A stretch of DNA of 64,000 bases from Halococcus sediminicola. Lineage in GTDB: Archaea > Halobacteriota > Halobacteria > Halobacteriales > Halococcaceae. Made by a program: the position numbers and the translations under genes. This document shows positions 1 through 64,000 of this stretch, piece after piece. The stretch lies in assembly GCF_000755245.1 (NCBI RefSeq), contig NZ_BBMP01000024.1, forward strand, positions 1 through 64,000, read 5' to 3'. Below the pieces are notes generated by a model. That model saw nothing but the letters and a program-made list of their open reading frames with translations. It ran no database searches and was not told the origin of the DNA. Each line of letters begins with the position of its first letter. Position 1 is the stretch's first letter.

Positions 1-839
1 CGATCGTCCAGATCGCACGCCTCGTACCCTCGGACCACTTCACCATGCTTGCCGCGATCGCCGTTCTGATACGAGACCGAAACCGCAAGCGGGAAGCGGA
101 GTTCCCGCTCGCTGTCCTTGTACATCCGGTAGGTCGTCATGTACGATTTGTGCGTCTCGAGTTTCTCTTCGAGCCGGTCGCCTTTCTCGGCGACCGGCAC
201 GACTGTCGCAGCAATCTCGCGTGAGCGGCGGATGATGCGCTCGTTGTAGAAGCCGGAATCAGCCAGCAACAGCTCGATCTCGAAGGGATAGGCCTCGACG
301 CGGTCGAGGACGCGCTCGACCGCGTCGGCTTGTTTCTCGTCGCTGCGGACGTAGGTCATCGCGAGCGTGATCGGCTTGCCGTTTGAGACGAGATAGGCGG
401 TGCAGTATCGGTGGCAGGTCGTGGTCCCGTCTTTAGGGCTCATTCGACAAAGTTCGCCTATCTCGTCGCTGTAGGTCCCGTGATAGGGGTTATCGACGAA
501 ATCGATGGAGACGATCCTCGACCGGTCAGGGTCGAGGATCGTCATGGCCAACTGCATGAACAGCAGGTTGGCGGCGAATTCGAGCCAGCCTCGATCGAGT
601 GTGTGGAGCCAGTCGAAGACGGTATCGTCGCAAGGAGCTTCGTGATTTTCGGCGCAAACCTCTCGAACGGAGCTCTGATTGGTGCTGGCAAGGATAACGA
701 CGGACCAGATGTCGCCAGGATCGAGGGGCGAGCCCTCGATCCCTGGCAAGGGAAGCTCTCCGATCACATCCGCCGCTACACCTTTGACGTCCCACGCCGA
801 AAGGAATCCGTCTGGTTGGGGTAGCTGTAGCACATTCAC
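1..839 (-). CDS. Transposase, ISH3-like DDE type, C-terminus cut by window edge
   Basis: An open frame runs leftward from a GTG at 839 (an in-frame TGA lies immediately upstream) to the window edge, about 279 codons, with no stop. DDE-type signatures visible are an Asp in D-F-V-D-N-P-Y-H-G and a second Asp in L-A-D-S-G-F-Y-N-E-R. The layout resembles the ISH3-family transposases of haloarchaea, which are about 390 residues, so roughly the last third lies outside. The exact family is inferred from motif spacing. The start could also be GTG 833 or an internal ATG. Confidence 0.8.
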   Translation of the reverse strand, partial: MNVLQLPQPDGFLSAWDVKGVAADVIGELPLPGIEGSPLDPGDIWSVVILASTNQSSVREVCAENHEAPCDDTVFDWLHTLDRGWLEFAANLLFMQLAMTILDPDRSRIVSIDFVDNPYHGTYSDEIGELCRMSPKDGTTTCHRYCTAYLVSNGKPITLAMTYVRSDEKQADAVERVLDRVEAYPFEIELLLADSGFYNERIIRRSREIAATVVPVAEKGDRLEEKLETHKSYMTTYRMYKDSERELRFPLAVSVSYQNGDRGKHGEVVRGYEACDLDD

Positions 840-895
840 TCAACCAGACATCTGCTCCAATCAGACCGATGCTTTAGCTCCGCCTCTCAACCCGA

Positions 896-1066
896 TTGGG
901 AACTACCGAGAGTGACTACCGAATAGCGCGGTGCGAAGAGTGCAGTAGCATGTTTCCAGCGTCAAACGCGCCCGACAGAGACTTCGCTCCGCTCAGAGAT
1001 AAATCGGGCAAGTGTGTTCGCTGCAGAGGCGGGGAGTTCACACGGGTCGTCTTACAGACTGAGTAA
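896..1066 (+). CDS. Small CxxC zinc-finger-like protein, 5' end possibly lost to the adjacent IS
   Basis: A 56-codon frame with two CxxC pairs (CEEC and CVRC). It is clearly paralogous to the 62-residue protein at 12724-12912: both have R-x-A/V-R-C-E-x-C, then -GKC-x-x-C-x-x-x-E-F, then a V-V-L-x-T end. Only a TTG start (896) is available; an in-frame TAG lies upstream at 875. The homologous protein starts with ATG and has a longer N-terminus, so the true start may have been removed by the transposon ending near 850. It may be a remnant. Confidence 0.5.
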   Translation: MGTTESDYRIARCEECSSMFPASNAPDRDFAPLRDKSGKCVRCRGGEFTRVVLQTE

Positions 1067-1288
1067 TCCGCTTGAGCCGTTCGGAGCTGAGGCACGCTAA
1101 CGTAGGAATGATTCCGTGCCAGACAATGTCCGCGCCTATCAGTGCCGTGGTTCATTCCCCCGTGTTTCCCATTTTTCGAAAAAAATGAATCGAACGTGAC
1201 TTCCTCGGGGATGAGGTCCACGTCGGTAGCGAGCGTTCGGCCGCCGGCATCGCACCGTTCACATACACTCGTCCGTTACAGCAGTTGA

Positions 1289-2119
1289 ATGACAACGTTG
1301 ACACTGGATGGGGCGCAGTTCTGGTACGAAGAAACGGGGACGGGACCACCGCTAGTGTTCCTCCACGGTGGCTGGATGAACGCCGACACCTGGCAGACGC
1401 AAGTCGAGCGCTTCGCCGAGGAACACCGAGTCATCACCTTTGACCTTCGTGGACACGGTCGAACGGGAGCAACCGACCGGCGACAGTACACAATCGAACT
1501 CTTCGCCGACGACCTCGAACGTCTGCTCGATCAGCTCGATGTCGAACGACCGATTCTCTGTGGCCTCTCGCTTGGGGGAATGGTGGTGCAGGAATACCTC
1601 GACCGACATCCAAACCGGGCAGTGGGCGCAGTCATTGGCGGGCCGCTTCAGTCGATGCCGCCGGTTGATCTCCCGCCCGGAATCAAACCGTTCATCTCGC
1701 CGTTACCGGGACTTGCAGCATCGCTCTCGGTCATCGGCCCGAGGGCGTCGTTTCAGTGGCTGCTCGGCGGTATCAGAATCATCAACGGTGGTCCGTGGCT
1801 GTCAGTCGATCCGGTGGTCAAGTCACAGGCAATGGACGCCGTCGGCGATATCTCGAACGAGGAATTCCGGAAAATCTTTAGCGCTCTCTACAAATACGAC
1901 CCGCCCGAACTCTCTCATGTCGCAACCCCGACGCTCGTGATCTATGGCGAGCGAGAGACAGCTCCAGTCCAACGTCAGGGAGAGCGACTCGCGGCAACCG
2001 TCAACGATGGGGATTGGACGATGATTCCCGACGCGGGCCATCTCGTCAATCAGGACAACTCTGAGGCGTTCGATGGAGTCTGTGCGAAGTTTTTTGAGGA
2101 AATCACAGCATCGGTGTAG
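1289..2119 (+). CDS. Alpha/beta-hydrolase fold protein
   Basis: A 276-residue hydrolase with the oxyanion motif HGG at residues 26-28, nucleophile elbow G-L-S-L-G-G with Ser94, an acidic residue near 217 after the I-Y-G strand, and catalytic His at 251 (A-G-H-L-V). Length and order match cytosolic esterase/lactonase/epoxide-hydrolase-like proteins. The substrate cannot be read from sequence. The ATG at 1289 is the natural start because the core begins at once. It is followed after ~150 nt by the DUF2270 gene on the same strand, with no evidence of coupling. Confidence 0.88.
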   Translation: MTTLTLDGAQFWYEETGTGPPLVFLHGGWMNADTWQTQVERFAEEHRVITFDLRGHGRTGATDRRQYTIELFADDLERLLDQLDVERPILCGLSLGGMVVQEYLDRHPNRAVGAVIGGPLQSMPPVDLPPGIKPFISPLPGLAASLSVIGPRASFQWLLGGIRIINGGPWLSVDPVVKSQAMDAVGDISNEEFRKIFSALYKYDPPELSHVATPTLVIYGERETAPVQRQGERLAATVNDGDWTMIPDAGHLVNQDNSEAFDGVCAKFFEEITASV

Positions 2120-2266
2120 CGATGAGAGTGTCTCACAGTCCGCCGTCCTAACCGCGATCACAAACACGGGTACGGGTGGCGAGAGACGTCAGAGAGACGT
2201 TGGACGTGAACTGGCCTGTATGCAGGCAACGTGGCTTTACGAACGCTTGACAACCTCCAAACACCC

Positions 2267-2983
2267 ATGGATAAAAGTGACACGGATTGGGACGGGTTCG
2301 ACCCGGAGGCACGCGAAGAGCGGGAGATTGGCCGCGAGATGGTCTCGAAGAGCACGGGCTTGGGGTCGGTCGTCGCCCACTTCTATCGCGGGGAAATGAG
2401 TGTAGTCACGACGTGGCGTAGCCGCCTCGACGAAACCATCAACTGGGCAGTGACCATCATCTCGGCGATCCTCATCTACGCGTTCTCGACGGAGGGCAAT
2501 CACGTGATCCTCCTGACTGGGATGGTCGTGATCGCCGTCTTCCTGGGCATCGAGGCCCGGCGCTATCAGGCCTACGACGTGTACCGTGCACGCGCGCGGA
2601 TGCTTCAGGAAAACCTCTTTGCGAATACGCTTGACCCCTCACAGGGCGTCGAACACCGCGACTGGCGGCGCGAACTCAGCGAGGACTACCGAAACCCGAC
2701 GATCAAGACACCGTACGTGGAAGCGCTTTCGCGGCGGCTCCGGCGGATTTACTTCCCGTTTTTCGCACTCATGCTCGCCGCGTGGCTGTTCAAGCTCATG
2801 GCCTTCTCGACCCAGCCGGTGCTCGAAACGGCCGCTGTGGGGAACGTTCCGGGGTTCGTCGTGTTCGGCGTCGTGGGATTGTTCTACGCTCTCATCACTG
2901 CAGTCGCGTTCTGGCCGCGTGAACGCCAGTCGAAGGGCGAGTTCAGCAAGGTCGAACACGGCGAGTGGAAGGAAGCCGAGTGA
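2267..2983 (+). CDS. DUF2270 family integral membrane protein
   Basis: 238 residues from ATG 2267 (a GTG twelve codons upstream at 2231 is possible). The acidic, charged N-terminus is followed by two hydrophobic helices around residues 58-95, an amphipathic Arg/Glu-rich cytoplasmic stretch with E-A-R-R-Y-Q-A-Y-D-V-Y-R-A-R-A-R-M-L, then two more hydrophobic helices around 165-185 and 200-222. This four-helix layout with the R-R-Y-Q-x-Y-D signature is characteristic of DUF2270. Function is unknown. Confidence 0.85.
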   Translation: MDKSDTDWDGFDPEAREEREIGREMVSKSTGLGSVVAHFYRGEMSVVTTWRSRLDETINWAVTIISAILIYAFSTEGNHVILLTGMVVIAVFLGIEARRYQAYDVYRARARMLQENLFANTLDPSQGVEHRDWRRELSEDYRNPTIKTPYVEALSRRLRRIYFPFFALMLAAWLFKLMAFSTQPVLETAAVGNVPGFVVFGVVGLFYALITAVAFWPRERQSKGEFSKVEHGEWKEAE

Positions 2984-3001
2984 CGTCCAGCCCACCGCGT
3001 T

Positions 3002-3015
3002 CGCCTTTTTTGGCG
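3002..3015 (+). terminator. Possible terminator after the DUF2270 gene
   Basis: A CGCC/GGCG inverted repeat surrounds a T6 run just after the DUF2270 stop codon. U-rich tracts end transcription in haloarchaea. The stem is too short to be decisive. Confidence 0.3.
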
Positions 3016-3235
3016 ACCCTGATGGTGTGATTCCTCGGAATCAATACGTCGAATTCAGCCCGTCGGATTTGGAAACGGTGGGTGCACGGACGTATGCTCA
3101 ACGAATAACGTTGAGCAGTAGAAGCAGCGTTCTCAGTGATAGGCGCTAGTCGACGACCTCTGTTTCTCCCCACACGTCCTGTTCGTTCTCGCGTGCGATG
3201 ATGGGTGATCCGAGAGCCGTCCACCTGATTCATGT

Positions 3236-3385
3236 TCAACGCATCGCCGTCTCCTCTGGCGCTTGTTTTGCTGGCGTGAACTCCGCTGCGATGGATATCT
3301 TTGCTCCCGTCGAGACGATCGTACAGCCGAAGCCGTAGTAGTGCTCTTCAGCGGTTGAGTCGTAGTTCCATGTGGCATCGTCCTC
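3236..3385 (-). pseudogene. Transposase fragment (DDE type)
   Basis: Read leftward, about 49 codons encode D-D-A-T-W-N-Y-D-S-T-A-E-E-H-Y-Y-G-F-G and then a K-Q-A-P-E-E-T-A-M-R segment typical of the central part of haloarchaeal IS4/IS5-like transposases. A TGA follows at once and no N- or C-terminal parts are nearby, so this is a decayed insertion-sequence remnant. Confidence 0.65.
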
Positions 3386-3514
3386 CGGGGAGACGATGGT
3401 ATCGATGATGAGACCGAAGAGAGACTCAACGCAGCACTCTGGAAATATAGCGAACGTATCGCGACACTCATCGAAGAAGAACTCGACGAGTTTGTCCGCC
3501 GAACTCAGAGCTGA
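3359..3514 (+). pseudogene. Unassigned C-terminal gene fragment
   Basis: A stop-free frame without a start codon. Its last ~38 codons have haloarchaeal composition (D-D-E-T-E-E-R-L-N-A-A-L-W-K-Y-S-E-R and an E-E-E-L-D-E-F-V end). It begins opposite the transposase fragment at 3236-3385. It is probably the tail of a gene truncated by that insertion. Family not recognised. Confidence 0.3.
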
Positions 3515-3646
3515 CTCCGTGTATAGCCCTCGTCCTTGGATTTATGTATTTCATAGATGATCGCCAGTTGGCCCTAATCAAAGCTGTCGTAATTGTCAAA
3601 GAATAAAAATATTATGGGTATATTCATAACACTGGTTGGAAGTTTT

Positions 3647-3982
3647 TTATCCGCGATTCAGCAGCATCTGTATGCGATTTCGCACTTCATCGGGGGAGTC
3701 GTAGGTTTCGTCGTCAAGTGGGATGAACAGTTCATCGATGGATTTCGAGCCACCCTGTGATTCGACCTCATGGTCGCCATAAGCCTCGATCAGTTCATCC
3801 GTTGTCGTTGGGTAGTCGTGGTTTTCGAGAGCTTCATCGAGGTCGCCGAGCGTCTCGCCGGTGTCGTCGCGTGGCGGTTCGGTTTCGTCGGCACGGTCAC
3901 GCGCATCCTCAACGTCCCGCTCTCGCTGGCGTCGCTCTTCGTCATCCGCTTGCTTGTCTCGGCCCTTTTTGTTGTCTGCCAT
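3647..3982 (-). CDS. DUF5789 family protein
   Basis: 111 residues from ATG 3982 (M-A-D-N-K-K-G-R-D). The N-terminus is a highly charged helical stretch. The C-terminal half has L-x-x-H-D-Y-P-x-T-T-x-E-L-I-E-A-Y-G, the hallmark of the haloarchaeal DUF5789 family. A paralog lies at 24917-25249 with the same architecture; both start with M-A-D-N-K. That shared start argues against the longer upstream frame. Function unknown, probably cytosolic. The gene stands alone. Confidence 0.8.
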   Translation of the reverse strand: MADNKKGRDKQADDEERRQRERDVEDARDRADETEPPRDDTGETLGDLDEALENHDYPTTTDELIEAYGDHEVESQGGSKSIDELFIPLDDETYDSPDEVRNRIQMLLNRG

Positions 3983-4143
3983 CCTCTGATATAGAAGAGC
4001 GATTGGCATAACGCTGTGGTCGCTCATCGAGACGACCATCGTGACACACGAGACAGTTTACATCTCATCCGCATCCAACGCGAGGGTATGCGACGCTCGA
4101 TTGCAAAACACCACGTGTAACACTGAACCGTCCTACTGATGGG

Positions 4144-4881
4144 CTACAGGTACGCAGCGTCCCAGCGGGTCGCCTTGCGGAGATTACCACACTGATTGCA
4201 TTCGATGTGTCCCATCGAATCCATGGCGTTGTCCGTTGTTTCACAGCTCGAGCAGAACCAGCCGTAGAGCTGATTGCGGTCTTGATTCAGGTACGACGGA
4301 TGGAACGGCCCGTCCGACCCCCGAGAACTCTCGGCGAAGTCAATGTATATCTGCTCGCCATCGGTCGCGGTCCGCGGTTCTAACTCGCTGAGTTCGGTCC
4401 CTTCTTCCCCGTATACGTTCTCGATGTGGTCTGTGCCAGCAATAGTTATCGTCCGGTCGTAGAGCTTCTCGAATCCGCGGGTGGTATAGAACTGGTTTCC
4501 CGCCTCGTTCTCAGCCAAGACCAACCCCGTGATACGCTCGGTTCCACGCTCTGTGAGCAGTTCTCGTGTCGCAGCGAAGAGGTCCGTGGCGATGTTTCGT
4601 CCCCGATGATCGGGATCGACGTGCAGCCACAGGATCCGTCCTTTGTCGACTGTTTCGAGAATGTGGCTCTGGGAAAAGCCGACGACGTCGTCATCGGCCG
4701 CGACAAGGAACACCATTTCGTCACTGTCGAGGTAGTCATCGAACATATCCGCCCCGTACCATTCCTCGACAGCCGTCTCGATTGTCTCATCACGGAGAAC
4801 GGAATATGACGCCGCTAACGACTCGCGAGCGATTCGTCGTACCGAATCGATATCTGCTGACTCAAGCGGGCGAATCTCCAT
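4144..4881 (-). CDS. GNAT-family N-acetyltransferase with C-terminal zinc ribbon
   Basis: 245 residues from ATG 4881 (M-E-I-R-P-L-E). The GNAT acetyl-CoA-binding motif is at residues 87-100 (H-V-D-P-D-H-R-G-R-N-I-A), followed by the usual N-E-A-G-N-x-F-Y-T-x-x-G-F motif. The last ~40 residues carry CSSC and CNQC, a four-Cys zinc ribbon that is an unusual addition to a single-domain GNAT protein. Acceptor substrate unknown. An 86-codon upstream extension is open but has no homology-like character. Confidence 0.85.
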   Translation of the reverse strand: MEIRPLESADIDSVRRIARESLAASYSVLRDETIETAVEEWYGADMFDDYLDSDEMVFLVAADDDVVGFSQSHILETVDKGRILWLHVDPDHRGRNIATDLFAATRELLTERGTERITGLVLAENEAGNQFYTTRGFEKLYDRTITIAGTDHIENVYGEEGTELSELEPRTATDGEQIYIDFAESSRGSDGPFHPSYLNQDRNQLYGWFCSSCETTDNAMDSMGHIECNQCGNLRKATRWDAAYL

Positions 4882-5187
4882 GCGTATCCATGTGCTTGAA
4901 AGCGCATAAACACACGCTCTCCACCAGTGTGTCGCAGTCGGTACTCCAGTTCGACGGCGGAGCTTCGTCATCAGTTCTCGGGATCGGGAACCGAAGCCGA
5001 TTGGAGGCTGCAGCCGAAGAATGCCTGTTAGTCGAGTCAGAATCTTACTCTGGAGCGATGGATCTAGAAGGGATACGGATAAATATTCCAGAAAAACCAC
5101 GTCCAACCGGAGCGATATGGACTCTCGCGGTGAACACATCGAAATGATGGTTTCGGTAACGGAGTTGTCAGTGCACCCAGTGGCTAC

Positions 5188-6404
5188 TCAGTACCGTCCC
5201 AACCGTGGACTAGCTAGGTTATCTCCTCTGAGCGCGTAGCTACCAGAATGGGACGGAAGAAGCACATCGTCGATCTCTCGGAGGAAGAACGGAGCGAACT
5301 CGAAGAGTTCGCTTCGAAAGGAGAGCACCGAGCAGAGGCCATCAACCGCGCAAAGATTCTCCTCAAAGCTGACGACGGGCTCACAGATACGAAAATCTGT
5401 GAGCACGTCGGATGTTCGATCGGGACACCATACCGGACGCGCAAAGCGTACTCCGAACGAGGGATTGCGGCGATTCATCGCCGCAAACCCGACCGCGACT
5501 ACACACCGAAACTCGATGGGCGCGGTGAGGCTCATTTGGTCGCTCTCGCCTGTTCAGAGCCACCGGAAGGGCGAACTCGCTGGACGTACGCGCTTCTCGC
5601 CGACCGCCTTGTCACTCTTGAGGAGATCGAATTCGATTCGATCTCCGAAGAAACCGTGAGACAGCGGCTAAAAAAACGACCTGAAGCCACACCGCTCTGA
5701 GTACTGGCTCATTCCTCCCAAAGAGAACGCTGAGTTCGTCTACCGCATGGAAACGATCCTGTCACTCTACGAAAAACCGTACGACGAGACTCGTCCAGTC
5801 ATCTGTTTCGACGAATCTAGCAAGGAGCTCCGAAAGCACGTCCGCGACCCGCTCCCGGCGACACCGGGAGCGGTCGCTCGAACGGATCATCACTACGAAC
5901 GCAACGGGAAACGAATGCTTCACGTGGCCACTGAACCGTTGACTGGTCGGTGCCGCCTTCACGTGACCGAGCGTCGACGGACGTGTGAGTGGATCGACTG
6001 CATGGTCGCAATTGCTAACGACTACCCGGATGCGGACTGCATCCGGGTAGTCTTAGACAATCTCAGCACTCACAATCCGGCTGCATTCTATCGATTTTTT
6101 CCGCCTGAAAAAGCACGCGGGTATCTTGATCGATTCGAGTTTTACTACACGCCCACGCACGGGAGTTGGCTGAATATGGCCGAACTGGTCTGGAGCACGC
6201 TCCAGACGCAGTGTCTCAATCGCCGTATTCCGGACGCAGCGACCCTCCGGTCGGAGGTCGCTGCGTGGGAAATCGAACGAAACGAGATGAATATCACGGT
6301 CGACTGGCAATTCACAAACAAGGACGCTCGAACGAAACTTCATCGTCTCTATCCGACGATTGAGGAGGTAGAGAACTAGTCATTCCACGGTTGGGACGCT
6401 ACTC
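5188..6404 (+). mobile_element. IS630-family insertion sequence, copy 1
   Basis: Terminal inverted repeats are visible at 5191-5208 and 6386-6403: GTACCGTCCCAACCGTGG versus, after complementing, GTAGCGTCCCAACCGTGG (17/18). The element is about 1.2 kb with one transposase split in two frames. Its right end touches the left end of the second IS630 element at about 6404, so the two lie tail to tail with no DNA between them. Confidence 0.8.
5248..6379 (+). CDS. IS630 transposase, two frames joined at an A7 run
   Basis: The first frame (5248-5700) encodes a 150-residue N-terminal part with a helix-turn-helix (D-A/T-K-I-C-E-H-V-G-C-S). The second (from 5747) holds the DDE catalytic part with V-I-C-F-D-E-S and the V-V-L-D-N-L-S-T-H-N motif, then the W-L-N-M-A-E segment. 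Reading one base fewer in the A7 run at 5670-5676 joins them without a gap (…L-K-N-D-L-K-P-H-R-S-E-Y-W…). IS630 members often use frameshifting at A-rich slippery sites, so this is probably programmed or made by slippage rather than a dead gene. Frame 2 starts well before the ATG at 5747. Confidence 0.8.
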
Positions 6405-6428
6405 AGTGTAGCTGCAACCGTAATCTCA

Positions 6429-7667
6429 CTAGTTCTCTTCAAGCGGTACTGGGTAGAGCTGGCGTAGCTTGATTCGGGCGTCGTCAGTGGTGAACTGCCA
6501 GTCAATCAGACCATCAGCAACGTTACGACGATCCTGCCACGCAGCGACCTCCGACCGGAGAGTCGCTGCGTGATAGATTCGCCGATCAAGACACTGGCGT
6601 TTGAGTGTACCAATCTCGATTTCGGCCATATTCAGCCAACTGCCATGCTTTGGCGTGTAGTGAAACTCAAAGCGGTCGAGATACGCCTGTGCTTCATCCG
6701 GCGGGAAGAACCGATAGAAGCCGGCGGGATTGTGCGTATTCAGATTGTCGAGCACCACCCGGATGCAGTCCGCATCCGGGTAGTGCTCATCAGCGAGTTC
6801 GACCATCCGGTCGATCCACTCGCACGTTCGTCGTTTCTCGGTGATCTCGACGTTCACCCAGCCGGTCAACGGTTCGGTGGCGAGATGGAGCTTTTTCTTG
6901 CCGTTCCGCTTGTAGTGCGTATCGACACGTGCGACCGCTCCCGGTTCCGCCGGGAGCGGGTCGCGTTTGTGGCCGCGAAGTGCCTTGCTGGTTTCGTCGA
7001 AGCAGATGACGGGACGATTCTCGTCGTATGGTTCGTGGTAGAGGTCGAGGACATCCTCCATGTAGTAGACAAACTGGCCATCATCTTCAGCGGGAATCGC
7101 CCAGTAATCGTAGAGATGCGGTTTGAGGATGTTTTTTTAGCCGCCGTCTCACGGTTTCGTGAGAGATCGACTCTAGTCAACGAGGAAAGTTCTGGGTATA
7201 GAGGAAAGAGGATCTCACGCTTCTACATCCACAGACGGCAGATCGCCATTAGCCGATATGCAAAACTTCTCTTGGTCACTAAAGTCGATCTCGTCGAGGG
7301 TCACGAGTTCGTCGGCGAGGAGATGCAGCGTCCAGCGAGCGTGCCCCTCGGGTGGGTCGGAACAGGCGAGTTTGATGAGACGTGCTTCAGCGTCTCCGTC
7401 GAGCTTGCGCTTGTATTCGCGGTCGGGCTTGCGGCGATGAATCGCCGCGAGCCCTCGCTGACAGTAGTTTTTGCGTGCCTTGTACGGAGTCGCGATACTG
7501 CAGCCGACGTGCTCACAGATCTCTGCATCTGTGAGCCCGTCGTCAGCCTTCAGGAGAATCCGTGCCCGCATGTTGTCCTCAGCCTTGCGTTCACCGGTCG
7601 AGATGAACCACTCAAGCGTTCTGCGTTCTTCCTCAGAGAGATCGACAACGTGCTTCTTCCGGCCCAT
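6429..7667 (-). pseudogene. IS630 transposase interrupted by a nested insertion
   Basis: The N-terminal frame starts at ATG 7667 and is normal up to L-D-E-I-D-F. It is then replaced by unrelated codons ending in TGA at 7215. The original reading resumes past the insert as E-S-I-S-H-E-T-V-R-R-R-L-K-K before the usual A-run, and the catalytic half (6429-7061) is intact with V-I-C-F-D-E-T and V-V-L-D-N-L-N-T-H-N. The gene is therefore inactivated by the ~108-bp insertion. Confidence 0.8.
7174..7281. mobile_element. Miniature inverted-repeat element nested in IS630 copy 2
   Basis: About 108 bp with no coding capacity. Its ends are inverted repeats: TAGTCAACGAGGAAAGTTCT on the left and, complemented, TAGTGACCAAGAGAAGTTTT on the right (about 18 of the first 26 positions match). 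Removing it restores the transposase frame. The flanking TA dinucleotides are consistent with a TA target. Confidence 0.6.
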
Positions 7668-7726
7668 TCCCGTAGATACGTGCTCAGAGGCGATAATCTA
7701 GCGAGTACAAATGTGAAGCTACACTC

Positions 7727-8069
7727 AGGTCGGTTCCTGTTGGCCCACCAACACTCTCGCTGTCATGGTCCAGCAGTCATCGCGGTCGTCAACACCGCGT
7801 TTAACCTCGTACTCAACATCGACCGCGCCGGGTCGAAAGCACGTCGGCCAACCTCCAGGCCATCTCGATATGTTCGACGGCTTCTGCAAACGCGGGGAAC
7901 ATTTACTGAGTGAATTCGCAGGCGTCATCAACCTCGCCGCTCCGGCTATTCTCGCCGAGAGCGTCGCTAGTCTCGTTGTAGAGGTTGGTGCGTCAGCTGT
8001 AATCGCCGCTAGTCTCGATTCTCATAACCACAATTTCACACATCGGGTTGTCAAAGGTATTCTGTTCGG
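7727..8069 (-). other. Region with short decayed coding fragments
   Basis: On the minus strand, short open stretches with haloarchaeal composition follow each other in different frames: N-L-Y-N-E-T-S-D-A-L-G-E-N, then M-F-P-A-F-A-E-A-V-E-H-I-E-M-A-W-R, then V-D-V-E-Y-E-V-K-R-G-V-D-D-R-D-D-C-W. Each is broken by stops or frame changes. This looks like an old gene decayed next to the IS630 pair. Family not recognised. Confidence 0.3.
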
Positions 8070-8240
8070 GTGACTGAGCAGTCGTTTGCCGTCGCGGCCA
8101 CAGACCGCTGTGCGCTTTCCCAAGAGGAGAACGAGACAGACAGACGGGCGAGCATTGACATCCACCTCAAAGACTATCCGGCGGGGGACCGTATGTTCGA
8201 ATCGGAGCACGACCTACACGGTGCTCTTTCACAGTGTTGA
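8070..8240 (+). CDS. Possible small protein (56 residues)
   Basis: A GTG-started frame of 56 codons, acidic (S-Q-E-E-N-E-T-D-R-R-A-S), upstream of and co-directional with the regulator genes that follow. There are no recognised motifs and no independent support beyond composition. Confidence 0.25.
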   Translation: MTEQSFAVAATDRCALSQEENETDRRASIDIHLKDYPAGDRMFESEHDLHGALSQC

Positions 8241-8312
8241 GGATCGAGCCGTTGGCCTCTTCTAACGTGGAATTTCCCTGTGGGCACGCCTCTCCCGAGG
8301 CAATCAAACCCC

Positions 8313-8498
8313 ATGACATCCAATCGTTCCGACCCCATGTACGAGGCCGAATTCGAGAGCCGTCTCCACCAACTCATCGATGAAGCCCGCGACAGAAACG
8401 CACCGATGTACGGTGCCTTCACCGTTCGCTCTCCCGATCCGGATGTGCAAGATTACGATATCGAGATCACACCCGTGACCAACCGAGTACCCATGTAG
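8313..8498 (+). CDS. Small conserved-looking acidic protein
   Basis: 61 residues from ATG 8313. It has a helical start (M-Y-E-A-E-F-E-S-R-L-H-Q-L-I-D-E-A) followed by a strand-rich end. The upstream frame to 8280 exists but the ATG fits the usual leaderless spacing better. It lies ahead of the HTH_10 regulator at 8659. Function unknown. Confidence 0.45.
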   Translation: MTSNRSDPMYEAEFESRLHQLIDEARDRNAPMYGAFTVRSPDPDVQDYDIEITPVTNRVPM

Positions 8499-8658
8499 CC
8501 ACGAGTGGTCCGCCGGTCATCCCTGCGAGGGTAGGTTGGACACCCAAGCCGCTGCTTTATTAATTCACCCCACATTCCACCGATGGTTGCCGAATCATGG
8601 AAGGGTGGAGAGGGTTCATACGTGTAGATACAGTCATGCCGATAGAGGAAAACCATCA

Positions 8659-9321
8659 ATGAGCGCCATCGTTGACGTTACCGTTCCGGCGACCGATTTC
8701 GAACTCGGTCGCTCGTTACAGTCCACCAACGACGGCGCGCGTTTCGAGCTCGAACGAATGGTCCCCACTACCGACCGGATCATCCCTTTCTTTTGGGTCC
8801 ACGACACCGATTTCGAGGCGCTCGATGCCCACCTCGCCGACGACGAGAACATCCTCAGCGTCGCCCTGTTGGACGACTTCGACGGACAGGCGCTCTTTCG
8901 CATCGAGTGGCCCGCCGACATCAACGGTTTCGTCAAGGCGACCAGAGACCACGAAGCGGCGATCCTCGACGCGGTTGGCACCGCCGACCGGTGGGAGTTT
9001 CAACTGCGATTCCCGGACTCGGCGGACATCTCCGCGTTCCGCGCCGACTGCGAACGGGCGGGCGTCACTCTCGACCTCAAGCGCCTCTATCACCCCGACG
9101 AACCGGACGTCGAGGCATCGGGCCTGACCCCCGTCCAGCGCGAGACACTGCTCACCGCGCTCGAAGAGGGTCATTTCGCCATCCCGCGCCGTATCACCAC
9201 CGAGGAACTCGCCGACAGGATGGCAATTTCCGATCAGGCCGTGAGCGAACGCCTCCGCCGGGGCCAAACCACCGTCTTCACGTCGCTGTTGCTCGCCGAC
9301 GCCACGGCCGACGACGACTGA
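8659..9321 (+). CDS. HTH_10 (bacterio-opsin activator type) transcription regulator
   Basis: 220 residues from ATG 8659. The N-terminal ~150 residues form the sensor-like domain typical of these regulators (starting V-D-V-T-V-P-A-T-D-F-E-L-G). The C-terminus has the HTH_10 signature L-T-P-V-Q-R-E-T-L-L-T-A-L-E-E-G-H-F-A-I-P-R and A-I-S-D-Q-A-V-S-E-R-L-R-R-G. It probably controls nearby genes. It is followed 84 nt later by a zinc-finger gene and another HTH_10 gene on the same strand. Confidence 0.88.
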   Translation: MSAIVDVTVPATDFELGRSLQSTNDGARFELERMVPTTDRIIPFFWVHDTDFEALDAHLADDENILSVALLDDFDGQALFRIEWPADINGFVKATRDHEAAILDAVGTADRWEFQLRFPDSADISAFRADCERAGVTLDLKRLYHPDEPDVEASGLTPVQRETLLTALEEGHFAIPRRITTEELADRMAISDQAVSERLRRGQTTVFTSLLLADATADDD

Positions 9322-9404
9322 TTTCCGCCGAAGCGCACCTTGGATTTCCATGCTAACCAGTTACGCAGCTGCCGAAAAACAGTAGCAAACGGGAGCATCT
9401 ATCA

Positions 9405-9569
9405 ATGCAAGAGTGTCTGAACTGTGGTGGAGTCGTCACCGACCAGTACGCACGTGTTTTCGCACCGCCGGATGTACAGGGCGTGCGTGTCTGTCCGAGC
9501 TGCGAGGACAAACTGCGCGAGGGGGCCGAGGTGCGCGAGGCACACTCCTCGCGTCACACGGGCCAATGA
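9405..9569 (+). CDS. DUF7563-like small zinc-finger protein
   Basis: 54 residues missed by size filters. CxxC pairs are C-L-N-C-G and C-P-S-C; the spacer V-T-D-Q-Y-A-R-V-F-A-P-P is typical of the small haloarchaeal zinc-finger family often paired with HTH_10 genes. Its stop overlaps the next start (ATGA), so it is translationally coupled to the following regulator. A paralog that has lost one Cys lies at 24518-24673. Confidence 0.75.
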   Translation: MQECLNCGGVVTDQYARVFAPPDVQGVRVCPSCEDKLREGAEVREAHSSRHTGQ

Positions 9570-10267
9570 GCGATGGCACGCAGTCGGTCGGCCCGCCGAC
9601 GCCACGACCCACGGCATCCGCCGGGGCAACCAGCGCCCGATTCGCCGTTCCGGCCGAGACGTTCGCGCTCGGCCCGCTGTTCGAGCGAGCGCCGAGTGCG
9701 CGGGTCACCCTCGAACCCGCGGTGACCAACCCTGACGACCACGCGCTGCTGGTCGTCCACGCGGACGAACACGAGCGAGTAGCGGTCGAGGGCGCGCTTC
9801 GGGCCGACCCGGCGGTCGCGGCGGTCGAATCGTTCGGCACACACGACGACGGCTGGCGCTACCGGGTGACGTGGGACGGTCGTACCCTCCAAGTGATACG
9901 GCGACTCCTCGCCGCGGGCGTCTCGATTTTGGCCGCGGACGGTCGGTCGGGCCGCTGGAAGCTACGACTGCTTGCGCCCGACCGTGACGCGATGTCCCGA
10001 GCGCACGAGGCACTGGAGCAGTTGGACTGCAACCCCGACTGTCGAAGCATCATCAGTTTCGACGGCGAGCAGTCGGACCGTGCCGCGATGACCGACGAAC
10101 AACGCGAGACGCTCGTCACGGCGTTCGGGATGGGCTATTACGGCATTCCGCGGGAGGTCACGAGTGCGGAACTCTCCGACCATCTCGGTATCAGCCATCA
10201 GGCGCTCTCCGAGCGATTCCGGCGAGCGCACAAACAGCTGGTGGAATCCGAACTCGTCTTCGACTGA
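9566..10267 (+). CDS. HTH_10 transcription regulator, second copy
   Basis: 233 residues from the ATG overlapping the zinc-finger stop. The sensor-like N-terminus begins near residue 25 (F-A-V-P-A-E-T-F-A-L-G). The HTH_10 C-terminus reads M-T-D-E-Q-R-E-T-L-V-T-A-F-G-M-G-Y-Y-G-I-P-R and then L-G-I-S-H-Q-A-L-S-E-R-F-R-R. The zinc-finger/HTH_10 pairing suggests the small protein modulates this regulator; that is an inference from coupling. Confidence 0.87.
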   Translation: MSDGTQSVGPPTPRPTASAGATSARFAVPAETFALGPLFERAPSARVTLEPAVTNPDDHALLVVHADEHERVAVEGALRADPAVAAVESFGTHDDGWRYRVTWDGRTLQVIRRLLAAGVSILAADGRSGRWKLRLLAPDRDAMSRAHEALEQLDCNPDCRSIISFDGEQSDRAAMTDEQRETLVTAFGMGYYGIPREVTSAELSDHLGISHQALSERFRRAHKQLVESELVFD

Positions 10268-10423
10268 GCGAGACTGCTGATGAGGACGTCGATACCCTGA
10301 CCCTCACAGTATCTCGTTCTCGAAGCAAGCTGGGACTCAATACGGCTACTGTCGAGCGTCTGCTGTTCAGCGTGTTTCTCGATGCGACCATCGGCTCGAT
10401 TCTTCCTCGGGAGACGATATTTG

Positions 10424-10594
10424 ATGCAATTTGGAAGGCGACCACACGAAACACTCGTTGTTACGAGCACGGCGCACAAACCCACACCGGAACTCGATAC
10501 GCGATCTCTCGTGATTGAGACCCTCGCCGTTGGCATATCCGTACTGGTTTGCACAGCCCTTACGATGCTGGTCGCGTTCTGGAAGTGGGTGTGA
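10424..10594 (+). CDS. Possible small single-pass membrane protein
   Basis: 56 residues from ATG 10424 (or 70 from ATG 10382) ending in a ~20-residue hydrophobic helix (A-V-G-I-S-V-L-V-C-T-A-L-T-M-L-V-A-F) and K-W-V. Composition is plausible. No family recognised. Confidence 0.4.
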   Translation: MQFGRRPHETLVVTSTAHKPTPELDTRSLVIETLAVGISVLVCTALTMLVAFWKWV

Positions 10595-10946
10595 GGTTGT
10601 GGGTTTGATCGTCCCATGAAGCCGTAGGGAAGGGAAGTGGAGGTATGGATATCCATGCCGCTCGTTTTTGCTGGATGAAGGACTATTCAGATAGTGCTAT
10701 GAGAGAATCACGCGCGGAGGCGAGACTAGATGTCTGAATGTCGGAACCGCGACGCATTCGCCCCTGTTAGTACATGTGTGCTTTCGAACTCATAGACATG
10801 AGCGGTATGCGCGTCCGTCCAAATTGCAGGAACGAACTCTGCGATAGTATCAGTATATTTTCATCTTCTGTATACATATATAGAGCAATAGGACCAACCA
10901 CAGCTATAGTAGCAAGAGACGTTCACGGTAGACGGCTCGGGAGGAA
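10595..10946. other. Gene-free stretch upstream of the CNNM-type gene
   Basis: About 350 bases with no convincing frame. It holds the palindrome ATGGATATCCAT at 10644-10655 and an A/T-rich patch at 10855-10890 that could carry the promoter of the following gene. A GGAGG stretch precedes its start. Confidence 0.4.
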
Positions 10947-12281
10947 TTGGTGGTAGAACTCCTCTCCGCTGTTAATCTCTTCGTTGCGCTCTTTCTGGTG
11001 GCTCTGAACGGGTTTTTCGTGGCCGTGGAGTTCGCGCTCGTGAAAATTCGCCCGACGAGAGTCGAGACGCTCATCGAGGAGGGAACGTCCGGCGCGACAC
11101 TCGTCAAAGATGCCATCCAGAACCTCGACGGCTACCTCGCGGCGTGCCAACTCGGGATTACGCTCGCCTCGCTGAGTCTGGGATGGGTCGGCGAGCCTGC
11201 CGTCGCAGCACTCATCGAGCCAGTGTTGGGTGTGTTCCTTCCGGAGGGAGCCATTCACACCATTGCAGTCGTTCTCGGTTTCGGAACCATAACGTTTCTC
11301 CACGTGGTCTTCGGCGAACTCGCTCCGAAGACGCTCTCGATTCAGGACGCAGAACGGATTTCGCTCATCGTCGCTCCACCGATGAAGTTCTTCTATTATC
11401 TGTTCATCCCCGGAATCTACGTCTTTAATGGCACTGCCAACTTCTTCACCGGTCTCCTCGGGTTCTCTCCCGCCTCCGAAACCGACGAGGCACACACCGA
11501 AGACGACATCCGGATGCTCGTTGCCCAGTCGAGCGAGCAGGGTCTCGTCGAGGAAGAACAACAGGGTATGATCGAAGGCGTCTTCGAACTCCAAGACACC
11601 GCCGTCCGCGAGATAATGGTCCCTCGTCCGGATGTCGAAGTCCTCGAAACGAAGATGAGCATCGAGACGCTCCTCGCGGTCACAGCCGAGGGAACTCATT
11701 CGTCCTATCCGGTTTTGGACTCCGAGGCCGACGACCACGTCGTCGGTGCGATTCACATCGAGGACCTGTACCGAACTATCCAGTCCGGTGACAACTCGTG
11801 GACGGCCCACGACCTCGCCCGCGAGGTAGTCATCGTTCCCGAGAGCCGGCGCATCGCTAGCCTCCTCACCGAGTTCCAAGATCGGGAAATTCAGATGGCG
11901 ATGGTGATCGACGAGTGGGGTACGTTCGAGGGAATCGTGACGATGGAGGACATCTTGGAGGAAATCGTCGGCGAAATCAGGGACGAGTTCGACGTGGCCG
12001 ATGACGAGCCATCCATCAGAAAGCTCGAAAACGGCGAGTACTCTATCGACGGTGGTGTTCCCATCGAAACGGTAAACGAGGTTCTCGACACCGAGTTCGG
12101 GAGTGAGGGTTCCGAAACAGTCGGTGGATTGGTGTTTAATCAGCTGGGCCGTTCTCCCGAAGTCGGCGATAGCATGAACCTCGACAGCTATGCGTTCGAC
12201 ATCGACGAGGTCAACGGCAGCCGAATCTCCCACGTCGTTGTCCGGAAAGAGGTCCAGCGGAACGTGGACGTTCCCGATTGA
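10947..12281 (+). CDS. CNNM/CorC-HlyC family membrane protein with CBS domains
   Basis: 444 residues from TTG 10947 (GTG 10950 is equally possible; GGAGGA lies just upstream). The DUF21 transmembrane domain spans roughly residues 5-175, with F-G-E-L-A-P-K-T. A pair of CBS domains follows at about 205-325, including E-I-M-V-P-R-P-D-V and M-A-M-V-I-D-E-W-G-T-F-E-G-I-V-T-M-E-D-I-L-E-E-I-V-G-E-I. A CorC_HlyC domain closes it at ~345-430. Family members are linked to Mg2+/Co2+ or Na+ transport at the cytoplasmic membrane; ion specificity is not readable here. Confidence 0.92.
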   Translation: MVVELLSAVNLFVALFLVALNGFFVAVEFALVKIRPTRVETLIEEGTSGATLVKDAIQNLDGYLAACQLGITLASLSLGWVGEPAVAALIEPVLGVFLPEGAIHTIAVVLGFGTITFLHVVFGELAPKTLSIQDAERISLIVAPPMKFFYYLFIPGIYVFNGTANFFTGLLGFSPASETDEAHTEDDIRMLVAQSSEQGLVEEEQQGMIEGVFELQDTAVREIMVPRPDVEVLETKMSIETLLAVTAEGTHSSYPVLDSEADDHVVGAIHIEDLYRTIQSGDNSWTAHDLAREVVIVPESRRIASLLTEFQDREIQMAMVIDEWGTFEGIVTMEDILEEIVGEIRDEFDVADDEPSIRKLENGEYSIDGGVPIETVNEVLDTEFGSEGSETVGGLVFNQLGRSPEVGDSMNLDSYAFDIDEVNGSRISHVVVRKEVQRNVDVPD

Positions 12282-12351
12282 TCGACCCCATTGAACCGCT
12301 AGACGGCGGCGTGATGGTCGGTAGCTCGAAGGGGATGAAGCGGGTGGATGC

Positions 12352-12453
12352 TATACTGTCGGACAGAAGTATTTCATCAGCCGCTATCGAAAGCGGATGG
12401 ACGGGACCGAATCAACTGCGCTGATGGCCGATGGATTTCTGTCCGACAGTATA
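12352..12453. mobile_element. MITE-like element with perfect 17-bp terminal inverted repeats
   Basis: TATACTGTCGGACAGAA at 12352-12368 is matched by its exact complement at 12437-12453. Interior parts also pair (CATCAGC with GCTGATG). The 102-bp unit has no coding capacity and starts and ends with TA, as expected for a non-autonomous element with TA targets. No parent transposase with these ends was seen in the window. Confidence 0.7.
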
Positions 12454-12723
12454 ACTCACATGGAGTCGGATCGAGACGAAGCTTCGTCAGCGACTATCCA
12501 CTACTGCTCGGTGCGAGAGGTTTCGTCAATGGTGCTCTGGCACCTCACCTGCTGAGGGTGGGTATCCATGCAGTGCATTTTCACCGGTCCCGTTCATGTT
12601 CACGCATGGAGGCACGCCAGGGATTGAAGACCGACCCCGGTTGGCGTTGACTCTCTGGCATCACCAATACGCCAAGGCAGTCGAGTCCAACATCCCTGAC
12701 TGCGACCCCATTCTACCGTCAGA

Positions 12724-12912
12724 ATGCCATCATACAACACAGCAACGACGCAGCAGAGCGAAAGCCGAATAGTGCGGTGTGAACAGTGTCGCAGTCTCTC
12801 CCCAGCCTCGAAAACACCCCGTGGGAAGTTCGTTCCACACAGTGCCAGAGCGGGCAAGTGTGCTCAGTGTGGGAACACTGAGTTCGATCAGGTCGTCCTC
12901 CGAACCGACTGA
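12724..12912 (+). CDS. Small CxxC zinc-finger-like protein
   Basis: 62 residues with two CxxC pairs (R-C-E-Q-C and G-K-C-A-Q-C) separated by about 30 residues and an F-D-Q-V-V-L-R-T-D end. It is a paralog of the shorter copy at 896-1066. Probably zinc-binding; partner unknown. Confidence 0.6.
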   Translation: MPSYNTATTQQSESRIVRCEQCRSLSPASKTPRGKFVPHSARAGKCAQCGNTEFDQVVLRTD

Positions 12913-13006
12913 CGTGCTTCGCGTTTCAGAGTCGTGTGGGGCTGTTTGAGTGCTTCAATCGAGAACAAATCGGTCAGTACCCACAGCACCCGGTCTCGGA
13001 CTGTAC

Positions 13007-13141
13007 GGGTCGCTTCGCGCCCATCTGTATCAGTCACGGTACGGCGAGGAGTTCGTCCAGTTCTGTGGTCTCTGGAAGTGTGCGACAGACATCACGACAT
13101 GGGATGAGCGGCTTGCCACGGCATACGAGGCGTTCCGCACG
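13007..13141 (+). pseudogene. Fragment of a GCS2-type glutamate-cysteine ligase gene
   Basis: About 45 codons match the intact GCS2 gene at 16898-18040. The shared block is a W-D-E/D-R-L-A-T-A-Y-E-A-F-R-T ending preceded by E-F-x-x-(Y/F)-x-x-L-W. Flanking sequence is unrelated and no start or C-terminus is present. It is the remnant of a second ligase copy. Confidence 0.65.
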
Positions 13142-13193
13142 CCTGCCTTGGAATTCCATGCTAACCGTTCTTTCATCAACAGCCCGTCGGTCG

Positions 13194-13475
13194 ATGGTGG
13201 ACAATGTTCAGCAGTTAATAATAGCCGGGACCTATAGCTACCCGGTTCGTATTCGCATTCTTCGTGCGTTGAACGAACATTCGCGGAACGCGCGACAACT
13301 CGCAGAGGACTTGGATCTCGACCGTGAGACGACCGACCACCACCTCGAAATTTTCATGAACAATGGGATTGTCCGGTGCAGTAGCGATGAATTCGGCACT
13401 CTCTATCGCCTAAGCGATCAGATACGGGTTCAGGATTGGTCGGAGAGGTTTTCATATGAATTTGCCACTGAGTGA
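13194..13475 (+). CDS. ArsR-like winged-helix regulator
   Basis: 93 residues from ATG 13194. It has the pattern of a small winged helix: Y-P-V-R-I-R-I-L-R-A-L-N-E-H, then A-R-Q-L-A-E-D-L-D-L-D-R-E-T-T-D-H-H-L-E (recognition helix), then a wing with N-G-I-V. The longer upstream frame runs into the ligase fragment and is not used. Target unknown. Confidence 0.7.
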   Translation: MVDNVQQLIIAGTYSYPVRIRILRALNEHSRNARQLAEDLDLDRETTDHHLEIFMNNGIVRCSSDEFGTLYRLSDQIRVQDWSERFSYEFATE

Positions 13476-13705
13476 ATAATAACTCCTCCTGTTGTGCGGA
13501 GAGTGCTCTGTTATGGCTCAATTTTGCGGTCTGCAATGCCCTATCCGATTAAAAAAGCGGAAGCTAATCGCCATTCTGAGATGCCAGCGTAGCTTTCAAT
13601 TGTCGTCGATCCGCCCACAGTACCCCTCGAAGTCATCTGATGTCTCGTGTGTGCCTTCGGAGTCGGCGAACTCACAGCGCACAATCCAGCGGTATCTCCG
13701 ATAAC

Positions 13706-13993
13706 TCAATTCAAATCCAGTTCGTTCATACGGCCCCAAATCGTCTCGCCGTGTTCTGTGAGACCGTACAGTCGTCCCTTTCTCCGATCATCCGAGACGA
13801 GAAGCTCGACTAACTCTCGGTCACTGAGTTGGTCCAACGCCCGCGAGATATGCGTTATCAGAACGCCCTGGTCGCTCGCGATGCGTGACGGAATCGCCGG
13901 GTCGTCCGAAAGACGGTCGAGCGTCTTCACGCGGTACCGCGATCTGATGACGAAGCTGATTACGTCCCACTCGTCGGCCACGTGTTTGTTCAT
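13706..13993 (-). CDS. MarR-like winged-helix protein
   Basis: 95 residues from ATG 13993. The order is: a helix with W-D-V-I-S-F-V-I-R-S-R-Y-R-V-K-T-L, a helix-turn-helix with I-P-S-R-I-A-S-D-Q-G-V-L-I-T-H-I-S-R-A-L-D-Q-L, then wing residues and G-L-Y-G-L-T-E-H-G. Monocistronic. It is followed 130 nt downstream (leftward) by nothing on its strand. Confidence 0.75.
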   Translation of the reverse strand: MNKHVADEWDVISFVIRSRYRVKTLDRLSDDPAIPSRIASDQGVLITHISRALDQLSDRELVELLVSDDRRKGRLYGLTEHGETIWGRMNELDLN

Positions 13994-14210
13994 AATTTCT
14001 CCAGTCGCAAATTGGCACCGAATGGGTATCCTCTTTTAGTATTTTCATCCGACTGAAACGACGAGAATCTCCCCCCCCCCCTCTCCCTCCTACCACTATC
14101 CTGCATAGCCATCCGTTCTAGGCTAATCCTGTCGTGACTGGGACGAATTGGTCAGGAGTCTGCTCTTCCAATCGGAGAACGCAATCGATCGCTGGATCGG
14201 AGCCCGTTGA

Positions 14211-14236
14211 GGAGCGCTCACGCCGGTGAGCGCTCC
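14211..14236. other. Strong hairpin inside the IS4 element
   Basis: GGAGCGCTCAC, a GCCG loop, then GTGAGCGCTCC form a perfect 11-bp stem. A short T-run follows on the plus strand. It lies downstream of the transposase gene and could protect the element from read-through transcription entering from the left. Confidence 0.5.
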
Positions 14237-14302
14237 GAGTTTTTCGATAAACGCGAGTGCTGTAGCTAAGGAATCCTGCGAATCCAGCCCGATCACGCCG
14301 GA

Positions 14303-15652
14303 TTACGCGAGGTCAGCGTCGAATGGTTCGTACTGCACCTCGTCAAGCAACGAGATGCGGTGAGTGTTCGGGTCTAGCGCATCGTTCATCAGCGATTCGA
14401 CCAACTTCGGCGGTTCGTAGCCGAGTCGCTCGGCGACTCGGCGGAGAATCCGATCACTGTGCCGCCCGAACGCTCGTGCCCACCGTTCTCGGGGCAGGAG
14501 CGACGACGCCTCCACGTCGTCGCTGCCGTCCTGCTGTGCTTCGATGATCTCAATGAACAGCTCCCGGAGCGTACGGCTTACCACGAGCGAGAGCAGCCCA
14601 ATCAGAATCAACGCTTCCACTACTTCCGGTTTTCCCGAGTTGATCTCATCGAGTCCGTACGTGGTCTTGAGCTCCCGAAAGAGAAGCTCCGCCTCCCAGC
14701 GCGCCTGATAGAGCTTCGCTATATCAGGCGCGCGGTAGTCCTCTGCGGGCAGGTTCGTGATGTAGCAGTGGTAGCGCTCTTCTTCGTCGTTCCAGACACC
14801 GACGACACGGAACGTCTCAACGGCACGGCTCCGCGTGCCGTTGTAGATGCGTCGCTTGAACTCGACTTCACCGTCGACGTCGATGACGTCGCGGTGAAGA
14901 TCGTCGAGAATGTCCTGTATCTGCTCTCCTTCGAGGGAAATGGCGTCGCCACGCCATTCTCTGAGTTCAGCCGTGATCTCCGGATTTGCGTTGGGTTTGA
15001 GTCGTGTGAGAAACCAGCCGCCGTTGGCGTCGATCAGATCCATCGTGCGGTAATCGAAGTAGGCCTGATCGAACAGCAGCAACGCGTTCTCCACCCATGG
15101 ACCAGTAGAAAGTTGTGTGAATTCATGCGTGCGCGCGTCAGTGATGGTGAATTCAGCCGGGAGACCGCTACTGACGGCTTCGACCACGTGGAGCTTCGCT
15201 CCAGCGTGGTCGTCGCCATAGCCGGGAAACGTCTCAAATAGCGACTGATACAGCGTAATGACGGTCGCATCTGCGATGAAGACCTCACGGAACTGCTCGA
15301 AGCGACCCTGAAGACGGTCATTCTCGTGTTCGAGGTCCTCAAGAGCACGCTTGAGGACCTCTCGAAGGAATTCGCAAAGAGCGGGCATGAACCACTCGTG
15401 GAAGGACGAATAGCTGAGTGAACCGCCAAAGGTTTCGATGTACTCCTGACGGAACTCTTCGAGGGTTCTGTAGTTGCCGGAGAGGAATCCGATAGCAAGT
15501 GACCAGAACAGGGCGTCAGCCTTCAGTTTCCCGCCGTCACGCTGGATCAGCCCGGTTGCGCGAGCAAGCTCGCGCAGCCGGCTGTTCGGAAACGTCTTCA
15601 CCAACCGTTCCTCTATCGCCGAATCCGGTGGCAGCTTCATTCCACTTTCCAC
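14303..15652 (-). CDS. IS4-family transposase (ISH8-like)
   Basis: 449 residues, full length. The catalytic core has Asp in F-I-A-D-A-T-V-I, a second region with L-L-L-F-D-Q-A-Y-F-D-Y-R, and the IS4 Y-R-E-K-like signature in Y-Q-A-R-W-E-A-E-L-L-F-R-E-L-K. It starts 63 nt inside the right terminal repeat. Confidence 0.93.
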   Translation of the reverse strand: MESGMKLPPDSAIEERLVKTFPNSRLRELARATGLIQRDGGKLKADALFWSLAIGFLSGNYRTLEEFRQEYIETFGGSLSYSSFHEWFMPALCEFLREVLKRALEDLEHENDRLQGRFEQFREVFIADATVITLYQSLFETFPGYGDDHAGAKLHVVEAVSSGLPAEFTITDARTHEFTQLSTGPWVENALLLFDQAYFDYRTMDLIDANGGWFLTRLKPNANPEITAELREWRGDAISLEGEQIQDILDDLHRDVIDVDGEVEFKRRIYNGTRSRAVETFRVVGVWNDEEERYHCYITNLPAEDYRAPDIAKLYQARWEAELLFRELKTTYGLDEINSGKPEVVEALILIGLLSLVVSRTLRELFIEIIEAQQDGSDDVEASSLLPRERWARAFGRHSDRILRRVAERLGYEPPKLVESLMNDALDPNTHRISLLDEVQYEPFDADLA

Positions 15653-15829
15653 CGGCTTCTCAGAGCGCTAAGGCTGGCGTTCTTCGGCTATCTCGAAGTT
15701 AGCCTAGAACGGATGCCTGCATAGCAAGCTGCTGTCGGGTGAGAGCACAGCTCTCAACGAATCTAACGAGTCGCTGGTGAATAGCCCACAAGCGCTCGCT
15801 TGGAAACCATCGAGGATACAGTCACCGTC

Positions 15830-16795
15830 TCACTCACGCTTCACTGCCACACGCGCTAACGTATCGCCTTCGACGGCAGTCGCCTCCTGTGTGAGCGAGT
15901 AGAGCACCCCATCACGATCCGCTTCTACGGTCTGTAGCCTCTCATAGGTCGTCGACGCATAGAGCGCACCCAACCGCTCGCCGGTCGAGACTTCCTGTCC
16001 GAGCTCGACAGCAGGGTCCGTGCGAAACAACCCTGAGTCATTGGCAGCGACGCGGCTGAGGTGGTTTCGTGCGAGAACGGTGTGGCCGTTCGACTCCGGC
16101 TCGCCGTCGAGCATACTGAGGTGGCGCAGGACGTTGAGTATGCCAGTCACACCCGTTTCGATTGCGGGCTCGATGAGCTGTTTGTTGTGGGCGAGTTCGG
16201 GTGTGATCGACGGGATTTCACTCTCGGCAGCGGTAACCCGAAACTTGCCGCCGAAGCCGCGAGCAGCCCACTCCTCGTCGGCGTCGTCGCCCGCTGGTTC
16301 GCCAAGCAGGAGGTCCGTGCCAAACACGTCCGCGAGAGTGCGGGATGCATGATCGTTCTCTTCGAACACGACGTGCGTAAGCGTGCTCGGACTGCCTGTA
16401 TGGAGGTCGATGACAGCATCCGCTCCGCTCGCAAATTCCCAGAGACGTGCAGCCATGCGTTCGTGGAGCGACCCGGTGGAATCGCCCGGCCAGACCCGGT
16501 TCATGTTCGCGTTCACCGAGTCAAGCGATTCGGACGTTGTATAGGAGACGCGGTCGAACGTGAGCGGGTCCGCAACTGGAACAGCGATGAGCGTTCCTGC
16601 AAGCGCGGTGGAATCGAGTCGGTCGTGCAGACGGCGGAGGACCTCCGTCCCATTGACCTCACGACCGTGCTGGGCGGCCTGCACGTACAGGGTCGGTCCC
16701 GAGTCGCTTCCAGCGTACGTGTGAACGGTCGTCGTCACTTCGATGCCCGAGGGAAGACGGGCAAGGACGATCCGTTCGACGGTGTGCTCAGTCAT
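15830..16795 (-). CDS. Succinylglutamate desuccinylase/aspartoacylase-like metallohydrolase
   Basis: 321 residues from ATG 16795 (M-T-E-H-T-V). Zinc ligands of the M14 AstE/AspA type are visible: H43 and E46 in Q-H-G-R-E-V-N-G-T-E, and H132 in V-I-D-L-H-T-G. It is predicted to remove an acyl group from an amino-acid-like substrate. It lies 102 nt downstream of the GCS2 ligase on the same strand, which suggests a shared role in gamma-glutamyl or N-acyl amino-acid chemistry; that link is inferred from context. Confidence 0.85.
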   Translation of the reverse strand: MTEHTVERIVLARLPSGIEVTTTVHTYAGSDSGPTLYVQAAQHGREVNGTEVLRRLHDRLDSTALAGTLIAVPVADPLTFDRVSYTTSESLDSVNANMNRVWPGDSTGSLHERMAARLWEFASGADAVIDLHTGSPSTLTHVVFEENDHASRTLADVFGTDLLLGEPAGDDADEEWAARGFGGKFRVTAAESEIPSITPELAHNKQLIEPAIETGVTGILNVLRHLSMLDGEPESNGHTVLARNHLSRVAANDSGLFRTDPAVELGQEVSTGERLGALYASTTYERLQTVEADRDGVLYSLTQEATAVEGDTLARVAVKRE

Positions 16796-16897
16796 GGGTA
16801 TACTGTCTCTCGCATGGTTATATGTCGAGAGCATGGGTCAGTAGCTGACCAAACCGGCTGATACCGATCACGAAAGTTCTGGCCTCGCTCGTCACAG

Positions 16898-18040
16898 TCA
16901 CCACGGTCCTGGCTGGTCGGTTGTGGCTTGCAGACCGTCCATCGGACGCTCGTGGCGGGTTTGCTGTCGCGTTTCGGTGCTCAGCAGTAGCGTTTCGACA
17001 TCACGTTCGAGTCGGTCGGCGTATTCGAGCCGAATCCGTCGCGCCTCAGTGACGGAGATGGGTGATTCATGACTGATATCCGTCGAAATCGGCTGATAGT
17101 CGCGCGGATCGATGGACATCGCTTCGAGATAATCCCACACTGCCGGGGAGTCGAGACCACGCTCGATTGCCGCTGCTGTGAGCTGCGTGAGGTCGTCGAA
17201 CGCAGGGATACGGATACGCTGCGGCCCGACGCTCGGCTCACCGATTTCGACGGGTTTCGTGGCTGTCTGGCCGACGAGCCGGGAAACATCGCATGTGAGT
17301 TCGACGATTTGTGAGGGGAGCGCCGTATCGGCTGTTCGCCATTCGACGGTCGGGAACCGTTGTCGGACGCGAACCGGCGTCATCACCGAATTTTCGGGCT
17401 GAAAGTGTGTCGTGAACTCTCGATCGGACACTCCACGGTCGGCCGCGAGCGTGCGGAACGCCTCGTATGCCGTGGCGAGTCGGTCGTCCCATGTAGCGAC
17501 GTCGGGCGTATACTCCCAGAGGTCACGATAGCGGGCGAATTCGTCGCTGCACAGCGACCGATAGGCGTAGGGACGCGAGGCGTGCATCGGTCGCCCGCCG
17601 GCGTAGCACGGCGACGAACTCACGAGTGCGAGCGCAGGGTCGAGCGCAGTGAGGAGATTCACCTGTCGTGGGATGTTTTCGGCATCGAAATGGATGTGTG
17701 TACCGGCACACTGCTTTGCGGGTTCGATATCGCTCCCGTAGATCCGTTCAAGGAGCTGTCCCCGCTCGCTCACTGCCGGTGATGAGTTAGCCGAAAGCGG
17801 CGTCCCGAGCGGAACGAGGTGTTTCCCACTCGCGTTGGCTGCGGCAAGCACCGTCTGGAGCGTCGATTGGAGCGCGTTCCGGAGTTCGGACTCGGTTTCG
17901 ACCGGTGGCGTCTTGATTTCGATGAGCGATGCGATGAACTCGGGCTCGACACACTCGTGTACAGCAGTCAGTTCGCGCCCATCGCAGAGCGCGCCCGTTT
18001 CATCGACGACCCAGTATTCGGCTTCCACTCCTACTTTCAT
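16898..18040 (-). CDS. GCS2-type glutamate-cysteine ligase-like enzyme
   Basis: 380 residues from ATG 18040. ATP-grasp-like GCS2 family features: G-V-E-A-E-Y-W-V near the N-terminus, a C-A-G-T-H-I-H-F-D block at about 110-118, and the V-E-W-R-T-A-D-T substrate-site stretch. Haloarchaea make gamma-glutamylcysteine with enzymes of this family, so that activity is plausible. Carboxylate-amine ligase activity on another amine is an alternative. A fragment of a second copy lies at 13007-13141. Confidence 0.85.
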   Translation of the reverse strand: MKVGVEAEYWVVDETGALCDGRELTAVHECVEPEFIASLIEIKTPPVETESELRNALQSTLQTVLAAANASGKHLVPLGTPLSANSSPAVSERGQLLERIYGSDIEPAKQCAGTHIHFDAENIPRQVNLLTALDPALALVSSSPCYAGGRPMHASRPYAYRSLCSDEFARYRDLWEYTPDVATWDDRLATAYEAFRTLAADRGVSDREFTTHFQPENSVMTPVRVRQRFPTVEWRTADTALPSQIVELTCDVSRLVGQTATKPVEIGEPSVGPQRIRIPAFDDLTQLTAAAIERGLDSPAVWDYLEAMSIDPRDYQPISTDISHESPISVTEARRIRLEYADRLERDVETLLLSTETRQQTRHERPMDGLQATTDQPGPW

Positions 18041-18367
18041 GAATTATCCGTCACCCCTTCCCCGCAGATCTGGGCTATACGTACCTATAGGTCCGAATAC
18101 AGATACACCTCGGACTTGGATATCCATGTTCAAAATCGTCTCACTGTCGAGAGAGTACTATTTTGAGGACTGAGATCATACTGCTTTTCGAAACATTCCA
18201 GCCACAGCAAGAATTCATTCGAAATCGGGTGTCCCCTGTCTTCGTCCACAGGGGTTGGGGTGTCGATCATGTTAGTTCTCAATTAAATTCGGCGTTTGAG
18301 CCATACTTACAGATATATCCTGCATATCATTCTCCCGCGATTAAAAACAAACGTGCTGGACGAGTGC
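18041..18367. other. Intergenic region between the ligase and ferritin-like genes
   Basis: No convincing coding frame. It contains CTTGGATATCCATG around 18115-18130, a palindrome of the type also found at 9338, 10644 and 13146. An A/T-rich patch at 18065-18095 probably holds the leftward promoter of the ligase gene. Confidence 0.4.
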
Positions 18368-19300
18368 CTATCCAAGTAGATCTTTAACCTGATCGACGTC
18401 GTCCACCCCGACGATAAACGGCGAGGCGCGGTTGACGACTTCGGTCACGCTCAGTTGTGGCTCGAAGGCGTCCGGGAACGGGTTCAGCGAGGCCGACCCG
18501 GCGGGAAGCGGCTGGTTGAGCGTCCGGAAGTAACTCGCGTGGCGGGCCTCGATGGCGAGGATCTGGGCGGCCGCTGCGAGATACTCTTCGGTATCGACAG
18601 CGGGCGCGGCGGCGGTGTAGGCCCCAGCACCGGTGTCTTCGAGCGCCTGCGCGATGTCGACGAACTCCTCGAAGGTTTCGTAGGGGAACTCGAACTCGAC
18701 GTCGCTGGCGAAGTTCGGGTCCTCACCGACCTCTTCGAGAACGCCTTCGAGCGCCGTGACATGGGTCTGTTCGTGGTCGCGGACCTGTTGGAGCCGTTGG
18801 AACGTCGAGTAGCGTATCGACGGATTACCGTCGAACTGCGCTGCGGTGTCCGAGCGCTCGACTTGGTGTTCATCCAACCGACCGCCGTTCTCGTCGCCCT
18901 TGGTGCCCATCTGGCCGACCGGAGCGGTCCCGGCCGCCTCGGTGTAGAAGGTCGATTCGAGGCGTTCGAGCAACAGTGCAAACTTGACGATCTGGACGTC
19001 GTCGAGTGCGCCGTAGCCGTTGGGGTTGCTGTCTTCGTAGTCCGAATCCGAGTACGGCTCCTCGGCGTGGGCCGCGGCCGCCGAACCGCTCCCGAGCGCG
19101 CCGAGGGCGGCGGCTCCCGCCCCGACCTTTGCGGTGTTGGAAAGAAAGCCGCGTCGTGACGGTGCGAAGTCGCTTAGCTGTCCCACGATGTTGGGACTCG
19201 CTTGAGTGAACTTCGTGCTGTCTGTATTCTTGGAGCTATCGGGCGTGCGTTCGCTATTATTATAGTCACGTTTCATTGGTAGTTGTGCGGTTTCGCACAT
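18368..19300 (-). CDS. Tat-exported ferritin-like domain protein
   Basis: 310 residues from ATG 19300. A TATA-like TATATTAT lies 28 nt before this ATG, which fits a leaderless haloarchaeal transcript and favours it over the upstream frame to 19396; ATG 19276 is an alternative. The N-terminus contains a twin-arginine signal (S-R-R-G-F-L-S) followed by an Ala/Gly-rich hydrophobic stretch. The mature part has ferritin-like helices with E-x-x-x-x-F-Y-x-E-A, an H-E-Q-T-H pair and E-A-R-H-A-S-Y. It is probably a secreted metal-binding or oxidative-stress protein. Confidence 0.88.
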   Translation of the reverse strand: MCETAQLPMKRDYNNSERTPDSSKNTDSTKFTQASPNIVGQLSDFAPSRRGFLSNTAKVGAGAAALGALGSGSAAAAHAEEPYSDSDYEDSNPNGYGALDDVQIVKFALLLERLESTFYTEAAGTAPVGQMGTKGDENGGRLDEHQVERSDTAAQFDGNPSIRYSTFQRLQQVRDHEQTHVTALEGVLEEVGEDPNFASDVEFEFPYETFEEFVDIAQALEDTGAGAYTAAAPAVDTEEYLAAAAQILAIEARHASYFRTLNQPLPAGSASLNPFPDAFEPQLSVTEVVNRASPFIVGVDDVDQVKDLLG

Positions 19301-19325
19301 GCTATTTTTCTTAGCGATAGATAAT

Positions 19326-19334
19326 ATAGCCGTA
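19326..19334 (-). promoter_or_regulatory. TATA box of the ferritin-like gene
   Basis: TATATTATC on the minus strand, centred about 25 nt before ATG 19300, the canonical distance for a leaderless start. Confidence 0.5.
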
Positions 19335-19593
19335 GCATGGACATCAATGGTTGTTGGCCCAACGGGGACACGTATGCGATTGATACTCATACTCATCGTG
19401 ATGTTGGGGAGGGTTGTGCGCTAACCCCGACACCTGTATCAACGAACGCCTCGGTCAGCTCTCACCTCTCGCATCCGCTTTCTCTCCCTTCATTCACCCG
19501 CCGATACCGGAGTGGCAAGGATCGAGACAAAGACGACAGATCCGCCTATTTCTCTCCCCGAGTTTCATAGTCGAACCCGAAGAGGGAGTTCAT

Positions 19594-20186
19594 ATGGCAA
19601 CAGTAAGCGATGGATCGAGTCGAAGCGACCAATACAGGTTCATTATCACAGCAGCAGGGACCCGGTATGCGACCGTGGCAGTCGGTCTCATCCTTGGACT
19701 TCCGATTGTTGCCTATCTATCGGGGAATACGACGATCCTGTTCTACGTCCATATTGGGCTGGCGGCGTTTTGGTTCGGGACCGATTTTTTCTTTCGCTAC
19801 GTGCTGGCACCCGCAATTGAAGAGTCGGGTCCAGAGACGGCTGTCGCTCTTATTCCGAGCCTCTCTTCGAGATTAATGGTTGTCGGTGAGTCGCTGACTC
19901 TCGGAACTATCGGTTCGGGAATCGGACTCGCTCACCGTCTCGGATATCTCGCTCCTTCGACTATCTGGGTTTGGGGGCACTCAGTGTCGCCGTCGTGATG
20001 ATCTTCATCGCCTTCGTCCCACTTCACCACTCTCAAACGCAGATGCTCATTGAGCTTGATGGCCCAAAACCGGATAGTGAGGTGGTCACGAGACTCAACG
20101 CGACGGCTATGCAGTGGCTCATGGGAATGACCAGCCTCTTTCTGGTCATTTTGGTCATGATGGTTGGAATGCGTGGACTGATCTGA
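19594..20186 (+). pseudogene. Four-helix membrane protein gene with a frameshift at a G5 run
   Basis: ATG 19594 follows a purine-rich GAGGGAG. Three hydrophobic helices are read in frame to about 19970, including A-A-F-W-F-G-T-D-F-F-F-R-Y. At the G5 run 19973-19977 the frame must slip by one base to continue as A-L-S-V-A-V-V-M-I-F-I-A-F-V-P-L and a final helix ending at 20186. Unslipped, it stops at 19998. It is either a recent inactivation or a homopolymer error. Family not named with certainty (CopD/DUF2269-like layout). Confidence 0.6.
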
Positions 20187-20314
20187 TAGCGCGAGACGAG
20201 GGTAGTACGCGAACGCAGCGAGCGCTTGATCGGTGCTCGGGGGTACCGACTGAGCGTTTTTCCGAACCGGCGTCGGTTTCGGTAGGGAGAAGCGCGCTCG
20301 CGGACAGGGATCGC

Positions 20315-20859
20315 CTAGCTATCGTCAGCCGGGCTATCGCTTTGCGTATCCTTGGAGTCCGGGTCTGGATTCGTATTTGAAGAATCCGGGTGCTCGTTTG
20401 CTGCCTTAGTTGCCTCTGGAGCAGGCGCAGCCCCTGGTGTCGTGTCCGTCCCGAAGAGGCCGTCGCCAGAGAGGCGGGCGGTGACCGTTTCGCCGCGAGC
20501 GAGCTCCGGCAGCACGAGCACTCCGGCTTGCCCAGATACTCCGAGGTGAGCGTCCCGCCCTCGCGGTAGTAGCGATACAGATATGGGCCGTGTTTTTCTC
20601 CATCGGTCATACACTTGCAGGTCTCGTCACCGCAGGTCACCATCTCCTTGACTACCGTTCCCTGTCCCTCGGACGAACCCTCGACTGGCTGGGCTTGCTC
20701 GGGGAGTTCGTTCTCTCCAACCGGCCGCTGGGACCACTCGATCAACTCGTCGAGATACTCGCGCGTTTCCGAGAGCGTCTCGCTGTCCTGTTTCGGCAGT
20801 CCTTCGGCGAGATACTTCGGCAGCGACGGTGGCGCTGTCGGCGGATCCTCTCCGGCCAT
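20315..20859 (-). pseudogene. DUF6788-like gene with a frameshift
   Basis: From ATG 20859 the frame gives a good N-terminus ending V-T-C-G-D-E-T-C-K-C-M-x-D-G-E-K-H-G-P-Y-L-Y-R-Y-Y and T-S-E-Y-L-G-K, the Cys-rich core of DUF6788. At about 20527 the sensible reading moves to another frame (A-G-V-L-V-L-P-E-L-A-R-G…) that ends at 20315 in an acidic tail S-P-A-D-D-S. The unshifted frame becomes basic and non-protein-like. Proteins of this family are common on haloarchaeal plasmids and viruses; function unknown. Confidence 0.6.
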
Positions 20860-20864
20860 GATAC

Positions 20865-20912
20865 CCTTATGTACAGTCGAAGAGGCATAAGCCCATCAAG
20901 AGTTACACAAGG
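20865..20912. repeat. 48-bp inverted-repeat element, copy 1
   Basis: Starts CCTTATGTACAGTCG and ends AGTTACACAAGG, so the ends are near-inverted repeats. It lies directly upstream of the DUF6788-like start. Copies of the same length class lie at 24357-24403 and 40393-40440. Confidence 0.5.
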
Positions 20913-20982
20913 CGAACCCTACACCGCTCAGAGTACGAATCCACCACCTCGACGCAACCATCTCTCCTCTCTGATTCGCGGC

Positions 20983-22005
20983 TCAGCCGCTTTCCGCCCC
21001 CGGCTCGAACGTACTGGCGGGCGAAAATTCGGTCAACTCTTCGATTTCCTGTTCCAGGCGCTCGACTTCCTGACGCAGGACATCCGCTTCGGGGTCGTCG
21101 CTGACTGCCAGTCGGTCTTTGAGTCCCTGCAAGCGCGTCTCCTTACGCTCTTCGTCGACTTCTGCCTTACGGACGTACTCGCTCTCGCTCACGTCGTAGA
21201 TCGCCGATTCGGGGACGGAGACCACATCCATCGCTTCCTCAACCTTGCTCCGGTCGACGCCGAGTAGCTGCTGGCGGTCGATGCCGGTTTCCACGAACGC
21301 TTCGAGCACGTCCTCGTCGTCTTTGAGCGAGCGATTTCGGCGCGTCGTTCGCTGGACCGACCCATACTGACCGTGCAGCGGTCGGTCGTGCCCGACGCGC
21401 TCTAAGAGCACGTCGGCCACATCCTTGCGCAGGTCGTTCGCGTTGCGCTGAACGTCCGACAACAACGTATAGAGGTTGACCAGCACGGGCGTCTCGACGC
21501 TTTCGAGTGCGCTCATGTCCTCGCGTTCGAGCGCGTCGATCAGCAAGAGCATGTCCGAATAGACGTCGATGTCCGGCTCCTCACGCTCTCGATCCTGTTC
21601 ATCGCTCGTTTCCGCGCCCGCGCCCATCGACAAGTGTGGTGCATCGTCCAGCACTGCGCTCTCGTCGGCCTCGTCGAGTTCGGTCAGCGTGTTCTCGCGT
21701 TCGTCGAGCACGTAGCGCGGATGGAGAGCGAGCACTGCCGCGTACGGTTCGGCTTTCGGCGGTAGGCGTTCGAGTTCGTAGCCACCAGTCGCCTCGCGTG
21801 CGTGTTCGGCGAGCGCCTCGAACTGCTCGCGTTGCAGCGGTTGAGAATCGCCCGAATCGACGTCTTCGATGATGATGCGCTGGTTCTGTACGTCGGTAAT
21901 GTGGAACCGCTTCGAAGCCAGCGGTGTGATCAGCGTCGCCTCCTCGGGGAGTTGCTCACACCGCTCGATCAGCGTGCCCCACGTCGCGCCGAACGGAATC
22001 GCCAT
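20983..22005 (-). CDS. Uncharacterised protein with C-terminal coiled coil
   Basis: 340 residues from ATG 22005 (M-A-I-P-F-G-A-T-W-G). The ~82-codon upstream extension is basic and not protein-like. The N-terminal ~90 residues form a compact domain (T-L-I-T-P-L-x-S-K-R-F-H-I-T-D-V-Q-N-Q-R-I-I-I-E-D). An acidic linker follows, and the last ~60 residues are a predicted coiled coil rich in E, R and L. Not assigned to a family. The leftward direction and plasmid-type neighbours suggest an accessory-element protein. Confidence 0.75.
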   Translation of the reverse strand: MAIPFGATWGTLIERCEQLPEEATLITPLASKRFHITDVQNQRIIIEDVDSGDSQPLQREQFEALAEHAREATGGYELERLPPKAEPYAAVLALHPRYVLDERENTLTELDEADESAVLDDAPHLSMGAGAETSDEQDREREEPDIDVYSDMLLLIDALEREDMSALESVETPVLVNLYTLLSDVQRNANDLRKDVADVLLERVGHDRPLHGQYGSVQRTTRRNRSLKDDEDVLEAFVETGIDRQQLLGVDRSKVEEAMDVVSVPESAIYDVSESEYVRKAEVDEERKETRLQGLKDRLAVSDDPEADVLRQEVERLEQEIEELTEFSPASTFEPGAESG

Positions 22006-22150
22006 ACTCCGACTCAGAGACCCACAGTCTAAAGAGCCGTGGCCACACACCGGACTCCGAGTGAAAACCGTCCTCTTCCGTATTCCGTGTCCATCGACCG
22101 TCGGTCGTGAGGCTCCCAGCTCTCGGAGAGAAAGAGAGAAGCTACTCTGC

Positions 22151-22300
22151 TCAGGGGCTGATCTCGTAGTATGCGATCTCCTCTGAGTCGCAGAGGGGGC
22201 ACGAATCGGTCTCCGGTTCGACGTTTGCTCCACAGTTGCGGCACTCGACAACGTACTCCTGTGTCGAGCGTGAGAGCATCCGTTTGACTGTCTGTATCAT
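22151..22300 (-). CDS. Small zinc-ribbon protein
   Basis: 49 residues from ATG 22300. One CxxC pair (C-R-N-C-G-A-N-V) and a second (C-P-L-C-D) form a rubredoxin-like zinc ribbon, a common small haloarchaeal protein. The upstream frame to 22411 lacks protein character. Confidence 0.7.
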   Translation of the reverse strand: MIQTVKRMLSRSTQEYVVECRNCGANVEPETDSCPLCDSEEIAYYEISP

Positions 22301-22675
22301 GAGAGAGAAGGAGAGCGCGACAGCGCTCTTTCGAGGTCCGAACCTGCGGTCCTCAGCGTGGATAGCTCCCAACCAGTTATAGAGCCTTCCCAAGCGGACT
22401 GAAAGTGGCATCTCAAAATAGTGTTTTCACTGCCATAGCAAAGAATACAAGACTCATCCAACCGTTCAAAATTGAAATATAATAGTAATATATGATCAAA
22501 TCAGGGTTGGATTTATCCGGCAATTATAACTGGTTCCGGTTTCAGTGGCCATGCACGGAGCACGCCCCAGCAGCCATACGGGTTCTTCCACGGTAATGGG
22601 AGCGCCGTGCCACCTCCTCTTGACGGGGACCCCCCCCCCCCTGTTTTGGCACGCCTTCGTGGGAGGCATTCAACA
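22301..22675. other. Intergenic region with an A/T-rich promoter patch and a C10 run
   Basis: No gene is visible. An A/T-rich stretch at 22470-22500 may hold the promoter of a neighbouring gene. A run of about ten C at 22631-22641 lies 35 nt ahead of the HTH_10 start. Confidence 0.4.
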
Positions 22676-23389
22676 ATGAACGCAAGCGTTGGGGAGTCCG
22701 AGGAGCCAATAGACGACACTGACCGACCGGCGAGTCTCATCGCCGAATACACCGTCGAGATACCGAACTGGCGTGACATCACGAACGGAGCCTCCGGAAT
22801 GCAGTTCACCCTCGAACAGATGGTTGCCTGTGATCCGGAGACGGTAGCGGCGACGTTCTGGGCTGAAGCTGGCGACTTCGACGCCTTCGAGACCGCACTC
22901 CGACAATCCAACTCGATAACCGACGTGACAGTCCTCGACGAACAGACCGACGGACGAACACTCTACCGAGTGCGTCTTCCTGCCGCGGAAACCACCTACT
23001 GGGCGTGGATTGACCTCGGCGGCGTCTTGCTCGGTGGAACCGGAGCGAACGGGAGCTGGACACTCCGGATGCGGTTTCCGAACCGTCAAGCGCTGCGCGC
23101 TTACCGCAAACACTGCAAGGAGCACGGGATTTCCTTCAGGCTGAAAACACTTCGTAAGGGCGGATCGTCAGAAAAGTGCCCCAAAATGACTACGCCTCAG
23201 TACGAAATGCTTGAAATGGCCGTTGGGGCCGGCTACTTCGAGGTGCCGCGCGGAATCACATTGAGCGAACTCGCCAACAGCTTCGAGATCTCCGACCAAG
23301 CCGCTTCCGAGCGGCTGCGACGTGGGCTCTCAAACATACTTACTACCGCTACATACACAGATCACAAGCAGCCAACTCAGAGGTCTTAG
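22676..23389 (+). CDS. HTH_10 transcription regulator, third copy
   Basis: 237 residues from ATG 22676 (M-N-A-S-V-G-E). The sensor-like region has L-I-A-E-Y-T-V-E-I-P. The C-terminus reads M-T-T-P-Q-Y-E-M-L-E-M-A-V-G-A-G-Y-F-E-V-P-R and then F-E-I-S-D-Q-A-A-S-E-R-L-R-R-G. It is more diverged from the 8659 and 9566 copies than they are from each other, judged by the linker and sensor region. Confidence 0.87.
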   Translation: MNASVGESEEPIDDTDRPASLIAEYTVEIPNWRDITNGASGMQFTLEQMVACDPETVAATFWAEAGDFDAFETALRQSNSITDVTVLDEQTDGRTLYRVRLPAAETTYWAWIDLGGVLLGGTGANGSWTLRMRFPNRQALRAYRKHCKEHGISFRLKTLRKGGSSEKCPKMTTPQYEMLEMAVGAGYFEVPRGITLSELANSFEISDQAASERLRRGLSNILTTATYTDHKQPTQRS

Positions 23390-23390
23390 A

Positions 23391-23540
23391 GAGGTCCGAA
23401 TCCGTCTACGGAGTCGAATCGCTCATGTCGTGAGGTTTCACCCGAGATGGATAGCGCCATCCGCTATCTGATAAAGACCGATTCGAACACAACTATGCTT
23501 CCACCCGTTATCGGGACTCAAGTTAGAACGTATGGCTCAG
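23391..23540 (-). pseudogene. Vestigial promoter and first codons of a DUF7351-like regulator gene
   Basis: On the minus strand this stretch matches the upstream region and first codons of the gene starting at 52360. Shared features are a GTTCTAACTT block, a TTTAT box, GATAG…CTATC, then G/ATG-AA-…-CAC-…-ATG with M-S/T-D-S-T. The copy here has TAG as codon 7 after the second ATG and runs into the end of the HTH_10 gene. It is a truncated paralog, not a working gene. Confidence 0.65.
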
Positions 23541-23642
23541 AGGGTCACGTCTAGAGAGCCGTGGGCGGCACACCAAATTTCGACTGTAATCCGGCGATTC
23601 GAGCGTCCTGCCACCTGAAAAGAGTCGATTCCCAGTGGTCGT

Positions 23643-23873
23643 TCATTCGTCGGTTGGCGTGATGTAGACCTGCTCGTCGACGACGTAGATGTAGCCGCGG
23701 CTTTCGAGCTGGGCGAGCGCTGTTTCGGCGTCCGCTTCGCTGAAGCGCTCAACATCGGTGATCACGTCGATGGCCTCGTCTCTCGGGAGGTTTTCGCCGA
23801 TCCCGCCGGCCGCGTCGGTCAGCAGCGCAAGCGTGTCATCGGCGAACGGCGGTATCCGCCGCCCTTCATCCAT
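23643..23873 (-). CDS. Small winged-helix-like protein
   Basis: 76 residues from ATG 23873. The fold pattern is P-R-D-E-A-I-D-V-I, then F-S-E-A-D-A-E-T-A-L-A-Q-L-E-S-R-G-Y-I-Y-V-V and D-E-Q-V-Y-I-T (wing). It resembles the small haloarchaeal winged-helix proteins of unknown target. Confidence 0.6.
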   Translation of the reverse strand: MDEGRRIPPFADDTLALLTDAAGGIGENLPRDEAIDVITDVERFSEADAETALAQLESRGYIYVVDEQVYITPTDE

Positions 23874-23922
23874 ACCTGTTCTTCCAACCAGCCGTATATG
23901 AATCTGTGTCCGTCACTCGGGG

Positions 23923-24020
23923 TTAGAGCTCGTCAAGGTACTCGATGCCTTCTTTCGAGACGTTCGCCTCGGTGATCGTCTCGGGTAGCCAATCGGGTCC
24001 ATCCTCAGGTGCTTGTTCGC
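23923..24020 (-). pseudogene. C-terminal coding remnant
   Basis: The last ~30 codons of a minus frame have protein-like acidic composition (E-D-G-P-D-W-L-P-E-T-I-T-E-A-N-V-S-K-E-G). The upstream part does not. Possibly the tail of a lost gene. Confidence 0.3.
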
Positions 24021-24356
24021 GCCATCCCCATCGTAGGGGTGGAGTTTCTCCGCTCAGGCCAGCACCGACCGCTCGGCATTGATATCCACCCTGAATCACT
24101 ATGAGGCTCCGTGACAAACAAACAGATGGGTCTGTTAAAGCATCGACAGGCCCCAAGCGTCAGGAACAACCCCCTCCCCAACCACCACTGTTCCGCTGGA
24201 GTTCAGTCGACTCCCATTGGCAGCGGTTCGGCGGGCATCTGTCCCGCTCGAACCGTTTGCCGAGAGTGAATGATTCTTCAGCCTTTGCGTTACCGAACCG
24301 TCCATACGTTTTGGTTTTGGCGGTCGAATCGGCCCGCTGTCGGCGATGTCATGTGC

Positions 24357-24403
24357 CCTTATGTACACTCGTCGCCGGGCAAGGCTAGCGAATGTACATA
24401 AGG
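24357..24403. repeat. 47-bp inverted-repeat element, copy 2
   Basis: CCTTATGTACACTCG at 24357-24371 is inverted as CGAATGTACATAAGG at 24389-24403, 14 of 15 positions matching. It has the same size and outer bases as copies at 20865 and 40393. Confidence 0.55.
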
Positions 24404-24517
24404 CAGACCTCGACGAACGGCTGGGTGCACGCTGTGCCGACTACGTCGAGAGATTCGGTCCGATATCTACGCAATTTCACCGATGGAATGAAGTACCGGG
24501 AATCGAGTTACGGCACC

Positions 24518-24673
24518 ATGTCCGAGTGTCTGAACGGTGGCGCGTTCGTCACCGAGCGGTACGTACGGGTGTTCGCCCCGACCGGCATGGAGACGGTGCG
24601 CGTCTGTCCCGACTGTCCGGATATGCTTCGAGAGAAGGGTGGGGTACGCGAGGCGAAATCTTCCCGGCAGTAG
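24518..24673 (+). CDS. DUF7563-like zinc finger with a lost cysteine
   Basis: 51 residues from ATG 24518, alignable along its length with the protein at 9405. The first pair, C-L-N-C in the paralog, is C-L-N-G here; the second pair (C-P-D-C) remains. Zinc binding is probably impaired. No HTH_10 gene follows. It is perhaps a decaying orphan. Confidence 0.5.
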   Translation: MSECLNGGAFVTERYVRVFAPTGMETVRVCPDCPDMLREKGGVREAKSSRQ

Positions 24674-24916
24674 CTCGGTAGCCGACCACGCCGCGTCAAG
24701 TTGGGCAACGAGTGCCGAAGCGTCCGTTGCAGGAAGTGGCGCTCGTGTTCGAGAGAGATTGATGCTGATCTTCGGAATTCACGCATCACAAATTGTCGTC
24801 TCGTTGAAATCGGCGTGCGAATACAGAGAGTGGATTCAGCAGAGAGGTCACCACAGACGGAGTTTATCTCAGCACAGACGGCCCAATTTGTGAGGTCAGT
24901 GTGTTGGACCGTTATA

Positions 24917-25249
24917 CTATCGGCCTATGAGTCCCAGTATCCGTTTGCGAACGTCATCGGCTGAATCATATGTTTGGTCATCAGTTGAAGCGAGTACGTC
25001 CGCCAGAGATTGCTTGCCACCCTGAGTTTCGAGTTCATACTCGCCATAGGCCTCAACCAACTCATTTGTCGTGGCTGGATAGTCGTGCGATTTGAGCGCT
25101 TCATCAAGGTCACCAAGCCGCTCAGCTGGATCATCGCCCATCGGTTCCTTCTCATCGCCGCGGGTCCGGACCTCCTCTACCTCCCGCTCGCGCTGGCGCT
25201 CCTCTTCACGATCCGCTTGCTCATCTCGTCCTTGTTTATTGTCTGCCAT
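24917..25249 (-). CDS. DUF5789 family protein, second copy
   Basis: 110 residues from ATG 25249 (M-A-D-N-K-Q-G-R-D-E-Q). Charged helical N-terminus, then L-G-D-L-D-E-A-L and H-D-Y-P-A-T-T-N-E-L-V-E-A-Y-G as in the copy at 3647. The start is chosen by matching the paralog. Function unknown. Confidence 0.8.
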   Translation of the reverse strand: MADNKQGRDEQADREEERQREREVEEVRTRGDEKEPMGDDPAERLGDLDEALKSHDYPATTNELVEAYGEYELETQGGKQSLADVLASTDDQTYDSADDVRKRILGLIGR

Positions 25250-25452
25250 ATACCGCAGTAGGGTATCCAGGCGGATAACGGTAGGGCTGGCTATCAGAAG
25301 GACTATTTTGAACACACCGTACGATCACCCCCTCCAACCAAATCCATCGAAAAACATTTGCAAGATACGCGCCCTGTATCTCGCACGCTGTTTCTGACAT
25401 CTAGCGAGGCATATGCCAGAAGAATGTCCAAGGAGTTCTACCAAACGCCATA

Positions 25453-28400
25453 CTAGCTGTTCACCCCGTCGAGAGACGCCTGTTCGCTACTCCAGTCGGT
25501 CGAATCACAACCGATCTCGACCGGCCTGAGAGCGGCGAGACCATCCTCGACGGCATCTTCATCGGCGTCAGTCGCCGGGTGTTCGACGTCGCCGAATCCA
25601 TATCCGTAGTGACTCTCGATGAATCCCCGCCAGCGCTCCAGCCTCGGCAACGCGGCGAACACCTCATCGACGTCGACCGACCCGGCGAACAGCTCGTACT
25701 CTGGGTCGAGGCCGAGATCGAGCGCGATCTCGTAGAGGACGTCATCCCACCGAGAGGGAGGCGTGAGCGCGCTCTCGTCAGTTTCGGTCGTTCGTGGGGC
25801 ATCGACGCCGGCGAGTGGCGACCACCACGGGATGATCCACGCTCGCCACTTCTTGTGGCCACCATTCCCGACCGATTCGACCATGCCGAGCGCCGCCAGT
25901 TCCTCGATGTTGCGGGTATAGGAGCGCTCGGAGATACCCGCCCGCTCGACGATTTCCGAGGCTCCGAGCGGGTCGTCAGCCACCAATAGCGCCTTCAGCG
26001 CCTTCTGCATCGTCGGCGGCAAGGATGGGACGAGCCGCTCGGCCGGGAGCTGAGCCAGCCCGTGAGCGACATCACTCGGCCGAAGCGATTGTGTCGGCGA
26101 GCGCGCTTTCCCCAGCGAGAGGAGTGCTTCGGCCAACGCATACGGCGAGCACCGACCCGCCTCCTCGCCGAGCGTCGCGCTCGCCAGACGAACGAGTTTA
26201 CGGCGCTCGTCGGCGTCGAGAGCCGCGAAGCCCTTGCGCTCGGCGTGGCGGTCGATGACCCGGCGTAGTGCTCCGTAGGAATTACCTTCGACGACCGGGA
26301 TTTCGAGGCTGACGCCGCGCTCGACGCCCTCCTGGATGGTCTCGCGAACGTCGTTGACCTTCGAGGCAATGGCCCGCTGGACGTCGTCGCGGAACGTCGA
26401 GGCGGTCGGTCCCGAAATCACCCATGAAGCCGTGAGGTCGGCGGTCGCGTCGGCGTCGAACTCGACGCCCATTCGGTGTTTGAGCTTGTCCACCCTCTCC
26501 TCGTAGAGCATCCGATAGACCGAGTGAATCCCATAGGAGGCGTTCTTGGGTACGGTATGCTTGAAGAAGTCGAGGAAGCCCTGATACCGGCGCTCACCTG
26601 CTCGAAGTTTCTTCGTGTCGGGAACCCGGATATGAATCGTCACATCGACGCCGACCGCCCGATAGAGATGGGTCGCCGAGGCGAGCAGGCCGTGAGCATC
26701 CCGACAGAGCTCGCTCCATTCGGTTGAGTCTGCGTCATCGATTTCTCCGAGTTTCGAGAGCAGCAGCCGGCGCACCTCGCCGAAGCGCTCACGGAGACCG
26801 TCGTATTCCTGTTCGTCCTTGCCGAACCAGCCGACCTGCGCGCCCAGCCGGAGCACGTCCTTCGTGGCATCGTCGAGCGCGCCGTCGTACAGCTCGTCGA
26901 GGTCGTCACCGACAGCCGACGGCGTGAGTACCTTCGAGAACATCTTCTTGCTCAGTAAGGTGGATGTGACGCGAACCAGCGTGTGGAGGGGGCCACCCCA
27001 CTGGGCGACGACCTGCACGTCATCTTCGAAACAGGAGATATAGCTCACCTTCCCGTTCTCGAACGGCTTCACGGATTCGTCGACGAGCGTCACGCCCTCA
27101 GTACGACGCCCAGCGAGGAGGCGTTCGTGCATCTCCCATGCGTCGAGGCGGCCGTCAGGACCGTCGAGCCATTGCACATACCCATCTTCGGAGGCCTCAC
27201 CAGTTGCAGCGAGCCAGTCCTCAGCGGTTGGAGCGCTCACGGGCAGAGAGCGCTCCGAAGACGAGGAACGAGAGGGTGACGAAGAGGAAGGCGACGCCCC
27301 CGCACCAGCATCCGCACCGCCGCGACCGCCACCGCAACCGCTTCCGCCGCCACCGCCGGCGGATGGGGGGCTATCTTCACGGTTGGCCCAACACACTATA
27401 CCTGTTGAACCGTGTCGGGTGCCAGTAAGACGGCCATCGAACTGGCTTTGCTCAGGATGGAAAACACGATATTCCGGGCCGACAAGCTCCTGTGCGGCCG
27501 TTCCAGTTTCTGTGAGCGAGACGCGATTGTATTTCGGTCGGTCATCGACGTCGAGGAGACCGTGTTCGTCGGCGAGCTCGCGCACATAGCGGTCGATAGC
27601 GCCCTCCGAAAGCTGGATTTCCGAATCAGCCTTGAGGTCACGCACTTCGCGCTCGCCAGCCGGGTCGAGCGCCGCGAGTAGCCGGAGACGGCCACCGCTG
27701 GGGGCGAACTCCCCCACAATCTCCCACGCCGACGAGAGAGCGCGCTCGCTCGTCTCAGTGGGGGCTGGTGCCCGGTGGTCATCCCCGGAGTCAGTAAGAT
27801 GTTCGTCGTACCAGTCGGGGTGTGCGCGTTCGAGGTGGGCGTCGAGTCGTGGCGAGCAGATGAGCTGGATATCGACCACTTCGGCGAGCAGCGCGAGCGC
27901 GTCGAGAGCGCGTGCAGCCGTCCGCTCGTCATCGACTTCCTCCCACGCAGGGCCATCAAGGCTGAGGACCGTCGTTGGGGTTTTGTCACCGGCGTCGAAC
28001 AGCGGGACAACCGTCTCGCCGAGAGCGTCGAGGCCGGTCGGCGCTCCCGGGAGGTCGCGCGTGCCGAGTTCGAGTATCTCGTCACGAGCGTAGTCGTACA
28101 GTTCGTGCTTACGATCACTCAACTCGTCGGGATCGACGTCGAAGTATGAAATAGCGAACTTCGCAAGGGCGTCGTTGAACGGATGCGCGGGCGTGTCTGC
28201 GCCCGGCGCGGTCCCAACGCCGTGGGTATCGAAAAGGTCGGCCGCAAATCGATACGGCCGGTCGTCGCGAATGGTCCGGGGGTCGTACTGAACAGCGAGC
28301 TCGCGCGCGGTCTGCGTAATCACGGGGAGGACTGCGTCGAGAGCATCGGGAAGCCACTCGGTGAATCGGGGGCCAACCTGACGCACGATGGGCGTGTCGA

Positions 28401-28506
28401 GCGTAAGCTGGCCGCTGCTGCCGGGCGGAACGAGCGAAATGCCCGCTTCTGAACTGGAGGGCTGGCTAGCCGCGCCGCTATCAGTGGCTGGTGTTCGCTG
28501 ACTCAT
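25453..28506 (-). CDS. Very large plasmid-type protein with a winged-helix segment
   Basis: 1017 residues from ATG 28506 (M-S-Q-R-T-P); the 47-codon upstream frame is leader sequence. About the first 400 residues are a mostly helical domain including a helix-turn-helix-like stretch with E-G-A-I-D-R-Y-V-R-E-L-A-D-E-H-G-L-L. A Gly/Ser-rich linker (about residues 395-435) follows, then a ~350-residue domain with Y-R-A-V-G-V-D-V-T-I-H-I-R-V-P-D. A late winged helix reads G-A-S-E-I-V-E-R-A-G-I-S-E-R-S-Y-T-R-N-I-E-E-L. No ATPase or nuclease motif was recognised. Size and DNA-binding segments suggest a role in element replication or regulation, but this is not shown. Confidence 0.8.
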   Translation of the reverse strand: MSQRTPATDSGAASQPSSSEAGISLVPPGSSGQLTLDTPIVRQVGPRFTEWLPDALDAVLPVITQTARELAVQYDPRTIRDDRPYRFAADLFDTHGVGTAPGADTPAHPFNDALAKFAISYFDVDPDELSDRKHELYDYARDEILELGTRDLPGAPTGLDALGETVVPLFDAGDKTPTTVLSLDGPAWEEVDDERTAARALDALALLAEVVDIQLICSPRLDAHLERAHPDWYDEHLTDSGDDHRAPAPTETSERALSSAWEIVGEFAPSGGRLRLLAALDPAGEREVRDLKADSEIQLSEGAIDRYVRELADEHGLLDVDDRPKYNRVSLTETGTAAQELVGPEYRVFHPEQSQFDGRLTGTRHGSTGIVCWANREDSPPSAGGGGGSGCGGGRGGADAGAGASPSSSSPSRSSSSERSLPVSAPTAEDWLAATGEASEDGYVQWLDGPDGRLDAWEMHERLLAGRRTEGVTLVDESVKPFENGKVSYISCFEDDVQVVAQWGGPLHTLVRVTSTLLSKKMFSKVLTPSAVGDDLDELYDGALDDATKDVLRLGAQVGWFGKDEQEYDGLRERFGEVRRLLLSKLGEIDDADSTEWSELCRDAHGLLASATHLYRAVGVDVTIHIRVPDTKKLRAGERRYQGFLDFFKHTVPKNASYGIHSVYRMLYEERVDKLKHRMGVEFDADATADLTASWVISGPTASTFRDDVQRAIASKVNDVRETIQEGVERGVSLEIPVVEGNSYGALRRVIDRHAERKGFAALDADERRKLVRLASATLGEEAGRCSPYALAEALLSLGKARSPTQSLRPSDVAHGLAQLPAERLVPSLPPTMQKALKALLVADDPLGASEIVERAGISERSYTRNIEELAALGMVESVGNGGHKKWRAWIIPWWSPLAGVDAPRTTETDESALTPPSRWDDVLYEIALDLGLDPEYELFAGSVDVDEVFAALPRLERWRGFIESHYGYGFGDVEHPATDADEDAVEDGLAALRPVEIGCDSTDWSSEQASLDGVNS

Positions 28507-28840
28507 GGGGAAGTCCCGCCGTTCCAGCGCTGACGGACGGTAGAACCGTCGTACCGACGACCTACGGGCGTTTGCGGCCTTCGACGCAGCCGAGAGCCGC
28601 GGCTGGTGAAGGAGCAAACTATATGGTCGTCGGCCGTGAGAGAACAAGCAACGGTCAATCCGATTTGGGATCGGCGACCGCGCCTGTCCAAAGCGGGGTG
28701 AAGGAAGTGGGATTCCTCACCCCGTTTTCTCTTGGCGCTCTGTTTTCCTAGCTTATGCCATAGTGCGACAGGGAGGCGAGTGATAAAGATACCGTCCTCA
28801 CTGTTCCGACTGTTGGTGGTCTTCGTAGGGTGCTCCGAGA

Positions 28841-29191
28841 TCATTGTCGATCACCCAGCATTGCGGCGAGGCAAACCGGGGCGGCTAACGGCTGACCCGT
28901 CTCTGTGTGGAGCGGGACAGCAATCCAGTTGCCTTCTCTGAACTTCCCGAACTCACTCACATCGCTGTAGGGGACGAGCATGACGACGTTGTGGCGCTCG
29001 CAATACCAGCCGAGCGCTGGCACCGTCTCACGCGCCGGCCGGGGTTCGCCAAGTGCCGCCGTCGGCAGGTCGTGCTCACTGAAAGTTGCGGCGAGGTCCG
29101 GTGCGTCGTCGTAGCCGTCGAGGGCGACACATCGCGGACAGCAGAGTGCGTCATCGGTGTCACGCTTGACGAGAACGCGGATCTCGCTCAT
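28841..29191 (-). CDS. Uncharacterised small protein, last cistron of the primase operon
   Basis: 116 residues from ATG 29191, overlapping the upstream cistron's stop by four bases. A C-C-P-R-C pair lies near residue 18 and C-E-R-H near 64, a possible zinc site. Not assigned to a family. Confidence 0.7.
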   Translation of the reverse strand: MSEIRVLVKRDTDDALCCPRCVALDGYDDAPDLAATFSEHDLPTAALGEPRPARETVPALGWYCERHNVVMLVPYSDVSEFGKFREGNWIAVPLHTETGQPLAAPVCLAAMLGDRQ

Positions 29192-29679
29192 TGTTGCCTG
29201 CTGTCGCCGACCTCGCCAGTGGGACCGGCATCAGATACAGGGACAGTTTTGGAGGCATCGGCAGGTCGTAGACTCTCGATGGCGTCCACGAGGTCATCAC
29301 CATGACAGGTGGGTGCGCTCTCACGAGCACGCCGACAGTAGCACGCGAGCCGTTGGCCCTTTAGCTGAGCGAGCGCGCGTGCGAACTCCGGGTCATGGTC
29401 GATGCGATGAAGGAGGTCGGCACAGTAGAGCGCGAGTGACTGTTTTCGAGAGTAATCACCACCCTGTCCCTCGACTTTGTAGGGATTGCCAAGCCAGCCG
29501 GTCTCACCGGTTTCAGTATTATTGAGATGACCGTCACCGCTCCGACTGCGTGCGGTATAGACGTCGCGAGCTTCGGTTTGGTGAACGACTCGTGTCTTCG
29601 GTCGCGGAACATTGTCGTCGTCAGTACCGAAGACCCGGAAACCCGCCTGTTGATTGCTGCTGGAATGGTGAGAGGTCAT
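29188..29679 (-). CDS. DUF4326 domain protein
   Basis: 163 residues from ATG 29679, which overlaps the primase-like stop by four bases (ATGA). The DUF4326 core is G-W-L-G-N-P-Y-K-V, followed by Y-C-A-D-L-L-H-R-I-D and L-K-G-Q-R-L-A-C-Y-C-x-x-A-R-E…C-H-G-D. The family is widespread in phages and plasmids and its biochemical role is not known. The 58-codon upstream extension is antisense noise of the neighbouring gene. Confidence 0.82.
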   Translation of the reverse strand: MTSHHSSSNQQAGFRVFGTDDDNVPRPKTRVVHQTEARDVYTARSRSGDGHLNNTETGETGWLGNPYKVEGQGGDYSRKQSLALYCADLLHRIDHDPEFARALAQLKGQRLACYCRRARESAPTCHGDDLVDAIESLRPADASKTVPVSDAGPTGEVGDSRQQ

Positions 29680-30938
29680 GGCGCGACCTCCCACATCTCG
29701 GCGGGTGCGTCGGGGTGGTCGCGCGTAGCGAGACAAACGGCAAGGTCGCGGTCGGCGGCGTCTATCGCGGCGTCCTGCGGGTCGTAGGCAGGATGTTCTC
29801 GGGCGGGTTTCGCGCCCGCGAGGACTGCCGAGAGATCGCCGTCGGTGGCCCATTCACGAAGATAATCATCGAGGTCCACCTTGTCGAAACCAAGGTTTGG
29901 GCCGGGAAGTTCGGCTACGCGGGCGTCAACAGCGTTGTCGTTGTCGTAAACGTTGTCGTTGTCGCAGTCGGTGAGATACGCAGCAGTATCGAGCGCGCCA
30001 CTCAACCCCTCGCCGACTTGCGTGAGCGTGAGGTGGTCGTCCTCGTCCACGTCGCTGGTCGGGCGCTCGGCGTCCTGAACGACGTAGGCGCGGGGCACCT
30101 CGTGGTCCTCTAAGACTTTGCGCAGCGCCTCGCGGTCCTCGCGCTTGAATCGCGTCGTGACGGGTGAGATGCACGGATAGCCCGCTTGGTGAGCGGTGAT
30201 CGCGTCGGCGATCCCTTCGGTGATGAGCACGGGCTGGCCGTCCTCGACCGAATCGAGACCGAAGATCGGTTCCTCGACGCGGGCGTATTCTTTCGTATGG
30301 GCGGGCTTGGCGTACTTACCTGAGAGACCGTCCTTGGGGTGACCGTCGTAGCCGACCGCGCCCCCGCCTTCGTCGCCGGTCGCCCGACTGATGGCGTAGG
30401 CGGGCTGGCCGTCGGCGTCTGGATATGGAAAGACAAACCGGCCCTGCCAGAGTGGGCGGAGGTCTTCGGTGAACAAGCCAGTACCAAGAATCGCGTCCCG
30501 ACCGTAGCCCTCTCGCATTAGGTGGTCGAGCAGGCCCGTGCGGCTCGCTGATGCCCATCCGAGACGCGCGGTGTCGATGGTCTTGTCGGACCAGCCACGC
30601 ACCTCACGGAACCACTCACGGGCGGTCTCGACGGTTTGTGCTTCGCCGTCGTCGTCAATATAGGTTAGGTCGAGGTCGCTGATGTCGCGGTGTAGCTGGC
30701 TGTGGAACCAGTCAACTGCGTCGGCGAACGCTTCGTGGGCACGCGCATCCGATTGCCCCGTCTCGAAGCCGCGGTCTGTATTGCCGGTCCCGTCCCTATT
30801 GTCGCCAACGTTTACGTTGTCGTTGTCGTTGTCAAGGATGGTGGGTGAGATGTCGGTACACTCCGCACAGTAGCTGCCTTCGACCGGTTCGTTTTCACAG
30901 CCGAGAGTATTGCATCGGGCCGGTTCATCGTTGCTCAT
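29676..30938 (-). CDS. TOPRIM primase-like protein with N-terminal zinc motif
   Basis: 420 residues. C9, C14, C24 and C27 form a small zinc site. A D-N-D-N-D-N tract follows at 36-41. A helical primase-like region with G-L-F-T-E-D-L-R-P-L-W-Q-G-R-F-V-F-P-Y (155-172) leads to the TOPRIM fold: P-V-L-I-T-E-G-I-A-D-A at 236-246 (catalytic Glu241) and a D-A-E-x-x-x-x-D motif near 285. This layout matches the DnaG-like primases of haloarchaeal plasmids and viruses. It sits in a tightly overlapping five-gene operon, probably for element replication. Confidence 0.87.
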   Translation of the reverse strand: MSNDEPARCNTLGCENEPVEGSYCAECTDISPTILDNDNDNVNVGDNRDGTGNTDRGFETGQSDARAHEAFADAVDWFHSQLHRDISDLDLTYIDDDGEAQTVETAREWFREVRGWSDKTIDTARLGWASASRTGLLDHLMREGYGRDAILGTGLFTEDLRPLWQGRFVFPYPDADGQPAYAISRATGDEGGGAVGYDGHPKDGLSGKYAKPAHTKEYARVEEPIFGLDSVEDGQPVLITEGIADAITAHQAGYPCISPVTTRFKREDREALRKVLEDHEVPRAYVVQDAERPTSDVDEDDHLTLTQVGEGLSGALDTAAYLTDCDNDNVYDNDNAVDARVAELPGPNLGFDKVDLDDYLREWATDGDLSAVLAGAKPAREHPAYDPQDAAIDAADRDLAVCLATRDHPDAPAEMWEVAP

Positions 30939-31231
30939 GCACGTACCTCTCGGCTCTCGGCGGGCGCGTCGGGATGCTCGCGCGTAGCGAGACGAACAGC
31001 GAGATCGCGCTCGCCGAACAGGGGACCGACCTGCTGGCGCTCGCCGCTTTCGTGTTCGACGAGCGTGCCAGCTGCCGGACAGCCGTCAGTCCCACACTGG
31101 TAGTTATGATAGGCGATACCCTCGCCCTGCCACGCACTCGACAGGCGTGCGGCAGTGCCGCGACAGACCGCGCACTGGGTTGTCTCGGGGGCGTCGGCGT
31201 CGATGACCTGCCCGAAGGCGTCGGGTCGCAT
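30935..31231 (-). CDS. Small zinc-binding protein ahead of the primase
   Basis: 98 residues from ATG 31231. C-A-V-C and C-G-T-D-G-C form a likely zinc finger. Its last ~23 residues (R-D-L-A-V-R-L-A-T-R-E-H-P-D-A-P-A-E-S) nearly duplicate the C-terminal tail of the adjacent primase-like protein. Start and stop overlap both neighbouring cistrons. Confidence 0.72.
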   Translation of the reverse strand: MRPDAFGQVIDADAPETTQCAVCRGTAARLSSAWQGEGIAYHNYQCGTDGCPAAGTLVEHESGERQQVGPLFGERDLAVRLATREHPDAPAESREVRA

Positions 31232-31446
31232 TAGGCCACCTCCCCCTGTCGGTCGCCGGTTCCAGGGCCGGCGCGCTCACCATCCTCGGTAGCGAGAGCC
31301 GCGTGCTCGCGATGGCGACAGCGGATGGCCTCTTTTGCGCGGCGCATCCGCGCTCGCGCTTGCCGAGCGAGGTCGTGGCCGCTGTGTTGGTCGGCTGGCT
31401 GTGCTTCGTCGTGTCGGTGGGTGTGTGCTCTGTTACGTTCGGCCAT
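31231..31446 (-). CDS. Small basic protein, first cistron of the primase operon
   Basis: 71 residues, Arg/His/Ala-rich (R-Q-A-R-A-R-M-R-R-A-K-E-A-I-R-C-R), with its stop overlapping the next start (TAATG). Its ATG is part of a perfect 7-bp hairpin stem. Basic helix content suggests nucleic-acid binding. Family not recognised. Confidence 0.6.
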   Translation of the reverse strand: MAERNRAHTHRHDEAQPADQHSGHDLARQARARMRRAKEAIRCRHREHAALATEDGERAGPGTGDRQGEVA

Positions 31447-31600
31447 ATCTATCTATGGCCCGTGATTGGAGTGCTGACGGCCGGGGAGAGCCGTCGTACC
31501 CACGGCTAACGCTACTCGTTGCCGAGTTGGCTGCCCAACGTGAGACAGCAACGCCTCTGCGCGTAGGGCGAAACCTATATGTTCCGTGGGCCGCGAAGGA
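31440..31600 (-). promoter_or_regulatory. Structured leader and promoter of the primase operon
   Basis: On the minus strand an ACATATAGG box lies at about 31573-31581, giving an untranslated leader of about 100 nt. The leader contains the hairpins AGCCGT…ACGGCT and GACGGC…GCCGTC, and ends in GGCCATA-GATAGA-TATGGCC, in which the start codon itself is paired. It is similar in logic but not in sequence to the leaders at 38196, 41371 and 43115. Confidence 0.5.
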
Positions 31601-31689
31601 AAGGTGTTCCAAACCTCCTCGTCGGCACTGATTCGTTAGCTCCTGCTTTGGACTGACGGTGCATCGCGGCCTATTTATGGTTTTGTATG

Positions 31690-31706
31690 ACGGTCTGACA
31701 GACCGT
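31690..31706. promoter_or_regulatory. Perfect palindrome, possible operator
   Basis: ACGGTCTG-A-CAGACCGT, 8-bp arms, between the stop of the 31766 gene and the upstream region of the primase operon. It could be a protein-binding site or part of a terminator; there is no T-run beside it. Confidence 0.35.
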
Positions 31707-31765
31707 AGAGAACCTACAGGAGAGCGTAGGGGTGGGGTATGCGGCTCCATCCGCTCGACTCCTCG

Positions 31766-32416
31766 CTACGCCCTCTCCAGCTGGGGATGGTCGCTTGCCG
31801 GCACGACGCGGCGTAGCTCGCGCTGGCAAGCATATCCGGGACTGATATAGTACGCCCGCGCGCACTCGGGTCGGCCCTCGATACGATACTCGCCGCCATT
31901 CGGGCCGATGAGTGAGACTGTCCCGTCTGGGGTCGTTGCGGGTTCGGCGACGACCAACGGAGTTGATTGACCCTGCCAGAGTACGCCGTCGCCTTTTCGC
32001 AGTTCGGTGATACTGCTGATGGATTCGCTCGCGTTGATAGCTGCTGATCCGAATTGCGCGCCGGCCTCGGATTCACAGTCGTCCGCTTCGCGTGATTCCC
32101 GGACCGGGTCCGTTTCGTCCCCATCTCGTACCCGGTGGTATTTGACCGGGTAGCTACAGCTTCGGACGACGGTTTCGAGTGTGCCTATCTCAGGTGCACC
32201 AGCCGGAAAACACTCCGAGCATGGATCGTGAATGGCGGCGTATGCAGCGGTGAACTGGACTTCGTGCCATTTCCAGTCACTGGCGGAGTGTCGCCAGCAC
32301 GCCGGCTCTATATCGGCTTCAGCCGTATCGTCGGTAGTTGCTGGCTGCTGATGCCGATGTTCGTGTGCAATACCTTTAGGTTGCTTTGTTCCGTAGGAGA
32401 AGTTGCTTTGGCTCAT
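31766..32416 (-). CDS. Uncharacterised haloarchaeal protein
   Basis: 216 residues from ATG 32416 (M-S-Q-S-N-F-S-Y). Residues ~60-95 contain W-K-W-H and C-S-E-C. The C-terminal ~75 residues form a small strand-rich domain (G-D-G-V-L-W-Q-G-Q-S-T-P-L-V-V). It might be a regulatory or binding protein of the element. No family assigned. Confidence 0.65.
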   Translation of the reverse strand: MSQSNFSYGTKQPKGIAHEHRHQQPATTDDTAEADIEPACWRHSASDWKWHEVQFTAAYAAIHDPCSECFPAGAPEIGTLETVVRSCSYPVKYHRVRDGDETDPVRESREADDCESEAGAQFGSAAINASESISSITELRKGDGVLWQGQSTPLVVAEPATTPDGTVSLIGPNGGEYRIEGRPECARAYYISPGYACQRELRRVVPASDHPQLERA

Positions 32417-32764
32417 TGGATTGTTCAGCCTTGAAACGTACAGCAATCCGGTGTTGCCAGAGACAGTCAGCGCGGGTGCCGATACCGAGTGGCTGTAGAC
32501 CACTCAGGTTACGACGTTGATTCCCGCGCTGGCACGATACGCTCGTGAGCCGAGCGTCCGCCCTGTGTCCGCTGCTCAACGCCTGCTGACATCGCCTGCG
32601 TCGAGAGGGGACAGTTTTGTGCATTCGATTGCCTCTGACATCAGCCCTGTTTGAGACCATGGTGTATAAACCTATGGCTGTTATCGCACTCATATGAACA
32701 TGGCAATAGCTGTTTTCGCATGCTTCATCGGGATTAAGCCTCCCTCCCGATGTAGCTCAGTTCA
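32417..32764. other. Gene-free stretch
   Basis: About 350 bases between a leftward and a rightward gene. A TATAAAC box at 32665-32671 and a second A/T-rich patch lie in the right half. No structured repeat was seen. Confidence 0.4.
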
Positions 32765-33085
32765 ATGTCGCCTCCGTTGGTTCCGTGGATGACGAGGATT
32801 GACCGTCTCATTCTTGAGGTGCTCGACGAAGCGAAGATCGCGGCGATTCCTCCGAAGGCCATCGTTTTCGAACTGCGCACGAGGCATGGCATTGATGCCC
32901 CCTCGGAATCGCATGTCAACCGACGATTGCGGAACGAACTTACTCAGCACGGACTCGTTCATCAACCGTTTGAGGAGGAAGCGCGTGGGTACTATGCAAT
33001 CACGGAACTCGGTCGCCGTTATTTCCACGATTCGAATGCCGAACCCGAGGAATTCGTCGCTGACATCGACGACACTCTTGGCTAA
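32765..33085 (+). CDS. PhiH1-repressor-like winged-helix protein
   Basis: 106 residues from ATG 32765 (ATG 32789 gives M-T-R-I-D-R-L-I-L-E-V-L). The pattern is: first helix D-R-L-I-L-E-V-L, helix-turn-helix P-S-E-S-H-V-N-R-R-L-R-N-E-L, wing with G-L-V-H and a G-Y-Y-A-I-T-E-L-G-R-R-Y end. It matches the PhiH1 repressor-type winged helices of haloarchaeal elements. Confidence 0.75.
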   Translation: MSPPLVPWMTRIDRLILEVLDEAKIAAIPPKAIVFELRTRHGIDAPSESHVNRRLRNELTQHGLVHQPFEEEARGYYAITELGRRYFHDSNAEPEEFVADIDDTLG

Positions 33086-33353
33086 TTCACCCGTTCTCGG
33101 CGCTATCTTTTCCGATGGCGGTTCACCTGTGTTGCGTGGCATCGTTGTTGCTCTGTCTCGGTAGTAGCCTGTGAGGGAAGCAGGGATATAGCGACACGGG
33201 AGCCGCTGAGCGGATTCCTTGCGGCTTTACATTTCTGTATCACACTTTCACGCTTGACCAGCCTATCGCGTCTTACCTACTGACGCTTTCTAATCGGCAA
33301 ATTGCGGCTACCTTCTTCGTCCTTTGGACGCATAACTCCTGTCGAGGAGGGTA

Positions 33354-33992
33354 TTAGAGTGGGTTTCCGGCCTCTTTCTCGCCGACCGTCTGGCGCGACA
33401 CCTCGCTCGGAGTTTTCACGTCGAACTCGCGCCAGATGAGTTCGCCATTTTCGATCTGATAGCTCCGCTCAGGGAATCGGTTTTGTCGGTCAGCATACCA
33501 CATGATGTTGCGCGCCGACTCCCAGCCGACCGGCTCCCACTCTGTCTGTCCATAATAGATTTCGTCGGAATAAATGGTAGAGGGGAACGCCGATGGATCA
33601 GCACAGAGTTGGTCGCTCTCGGCGACCGTTCCGAGTTCTTCCAAGCTGTCTCGTAGATTAGCGGCGAGTCGGTCTGGAAGGGCGATTGTTTCCCTTTGTT
33701 CGGTGTCGATGCTCCGCGATTCCGGCACGATAGCGGGTCTCGGGTCCTCGTTTTTTGAAAAGATGAGGCGAGGCTCCGAGACATCCAGAGTTGCGTAGGG
33801 CATGGCGAAATCAGAGCGATTCGGTGGCACTCTAATCGTTGCACTATCGCCCGACAGGTCCGTGTTTTCGATTGTCCACCGGATACGAGGCTGGGAGGCA
33901 GGATTGTGACAATGAGTGTCGAACCGAATGGTTAGCAGATCGTCGAACTGAAATTCGAATTGATAGTCGCTCGCGTCTGCTGGCTCACTCAT
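33354..33992 (-). CDS. Uncharacterised protein
   Basis: 212 residues from ATG 33992 (M-S-E-P-A-D-A-S-D). The first half is strand-rich (Y-Q-F-E-F-Q-F-D-D-L-L-T-I-R-F-D) and the second has W-E-P-V-G-W-E-S-A-R-N-I-M-W-Y. It lies 61 nt downstream of the FilR1-like regulator on the same strand and may be co-transcribed. Not recognised. Confidence 0.65.
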   Translation of the reverse strand: MSEPADASDYQFEFQFDDLLTIRFDTHCHNPASQPRIRWTIENTDLSGDSATIRVPPNRSDFAMPYATLDVSEPRLIFSKNEDPRPAIVPESRSIDTEQRETIALPDRLAANLRDSLEELGTVAESDQLCADPSAFPSTIYSDEIYYGQTEWEPVGWESARNIMWYADRQNRFPERSYQIENGELIWREFDVKTPSEVSRQTVGEKEAGNPL

Positions 33993-34053
33993 GGTTTTCT
34001 GAGTTTGGACGGAGAGAGGGTTAAGCGTGCGGGTGGTCGAAAAACTCGAGCAT

Positions 34054-35232
34054 CTATGCGTTCGGCGCACTATGGTCGTCTTCTCCGTCTTCCATGTACC
34101 GATTGCGAAGAAGCTCAATGAGATCGTCAGCACTGATGCCGAATCCGACGGACACCTCAAACGGGTCTTTGCCTTGTCTACGATGTGATTCGTACATATC
34201 CATCGCCCACTCAATCAGTTCATTATTTTGAGCGAAGATGGCTCCGGTTCGTTCGTTGTTTGCCGTACTCGGGTCGCGCGGTCCAACTACCATTAGGTCT
34301 GTATCCAATATCGCCAACGAGCATGGAAGCTCGTTCGGGTACATGATCCACTGATAATTATCGGCCCGAAGGCCATCGACGACGCATTTCATTTCGTCTG
34401 GAGTGGTTGGAAGGGCGTCGAGGCCCAATGGAGGGCTGATTACTTCGAACTCTCTGCCCTCCTTGACAGCCGATAGATACGCCTTCGCGTTCTCTCCATT
34501 CCAGTAGGATTGAAACCCGCGAAAGTACTGAAAATCTTCGTTGGCTAGTTCACGTGATCGCTTCTCGACTGCGTAGGGGCTTTGCGGAGTAGCTTCTTCT
34601 ATCTCTGCTTCGGCGAGTGCTTCGAGAGGTATATCTGCACATTCCAAGCCAAGGTCTCGCAAGCATGGAGCTTTGTCAATCACCTGCTCCATCTTCCTCA
34701 GCAGTTCGTCGTACACGCGAGCTGCTCTTTCACCGTCCATCGTGAGACGAGCAATTATTGCACGCTTTCGAGTTTGCTCTTCACAAGTCACCCATTTCTT
34801 TTCCTCAAGTACCTCGAAAGTCGCGCGGACAGTCTTTTTCGTTGGAGTTCCTTCGGTGGCTGAGATTTCTTTTGCGCTAGTCGGTCCTTGCGCATGTAAA
34901 TGATATAAGATAATCCGTCGGTTGTCGGACCGAGCCAGCCACGCGAGATCGTCCGCGTCAACGGTTTCAATGGCATGAGCGAACGTTCGTCGGGCAGCCT
35001 CGCCAGCAGCAGTGATTTTCCGGTCTGCATTGTTGGATCGTTCTACTGCCCACGGCTCTAGCGGTTCTGTGACTTCGTGAACCGCTTTCCGATTCGTAGA
35101 ATGTTGTTTGGCCAATTCCTTGGGCTTCACTGGCTCTTGCATGGATTCCAACAGTCCTACGATATCACCCGTTTGAGACTGTTTGTTTGAGAGATGTCTC
35201 ACTAATTCGCTGGCGGTGATGTCTGGTCTCAT
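34054..35232 (-). CDS. FilR1/DUF1724-like regulator with two winged helices
   Basis: 392 residues. Two consecutive winged-helix segments occupy about residues 20-165 (E-P-V-K-P-K-E-L-A-K-Q and then R-R-I-I-L-Y-H-L-H-A-Q-G-P-T-S-A-K-E-I). The C-terminal ~170 residues resemble the FilR1 middle domain, with F-x-V-I-S-P-P-L-G and Y-P-N-E-L-P-C-S-L-A-I-L-D-T-D. It is probably a ligand-sensing repressor. Lys/Glu usage is slightly more A/T-rich than its neighbours. Confidence 0.75.
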   Translation of the reverse strand: MRPDITASELVRHLSNKQSQTGDIVGLLESMQEPVKPKELAKQHSTNRKAVHEVTEPLEPWAVERSNNADRKITAAGEAARRTFAHAIETVDADDLAWLARSDNRRIILYHLHAQGPTSAKEISATEGTPTKKTVRATFEVLEEKKWVTCEEQTRKRAIIARLTMDGERAARVYDELLRKMEQVIDKAPCLRDLGLECADIPLEALAEAEIEEATPQSPYAVEKRSRELANEDFQYFRGFQSYWNGENAKAYLSAVKEGREFEVISPPLGLDALPTTPDEMKCVVDGLRADNYQWIMYPNELPCSLAILDTDLMVVGPRDPSTANNERTGAIFAQNNELIEWAMDMYESHRRQGKDPFEVSVGFGISADDLIELLRNRYMEDGEDDHSAPNA

Positions 35233-35373
35233 GTTTCAGTTGTCTATCGTCGGAGATTACAATGCTTCGTTGCAGCCGAGGTCAGCGTATGGATGACAGA
35301 ACAAAGTGCACCCCGTTCATGTTACCGCCTTCCAAAGAGTGAGTAGCAATGAAGCCTATCTTAGAACGTAGTA

Positions 35374-37059
35374 ATGTCAGCAATTGGAACAACGGTCGCG
35401 GTCCTTGGGGGAGGCGTCGGGGGATTGAGTGCCGCACAGGAACTGGCTGAGCGTCGTTTCGACGTGACAGTGTACGAGACACGAGACTGTTTCGGAGGCA
35501 AAGCTCGCAGTATCGAGGTACCGGATTCCACTTCTGCCGGACGGAAGCCCTTGGTTGGAGAGCACGGCTTCCGGTTTTTCCCAGGGTTCTATCGCCACAT
35601 GACGGACACCATGAAACGCATTCCGTACAAGGACAATGCCAACGGTGTTTATGATAATCTGATTGAAATGAGTGCAACACTCATTGCGAGCGCTACTGGT
35701 TCCGGGACGGTTGCCAGCACCGAAACTCCCAGCACTCCTCGTGAGTGGATCGAGATGCTACAACCACAAATCGCCGGGCCGGAGCTATCGTCTGCGGAAG
35801 TGCGACACTTCACTGAACGATTGTTCGCGTTCATGACGAGCTGCGAAGACCGTCGAAACGAAGAGTACGAACATGAGTCGTGGTGGGAATTCATCAACGC
35901 GGACGATCGTTCCGATGCGTACCGCAAGCATCTCGCACAGGCGACGCAGGCACTCGTCGCTTTGCGTCCACGGAAAGCGAGCGCACGGACGATGGGGCAA
36001 ATCTACGTCCAACTCCTCCGCGGACAACTCGACCCCTCCATGTCGGCCGAGAGAATCCTGAACGGGCCGACGAGCGATGTATGGATCGACCCGTGGACGG
36101 AGTATCTCGCGGACCTCGGGGTTGACCTCCAACCCGAAACGCCGGTCCGGGAGATCCACTCCGACGGCCGACGAGTAACGGGCGTCACTATCGGAACCGA
36201 TACCGGCCAGCGAGAGATACGGGCAGACTACTACGTCGTTGCGGTGCCGGTCGAAGTGATGACGCAGCTGCTGAACGACGACCTCCGCCGAGGGGCACCA
36301 TCCCTCGCCCGCCTCGACCGTCTTGAAACCGCATGGATGAACGGCATCCAGTTCTATCTGACTGAGGACGTTCCCGTCGTCAAGGGCCATCAGGTACACT
36401 CGGACGCACCGTGGGCGCTGACGTCCGTCTCCCAGCCCCAATTCTGGGAAGAGGACGACATCGACGACCGCGGTGACGAAGCTATCAACGGAAGCCTCTC
36501 AGTCATCGTCTCGGATTGGAACACCGAGGGGATTCTCTATGATAAACCCGCTCGGAAGTGTACGCGAGAGGAAATCAAAGAAGAAGTGTGGGCACAGTTG
36601 AAATCCCATCTCAATACGGATACCGAACGCCGGCTTTCCGACGATATGCTGTGTGACTGGTTCCTCGATCCGGCGATTGTCGAACATGATGGGAGCGCAG
36701 GTGTCCGGAATCGGGAACCCCTATTGATCAACACAGTCGGCTCATTGCAGTACCGGCCCGAAGCAGCCACGGAGATGGAGAACCTACTGCTTGCGGCGGA
36801 TTACGTCCGAACGAACACCGACCTCGCTACGATGGAGTGTGCGAATGAAGCCGCTCGCCGTGCGACGAATGCGATACTCAAGCGTTCCGGTGCACGTGCT
36901 GAACAGTGCAAGCTTTGGGAGTTAGAAGAGCCGGGATTTCTCAAACCATTCCGACAACAAGACGAACTCCGCTACAGGCTCGGTCTCCCTCATCCAGGCG
37001 ACGTAGTAAACCGGATTCGGGGGTTTCGCCGTCGTGATTCACCGGCTGCCGCCGACTAA
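35374..37059 (+). CDS. FAD-dependent oxidoreductase, phytoene-desaturase-like
   Basis: 561 residues. The dinucleotide-binding motif is V-L-G-G-G-V-G-G-L-S-A-A at 9-20, with E-T-R-D-C-F-G-G-K-A downstream and a final FAD motif around L-L-L-A-A-D-Y-V-R-T-N-T-D. H-G-F-R-F-F-P-G-F-Y is typical of the COG3349 carotenoid/hydroxysqualene-type desaturase group. No isoprenoid genes are adjacent, so the substrate is open. It stands alone. Confidence 0.85.
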   Translation: MSAIGTTVAVLGGGVGGLSAAQELAERRFDVTVYETRDCFGGKARSIEVPDSTSAGRKPLVGEHGFRFFPGFYRHMTDTMKRIPYKDNANGVYDNLIEMSATLIASATGSGTVASTETPSTPREWIEMLQPQIAGPELSSAEVRHFTERLFAFMTSCEDRRNEEYEHESWWEFINADDRSDAYRKHLAQATQALVALRPRKASARTMGQIYVQLLRGQLDPSMSAERILNGPTSDVWIDPWTEYLADLGVDLQPETPVREIHSDGRRVTGVTIGTDTGQREIRADYYVVAVPVEVMTQLLNDDLRRGAPSLARLDRLETAWMNGIQFYLTEDVPVVKGHQVHSDAPWALTSVSQPQFWEEDDIDDRGDEAINGSLSVIVSDWNTEGILYDKPARKCTREEIKEEVWAQLKSHLNTDTERRLSDDMLCDWFLDPAIVEHDGSAGVRNREPLLINTVGSLQYRPEAATEMENLLLAADYVRTNTDLATMECANEAARRATNAILKRSGARAEQCKLWELEEPGFLKPFRQQDELRYRLGLPHPGDVVNRIRGFRRRDSPAAAD

Positions 37060-37263
37060 ACTGGACTCGACGCTGGCCGTACCGCTACGCAGTTGGTATT
37101 GGCTCTCGACTGTTTCTGTGTCGAGTCCGCTCTCCTCCATCGTGACACACTCAATGAGCGTCTCGTGCTTGTGGTCTGCTATAGGTTGGCACGAAAATTC
37201 AGAACGGATTGCGAATGACCCTTCGCAAGCGATAATCCGTTCCCCCGCTGCTCCCGAATTACG

Positions 37264-37668
37264 CTACGGCTGCCGACAGCAGACGGCTGTTCCCTGTTGC
37301 TGCTCCATTTCGCCCTCCGAACTCTCAGTTGGCGGCGATACATCAATCACGCCCTCGTCAGGTACGAACACGAGTCGGTGCACCTGACTTGCGAGATCGC
37401 TTCGCAGGGCAAGCGTACCGCGTACCAGCCACTCGGTGCCGCCGAGCGTCGGATGGGAAATAGCGTCGGGCGCACAGTCAATGCAGGTGGTCCGCGCGAC
37501 CGTCACATCACACTCGTCGGACATCGAATACGCATAGATCTCGATCGGCGACCCCTCGCCGATTGACCGCCCGCAGTAGCCACAGCGCGCGTGCTCGCCG
37601 TCGCTGATAGCGACTCCCGCAACCACGCGCTCGACGGGAACGGTCGTATACTGTGCCTCGACGATCAT
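37264..37668 (-). CDS. Small Cys-rich protein, second cistron of leader-A operon
   Basis: 134 residues from ATG 37668, overlapping the upstream stop by four bases. C-G-Y-C near residue 28 and C-I-D-C near 65 form a probable zinc site. Function unknown; conserved plasmid style. Confidence 0.7.
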   Translation of the reverse strand: MIVEAQYTTVPVERVVAGVAISDGEHARCGYCGRSIGEGSPIEIYAYSMSDECDVTVARTTCIDCAPDAISHPTLGGTEWLVRGTLALRSDLASQVHRLVFVPDEGVIDVSPPTESSEGEMEQQQGTAVCCRQP

Positions 37669-38195
37669 AGACCGTCCTCCTGCTCGTGGACGTTTTCGAG
37701 CGGATGATTCGTAACGTAGGCCCCTCCGGTAGCGTGGTCGTTGCACACGATGGCAGTCTTCGGGCCGGTCGGCGCGTTGACGTGACGGACGTGGGTCGCG
37801 CGCTCGCCGCACTCACTGCGGCCACACACGGCGTCCGTAGCAACCGATTGGAGCGCCGTGATGACACCGGCGCGCAGCGCCGCGCCGTGTTCGCTCATAT
37901 CGCGCTCGAAGCGCGTTTCGTGGACGTAGCGGGCCAGCACGTCCTCAATAGTCTTGCCGTAGCGATAGTCCGCGCCTCGCGGTGCCCACACCGTGCTGCG
38001 GGTGGTGAAGTACCGCGCTCCCTCGTATGGCCCTTTGTCCTCGCGGGCTTCGACGTAGCCCTCTGCGGTGACGAGCAGCATCCAGTCACCGGCCGCGTGA
38101 ACCGTCTCGTGGCTCTTATCGTCGGCTTCGCTGGTCGGGTGTTGGTTGATCTCCGATGCGTCGGATTCTTGTCCGCTGGTTGCGTTCGTCGTCAT
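37665..38195 (-). CDS. Uncharacterised protein behind structured leader A
   Basis: 176 residues from ATG 38195. The first ~11 residues (M-T-T-N-A-T-S-G-Q-E-S) match those of the SWIM proteins starting at 41370 and 43114, although the rest is unrelated. C-G-R-S-E-C-G-E and C-N-D-H-A form a possible zinc site near the C-terminus. The upstream frame to 38333 is the RNA leader, not protein. Confidence 0.72.
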   Translation of the reverse strand: MTTNATSGQESDASEINQHPTSEADDKSHETVHAAGDWMLLVTAEGYVEAREDKGPYEGARYFTTRSTVWAPRGADYRYGKTIEDVLARYVHETRFERDMSEHGAALRAGVITALQSVATDAVCGRSECGERATHVRHVNAPTGPKTAIVCNDHATGGAYVTNHPLENVHEQEDGL

Positions 38196-38290
38196 GGTTG
38201 TTCTCCACCGAGACAACCAGCCCGCGCGCTCCAACGCGCGGGCACTTCCTTTCGCTCGAAAGTGCCCCGAGGGACCGGTCTGTCTCTGCC
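38196..38290 (-). promoter_or_regulatory. Structured RNA leader, copy A
   Basis: In the RNA (minus strand) the order is: segment S1 AGACAGACCGGTCCC; hairpin GGGCACTT…AAGTGCCC; hairpin CCCGCGCG-TTGGAG-CGCGCGGG; segment S2 GGGCTGGTTGTCTC; segment S3 GAGAACAACC touching the AUG. S2 can pair with S1 or with S3. A TTTATA box at about 38310-38315 puts the transcript start close to S1. Homologous leaders are at 41371 and 43115. Confidence 0.75.
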
Positions 38291-38293
38291 AAT

Positions 38294-38340
38294 TGCTACG
38301 GTAGCATATGGTATAAACCCATCGGTTTGCCACCGTAGCA
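38294..38340. promoter_or_regulatory. Inverted repeat flanking the divergent promoter
   Basis: TGCTACGGT at 38294-38302 and its exact complement ACCGTAGCA at 38332-38340 bracket the leftward TATA box of leader A. The rightward TTTATC box of the winged-helix gene follows at 38346. It is a likely operator for that divergently encoded regulator. Confidence 0.55.
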
Positions 38341-38376
38341 GGTGGATTTATCAGTATGGGATGTCTACGGCACTCT

Positions 38377-38724
38377 ATGGCCGAACGTGACGAACACGGA
38401 CGCTACGCCTCGGACCACACCGATGCGGATGTGCTCGATGCCGTCCGTGAGAACGACCCGGCAGGGACAAGCGAGGTCGCCGACCACCTCGGCGTCGCCC
38501 GTCAGAGTGCCGACCAGCGCCTCCGAAAACTCGCCGAGGCCGGGCGAGTGCATCGCAAGAAGATCGGCGCGGTAGCCGTGTGGTGGCTCGACGATGACGA
38601 ACGCACTACGGCCGGCATTGATTCCGATGACGGATTCTGGGATGCTGAGCCCGGATCGTCGGCTGAGCCGACGGACGCCTCGCAGACAGACGAGTATCTC
38701 GCCGACGCGCTGGCGGATGAATAG
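38377..38724 (+). CDS. Winged-helix DNA-binding protein, probable antitoxin/repressor of the PIN gene
   Basis: 115 residues from ATG 38377; a TTTATC box 31 nt upstream fits a leaderless start. Helix-turn-helix: T-S-E-V-A-D-H-L-G-V-A-R-Q-S-A-D-Q-R-L-R-K-L. Wing: G-R-V-H-R-K-K-I-G-A-V-A-V-W-W-L. The C-terminal third is acidic and disordered. It overlaps the PIN gene by 8 bases, the layout of toxin-antitoxin pairs. Confidence 0.78.
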   Translation: MAERDEHGRYASDHTDADVLDAVRENDPAGTSEVADHLGVARQSADQRLRKLAEAGRVHRKKIGAVAVWWLDDDERTTAGIDSDDGFWDAEPGSSAEPTDASQTDEYLADALADE

Positions 38725-39220
38725 CACCAGCACCGGTGCTGGTCCCGATTCCACATCCGCGAGCGCTGCCGACGTACGTGCCGAACCACTATTCATCGAC
38801 ACCGGAGCGTTCTTTGCGTACTACAATGAGCGCGACGAGCATCACGAGACAGCTCGCTCGATCTTTCAGGCGATTCGTACGGGTGACCTTGCCTACGCTC
38901 CGCTGTACACGACCCGGTTCGTGCTGACGGAACTCGCAGCGCTGTTGCTATACAAGATCGACCATACGACCGCCACGCGGGCACTCGGCGATATTCTCTC
39001 TGCGGGGAGTTTCAATGCCGTCCGGGCGGATCCGGTGGCGTTCGCGGATGCACGTGAGGAGTTCGACCGTTACGACGATCACGAGATAACGCTCGTAGAC
39101 CACATTACGGGGGTACTCGCTGACGAGCGTGCTGTTGAGTGTATCTTCTCGTTCGATAGTGATTTTGCCACCCTCGGATTCACTCGTGTGCCCGTTGATA
39201 CTGGGGAATTCACCGAATAG
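38717..39220 (+). CDS. PIN-domain protein, probable ribonuclease toxin
   Basis: 167 residues from ATG 38717. Acidic metal-binding positions of the PIN fold are visible: Asp in L-F-I-D-T-G-A-F-F-A-Y-Y, Glu in V-L-T-E-L-A-A-L-L, Asp in T-L-V-D-H-I and Asp in F-S-F-D-S-D-F. A Ser/Thr-rich ~25-residue N-terminal extension precedes the domain. Confidence 0.85.
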   Translation: MNSTSTGAGPDSTSASAADVRAEPLFIDTGAFFAYYNERDEHHETARSIFQAIRTGDLAYAPLYTTRFVLTELAALLLYKIDHTTATRALGDILSAGSFNAVRADPVAFADAREEFDRYDDHEITLVDHITGVLADERAVECIFSFDSDFATLGFTRVPVDTGEFTE

Positions 39221-39238
39221 CTCTTCTCTCTCGGTTGA

Positions 39239-39916
39239 TCAGACAGGCGACTCGCACTGCTCTATTTCCCCGGCGATCCGTTCGATCTGCTCGCGGTGAG
39301 GGCCGTCACCCTCGACAATTCCCTCGGGCTTGACGCGGTAGGTAACACCGAGTTTCTCGGCGGCGACGGTTTCTCCATCCGTATCGATTTCAGCACTCAC
39401 CCCACGCTCTGCGAGCGTTTCTTTGAGTGTCACGAGAGCGGCCGGGGGTTCGGATTCGGTCTGGGAGTCGCTTTCGTTGTCGTCGTCAACAGCAGGCTCC
39501 TCATCCGTACTCATTGTTTCCCCATCTTCGTAATCGAGAGAGGACTCTTCGGGTGTGCGTTCGTTGTTTTGGGCTTCTTGCTCGCTTTCGGTTTCAGAGT
39601 GTTCGATGCTTCTGAGTCGTGGCGCAGGAAACGAGTAGTGTGAGACACTGGCTTCACCGAGATCGCTGAGTGAGAATGGCGTGTCGCGCTCGTCCCAGTT
39701 GGGGTCAAACTCGGCAAGTTCATCGCGATAGACTGCGACGGCAACGGGCGCATCCGCGGGATAGTCAGGATTGTCCTCGGCGACAGTGGTATCGCGGTAG
39801 GCAGTCCACTCGTCGGCGGTTTTGGGCGGACAGTTGACGATGATCGCTGTATTGGGATTCTCACCCTGCTCGCGGTCAACGACTGGTTCGCCAATATCGA
39901 ACGGGGCATGATCCAT
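39239..39916 (-). CDS. Uncharacterised acidic protein
   Basis: 225 residues from ATG 39916 (M-D-H-A-P-F-D-I). The globular N-terminal part holds N-C-P-P-K-T-A-D-E-W-T-A-Y-R. A long Asp/Glu/Ser-rich linker is followed by a C-terminal ~60-residue domain (V-T-L-K-E-T-L-A-E-R-G-V-S-A-E-I). The 100-codon upstream frame is basic and rejected. Family unknown. Confidence 0.65.
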   Translation of the reverse strand: MDHAPFDIGEPVVDREQGENPNTAIIVNCPPKTADEWTAYRDTTVAEDNPDYPADAPVAVAVYRDELAEFDPNWDERDTPFSLSDLGEASVSHYSFPAPRLRSIEHSETESEQEAQNNERTPEESSLDYEDGETMSTDEEPAVDDDNESDSQTESEPPAALVTLKETLAERGVSAEIDTDGETVAAEKLGVTYRVKPEGIVEGDGPHREQIERIAGEIEQCESPV

Positions 39917-40618
39917 AGCTGTGGGTGGATATCCAGTTGTCTCTTCGAATAACCCTTCTGGCCTTCTCACTGACGACTCTCTTGCTCGAACTCCTTTTTG
40001 CGGTCTTGGCTGTCGAACGGAACGACAGGAAGATCGGCCAGTTGCTTTATAGAACTGGCCTATGAGAGACGATTCGGGGAAATTCCTCCCGCAACGGTGA
40101 TGCCACGCAGCGGGCCGATCTGGTCCCCGATTTCTACGGAGCGGGGAGGTGCTTCGACTAGCGCTTCCAAGCTGTTTGTAATAAGTTTTGTGTGGAAATA
40201 ACACTGTCACGCTCAATTCTCGCTTTCATGTATCGGTGCGAAGAACGCCAGCATGTGCCGACGCAGAGGAACGTAGCTGTTCGGCGCACTGGGTCGGTAT
40301 GATAACAAGCGATTTTGTTTGGTGCGCTCTCGTCCAATCTTCGATATCCATCGGTGACAGAAGAGATAGGCTCTATCGGAACGCTAAACCTACCTTATGT
40401 AACATATCGGCCTGTCTCTCTCATCGATTGTTACACAAGGTGGAATTAGGCTCGATGTGCTCTTTGAAGCGGTTACCTCCTGCTCGTGGAGGGTTCCAAG
40501 CAGGTAGGTCGTGACATATCGCCCTTCGACAGCGTGCTCGCCGTGGGTTAGTCGTTGGTCGTCTGATCGTCGCTAAGCGTGGTCTGTTGCATGTGAGGTC
40601 CGAAAGCGTCGTCCAGTG
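39917..40618. other. Gene-free 700-bp interval
   Basis: No supported gene. It contains the inverted-repeat element at 40393-40440. The last ~70 bases are the run-off of the leader-B operon, including a 14-codon frame at 40549-40593 that is too short to support. Confidence 0.4.
40393..40440. repeat. 48-bp inverted-repeat element, copy 3
   Basis: CCTTATGTAACA at 40393-40404 and TGTTACACAAGG at 40429-40440 are inverted with one mismatch. Same length and outer bases as the copies at 20865 and 24357; interior sequence unrelated. Confidence 0.55.
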
Positions 40619-40732
40619 TCAGCGCGCGCCCTCGCGCCGCCGACAGACACCGCACAGTCCGCGTGTAGCCGAGCGGGGTGCAACCGGGTCGTCGTATTCA
40701 GCGCCGTCCGCGCCGCAAATCGCGCATTGCAT
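40619..40732 (-). CDS. 37-residue CxxC zinc-finger protein
   Basis: ATG 40732, four bases after the SWIM protein's stop region, so translationally close. Two CxxC pairs: C-A-I-C-G and C-G-V-C-R, with an Arg-rich end. Similar tiny cistrons end other operons of this element (for example 61011-61121). Confidence 0.6.
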   Translation of the reverse strand: MQCAICGADGAEYDDPVAPRSATRGLCGVCRRREGAR

Positions 40733-40737
40733 CGGTG

Positions 40738-41370
40738 TTATTCGTCCGGGTAGGCGATGCGTCCGGCCCACTGCTGTTGGTTTGCTTCGCTCTCGCCGTC
40801 AAAGCGGAGCGAACCCGTCGCGCCACAGTTCTGGCACTCGTAGAATTCCTCCCAGTTGGGGCTGTTCTCAGCGGTCGCGGCGACCATCGCTATCTCGAAG
40901 CGCACACCACACGACTGGCACTCGGATTTCTCGCCTGCACCCACGGATTTGTCGCCGAAGTGTTCGACCGCCTGATCCCAGTGGTCAGTCTGTGGTTGGG
41001 TGCCGTCAGCATCAGTTGCGTCGGTGGGGACGGCCCGCTGGGTTCCGCCATCGGTCGCAACCTGCTGACCAGTTGTCGTGCTTGCGGCGCGGGTGACGGC
41101 AGGCTGATTTTCGACGGCCTGCATGTGCTTACAGCCGTCCTCGGGGTTATGGTACTCCCATGCCGGGCACGTGCAATCGAACGGAATGCCGGCCTCGACA
41201 CTCACGACATAGACGTGTTCGTCCGAATCAGCGCCGTAACTGACGTTTTCGACGCGAACTCGTCCCTCGGCAGGAACTCGAAACTCGAAGCCTTCCCAGT
41301 TGGCGCGTAGTTCGGCTTTGGTTGGTTCGCTGTCGGTACGTTCTTGACCGTTGAATTCGTTCGTACTCAT
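40738..41370 (-). CDS. SWIM-type zinc-finger protein behind leader B
   Basis: 210 residues from ATG 41370. SWIM motif C-T-C-P-A-W-E-Y…C-K-H-M at about 56-71, and a second zinc site C-Q-S-C…C-Q-N-C in the C-terminal third. SWIM domains bind DNA or proteins. The N-terminus M-S-T-N-E-F-N-G-Q-E is shared with the proteins at 38195 and 43114. Confidence 0.82.
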   Translation of the reverse strand: MSTNEFNGQERTDSEPTKAELRANWEGFEFRVPAEGRVRVENVSYGADSDEHVYVVSVEAGIPFDCTCPAWEYHNPEDGCKHMQAVENQPAVTRAASTTTGQQVATDGGTQRAVPTDATDADGTQPQTDHWDQAVEHFGDKSVGAGEKSECQSCGVRFEIAMVAATAENSPNWEEFYECQNCGATGSLRFDGESEANQQQWAGRIAYPDE

Positions 41371-41463
41371 GGTTTGTCGGGGAAAGACAAACCGGCCCGC
41401 GCGCTCCAACGCGCGGGCACTTCCTTTCGCTCGAAAGTGCCCCGGGGGACCGGTCCGTCTCTA
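41371..41463 (-). promoter_or_regulatory. Structured RNA leader, copy B
   Basis: RNA order: S1 GACGGACCGGTCCCC; hairpin GGGCACTT…AAGTGCCC; hairpin CCCGCGCG-TTGGAG-CGCGCGGG; S2 GGGCCGGTTTGTC; S3 GACAAACC touching the AUG. S2 and S3 form a perfect 8-bp helix. A GTTTAAGG box about 30-40 nt upstream of S1 supports transcription from just before it. Confidence 0.75.
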
Positions 41464-41711
41464 TTCCATAGTAACGGCCTTAGGACCTTAAACCCTTTCC
41501 TTTATCCTATCGATAGCTTACCGTTGTCTTGCGATTTCGGTGCTCGCGGTTGGTCTGTTGCGTTGGTTGCGGCGCTGTGTGGCGGAGGAAAGATGGGCTT
41601 GTCATAATGGCGTATGTGCGGCACCACTGAGATGGCAAACTGGCCCGCTTCTCGTCGTTCACATGCTCGGAAAATACGGCCGCCTGGCGGGCTGGTTCGG
41701 CGGTTGGCGAG

Positions 41712-42626
41712 TTAGTGGCCGTGGTTGGTGGCTGTTTGGCGTATCGAGTTGTCGGGGTCGTTGCTCCACGGGTAGAACGACCCTCGCCGCGTGGGGCCGT
41801 TCATGTCGCCGTCGTTGCCGAGCGGATAACTCCCGCGAAAGCGTGGGTCGCCGTCGATGCCGTCCCGAACGTGTAGGCGAAATTCGTCGCCGTATTGTTC
41901 GGCGGTCGGCCGTAGCTGCTCGCTCGTGCGTCCGTGGCCGACGCGCTCGGCGGCGACGAACCGGGCGAGAACGGTCTTCCCGCTATCGCTGACTGCGACG
42001 ATTTGGGCGAGTTCGACGTTGGTCTGGTTGTAGCCCCAACTCGCGGAGATATACGCGCCTTCCCATGCCTCAGTGACGGTTTCGGCGTCGGGATCGAACG
42101 TGGGGTCCGTCTCGTCGCTCCCGGTCCCTTCGTCGCTCTCGTAACTGTCGTCCGACTCATCCGGGCCATTGCCTGCGTCGCTGCTTTCGTCGCTCTGTGA
42201 CTGACTCTCGTCGTCCTCGGCGTAGCCGCCATCGGCGACCGCTCGCGGGCTGGGTTCATCGCCCTCGGTCGCGGTGGGTTCATCGCTGCCTTCCTCGCCG
42301 CTGTCGCGTTCGGTGTCGTCGCTCTCGAAAAGGCATTGACTGGCGGCGCGTTCGCCGGTTAGCGTCTGCTGGTCGTCGTCGGTATCTGCGAACAGCGCGC
42401 GCTGCTCGCCGCCGTCGGTGCGCGTGACCGTCTTGCGGTCGTCCACGCCGAAGTTCGTCGCCTCGGGCTGGTCGATACGGGTATCGCGCTCGCGGTGGTC
42501 TACCGACGCTCCGAACGCTTCTAGTGAGGTCTCGACGCTTTCGTCGGTGGGTTCGATGCCGTCGGTGTCGCCGCCCTCGTCGACGGTAAACGAATACTGC
42601 TGGGTGACGGTCGGGGTGTCGGACAT
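41712..42626 (-). CDS. Large acidic protein, second cistron of leader-C operon
   Basis: 304 residues from ATG 42626, overlapping the upstream stop (TAATG). Residues ~80-185 are Asp/Glu/Ser-rich and disordered. The C-terminal ~115 residues form a compact domain (W-E-G-A-Y-I-S-A-S-W-G-Y-N-Q-T-N-V). Not recognised; probably an element-specific protein. Confidence 0.65.
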   Translation of the reverse strand: MSDTPTVTQQYSFTVDEGGDTDGIEPTDESVETSLEAFGASVDHRERDTRIDQPEATNFGVDDRKTVTRTDGGEQRALFADTDDDQQTLTGERAASQCLFESDDTERDSGEEGSDEPTATEGDEPSPRAVADGGYAEDDESQSQSDESSDAGNGPDESDDSYESDEGTGSDETDPTFDPDAETVTEAWEGAYISASWGYNQTNVELAQIVAVSDSGKTVLARFVAAERVGHGRTSEQLRPTAEQYGDEFRLHVRDGIDGDPRFRGSYPLGNDGDMNGPTRRGSFYPWSNDPDNSIRQTATNHGH

Positions 42627-43114
42627 TAGGCCAGCACCTCCTCGACGCGCTCTTTCTGGCTGGGATCGATGCCGAGCTGGCTGATGACTTCAATAGCCGA
42701 CGCGCCGGGATTGTTCGTCTCGAAGCGTTCGACGCGCTCAGCCAGCGTTTTGCTGTCGGCGTCGGATTCATCGTCGGTGTCCCCGCCGTCGGCTTCGATG
42801 TCGGGGTCGTTGTCGGCTGCGACGTGAACGCCGACGATGGCGGGGATTTCACCGGTCACGAACGCGGCACGGTGGGCGTGCTTGCACCACGACCCACGCT
42901 GACCGTCCGGGCACGTACACGTCCCTTCGGGGAGGTTGACCGTGTAGGTGCTGCCCGATCCGCTGAAAACCGTATACTCGCCGCCGTCGCCGGCTGATTC
43001 GACATGGTAGAAGCTATCGAGTGCTCGGTGAACACGCTTGGCTACCGCTTCGCTGCCGCGTCGTTCATCGGCCGATTCGCTGGATTCTTGACCGCTGGGT
43101 TCGTTCGTGCTCAT
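42626..43114 (-). CDS. SWIM-type zinc-finger protein behind leader C
   Basis: 162 residues from ATG 43114. SWIM motif C-T-C-P-D-G-Q-R-G-S-W-C-K-H-A-H-R at about 67-83. The last ~45 residues form a helical domain (L-A-E-R-V-E-R-F-E-T-N-N-P-G-A-S-A-I). The N-terminal block M-S-T-N-E-P-S-G-Q-E is shared with the other leader-controlled proteins. Confidence 0.82.
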   Translation of the reverse strand: MSTNEPSGQESSESADERRGSEAVAKRVHRALDSFYHVESAGDGGEYTVFSGSGSTYTVNLPEGTCTCPDGQRGSWCKHAHRAAFVTGEIPAIVGVHVAADNDPDIEADGGDTDDESDADSKTLAERVERFETNNPGASAIEVISQLGIDPSQKERVEEVLA

Positions 43115-43206
43115 GGTCTGTGGGACGAAACAGACCAGCCCGCGCGTTACAGCGCGCGGGCGCTTTCCTCAATTGGAATAGCGCCCCGAGGGGCTGGTCT
43201 GTCTCT
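43115..43206 (-). promoter_or_regulatory. Structured RNA leader, copy C
   Basis: RNA order: S1 AGACAGACCAGCCC; hairpin GGGCGCT…AGCGCCC; hairpin CCCGCGCG-CTGTAA-CGCGCGGG; S2 GGGCTGGTCTGT; S3 ACAGACC touching the AUG. S1 and S3 contain the same ACAGACC, so S2 can pair perfectly with either one (12 bp with S1, 7 bp with S3). Upstream is TTACTATGGAGTAGAGAC, shared with copy B apart from one base, and a GTTTAAG box. Confidence 0.78.
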
Positions 43207-43531
43207 ACTCCATAGTAACAGACACGATAACTTAAACTTTTTGCTTTGTGCTATTGGTTTCTTATCGGTGTCTATCGATTTTGGTGCTGAACGAACACAG
43301 AAAGTAATGAGTCGGTTGCGGTGGTCCGTTGCGGACTTAGGCTTGTTATAATCGCATGTCGTTTCGGCCACTGAGAACGATGATTGACCTGCTTATCGCC
43401 GCTTGTGAGAGGTGACACTTGCCGCTTATTTTGATGATTTAGATATAGCTGCTACATAGTTCTCTTCCTTTTTCCTTTGGCTTTGAGGTAATGCGTTACT
43501 ACTAAGTCGATTGGTTTGATAGGGGGACCAT
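43207..43531. other. Intergenic region between leader C and the winged-helix gene
   Basis: A/T-rich patches at 43225-43245 (leftward promoter of leader C) and 43435-43500. No coding frame or repeat recognised. Confidence 0.4.
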
Positions 43532-43939
43532 ATGGCGGGAGATCAGCGAGAGCGTGAGTGGACTGAACAGGGCGAATACGCGGAGATGTATTCGACCGAG
43601 GAGACATACGACATACTGGCGTCGTTGCCGAAGCAGGTCGGAATGACGTCGGACATCGCCGATGCGCTCGGCTGCTCGTCGCTAACGGCGCGCAACAAGC
43701 TCCAAGAGCTCCGCTTTGACGGCAAAGTCGAAAAACGCGATACGGGTGGGCGCGCGGTGTTGTGGTACATTCCTGACGAGGATGGAACCGACGAAGAGAG
43801 CGCTGAGGACGATGAGGCGGAAGATGCCGATATGGCTCTCAAGCGTTTGAGCCACGAACTTGGCGAGGTGATCACGGTCGGGGATACCGTGTACGAGGAC
43901 GGCGACAAGCATCCGGTCGAACAGTCCACGGACAGCTAG
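43532..43939 (+). CDS. MarR-like winged-helix regulator
   Basis: 135 residues. Winged helix: E-T-Y-D-I-L-A-S-L-P, then T-S-D-I-A-D-A-L-G-C-S-S-L-T-A-R-N-K-L-Q-E-L and a wing with V-E-K-R-D-T-G-G-R-A-V-L-W-Y. An acidic linker and a short C-terminal domain follow. It lies 27 nt before the TFB gene on the same strand, so probably co-transcribed. Confidence 0.78.
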   Translation: MAGDQREREWTEQGEYAEMYSTEETYDILASLPKQVGMTSDIADALGCSSLTARNKLQELRFDGKVEKRDTGGRAVLWYIPDEDGTDEESAEDDEAEDADMALKRLSHELGEVITVGDTVYEDGDKHPVEQSTDS

Positions 43940-43965
43940 CGGTCTCCCAGCTACGTTTTGAATCT

Positions 43966-44577
43966 ATGAACGACCACCAGCAGGCTGAGGTTGCGGGCTT
44001 GATCGATGCTCTCGACGCGCCTGAGACCGTCCACGAGATAGCCCATGCGCTCGCGTATCGGGCGTTCGCTGCGGAGTTGCAGAAGGGACGGTCAACTAAA
44101 GTGATAGCCGCGAGCGTCGTGTATGCCGCGTTCCGCCGCGATGGCGAGACTCGCACGCTCGATGAGGTGAGCGCTGAAGCCGACGTGGATCGGACGACGC
44201 TCGGCCGGACGTACAGACGCCTCGCGGACGAACTCGATATTGCCCTCGAACCTCCGAATCCCCACGAATTCGTCGAGCGGTTCGCTGACTCGCTCGATGT
44301 GGAAGATCGGACGGAAGCGCGAGCGCACGAGATCGTCACCGAGAGTGCAGAGGCAGGGCTGCATTCGGGGGTGAAGCTTGCTGGGGTGGCCGCCGCTGCG
44401 GTGTATCACGCCGACCGTGATCGGCATGGCAGCCTCACGCAGCGCGAGGTGGCTACGGTTGCTGGCGTCTCCGCAGTGACTATTCGACATCGGCTTCATG
44501 AACAAGTACACGTACTGGAAGGCGATGGGCATGGGAAAATCGCTGCGAGTCGGTGGCAGTATCTCGATACGGACTGA
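43966..44577 (+). CDS. TFB-like protein lacking the N-terminal zinc ribbon
   Basis: 203 residues, versus about 320 for full TFB. Two cyclin-like repeats are visible: the first with G-R-S-T-K-V-I-A-A-S-V-V-Y-A-A-F-R, the second with G-V-K-L-A-G-V-A-A-A-A-V-Y-H-A-D and a helix-turn-helix (Q-R-E-V-A-T-V-A-G-V-S-A-V-T-I-R-H-R). The zinc ribbon and B-finger needed to recruit polymerase are absent. It may bind TATA/BRE-TBP without activating, acting as a competitor; that is an inference. Confidence 0.82.
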   Translation: MNDHQQAEVAGLIDALDAPETVHEIAHALAYRAFAAELQKGRSTKVIAASVVYAAFRRDGETRTLDEVSAEADVDRTTLGRTYRRLADELDIALEPPNPHEFVERFADSLDVEDRTEARAHEIVTESAEAGLHSGVKLAGVAAAAVYHADRDRHGSLTQREVATVAGVSAVTIRHRLHEQVHVLEGDGHGKIAASRWQYLDTD

Positions 44578-44716
44578 TTCCGGCGTTGGGTCCTGACGAG
44601 AGAAGGCCGAGGACGGGGATGCGACTGCCGTGAGACGATGGGTAGCTATGGGCCAACGGTGCGCCGTCCTCGACGTGCGACTGTCTGTCCGGCAGTCTCA
44701 TAGTTCTCTTGGCCGT

Positions 44717-44739
44717 GAAAGCCGCACTCTCCGGCTTTC
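44717..44739 (+). terminator. Hairpin with downstream pyrimidine tract
   Basis: GAAAGCCG and CGGCTTTC pair around a 7-nt loop, followed by a T/C-rich stretch. It lies about 140 nt after the TFB-like stop. Confidence 0.45.
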
Positions 44740-44924
44740 TTCCCCTCTTCCTCTATATTTCGCGTGCCGTCACCCACCCCTCGTAAAAGCCGACCGGGGC
44801 CGGTGACTGCTTGGAATCGTCCGCGAGAGCGGCTTTGGCGGTCCGCAATCCTGCCCCGACCCTCTGAAACGTGTGTGATTCCTACAGAGAGCAGGTCAGA
44901 ACGGCACTGGGCGGTCGTTGTGTC

Positions 44925-45092
44925 TCACAGATCGTGCGGCTGGACAGTCTTGCGGTCGTTGTCGTCGGCGTGACGGGCGGTGCCATCGAGCAGTTCGTCG
45001 ACCTTCTCATCGAGAGCGTCGTAGAAATCCGCCGAGACGCTCATGTCGTTCAGTTCGTTCTTCACGATCACTTTGACGATAGTATCTGCATA
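44925..45092 (-). pseudogene. DUF1931-like histone-fold protein with a displaced start codon
   Basis: Read leftward, 55 codons give an almost complete small histone-fold protein: D-T-I-V-K-V-I-V-K-N-E-L, then S-A-D-F-Y-D-A-L-D-E-K-V-D-E-L-L and A-D-D-N-D-R-K-T-V-Q-P-H-D-L. The expected start (M-A-D) reads Y-A-D. An ATG is present one base out of frame (TATGCAGAT), as if one G were lost from ATGGCAGAT. It is therefore probably a very recent pseudogene; a non-ATG start is the alternative. It would be a DNA-binding histone-like protein if made. Confidence 0.6.
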
Positions 45093-45186
45093 CGTGCGCT
45101 CGATGCGGGGATCGGTACTCAGAGATGTGTATTTTCGTGCGTTTTGGCGGCTCTCCTACGGGAATCCGCTTGGAATTGGAATCTCG

Positions 45187-45405
45187 GATGTTGCAGGCTG
45201 TCTGATGAATTTGTGTACAACACCAACGACAACGTAGACGTCATACATTGCACCACCTGATACTGACCTCGCTACCGAAGACGATCCTATGGGTTCCGGC
45301 TCTGCTGGCGAATGGCGCTTTGACGACGGTATTCGTCATAGACGCTCTCTCATGACCGATTTCTTGAAAATGTTGATCTCGCCCGCTGCGACGGCTCTAC
45401 TATGA
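45187..45405 (+). pseudogene. Vestigial duplicate of the AAA-gene 5' region
   Basis: The segment from 45187 matches 45432 onwards: the block GGCTGTCTGA, then ACACCAACGACAACGTA and ACGTCATACAT, and downstream codons for P-P-D-T-D and E-D-D-P. The working ATG-GGG of the AAA gene is ATT-GCA here. A 52-codon frame from that ATT continues to a TGA at 45403-45405, but only the first ~12 codons match the AAA protein. Confidence 0.65.
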
Positions 45406-45493
45406 GAGAATACACGTGAAACTGGGCTTCAGATGTCTTAGGCTGTCTGACAAAGCTTTATGTAGAACACCAACGACAACGTAAACGTCATAC

Positions 45494-46465
45494 ATGGGGC
45501 CACCAGATACCGACGCGCTCGAAGACGACCCCTTCGGCGAGGCGATTGATCGGGCCGAAACGCTCCAACGTGAGTATGCGGAACAGCTCGGTCTCCGATC
45601 CGACCGCATACCGTTCACTGCTGAGACGGTGCCGGATGCGAGCGTTGCTGTCCGTGTCAATGATGGATTGTTGGAAGAGGTAGCGACACACATCCTGAAC
45701 CGCGCGGGACATGTGTCGATCATCGACGAGCGTGGGGCGGGCAAGTCCCATTTCCGCGATCTCGTCTATCGTTCGCTCAGTTCCGGCCCGCGAAGTGACG
45801 AGTTTCGGATCGTGCGTATTCGGGAAGTCGAGAGTATCACGACCCGGCGATTCTATACGCGGTTGCTTGACGGCCTACAACGGTACGATGATCTTGCCGA
45901 CGTGATTCCTGAAGAGTATCCCCATCCAACAGATGAGGTACGCGCACTTGTCGAAGAGGTGGCTACCGTGCTCGAAGACGAGGGGAAAGCGTGTATTGTT
46001 CAAGTCGATCAGTTGGAAGACGCCGCCCGAAACACGCGCACGTTTCGGCAGTTGCTCGCGGGGCTGCAAAGCATCGGTGATCTCGGCGAAGGCGAACCCG
46101 TGTTCATCTGCTTCCTGTTTGGCACGCCTGACGTATCCGAGCGAATCACGCAGCTCCGAGAGACGTTCGCTTCACGGCTCATTGCTGCCGACCGTCGTCT
46201 CACCCGGTTCGACGTGGCAGAGACGGCCGAACTAGTCGCTCGATGGTTAGCGTGGGCGCGTGGAGAGTCCTATACGGAGGGTTACGCTACCGATCCCTAC
46301 GCAGGGGGTGCATTGAGTGCGATTACTAACCGGAGTGACGGCACTCCTCGCCGCGTCCGTCAAGAGTGCTATCATGCTTTCCGGGCTGGAGCGCGACAAT
46401 ACGATGAAACCGCGCAGGTGGAGATCACACGCGAAACGCTTGAGAACTATCTACAGGAGGCTTAA
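45494..46465 (+). CDS. AAA-type ATPase (Orc/ExeA-like)
   Basis: 323 residues. Walker A R-G-A-G-K-S at 80-85, Walker B C-I-V-Q-V-D-Q-L-E-D at 167-176. The N-terminus carries a D-D-P-F-G motif (residues 11-15) repeated in the next gene's product. A TTTATG box lies 34 nt before the ATG. It ends two bases before the following ATG, so the pair is translated together. It is perhaps a partition or replication ATPase of the element; the Orc1 C-terminal winged helix is not evident. Confidence 0.8.
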   Translation: MGPPDTDALEDDPFGEAIDRAETLQREYAEQLGLRSDRIPFTAETVPDASVAVRVNDGLLEEVATHILNRAGHVSIIDERGAGKSHFRDLVYRSLSSGPRSDEFRIVRIREVESITTRRFYTRLLDGLQRYDDLADVIPEEYPHPTDEVRALVEEVATVLEDEGKACIVQVDQLEDAARNTRTFRQLLAGLQSIGDLGEGEPVFICFLFGTPDVSERITQLRETFASRLIAADRRLTRFDVAETAELVARWLAWARGESYTEGYATDPYAGGALSAITNRSDGTPRRVRQECYHAFRAGARQYDETAQVEITRETLENYLQEA

Positions 46466-46467
46466 CA

Positions 46468-46881
46468 ATGTATGACGACAACGATTACGACAACGATAAC
46501 GGCAACGGGAGCGCAGACATGAACTACCGAACCGATGGGGGAACAGATGAGGGTGAAGATGATCCGTTCGGGGATGCGATGGACGCCGCTGAGAGCGCCG
46601 CAACAGGCGATGAGGACGGAAAGGTGCCATCTGGGGATGCTGAGAGCTTCGATGTCGAGGCGTTCCTTGAGGACCTTTCTGAAGGCGAGAAGACGAAGAT
46701 GCTGAGTATTCGCGTGACGCCTGAAATGCACCGTCTCTGGCGGGAACTGCGCGAAGACCCGTCGGTGGAGGTGGATGTCCCTGAGAGCATCCGCAACCAT
46801 ATCGAAACGCTTGCTCATCGACACCCGACGGCAGCTGAGCGTGCGGGGCGAAAACTCGCAATCGAGCGCGAGTTTCAGTAA
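46468..46881 (+). CDS. Small partner of the AAA ATPase
   Basis: 137 residues. An Asp-Asn tract (D-D-N-D-Y-D-N-D-N) and a D-D-P-F-G-D-A-M-D motif make up the disordered N-terminal part. The C-terminal ~60 residues (K-M-L-S-I-R-V-T-P-E-M-H-R-L-W-R-E-L-R) look like a ribbon-helix-helix-type DNA-binding domain. With the ATPase it resembles a ParA/ParB-like or regulator pair. Confidence 0.7.
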   Translation: MYDDNDYDNDNGNGSADMNYRTDGGTDEGEDDPFGDAMDAAESAATGDEDGKVPSGDAESFDVEAFLEDLSEGEKTKMLSIRVTPEMHRLWRELREDPSVEVDVPESIRNHIETLAHRHPTAAERAGRKLAIEREFQ

Positions 46882-46960
46882 GACGACGCTCTCTGTCTGT
46901 GGGGCGTGTGTCTCTTCCGTTTTCGTGTGGTGTAGCCCAATAAGACCCGCCTGTCTCAAG

Positions 46961-47599
46961 ATGGATCTCGTACCGATTGACGAACGGGAGGCGATCCCAG
47001 AGACGCTGCCGGGATACGAACAATGGCGTGCGTATTCAACGCCCGTAGGGGAATGGACGGTTCGAACGGCGAAAGCCGGCGCGTTCCTCATGACCTCGGT
47101 GGCCGGCGGGCTGCTGTTCGCCTACGTATTGGGGGCTGTTCCGAACCTTTGCGCGGTCACGCTTCCGGCGCTCCCTCCTGCGATCATGTGGGCAGTGGCC
47201 CTCGCAATTCTTGTGGCGGTTGTTGTGGTCCATGAGGCATTCCACGGACTGATTGCGTGGTGGATCGGTGCGGATGTCTCGTTTCAGGTGGGGAGCATGG
47301 GATTTCAGACGCTATCGAGACAGGCGATTCAGACGCGGCGTGAGACGGTTGCGTTCTATCTCGCGCCGTTGGTTGTAGCGACACCGCTCTGGTTTGTCGT
47401 ATTGATTGCCTCGGGATATTTTCGCGCGCCGCTGGTGCTGTCCACTGCGTATTTCGCGCTCGCGGCGAACGTCGCCGGGTCGGCGGTTGATGTCTATTCC
47501 GTGTGGGAGATTTCGCGGCTTCCGCGCGGTTCTCTCATCTACAATACGAGGCATCGGACGCTGGTTGCATATCCAGCGTCATCTGAAAACACATTCTAA
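46961..47599 (+). CDS. DUF3267-like membrane metalloprotease-type protein
   Basis: 212 residues from ATG 46961 (M-D-L-V-P-I-D). Hydrophobic helices near 45-65 and 75-100. The latter ends in V-V-H-E-A-F-H-G-L, an HExxH-type zinc motif inside the membrane, and two more helices follow after 140. This layout matches the DUF3267 family of putative zincins. Substrate unknown. Confidence 0.78.
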   Translation: MDLVPIDEREAIPETLPGYEQWRAYSTPVGEWTVRTAKAGAFLMTSVAGGLLFAYVLGAVPNLCAVTLPALPPAIMWAVALAILVAVVVVHEAFHGLIAWWIGADVSFQVGSMGFQTLSRQAIQTRRETVAFYLAPLVVATPLWFVVLIASGYFRAPLVLSTAYFALAANVAGSAVDVYSVWEISRLPRGSLIYNTRHRTLVAYPASSENTF

Positions 47600-47609
47600 C
47601 TGATGTCGG

Positions 47610-47690
47610 CTAGTCGCCGTTGAATGCACGGAACGGATATTCCTTGTAGCCGTCGCTGGAACGCAAGACGTAGCTTCGGGCTGTCTGGAT
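47610..47690 (-). pseudogene. Short C-terminal remnant
   Basis: 26 codons open from a TGA to a TAG with good composition (S-Y-V-L-R-S-S-D-G-Y-K-E-Y-P-F-R-A-F-N-G-D). No start. Probably the tail of a deleted gene. Confidence 0.3.
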
Positions 47691-47702
47691 TCAGTTACTG
47701 CG

Positions 47703-47990
47703 TCAAATCACGTCGTCTGGATCGTGAGTGCCCTGCATCCGCTGTGCTTCGGCCATATATTGCTCTTGGAGGTCGGGATCGTCGACAGAGCCGAGGTTCT
47801 CCGGGGCAGCATCGACAGCTGCCGTGGTGTCGCGGACATCGGTAAAAGAGGTCAGTGCTCGCTCTTTGCGGTAGTACTGCTCACCATCGAGGGTCGCGTA
47901 GGTGAGGATGATCAGATTTTGCTCGTCGTCGGAATAAGTCCGCTCGACGAGCCACACGCGAAGACTGTTGTCCCCCAGTTGTTCCGTCAT
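47703..47990 (-). CDS. Uncharacterised small haloarchaeal protein
   Basis: 95 residues. An N-terminal strand-rich part (R-V-W-L-V-E-R-T-Y-S-D-D-E-Q-N-L-I-I-L-T-Y-A-T-L-D-G) resembles the toxin-like gene at 48945 in its T-L-D/E-G-E segment. Acidic C-terminus. No defined family. Confidence 0.6.
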   Translation of the reverse strand: MTEQLGDNSLRVWLVERTYSDDEQNLIILTYATLDGEQYYRKERALTSFTDVRDTTAAVDAAPENLGSVDDPDLQEQYMAEAQRMQGTHDPDDVI

Positions 47991-48219
47991 GTTCGCCGGT
48001 TATTGCGCCTCAGGATTAAATGGTGGAGAAGAAAGATGGGTAGAGCTTTCAGATACACGGAACTCAAAATCCATCCCGACAGTACAAATTTCGGAGCCGA
48101 CCATGCTTGAAACCATTTAGTCGACTCAGTGACAGTAGTCACTAGTTCAGCCAACCTACTCAGCTAATCGCGTAGAAGCAAGAACCGATCATTCCGGGCG
48201 TGAGAGCCGTCAGTAGGAC

Positions 48220-48633
48220 CTACGGCGCGATAGCGCTCTCTGAAGAGTCGGCAGAGTGTGCAACCGGAATATCAACCTCGATCTCATCAAACGATACGAC
48301 AGGACGCTTCGACCGGCCCTCCTGCACGAAGTCAATGACGTTCAATGCCTCCAGCACGGTGAGATTCTGATTGACTTCTTTGTGTCCTCTACCGACGAGT
48401 TCCGCCGCTTCTCGCATACTCGATGGCTCATACTGGCGAATTGCTTGGATGAGTTCCAAGTTGGGTTCGGTGATAAGCCGAGACAATGCGGACTCGTCTT
48501 CGAGCACCAACACGTGACGCTCTTCGAGTTCGTCACCGCGTTCGGCGGCTTTGATGCGGTCGTGGGTTTCTTCTCGGACGCGCTCTGCCTCGTCCCTTCC
48601 AACCCGGATCGTGAGTGTGGTGTGTTCGGACAT
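48220..48633 (-). CDS. Winged-helix regulator, probable partner of the upstream toxin-like gene
   Basis: 137 residues from ATG 48633, 26 nt after the upstream stop. Helix-turn-helix: S-M-R-E-A-A-E-L-V-G-R-G-H-K-E-V-N-Q-N-L-T-V-L-E. The N-terminus is strand-rich (T-L-T-I-R-V-G-R-D-E-A-E-R-V-R). This order (small toxin-like gene, then HTH regulator) is a known haloarchaeal pair. Confidence 0.8.
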   Translation of the reverse strand: MSEHTTLTIRVGRDEAERVREETHDRIKAAERGDELEERHVLVLEDESALSRLITEPNLELIQAIRQYEPSSMREAAELVGRGHKEVNQNLTVLEALNVIDFVQEGRSKRPVVSFDEIEVDIPVAHSADSSESAIAP

Positions 48634-48658
48634 GGTATGGTGTGATGGCGAGAGACGG

Positions 48659-48945
48659 TTAGGGACGGTGTTCATCCACTTCTTGGTCGAATCGGGTCTG
48701 AAGATCGCCCATGCCGGGAAACTCGATTTCCTCGATGCTGTCGCGCGCGTGTGGCGTTCGTGGCCTTTCTCGCGTTCGTGGGCGTTGTCGTACCGGAGGA
48801 TGGTTTCGCCCTCCAGCGTCCCATAGTGGAGGGAGTAGTCCCATCCACAGGGGTATTGTGAGTCGTCGGTCTTTCGAATCGTGACCGAGGTCACCCGGTT
48901 GCCTTCTTGGACGGTATAGTCTTCAACCGTCTCGTAGTCTGCCAT
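48659..48945 (-). pseudogene. DUF6516-like toxin-type gene with a frameshift in a GC repeat
   Basis: From ATG 48945 (M-A-D-Y-E-T-V-E-D-Y-T-V) the frame is good up to H-E-R-H-T-R. Two extra bases in the CGCGCGCG run at 48742-48749 push it out of frame; in the corrected frame it ends D-S-I-E-E-I-E-F-P-G-M-G-D-L-Q-T-R at 48659. The downstream regulator remains intact. DUF6516-type proteins pair with such regulators in haloarchaea. Confidence 0.6.
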
Positions 48946-49013
48946 CGACGTATGGAGGTATGAACCCCTCCATAATAGGTATGTTGGTCTTGTCCCCACC
49001 ATACAATTCGATC

Positions 49014-50062
49014 CGCTCTTGTGTAGATTAGCGGAACCGAGTCACGGAGATTACGGCATCCCGCCGACAGCAGTCGTACATGACCAATGAACGCGCTGCT
49101 TTCGGCGGAATGCTTGAGCAACTCGTTGACCTCGGAGCAATAGAGTTTCGGCCGGAGCCGCTCGACGCCATCGTCGAGCGGCGACTCAAAGCCATCTGGA
49201 CCACCCGTACCTGCCCGAGCTGTGACGCCGACGCCCTCCACGCCCTCGATGGCTCGGCCCGTATCTGGTGTGGCCGCTGTGACTGGAAAACCACCTACAC
49301 CCGTGGCACACCCTTCTATGACTCGGAACTCGCCCCCGGCGAGTTCCTCGTCGCCTTCGTCCTGTACGCTGATTCCCTCCTCAGCATCAACCAAATCGCA
49401 CCGCTGCTTGACCGCGCCTACAAAACCGTCTTCGAGGCAATTAGCGACGTGGAAACCGCGTTCGCTCGCGGTTTCCCGACTGTTTGGGAACGCATCGAGC
49501 ACACGATTGCTGGGCCGACACAGGTGGACGAAACGCAGCGGGTGTGCTCGGGGTTCAAAGGCCAGAACCCACCGCGGGACGGACTGTCCCGCGGCGGGTC
49601 CCCCGGACCCGGACGGGCGCGATGGACAGGAGAGCAGGGCGATGAGATGACGCTCGTCGCGGCCTGCCGCGACGTGCTCCAGGTGATCTCAGCCGAAGAG
49701 GGGTCGAAATACGACGAGAACCTCGGGCCAGTGATTAAGGAAGCAGGCGATCTCTCCCAGCCGCTGGGAGAGATCTGGACCGACGAGCTTCCCGCGTATC
49801 AGCAAATGGAACACGAGCATCGAACCGTTGTCCATGATGATGAGTACGTCTCAGAGGAAGGTATCCACACGAATCAGGTCGAATGCCTCTGGTCGTTAGT
49901 GCAACCGTGGCTGGCGAAATTCCGCGGCCTGTCCAAGCAGGGCTTGGAGCAGGCCGCTCGCACCTTCGGGCTTCTTCGCTCCCTGAATCTTGTTCAAGCA
50001 CCCATCCACAGCCTTGTCGATTGCGTCGCTGTCAACGTATTCCGCTAATCTACACAAGAGCG
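49014..50062 (+). mobile_element. Complete IS1595-family element with 8-bp target duplication
   Basis: Perfect 23-bp terminal inverted repeats at 49014-49036 and 50040-50062 (core CTCTTGTGTAGATTAGCGG). The direct repeat ATTCGATC flanks it at 49006-49013 and 50063-50070. 1049 bp, one transposase gene. Intact ends indicate a recent insertion between the toxin-like gene and the MFS gene. Confidence 0.93.
49080..50048 (+). CDS. IS1595-family transposase
   Basis: 322 residues. The N-terminal zinc ribbon C-P-S-C…C-G-R-C at about 42-63 is typical of IS1595. The DDE core has T-Q-V-D-E-T near 156 and W-T-D-E-L-P-A-Y near 230, with H-T-N-Q-V-E-C-L-W late. Full length within intact ends. Confidence 0.92.
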   Translation: MTNERAAFGGMLEQLVDLGAIEFRPEPLDAIVERRLKAIWTTRTCPSCDADALHALDGSARIWCGRCDWKTTYTRGTPFYDSELAPGEFLVAFVLYADSLLSINQIAPLLDRAYKTVFEAISDVETAFARGFPTVWERIEHTIAGPTQVDETQRVCSGFKGQNPPRDGLSRGGSPGPGRARWTGEQGDEMTLVAACRDVLQVISAEEGSKYDENLGPVIKEAGDLSQPLGEIWTDELPAYQQMEHEHRTVVHDDEYVSEEGIHTNQVECLWSLVQPWLAKFRGLSKQGLEQAARTFGLLRSLNLVQAPIHSLVDCVAVNVFR

Positions 50063-50128
50063 ATTCGATCTGTCGGGTCTGTGCGTCCCTGTTGCGCTCG
50101 CTTGACGAAGAACTATTTTTGTCCGTGC

Positions 50129-51385
50129 CTACACTTGCTTTAGACCGTACTCTGTAGGCTCGATCTTTTCGATGGCAGGGAGATGGCGTAACACCGGATG
50201 CATGACCCAATACAACGTCACAAACAGAAAGCCGATACCAGTCACAGCGACGACGACAGTACTCCCGATTGTCTCCCCTGCTACCCCGCCGAGCAGCGAT
50301 CCGAGTGGTTCCGCCACCGCAGAACCACTGATGATGACCGAGGTCACACGTCCCAGTAGCTTCTCGGGAACATATGTCTGGATCAACGACATGAAAACGA
50401 CGTTCGTTGCTCCGATTGGGATCCATGCGAGACAGAACAGCATGGCCGTCGCGGGGAGCCACTGAACATAGATCGCGCCCAGCCACGTGACGCCACTCAG
50501 GAAAAACCCGATGGCCATCAAACGTTGTACTGAAACCCCTTTCAGCAGCGAGGCACCGAGCGCGCCGAGCAGGAGACCAGCAGTTATCGCAGCGAGTAGC
50601 ATCCCATACGTTCCCGCACCACCGCGAAGTGAGGCGAACACGGGAAGCGTGGCCATCGTCGCGCCGACGGCGAAGTTGGCGACCAGTGGCGGGATAAGCA
50701 TCAAGACGAGGATCGTCCCGCGTGTATACTCGATTCCCTCGCGGAGATTCTCAACATAGTTTGAGAGTGACGACGCCACGTGATCCGTGCTCTCCTCGGT
50801 CTCGCTGTCCTCGAGAGCCGGGATTCTCGTCGCGGCGAAGATGAGTGCTGTCATGGCGAACGTCACCGAATCGATCAGATACAAGGACACTGCACCCACG
50901 AGCGCAACAAGGATTCCACCAAGCGACGAGAAAGCCGTATCCACGCCCTGATAGGCGAACGAAAACGCCGAATTCGCATCGACCAGTTCCTCTCTATCAA
51001 CGATTCGGGGAAGAGCAGCATTCTGTGCTGGATAGACGAACTGGTTGAGCATCGCAACGACCGGCATCACGATCAGTACGAGTTCTACCGAGAGCCACCC
51101 TTTCCATGCGGCAAACGGAATGATGAGCACGAGCACGCCCTGAAGCACCTGTGTAGCAACGAGAAGTCGCCGAAGATCCCAACGGTCAACGAATGGTCCC
51201 GTGAGAAACTGCAACGCTTGTGGGGCGAGAGTTAGAAATCCCGCGAGTCCAGTGTAGATCGCCGAACCACTGAGGTCGTACGCGAGCCACATCGCCGCGA
51301 TGTAGTAGAGGCTGTCACCCGCGTTCGTAATTATCCGTCCAGCGAAGAGTCGCCTGAACGCCACGTTTCCGAAGAGTGCTCGCAT
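50129..51385 (-). CDS. MFS transporter (DHA3-type exporter)
   Basis: 418 residues with twelve hydrophobic helices. It starts L-F-A-G-R-I-I-T-N-A-G-D-S-L-Y-Y. Loop motif F-V-D-R-W-D-L-R-R-L between helices 2 and 3. L-G-R-V-T-S in the later half is characteristic of the MFS_3 / enterobactin-exporter-like group. Probably proton-driven efflux; substrate unknown. Confidence 0.88.
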   Translation of the reverse strand: MRALFGNVAFRRLFAGRIITNAGDSLYYIAAMWLAYDLSGSAIYTGLAGFLTLAPQALQFLTGPFVDRWDLRRLLVATQVLQGVLVLIIPFAAWKGWLSVELVLIVMPVVAMLNQFVYPAQNAALPRIVDREELVDANSAFSFAYQGVDTAFSSLGGILVALVGAVSLYLIDSVTFAMTALIFAATRIPALEDSETEESTDHVASSLSNYVENLREGIEYTRGTILVLMLIPPLVANFAVGATMATLPVFASLRGGAGTYGMLLAAITAGLLLGALGASLLKGVSVQRLMAIGFFLSGVTWLGAIYVQWLPATAMLFCLAWIPIGATNVVFMSLIQTYVPEKLLGRVTSVIISGSAVAEPLGSLLGGVAGETIGSTVVVAVTGIGFLFVTLYWVMHPVLRHLPAIEKIEPTEYGLKQV

Positions 51386-51475
51386 CGAAGAGAGGCAGGG
51401 AACATCGAGAGATAATAGTTAGCAGAACACCATTTCGGTAAGCTAGCTACCCGAAGCCCAGTTCTGTAAGACAGA

Positions 51476-52360
51476 TTAGAGGGGAGAAATGGAGAGATCC
51501 TCATCGACCACTATTTCGAGGGAGTCCCCATTGAGTTCGAGAGTCGTCTCGATGCGCCACGGGTCCTGTGAGAGTACTGTTAAATTCTCCTCACGCAGCC
51601 ACGGAAGCTCCCAGAGTGGCGTTTCGCCGAGGTCGATACCGTGGTTGTGGTGGAAGGCGTAGACGGCCGGGTGTGAGAGGAGGTAAATGCCGATTGAAGA
51701 TACGGAACTCTCGTTACACCGCTCACAACGATATTCGATGCCAACCTCCTGTCCCTCGTAGAAATACTCGGAATCGTCGATTATCGAGCCACACATACGG
51801 CCAGCACAGTTGGGACAGAGTCCTCCAAACACCGATACGATATATGACCGAATCCAACTGTGGAATGCGCGGGCGAGTTCATCACGGGAACGATTTGCGA
51901 ACGCACCCGGTGGGAAGCCGAACGTCGAAATCACTTCGTCGCAGGTGGGGCAGCTGATAGTAACACGCTCGTGCTTATATTCTGCTAACAGTGCGGACTC
52001 GCAGACGGAGCAAATAGAGCTGAGTTCGAATGATAGCGATGCCCCGCGTTGATTGAACGTTCCCGAACAGATGGCCCCGATGACTCGCTGACCGGCGTAG
52101 GTCAGTTCGTATTCGCCGTCTTCAGTACGACGAACGAAGCTCCCGACGAGTTGGTTGAGGTGATAGTTGAACTGGCCGCTATCATCCACGTTGGCGTAGC
52201 TCCGTAGTGTCGAAAAGGAAAGTGATTCCTCACTGGCCTCGTCAAACGCTTGAATAATCCTAACGCGGTTTTCGTTTCCGAGCAGCGCGAAGGCGTTCTC
52301 GGGTGAACTCTTCTCTGAATCGGTCTGCTTGGTTGAATCGGTCATGCGGTGAAGTTTCAT
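51476..52360 (-). CDS. DUF7351-like regulator with ArsR-type winged helix and Cys-rich domain
   Basis: 294 residues from ATG 52360. This start is supported by conservation of M/V-K-x-H-x-M in the vestigial copy at 23391. Winged helix at ~25-90 (F-A-L-L-G-N-E-N-R-V-R-I-I-Q-A-F and Q-F-N-Y-H-L-N-Q-L-V-G). The middle and C-terminal region has several CxxC pairs (C-S-V-C, C-P-T-C, C-P-N-C, C-E-R-C) for zinc. This architecture is typical of the haloarchaeal winged helix/DUF7351 family; the signal sensed is not known. Confidence 0.82.
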   Translation of the reverse strand: MKLHRMTDSTKQTDSEKSSPENAFALLGNENRVRIIQAFDEASEESLSFSTLRSYANVDDSGQFNYHLNQLVGSFVRRTEDGEYELTYAGQRVIGAICSGTFNQRGASLSFELSSICSVCESALLAEYKHERVTISCPTCDEVISTFGFPPGAFANRSRDELARAFHSWIRSYIVSVFGGLCPNCAGRMCGSIIDDSEYFYEGQEVGIEYRCERCNESSVSSIGIYLLSHPAVYAFHHNHGIDLGETPLWELPWLREENLTVLSQDPWRIETTLELNGDSLEIVVDEDLSISPL

Positions 52361-52450
52361 CGGAGAAGGATAGCTCTACCCACTATCTCATAAGGATCGA
52401 TTTGAACATAACCATGTTCCACTCATCGTCTCGGCTTAAGTTAGAACATC
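52361..52450 (-). promoter_or_regulatory. Promoter of the DUF7351-like gene with a dyad
   Basis: A CTTATGAG box lies about 33 nt before ATG 52360. Between box and start, GATAG…CTATC forms a dyad that in the vestigial copy at 23391-23540 is the perfect 7-bp GATAGCG…CGCTATC. Autoregulation is plausible. Confidence 0.55.
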
Positions 52451-54060
52451 TGCATCATGCGGTTACTGGGCCGACAGTACACCGTCCTCGACGCTCGAAT
52501 GTCTGGTCGGTCCCCGGTGCCGTTCGGGACCGCGAGTGTTGTTGCGGACCGTCCCGCACCGCTAACGCGGTGCTCCGCTGCCCCTGTCCCCTGCGCGTAG
52601 CTTGGCCGAGGTCAGATGAAGCGATGCACAGCTATCACCACTGCTGGTACACACTTGGGGTCGGGCTTGCAGTCACCCGCTCTGGCCACTTGCCCGCTAC
52701 TCGCTTGCTCGGGATTCAGATGGTCGTCGAAGACTCGGGATTCAGGCCCGCCGTCGCTCTCGCGGTATCTCTTGCTGTTGCAGGACGACGCTGCTGGCTC
52801 ATCGCTGGTATCGGCCTGCTGGGGATTCAGGGTTGTTGCCACCGCTTTCCTGCTGTCTCGCTCTCGCGCTCGCTCGGGATTCGGGCTTGCTCTCACTCAC
52901 ACTCCTGGAAGTGCCCTGCACCACGCTGGTGAATCCTCACAGCTGTTGCTGAGTTGGTAGTGAAGCGGTGCTGTAACTGGTAGTGAGGGCTGTGTTGAAA
53001 GCTGGTAGAGAGTGCTGTGCTGAGAGTAGGTAGTGAACGCTGTTGCTGAGTGCTGGTAGTGAGTAGAAGCTGAAACACACGCTGGGATTCAGCCTTGCTG
53101 TAGCTGTCGCTGTGCCGCCGCTGTTGCGGTGCTGTCGCTGTCGCGGTCTTGCTGGACTCGCGGTGCTGTTTTCGCTGTTGCAGCCCCCGCTGCTGCGGGC
53201 TGTGCTGTCGCTATTGCCGACGCAATGTTGGTACGGTGCTACTGCTGGCCTGACCCCCGGACTGTCGCTGAGAACTAACTGACTCCGGCTTGCTGACGCT
53301 GTTGGGTTGACCCCAGTGATACGCTGCTATCACTGCTGGACCCCCGGTCTATCACCTAGCGGTTTTCCAGTGCTGGCCGCTGGTAGTCGGCCTGACCCCC
53401 AGCTTGCTGTCGCTGGCGCTGTACTGCTCGCTGCTGCGCTGCTATCGCTGTCGCGGTGAAGGGGGACCTCCTGTTGCTTGCTGTCTCTCAGCAGTGATCT
53501 GTAGGCTCTCAGGGCTAGCCTGAATCCTCGGCAGTGTTCTATGGTGAATCCTGAATCTTCGCTGTTGCTCTGATTGACTGGCTAACTCTCACTGGTTGCT
53601 TCGCTGGCCCGAAATCCAGGACTTTGTTGGTGCGAACTAGACCTCGCGATGTGTTGTCGCTGGCTTGAATCTCGGTGATGCTCCTCACCGGAGATTGAAT
53701 CCTCGACGATGCTGCTATTCTGAATCCTGCTGATGCTAGTCGCAGACCTGAATCCCGGTGGTGTGTCTCGCCGGGGTTGTATCCTCGATGATGGTACGCT
53801 CCCCTGAATCACGATGGGTCTCTAACTGACTGACTGAATCCCAGTGTTGCTTTGCTGGTCTGAATCCCTGTGGTAGTAAACGCGGCTTGACTCTCGGCCT
53901 GCTCTGGAGTGGCCTGAATCCCGGCAGTGCTATGCCTCGCTGAATCCCCGGCGCTGTTATCGGCGATTGCGGCCTTTTTCTCTGATCGCTGATATGCTCT
54001 GCTCGGGGGTCGATCTGTCTACGCTCCCGGCTATCGCCAATGTCTATTCTCACCCCAGCA
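52440..54060. repeat. 1.6-kb gene-free region packed with short repeats
   Basis: No real frame in any register. GGGATTCAG-like words (GGGATTCAG or GGGATTCGG) occur about five times between 52705 and 53095. Their complement CTGAATCC(C) occurs about ten times between 53515 and 53965, with diverged forms (TTGAATC) among them, so the array changes orientation around 53.1-53.5 kb. In the middle are at least five CTGGTAGTGA-like words about 25-35 bp apart (52945-53075) and several TGACCCC words. GCTGTCGC/GCTGTTGC words are abundant on the plus strand. It resembles an iteron-type control region. Confidence 0.6.
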
Positions 54061-54209
54061 TCGGGGGTTTTGTGGACGGCGCGCTGAGATAAACTCTAAT
54101 TGACTCTGAATAGGAGTCCTGATTCTGAAACCGTATAGGGTGACTACGATGGCTCTGAGTCTGTATTTTGAATCGTGAGTTTAATATATACTGGTGCTTG
54201 ATATGTTCT

Positions 54210-54722
54210 ATGGATGGCTCAGCCGGGGCGGATGGGAGTGATGAATCGGATGTTGAGACGGAACTTGACTGGCAGGCTCATGCAATTATAGAGGCGATCC
54301 ACGACAACGGGGGCACTGCTGACACGAGCGAAATTCGCGCGATCACGGGTATTGATGACTACAACGTTGTCCTCTATCGGCTCAATACGAAATTGGAACC
54401 CCACGGTCTCGTTGATCTCATGCAACCCGACCCAGATGGGGGACGACCACGAGCGAAGGTGGTTACGCTTACCGAGCAGGGCAAAGCCTTCGCTGAACGC
54501 CTCACCACAGACGAGGACGATTCAGACGATTCCCCGGTATCGAGCATTGAACGGATTGAACGACTCGAAGCGCAGATGAACGCCCCCTATGGAAGTTGGG
54601 ATACGGAAAACCGGCGGGAGTATGAATACGTCGTCGAAGGCATGGTCGCAATGCGCGATTTTCTGCGCGAGAAGCACGGCGAAGAATTTGAAGAGTACAT
54701 GGCCGAGCATACATCCGGCTAG
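54210..54722 (+). CDS. MarR-like winged-helix protein next to the repeat region
   Basis: 170 residues from ATG 54210. A TAATATATA box lies 24 nt upstream, giving a leaderless start. Winged helix: A-I-I-E-A-I-H-D-N-G-G-T-A-D-T-S-E-I-R-A-I-T-G-I-D-D-Y-N-V-V-L-Y-R-L and a wing with G-R-P-R-A-K-V-V-T-L-T-E-Q-G. The C-terminal helical part (A-Q-M-N-A-P-Y-G-S-W) may serve in dimerisation. It might bind the adjacent repeats. Confidence 0.78.
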   Translation: MDGSAGADGSDESDVETELDWQAHAIIEAIHDNGGTADTSEIRAITGIDDYNVVLYRLNTKLEPHGLVDLMQPDPDGGRPRAKVVTLTEQGKAFAERLTTDEDDSDDSPVSSIERIERLEAQMNAPYGSWDTENRREYEYVVEGMVAMRDFLREKHGEEFEEYMAEHTSG

Positions 54723-54868
54723 AGATTAGCGATAGAATTCATACTCTGGTTTGTGTACTCCCTGATAGCCGTCAGAACATAATGAAAGGTACATGGAATA
54801 CATTCAGAAAGTTTGTCGGGATCTATCAAAATGAATTGTCTCCAAGCTCTACGAGTTCAATTTCAATT

Positions 54869-56044
54869 TTATCTACTGACGAAGTTTGGTTCCGCCTCGA
54901 TCCATAGCGAGTCAAGCGCATGATTCCCCCCAAGGGGAAGCTTCGCAAATTCGACGCTACTGATGCTATACCCATTGAGCGTATCGCTTTGCTCGATGAA
55001 CGGTCCCTGCAGGTTTACGTACACGTGCTCAAGTGAGAGGAGGTGATTCAGCTGCTCTGACAGCGTTTTGTCGCTATCAGTTGAGTGCTCTGGCTGGAGA
55101 TCTCTAATATACCTCTCATGAGCCCGTCCCATGTCCTCATCCTGGCTCTCGTTGAATAGCTTTCGGAAGGGGTTCTCGACAATGAGGGCTTTCGGATATG
55201 GCGGCTGCGTTCGTTCCTCTTCCATAATAGTCTCAACGACATCCTCGTTCGAGATTTGCGGGAGGGTCGGGTTGACTCGCGTCTTGACACGAAGGAAATC
55301 GCTGGGCTTCTGGGCGTTTTTAAGTTGGTAGCCGAACGCCCCCACTGCTCGCCGGATAGGCGTATCGTTGACTGGAATACCGTCCGTGACGACATCAATA
55401 TGCAGGTAGCGTGTTCGATCACCACCCATTGTTCCTTCTTCTCCCCGCGAGGGTTGACTGTCGACGATAAGGTACGCGGTCCCAGGTGACTTGATCGGCG
55501 TGACATACGTTGCGGACTCCGAGTGGTGCGTCCGCTCTGGGTTGTCGCGCTCATATCGATCATTCATTCTATTGAGAGCTGCGTAGTAGTCGGCGATCCC
55601 CTGCCCGCTCCAGTGTCCGCCCTCTTGACCGATGCTCCAGACCCCCTGACCGACGTACGGACTTGCACGAGCAAACCCAGCGAAGAGTTCCTCCTGCCCC
55701 CGGACACCGTTGTTCCGATGTTCTTTTGTGTTTATGACGTACATCGCATCAGTTGAGTATGGGAGAAACGACGAGTACACGATAGTCGGCAGCCCCCCAC
55801 CGAGGTTCTTTTTGCTCGTGTACCGGACATTCTCTAGAGATCCGCCTCTCAGCAGTTCATCTCGATCTGGTACCTCGACTACTTTCAGTTCTTCGAGCCC
55901 TGCTTCTACTATGTCTGCGTATGACTGGTCGAGGTCGTTGTTCGTTATCTCATCGTACGACTTGACTCGCCCGTGCAGTGCCCAGTCGATCTCGATATTC
56001 GGTCTCACTGTACTTGGACAGATTGGCTCCATGACTATAAACAT
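54869..56044 (-). CDS. Uncharacterised 391-residue protein
   Basis: Start ATG 56044 (M-F-I-V-M-E-P). A TTTATTTGG box 29 nt upstream supports a leaderless start. The protein is globular with a strand-helix pattern (L-K-V-V-E-V-P-D-R-D-E-L-L) and P-K-A-L-I-V-E-N-P-F-R-K-L-F. No ATPase, nuclease or transmembrane signature was recognised. More A/T-rich than neighbours. Confidence 0.7.
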   Translation of the reverse strand: MFIVMEPICPSTVRPNIEIDWALHGRVKSYDEITNNDLDQSYADIVEAGLEELKVVEVPDRDELLRGGSLENVRYTSKKNLGGGLPTIVYSSFLPYSTDAMYVINTKEHRNNGVRGQEELFAGFARASPYVGQGVWSIGQEGGHWSGQGIADYYAALNRMNDRYERDNPERTHHSESATYVTPIKSPGTAYLIVDSQPSRGEEGTMGGDRTRYLHIDVVTDGIPVNDTPIRRAVGAFGYQLKNAQKPSDFLRVKTRVNPTLPQISNEDVVETIMEEERTQPPYPKALIVENPFRKLFNESQDEDMGRAHERYIRDLQPEHSTDSDKTLSEQLNHLLSLEHVYVNLQGPFIEQSDTLNGYSISSVEFAKLPLGGNHALDSLWIEAEPNFVSR

Positions 56045-56239
56045 TGTCCAAAAGTATACCCAGTCCAAATAAAGTCAGAAATCACATAGTAAATAGGATT
56101 CGAGAGAATAAAGACCTCTAAGCCCACAAAACTCGACGTAAAGACGCGTAGACTATGGAAAATTTCGATCCTGAGGAGGAATTGATAATAGTTAGGTTGG
56201 TCTAGTTGTCTATTGGGACTCAGTAGAGTCCGATGGTGC

Positions 56240-56419
56240 TTATATCACTGCCGCTTTGGCGTAGCGCTCCTGAACGATTAATTCGAGATTGTCCGCTATG
56301 ACAACGGTCCTAGTGTGATCAACGCAGTAGGTTTCGCCCAGCTCGTCGCAGAGTACTGCTGTATCTCGCACGGCGATTTCAACAAGTCGCCAATCCGTGA
56401 TGTGAGAACACCGAAGATT
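56240..56419 (-). pseudogene. Gene fragment downstream of the coupling-protein-like gene
   Basis: 59 codons open between a TGA and a TAA without a start. The middle has protein-like composition: D-W-R-L-V-E-I-A-V-R-D-T-A-V-L and T-V-V-I-A-D-N-L-E-L-I-V. Probably the remains of a truncated gene. Confidence 0.4.
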
Positions 56420-56465
56420 TCAGCTACTCCCTATCACCAATTCAGTTCGGTTCGACCGCTCACAC

Positions 56466-59400
56466 TTACGGCGAGAGGCCCATGAATCCGTGATCGCTCT
56501 CATCTGCATCCTCGCTGCTTTCGCTTTGATTCGTGGTTTTCTGTGGCTGATCGTCATCGGATTTAGAGGAATCCTCGCTTTCAGTTTCGTCGTTGGCGTC
56601 GGGTGATCCCTTCGCCTCGGGTGGCACACGCGGAGCAGTGATCTCACCATCCTCACTAGTGCTCGATGGTTCTTCTCTCTTGGTCGGATTCGACAGAGTA
56701 GCATCGAACAGTGGTGCGACCATCGTGACTGCTCGCTCTTTGGTCAGCTGCGTTGGGTCGACTCCGGTGAGCACTTGACGGGTTCGCTCGGCCGCTCGTG
56801 CTTTCGGCACCCCTTTAGCTGCGATCTCGCTTGCGACTATCTCAATGAATTCGGTTTTCTCTGGCCGCCCATCCTCGACCTCACCATCGACGGCTTCGGG
56901 CTCGCCTTCGCTTTTGTCGCTCCTCTCGTCTTCATCGTCACCCTCTTCAGCTAATCCTTCTGGCGTCTCCGGCAGCGTGATCTCGTCGGGCAACAGCGGC
57001 TCGAACTCACCTTTCGCTGCAATCTGCGGCTCGTCATACTCGGGGTTGTCCACGTCGGGGAATACGACAAAGCAGAAATCGTCCGGCGTCGGGGTACGTC
57101 GGTACTCGTTTTCCGGGATAAACGGTGCGTAGATGCGCCGCCAGTTCTGCTTCATTGCCCCCTTCGTCTCGTACTCTTCACGGCCTCCATCCTTGGTGCG
57201 AACGACATAGACACCCTTGCTCTGGTCGTACTCGTAGTACGCTGCTGTATCTTCGCGCTCGACGTTTGCCACTGCCTCAGGACTGTCGAAGCGCATGTAC
57301 TCCTGTGGCGGCGCGATCTCTTCGCGGTCTTCCTTCACACCTGTATCCCGCAGGACGACCTCGCCGTACTCTTCTTCCCAGCGGATTTGCGTGCTGCCTT
57401 CCTCGCGGACGGTCCGAAGCGCGTACACGCCCTCTTCGATTTTCAGATGGTTCTTTTTCTCGTTGTAGAACCAGCGGTTGCCGTTCTCGTCGGTTTCGTT
57501 CGCAAACGTCAGCGTGTTGTAGTCGATTTTCACCTCGCCACCTTCGCGGTAGGTGTCGTAGATGATCTTCTCGCCGCGCTCGCGCCAATGGTCGAACTGC
57601 TCAGGATCGCCGAACATCTCGTCTTTCAGCGCGAACACGCAAAATCGCCCGGAGTTAATCGCTTTCCGCAGGTTGGTAAGCGTCTGTTCGGGGGCGTCCA
57701 TCGTACTCGTCTCGGCTTCAATCGAGACGTTGTATTCACCAGCGAACTCCCAAACATGGGGAAAGTCGTTTTTCAACCGCTGTTCGCGCTTGCGGCGCTC
57801 GGTCGGATCGTTCGTCGCCATTGGATCAACCGGGAGATCGGCCATCCCGTCAGCGGCTTCGTTGCTATCCTGCGTTGGAAGCCACGTCGCATAGCTGAGC
57901 TTGACGAACGCAGCTTTCGCTTTCGCAAGGACAAGCCGATGATCGAACCCCCCGCCGTTCTCGGCGGAGCCTGTATCCTGTGTGAGACCTGCGTTCCGCA
58001 ACCCTTCGGTAGTCAGCGTCAGGACGCGCTCGCCCTCTCGCTTGCCTTTTTCGAGTTCGGTATCCGGCGTCTCCTCGATTAGATTGGCGACTTTGTTGTC
58101 TGAGCCGAGATCACTGCTCGCTATCCGGCGAAGCTCCGCAACGACCTCTTCGTAAGGAACAGACTCACCGACTGCATCGCGGCGAATTTGCACTGTGTGA
58201 GCCGCTTCGTAGAGGCGCTGTGTTGATGTCTGTCCGGCCGCCGCCGGCTCTGGTTCCTCTCCATCCTCGAAAACTGGCTCACCGTCTTCCAAGTAGAATG
58301 CCGACGACTGTTGCTGTTCCTCTGCCGACTCGATGGGTTCGCCATAGCGCTTCATCGATTGGATTTTGAGCGCTTCGACCTCCTCGTCGCTCATGCCCGT
58401 CTCGCCGGTCGCGCTCTCTCGCACCTCTTGAATCGGCTCAAAAGCATTGACCAGATACGAGTGGGTGTTATCGTCGGTAGAGGTGTGGGTACGGAGGTAG
58501 CATTTGTATCGGGGCATCTCTCGAAGCGTCTCAGCATCGACCGAGTGGTGCTCGGCGACGTAATCAGCATTTTTCGTGCCGGGATTGAATGAGAGAAACG
58601 TATCACACTGATTGCCGACGGCATTTTTCAGCCGTTCGGGAAGTTGGTTGCCGGGAGCCTGACAGGCCATCACGCAGCGATAGTTGTGTCCACCCGCTTC
58701 CGAGAGAATCGTGTGGAGGTTGGATTCCTCAGTGGCTATCTTATCGAACTCGTCGCACACGAGGTAGAACGGTTCTTCGTTGTCACAGACACGCTTACTC
58801 GCGTACGTTCGTCGGATGAGTGCCGTGGTGAGCAGCCGGCGCTCGGTCTCACCTGCGCCTTTGGCGAAGCGGAGCACGATGACCTTTCCCTCCTCGACCG
58901 CTTCGTGAATCGAAAACGACGGGTCACGGGCGGAAATGAGATCGCGGATGGCGTCGTTGTGAATCCACTCGTCCATCCGGCCGGCGAGCGGTTCGAGGTC
59001 GGTGTCCTCTTTCTCCTCGAATCGCTTGGCAGTCTCTCGGATGAACGTAATGCGCTCGTCGTCCATCCAGCGCGAGAACTCCGAGAGACCAGTCTGCGAT
59101 GAACACGCGCAGGCCAGATCGAGCAGGCTCACCCCGCGTCCGGACCGCAGCAACCCTCTCGATACGGTCTTGGTTACGCGCTTCATCAGCGCACCGAGGT
59201 ACTTCTCTGAGCCACCGGACTGGGCGACCATCGCGGCGATATCGTCAGCGAGAGCTTCGATCATCGTCGCCGCGAACCGTGAGTCAGGGTCATACCCCGG
59301 TGGTATCTCCATGAAGTTGAACCGGGGAATGTTCTCGTAGGGTTCATCGTCAGGACCCAGCCCAAGGTCCATTACGATCAGGTCCTCTTCATCGCGGTGT

Positions 59401-60929
59401 TCAGGCCACTCTCGAATGAAATCCTCCGCGTCGTCGCCCTTCGGATCAATGACCAGAGCGCCCTGCTCGCGCTCGAATACCTGTGAGCAGAAATGCTCGG
59501 TGAGCACGGTTTTCCCATATCGAGTGCGGCCGGCGATGAACATGTGAGCATCCAAAAACTTCGAAAAGATGCCGGCCTCGGTACCGTGCTTTGCTCCCCA
59601 CCCGAAGTAAAACGGGTCGCCCGGACTGCTGGCGTCGAAGATCGTGGTCTCTTTGAGGTGGTCGCTCGCACTAACGACCCCGTAGTCATCGAACGGGAAC
59701 CGCGGGGTTTTCGGTGGCACACCGTCGCCGGGTTTCGCCAGTGACCACCGCATCTTGTTCGTCGCAATGTCCTTCGCTTCGGGAATGTTTACGAGACCGG
59801 CGATCTCGCCTTGTGCCTTGACGATACCTGTCTCCTCAAATTCTCGTGCGGCCGCGTCAGCGTACTCGTTGGTGAGATTGCGCTGGCTAATCGGCTGAGG
59901 GATGAACGTCTGTTCGCTATTGGCTTCGTAGAAGTTCTCGAACATTCCGGCAGTCTTAGATGCGCGCCGTTTCGCTACCTCGGGGTCTTCCGAGAGCGCG
60001 AACACGCGCAAGCACAGATGCCAGCCCTTCTCTCCTTGCTGTTCTTCGAGAAGGTTGGCGATCTTCTTGTCTACCTTCGAAGCGGGATACTCGACTTTCT
60101 CCTTGGTGAACGTCATCCGCTCTTTCTTGATAGTCGGCTGGTTGAGGTTGAACGAGAGTTCCTGAAGCGACAGCTCACCCGTGATGTTCGGGTCATCCTC
60201 GTCGGTAAGCCCGTGACCGCCGGACACGCCCTGTCGCCACCCACGGTCTTCGGGGCGGAACATGATTTGAACCACGACATCCGCATCCGGTGCTACATCA
60301 TCCTGTGAATCGACCATTTCCTGCATGATCGCGCCGGTCGGATCGGAGCGGAAGCCCGGCAGCGAGATATTCTTGATCGGAAAGAGCGTGTATTTGCGAA
60401 GCGCGAGTGTCGCACCTGAGATATAGACTGACTCACCGTCGGTAGCGCCGGATTCGTCGGCAGCAGTGGCTTGCTCGACCGGCAAGAGTGCGGGATCGGT
60501 TCGGTCGAACAGTGATTCATCGTAGCGCGTCTGCAGCTGTCCCTCGAAGGTACCGGCGAGCGACTGGCTGCCGGGAACGTACTGAAGCGACAGCGATCTC
60601 TCGCCGCTCTCGTCGGCGGTGTACCGTATCTCGGCTGCGTGGGCGGGCGAGACGTTGACCGTGCGGCGGCGGAGACCCTTCGTCGTGGTTTCGACCGTGT
60701 GCAGCGATTCCAGGACTTCGATCATCGCCTCGATGCCGCCGTTATCACGGTGGGGACGCACGGAGATGGCCTGCTCTACGTCGTCCGGCGGGGCAAACTC
60801 TGCGGCCATTTCGGGGGTGATTTCACTGGCTGCGTAGTCCGTGGCAGAATAGGACTTGCTGAGACCGCCAGTGTCGGCACCTCCGGCGTAACTACTCGGG
60901 TCACCAATGTTGCTATCAGTATCGCCCAT
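56466..60929 (-). CDS. Large VirD4/TraD-type coupling-protein-like ATPase
   Basis: 1487 residues from ATG 60929 (M-G-D-T-D-S-N); an ATG nine codons upstream at 60956 is possible. The P-loop A-G-R-T-R-Y-G-K-T is at about residues 466-474, followed by L-V-I-D-P-K-G-D-D. Walker B F-Y-L-V-C-D-E-F-D is at about 721-729. A G-x-N-Y-R-C-V-M-A-C-Q-A-P motif of the TraD/TraG class follows. The ~450-residue N-terminal and ~650-residue C-terminal extensions have no recognised domain; the last ~130 residues are acidic and disordered. Probably powers DNA transfer with the upstream VirB4-like protein. Confidence 0.83.
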   Translation of the reverse strand: MGDTDSNIGDPSSYAGGADTGGLSKSYSATDYAASEITPEMAAEFAPPDDVEQAISVRPHRDNGGIEAMIEVLESLHTVETTTKGLRRRTVNVSPAHAAEIRYTADESGERSLSLQYVPGSQSLAGTFEGQLQTRYDESLFDRTDPALLPVEQATAADESGATDGESVYISGATLALRKYTLFPIKNISLPGFRSDPTGAIMQEMVDSQDDVAPDADVVVQIMFRPEDRGWRQGVSGGHGLTDEDDPNITGELSLQELSFNLNQPTIKKERMTFTKEKVEYPASKVDKKIANLLEEQQGEKGWHLCLRVFALSEDPEVAKRRASKTAGMFENFYEANSEQTFIPQPISQRNLTNEYADAAAREFEETGIVKAQGEIAGLVNIPEAKDIATNKMRWSLAKPGDGVPPKTPRFPFDDYGVVSASDHLKETTIFDASSPGDPFYFGWGAKHGTEAGIFSKFLDAHMFIAGRTRYGKTVLTEHFCSQVFEREQGALVIDPKGDDAEDFIREWPEHRDEEDLIVMDLGLGPDDEPYENIPRFNFMEIPPGYDPDSRFAATMIEALADDIAAMVAQSGGSEKYLGALMKRVTKTVSRGLLRSGRGVSLLDLACACSSQTGLSEFSRWMDDERITFIRETAKRFEEKEDTDLEPLAGRMDEWIHNDAIRDLISARDPSFSIHEAVEEGKVIVLRFAKGAGETERRLLTTALIRRTYASKRVCDNEEPFYLVCDEFDKIATEESNLHTILSEAGGHNYRCVMACQAPGNQLPERLKNAVGNQCDTFLSFNPGTKNADYVAEHHSVDAETLREMPRYKCYLRTHTSTDDNTHSYLVNAFEPIQEVRESATGETGMSDEEVEALKIQSMKRYGEPIESAEEQQQSSAFYLEDGEPVFEDGEEPEPAAAGQTSTQRLYEAAHTVQIRRDAVGESVPYEEVVAELRRIASSDLGSDNKVANLIEETPDTELEKGKREGERVLTLTTEGLRNAGLTQDTGSAENGGGFDHRLVLAKAKAAFVKLSYATWLPTQDSNEAADGMADLPVDPMATNDPTERRKREQRLKNDFPHVWEFAGEYNVSIEAETSTMDAPEQTLTNLRKAINSGRFCVFALKDEMFGDPEQFDHWRERGEKIIYDTYREGGEVKIDYNTLTFANETDENGNRWFYNEKKNHLKIEEGVYALRTVREEGSTQIRWEEEYGEVVLRDTGVKEDREEIAPPQEYMRFDSPEAVANVEREDTAAYYEYDQSKGVYVVRTKDGGREEYETKGAMKQNWRRIYAPFIPENEYRRTPTPDDFCFVVFPDVDNPEYDEPQIAAKGEFEPLLPDEITLPETPEGLAEEGDDEDERSDKSEGEPEAVDGEVEDGRPEKTEFIEIVASEIAAKGVPKARAAERTRQVLTGVDPTQLTKERAVTMVAPLFDATLSNPTKREEPSSTSEDGEITAPRVPPEAKGSPDANDETESEDSSKSDDDQPQKTTNQSESSEDADESDHGFMGLSP

Positions 60930-61010
60930 TTTCGTGTTCGTTCGTGATCTCTTCATCCGCCAATTGAGCGAGACATACCTTTCTCGACCGCGTGAGTGTC
61001 TGCATCCCCG

Positions 61011-61121
61011 TTACCCCTGATAGCGGTTAGCGCACGTTCGGTTGCAGAACACGCCAGCAATGTCATGACGGCGATAGGGTCTTTCACCAACCTCTCCGCC
61101 ACAATAGGCACACAGTTGCAT
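61011..61121 (-). CDS. 36-residue CxxC zinc-finger protein
   Basis: ATG 61121 overlaps the preceding stop (TAATG). C-A-Y-C and C-N-R-T-C pairs, Arg-rich. A tiny cistron between the acidic protein and the coupling-protein-like gene. Confidence 0.6.
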   Translation of the reverse strand: MQLCAYCGGEVGERPYRRHDIAGVFCNRTCANRYQG

Positions 61122-61417
61122 TATTCGCCACCTTCCGTGGGAGAGTCGTCCTGAGTGGTCGAATGAGTCACCCCGCTTCGTGATTCTCCGAGAGTGATGT
61201 GTGGCGGGAGATCACGGTCGAACGGGTCGGTCGTACTGACCTGTTCGTCCTGCTCGTGGTGATTATCAGGGACACCTTTCGGATCGAAAAACGTGACTGT
61301 CGTTTCGTCGTTGTCGTACATCTCTTTGATGAACTCAGTAGCGTCGGAAACGGTGCTCTCGAATGTTTGTTCGTCCGATGCGTCGTCAGTCGTAGATCGT
61401 CGATTGTCCTCAGTCAT
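61121..61417 (-). CDS. Small acidic protein coupled to the VirB4-like gene
   Basis: 98 residues from ATG 61417, overlapping the upstream stop by 8 bases. Acidic and mostly disordered (T-T-D-D-A-S-D-E-Q-T-F-E), with a short F-I-K-E-M-Y-D-N-D-E-T-T-V-T-F-F segment. Function unknown; position suggests a secretion-complex accessory. Confidence 0.6.
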   Translation of the reverse strand: MTEDNRRSTTDDASDEQTFESTVSDATEFIKEMYDNDETTVTFFDPKGVPDNHHEQDEQVSTTDPFDRDLPPHITLGESRSGVTHSTTQDDSPTEGGE

Positions 61418-64000
61418 GATCGGCTGTTGCAGGTCCCTCGTCGGATTCCGCCGACTCGTCAAGAAGGCTGATCGCGCTCTCGGTGATCGTCTCGGCCCGC
61501 GCCTCGCCGATACCTTCGACATCGGTCAAGGCAGATTGACCGGCTGCGGCCACGTCTCTGATTGACCCATAGCCTGCTTCGCGGAGTATATTGGCTCGGT
61601 TGCCGCCGACCTGCTGGATGTCCGTGAGCACAGGTTGACCGTCGGTGCTCTCGGACGTTGGCTCGGTTGCATCGGCGCTCTCATCGCCGTCGGAAGCATC
61701 CGATGGCTGTGTTTCCTCGACTGACTGCTCACTGCTCTCGCCGGTTTCAGAACCGTGAGAGTCCTCCGTGTGGGCCTCACCAGCATCGGCAGTCTCATCT
61801 GCGGTCGTGGGCACAGACGCTTCCGAAGACTCCAGCGCTTGCTCGGCCACGTCCTGTATGTAGGCCGCATTCGTCTCATCAATACCCTCGACCGCTGCGA
61901 GCGTGGTCGGTTCGGCCGTATAGACCTCTGTAACCGTCTCGAAGCCGGCTTCACGCAACGCGGTGGCTTTCTCCGTATCCACGATACCGATGTCAGTAAG
62001 CTCTGGTTGGGCTTTCCCGGCGGCCGGATGATCGAAAGCAGAACTGATGCTGCCTCTGAACCGGCTCAGTAGCCCTCGCCGACTCACCTCACCTTCCCAG
62101 TCCGATTCGTCAACAGTCGCACCCTCTTCTTCACGGTGCCCACTTGGATCGCTGCCATTCTCAGATGCGCCCTCCGGTGAGAACTCAACCTCTACAGCCG
62201 GGTTCTCTTCCTCGGACTCATCCGGGTCTGGGTCCTGCTTGCTCTCCGTTTCTGTGGCTGGTTCCTCTCGTGTACCTGCGTCACTCGTCTCCGCTGTTTC
62301 GATAGCGCCGGGCGTCGGAGCGGGAGTTTCAGCCGCCGTGGCTCCCGTGGATGCCATGACGTCGTCCTCTGGCTCAGACTCAGCGTGTGCATCGTACAGA
62401 GCAGCATCATCCACCCAATCCGATCCTTCGTAGGTTTCGGAGAGAGTATCATTGCCGGCGTTGGCGGGCGCACTGTTGTCGTTTGCGTTGTCGTTGTCGT
62501 CATACGTTGGCGCTTCTATCCGCTCGACGCTCGTTCTACTGTGTCCGTTTGACCCAGAGCGCTCGCCGAGAGTGCTCGGGTCCACAGTGAGCAAATCATG
62601 GGCCGCGTCTGTATCGCTGGCTCGCCGGCCGTTGATACCGCTCTCGCTCGTACTGTTGCCGACTGGGCCAGTCAGCGTCCCACCGTCCGCGGTTGCCGTC
62701 TGAGCGGTTGTAGCCGCTGGTGATGACTCCTCATCAACCTCTGCTGGGCCGGGAACAACTGGAACAGCAGTTGCTGGCGGCGTATAGCCGCTCTCCTCCG
62801 GCGGCTCGATACCACATTGTGCCTCCATGTACGCCGCGAAGTCGCCGTCCTCGCGTGGCGTGTACGTACAGACAGCATCCTCGACCGGCGATGCTTCGAT
62901 ATGCAGTGGGAACCAGCTTTCAGGGCGGTCGTCAAACTGGATGAGTGATTGTGAGTAGTCGCCTTCCTTGCCGGGGTGCATCCCCTTCTTGACGTGGTTC
63001 ACCTGCTTCTCGTTCAAGCCGAACTTCGGCAGGATGTCGTCTGCCTCGTCGTCAGTATCGAGGCCTCGCGTGCGGAAGAACTGGACCGTCGAACACTGCT
63101 CATAGATCGTCCGGCGTTTGTTCTCGCCAGCACCGCCCGTCGTCTGTGCGATGAACTCGCGCGGCGATTGCGAGCAAAACCACAAGCAAGCATCGTAGCG
63201 TGCCCACTCACGGGCGGCTTTCTGCAACCAGTTCACCATCTCTTCGGAGTGGAGCAAGAAGTGCGCCTCGTCGATGAGGAAGATCGTCTCACCGGACGTG
63301 CGCTTGACCTTCTGGTTGACCTGATCCAGCATGAGCCGGAACATGGCCGACTTCTCTGCCGAACTCGAATCCCGGAATTGCCGAAGGTCGAGGTACGCCA
63401 TGTCCACGTCGTCATCCATGAGGCCGGTCGCGTCCTCATCGAGCAGATATTCGTATTTCTGACCCTCCATGAACCCGCCGAGCGCGTCACGTAATTCGGC
63501 GATCTTGTCGGCTTTCTTGCCGAGTTCTTTGTCGTGAGTGCCGAGTGTAAGCGAACTCGGCTCGTCCATCACTTTCTCGGACAGTTCGATGAAATCACGC
63601 ATGGTCGCGTCCGCTTCGGCAAGCGATGACGGGTCTCGCGGGTCGGCTCCCGCCTCGATCAACGTCCGACGCACGAGTTGTTCAATCGTGTTGTGGAAGA
63701 TCGACGGGTCGTACCCTTGTGTACGGACGAGTGCCTTGATGAACTGCACAATGCTGTCGGCCTTCATCGTAAACGGACTCATCTGCCCGCCCGAGTGGCT
63801 GGCGTGCTCCGGCGGCGCTTCCGTATAGAACGGGTTGACCGCATCCCGCCCACCGAGTACGATGTGCTTGCCATTCAACGCCTTCGTCAAGCCGTCGAAC
63901 TCGCCCTGCGTGTCGAGGACGATGAGCGTCCGGTCTTCGTCCTCGGAATACCAGCGCTGGCACGCTTTCTGTGCCGAGTAGGACTTCCCTGATCGAGAGG
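61410..64000 (-). CDS. VirB4-like ATPase with C-terminal helix-hairpin-helix repeats (N-terminus outside window)
   Basis: 863 codons are visible; the gene enters from the right edge. The P-loop R-S-G-K-S-Y lies at the very edge, followed by L-I-V-L-D-T-Q-G-E-F. Walker B is F-L-I-D-E-A-H-F-L-L, and W-F-C-S-Q-S-P follows, as in VirB4/TraC/HerA-like motors. After a ~250-residue disordered acidic linker with an Asp-Asn tract come two helix-hairpin-helix-like repeats near the end (L-T-D-I-G-I-V…V-E-G-I-D and L-T-D-I-Q-Q-V…V-E-G-I-G-E-A-R), an uncommon addition to this class. Confidence 0.85.
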   Translation of the reverse strand, partial: SRSGKSYSAQKACQRWYSEDEDRTLIVLDTQGEFDGLTKALNGKHIVLGGRDAVNPFYTEAPPEHASHSGGQMSPFTMKADSIVQFIKALVRTQGYDPSIFHNTIEQLVRRTLIEAGADPRDPSSLAEADATMRDFIELSEKVMDEPSSLTLGTHDKELGKKADKIAELRDALGGFMEGQKYEYLLDEDATGLMDDDVDMAYLDLRQFRDSSSAEKSAMFRLMLDQVNQKVKRTSGETIFLIDEAHFLLHSEEMVNWLQKAAREWARYDACLWFCSQSPREFIAQTTGGAGENKRRTIYEQCSTVQFFRTRGLDTDDEADDILPKFGLNEKQVNHVKKGMHPGKEGDYSQSLIQFDDRPESWFPLHIEASPVEDAVCTYTPREDGDFAAYMEAQCGIEPPEESGYTPPATAVPVVPGPAEVDEESSPAATTAQTATADGGTLTGPVGNSTSESGINGRRASDTDAAHDLLTVDPSTLGERSGSNGHSRTSVERIEAPTYDDNDNANDNSAPANAGNDTLSETYEGSDWVDDAALYDAHAESEPEDDVMASTGATAAETPAPTPGAIETAETSDAGTREEPATETESKQDPDPDESEEENPAVEVEFSPEGASENGSDPSGHREEEGATVDESDWEGEVSRRGLLSRFRGSISSAFDHPAAGKAQPELTDIGIVDTEKATALREAGFETVTEVYTAEPTTLAAVEGIDETNAAYIQDVAEQALESSEASVPTTADETADAGEAHTEDSHGSETGESSEQSVEETQPSDASDGDESADATEPTSESTDGQPVLTDIQQVGGNRANILREAGYGSIRDVAAAGQSALTDVEGIGEARAETITESAISLLDESAESDEGPATADHD

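Follow-up and report, generated by a model that had tools for sequence, protein, structure and literature searches.

A gene-free region of approximately 1.4 kb in Halococcus sediminicola is built of short G-rich words that recur every 26 bp and face one way in its left part and the other way in its right part. An array of this design recurs beside the gene of a coupling ATPase (T4CP) in several haloarchaeal genera. We tentatively favour, as the most likely of the explanations weighed below, that the region acts in cis as a DNA site of a plasmid conjugation module, similar to an origin of transfer (oriT) or to the clt locus. This reading leads because of the adjacency of the T4CP gene, the uniqueness of the array, the polarity of the repeats and the fact that no relaxase has been identified on the archaeal plasmids reviewed so far. 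The array was found in a 64-kb stretch of DNA, called the window below, which belongs to a contig of 149.6 kb in a draft genome of 3.76 Mb. Coordinates are collected in Table 1.

Table 1. Features of the array and of the neighbouring conjugation module, in window coordinates.
Feature	Position	Strand	Remarks
Polar G-rich word array, 26-bp pitch	52657..54010	+	A-poor/T-rich on + strand
Left-arm words GGGATTC(AG)	52711..53092	+	at 52711, 52737, 52822, 52876, 53084
GGTAGTGA words, n=4	52956..53062	+	at 52956, 52979, 53029, 53055; nowhere else in window
Central block, inverted second word TGACCCC/GGACCCC	53252..53399	-	at 53252, 53309, 53339, 53394
Right-arm inverted words GAATCC(C), nine copies	53521..53948	-	copies from 53521 to 53941; spacing often 24-28 bp
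Promoter-proximal operator-like segment	54095..54190	+	TCTGAAT-type words; TATA-like TTTAATATATA at 54180; putative operator role
Winged-helix protein, 170 aa	54210..54722	+	MarR/Sso10a-like fold with C-terminal helices (predicted structure)
TrwB/TraD-type coupling ATPase (T4CP), 1496 aa	56466..60956	-	convergent with winged-helix gene
Winged-helix domain in T4CP C-terminus	57978..58238	-	aa ~907-993; predicted structure
Candidate PD-(D/E)XK-like domain of T4CP	57624..57971	-	aa ~996-1111; PDG...IEAETST...NLRKA...CVF; motif and predicted topology only
Protein with VirB4-like part (aa 1-304) and helix-hairpin-helix motifs	61410..63890	-	next module gene

The gene-free region lies between a DUF7347/DUF7351 gene (51476-52360, - strand) and the winged-helix gene. 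Its words are 7 bp long and G-rich, with GGGATTC on the left, the reverse complement GAATCCC on the right and GACCCC in the middle. All nine exact copies of GGGATTCAG/CTGAATCCC in the window fall inside the region, four of them in + orientation on the left (52711, 52737, 52822, 53084) and five inverted on the right (53748, 53834, 53860, 53914, 53940). The original prediction, which described words running one way on the left and inverted on the right with TGACCCC words in the centre, was therefore correct in these points. GGATTC is present in 5 + copies on the left and in 10 inverted copies, one of which (52930) is out of order, and 49 of 50 pairs are ordered. The second word is also found in + orientation, as GGGGTC, at both ends of the array (52657 and 54006). 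The complete form CTGGTAGTGA has merely 2 copies.

The two strands of the region differ strongly in composition. There were 14% of A and 27% of T on the + strand, at a G+C content of about 0.57-0.58, and GCTG was counted 56 times compared with 7 times for CAGC. Together, GCTGTCGC and GCTGTTGC occur 12 times on the + strand and 0 times on the - strand, in agreement with the strand bias noted earlier. The view that all six frames are closed holds approximately: an ORF of 209 aa (52303-52932) overlaps the left edge and the longest internal stop-free run has 163 codons, and neither is gene-like. Strong T skew is also seen in a second stretch of the window (40951-43000, AT skew about -0.33), which overlaps minus-strand ORFs. 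Near the left side of the region there is also an ORF with an ISXO2/IS1595-type transposase domain (49080-50048).

We quantitated the pitch by counting identical 6-mer pairs and comparing the counts with dinucleotide-preserving shuffles. At a distance of exactly 26 bp the region contains 20 such pairs, while 0.8 are expected (z = 14.9). When 15 homologous regions were pooled, there were 133 pairs compared with 9.3 expected (z = 32.7), and harmonics appeared at 52 and 78 bp. No peak at 26 bp was observed in the control, for which the neighbouring T4CP gene supplied coding DNA. On the whole contig no other stretch is as strongly periodic at 26 bp, and no word pairs at the array spacing were found elsewhere in the genome, which makes the array the only one of its kind found there. 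For pairs 24-28 bp apart, z reached at least 6 in 21 of 34 homologous loci and at least 4 in 25 of them; among 125 control segments z exceeded 6 in 2 and 4 in 7. The remaining nine loci (L039, L042, L053, L056, L059, L061, L068, L076 and L077) gave z under 4, therefore the array design is not universal even within this clade. Four loci (L041, L043, L066 and L069) owe their high scores to other words.

Relatives of the winged-helix protein were identified, by a search with this protein, in 35 of 392 Halobacteriales genomes; none was encoded on viral contigs. In most of the 34 homologous loci a T-skewed, gene-poor gap of 1.2-2 kb lies upstream of the winged-helix gene, and in several plasmid records the gap without listed genes measures about 1.5-2.5 kb. 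Gene order is the same in nearly all loci: the array is followed by the winged-helix gene, which is convergent with the T4CP gene, and the VirB4-like gene is usually next. The array adjoins T4CP genes of plasmids in Halalkalicoccus jeotgali, Haloferax gibbonsii (pHGLR3), Halobacterium hubeiense (pSTJ001), Halococcus dombrowskii and others, and no gene is listed in the gap there. Neither the pitch nor the convergent arrangement had been part of the original prediction. Since the array recurs beside the T4CP gene in several genera, it offers a candidate for testing: the fragment of 1.4 kb could be deleted or placed elsewhere.

The layout is constant, while the sequences of the words differ between lineages. 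In the window and in H. thailandensis the words are GGGATTC and GGGGTCA, in Halalkalicoccus GGGAGTC and GGGGTCC, in Haladaptatus GGGATTC and GGGGTTC, in Halobacteriales archaeon YIM A00010 GGGAGTC and GGGGCCA, and in Halonotius GGGTGTC. We observed the inverted layout of G-words in 17 of 34 loci. In 15 of these 17 all + copies of the main word lie to the left of all inverted copies; the two exceptions are the window, with its single misplaced copy, and L036 (16 of 20 pairs, four out of order). The Halalkalicoccus arrays contain three word sets, arranged as 1, 2, 3, 1', 2', 3' and usually with two or three copies each, and about 1.2 kb is conserved at roughly 70-80% per column. The array of L036 is of the Halalkalicoccus type. 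Direct DNA similarity gave a single match of 95 bp (74%) among relatives, to H. thailandensis of the same GTDB genus, and short matches in bacterial records only among plasmids.

These comparisons bear on two explanations which do not involve a DNA site. Decayed coding or low-complexity sequence without function would account for the simple vocabulary of words and for the missing protein family. We consider it most improbable, as the design recurs in several genera with different words, the Halalkalicoccus copies are conserved over about 1.2 kb and the 26-bp pitch is far beyond chance. Almost as improbable, in our opinion, is transcription of the region into a large structured non-coding RNA. 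The conserved 1.2 kb, the strand asymmetry and the complementary words of the two arms would suit such an RNA, but Rfam gave no match and folding of the alignment was weak. Among eight Halalkalicoccus copies (mostly 64-82% identical), antiparallel helix runs numbered 793, compared with 845 in the parallel null, and those with two or more compensatory pairs 37 compared with 35. Folding energy in eight loci resembled that of shuffles on both strands (mean z = -0.18 and -0.03). Furthermore, the order 1-2-3-1'-2'-3' of Halalkalicoccus cannot nest. Because of these negative results the region is best read as double-stranded DNA that probably carries protein sites.

The original prediction had proposed a locus of replication or segregation. 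A repetitive non-coding locus, probably protein-binding, with a conserved design beside a winged-helix gene, was what we found, and partition remains a serious alternative to transfer. The replication half of the proposal found no support. In an origin with iterons, direct repeats of fixed pitch in a unique non-coding region would be expected, and they are present. However, haloarchaeal origins have an adjacent Orc1/Cdc6 gene and a turning point of the skew, and the array has neither: Cdc6_C matches lie on other contigs only, and cumulative GC skew of the array contig shows no single turning point. A ParA-like match was also absent from the contig. We noticed no AT-rich stretch suitable for unwinding, in line with the G+C content given above, and the array travels with transfer genes. 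The absence of Cdc6_C and ParA matches on the contig, together with the absence of a skew turning point, makes an origin quite unlikely.

The winged-helix gene is located immediately 3' of the array in every locus. The model of its product (pLDDT 78) is structurally similar to MarR-type regulators and Sso10a-2. No Pfam family matched the protein, and PHROGs and NCBIfam returned weak regulator matches only. The stretch directly before the gene (54080-54200) resembles a promoter/operator segment and is distinct from the array core. The words of its proximal 100 bp or so (TCTGAAT at 54105, TTCTGAA at 54123) differ from those of the array. We compared these proximal words between loci. L036 and the window, with winged-helix domains 56% identical, have TCTGAAT-type proximal words in common and different array words. 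L036 and Halalkalicoccus L047 have T4CPs that are 91% identical and winged-helix proteins that are only 35% identical, and here the array words are the same and the proximal segment differs. In H. thailandensis (L035) and Halalkalicoccus L047-L050 (domains about 53% identical) the common proximal words are of the CCGAGAAA type. Thus, the class of the winged-helix protein tracks approximately 100 bp at the start of its own gene and not the distal words. From the comparison of L036, L047 and the window it follows that the winged-helix gene and the proximal segment were exchanged together, independently of the array and of the T4CP. Such a joint exchange points to the proximal segment as the operator of the winged-helix protein, which would probably bind there as an autoregulator or accessory factor. 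We also considered the distal words as sites of the same protein; since their identity is independent of its class, this candidate is weakened, although it keeps some probability.

Three further observations concern DNA upstream of winged-helix genes. The array of H. thailandensis (L035) has, towards its right end, an additional tandem whose 23-bp unit is CTCGGTATTCGGTGTCTCGCTCC; it lies some 250-320 bp ahead of the winged-helix ORF. Locus L041 (G005) has a different array at the same position, with 12 GATAGGTG words in one orientation, partly as a 9-bp tandem. On the chromosome of G086 (L040, about 6700-7260) GGGAACC words in one orientation lie upstream of the winged-helix gene; the examined 17 kb contain no T4CP gene, and the next gene leftwards starts like a ribbon-helix-helix protein.

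The constant neighbourhood of the winged-helix gene is also the main argument for a partition centromere similar to parS, tubC or stbDR. The winged-helix/coiled-coil protein would bind both the array and its own promoter, and would tether or pair plasmid copies. The repeats of every locus do adjoin the gene of a DNA-binding protein, even if a T4CP gene is missing from the vicinity. Its fold, a winged helix with C-terminal helices, is that of archaeal DNA-binding proteins such as Sso10a-2, and the homologue on pHGLR3 carries the annotation 'chromosome segregation protein'. The exchange of the gene with its proximal segment as a cassette is as expected of an incompatibility determinant. In plasmid R388, the stability site formed by StbA and the stbDRs lies next to oriT (PMC3098194). 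Because of this precedent, and because the winged-helix gene is a constant neighbour of the array, the centromere follows closely after the transfer site in our ranking, and we regard it as possible, if somewhat unlikely. Against it stands the independence of the distal words from the class of the winged-helix protein described above. Moreover, we did not find a motor or ParA partner: a search with AAA_31 detected no ParA-like gene on the contig, which may be incomplete. The array, at 1.4 kb and with its two inverted word types, is also large for a plasmid centromere. Should the region be a centromere after all, archaea would possess a new segregation site whose two-arm geometry is unusual.

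The transfer site, which we favour, agrees with the position of the array beside transfer genes, the T4CP gene being convergent in nearly all loci. The exceptions are L040, L044 and L049, which have the array and the winged-helix gene without a T4CP gene in the examined stretch, the T4CP being encoded elsewhere in the genome; these loci count against a role in transfer. So do other haloarchaeal T4CP clades, in which the same C-terminal domain is present and no such array was found within about 9-12 kb. The T4CP was tried as the reader of the words and rejected in this simple form, as word identity does not follow it cleanly: the T4CPs of L035 and L045 are 72% identical and the words differ. 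This too speaks against the transfer site, as does the fact that neither a nic site nor a relaxase was identified at the locus. Between the winged-helix and T4CP genes of the window there is an ORF of 399 aa (54869-56068) with no family match, and it was unmatched in the other loci compared.

As a transfer site, the array would act as an origin of transfer or loading zone recognised as double-stranded DNA. A reader protein would bind the words at every 26 bp, that is 2.5 helical turns. As each of the two word types is one-way on the left and inverted further right, the protein-DNA complex would extend in two arms that face opposite ways. Processing may be the task of the T4CP, which itself contains a winged helix and possibly a domain resembling a nuclease. 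Its C-terminus matched no Pfam family, and we modelled aa 860-1330 (pLDDT 81.5). The winged helix gave its best Z, 9.7, to entries containing MukE, and ORC/Cdc6 and TubR were also matched. Behind it comes an alpha/beta unit, in which the motif PDG...IEAETST...NL..A contains invariant residues. The order of helices and strands and the motif suggest a PD-(D/E)XK-like fold in this model. On the opposite side, this part had no match to profiles in Pfam or to structures in Foldseek/VIA-align searches with the T4CP C-terminus, where the winged helix dominated the list. We found the C-terminal domain in 88 plasmid records, haloarchaeal as far as listed, and T4CP clades without the array are among them.

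Archaeal VirB4 and T4CP are described without known relaxases (PMC3158045), and no relaxase was identified on the archaeal plasmids reviewed in PMC12857230. Replic_Relax (PF13814), taken as a candidate relaxase, had no match in the genome of the window and none above the cut-off in 117 genomes. A bolder version of the transfer reading, which we put forward as speculative and on the whole unlikely, is that the array is the long-missing cis site of haloarchaeal conjugation and is recognised by a T4CP that has absorbed the relaxase function through its fused winged helix and PD-(D/E)XK-like domain. If so, this would explain why no separate archaeal relaxase has been found.

Repeat arrays as plasmid sites are already a known kind, and the array can be compared with several of them. 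It resembles clt of Streptomyces in that short words are repeated in a non-coding plasmid locus adjacent to a DNA-translocating ATPase system. However, clt consists of 8-bp repeats (TRS) recognised by the FtsK-like TraB (PMC4170104), whereas here there are two 7-bp word types, inverted arms, a 26-bp pitch, a VirD4-type T4CP with a VirB4-like gene and a putative reader. At the oriT of the MOBC type (pAD1), the PD-(D/E)XK relaxase TraX binds a set of five direct repeats distant from nic (PMC12857230). Close to the array, too, a candidate PD-(D/E)XK-like domain is encoded, but it is fused to the T4CP and is not a separate relaxase. With R388 stbA the array has in common a DNA-binding protein and repeats around its promoter beside a transfer region. 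In the stbDRs, however, 9-bp repeats are arranged in two sets of five, with 2 bp between repeats (PMC3098194), while the present 7-bp words, one every 26 bp, extend through 1.4 kb and lie apart from the promoter-proximal segment. The winged-helix centromere binders AspA and TubR are likewise encoded beside repeats, but here no partner ATPase was found on the contig and the words do not track the protein. The openly licensed full texts that we searched contained no description of a two-word, inverted form with a 26-bp pitch at an archaeal conjugation module.
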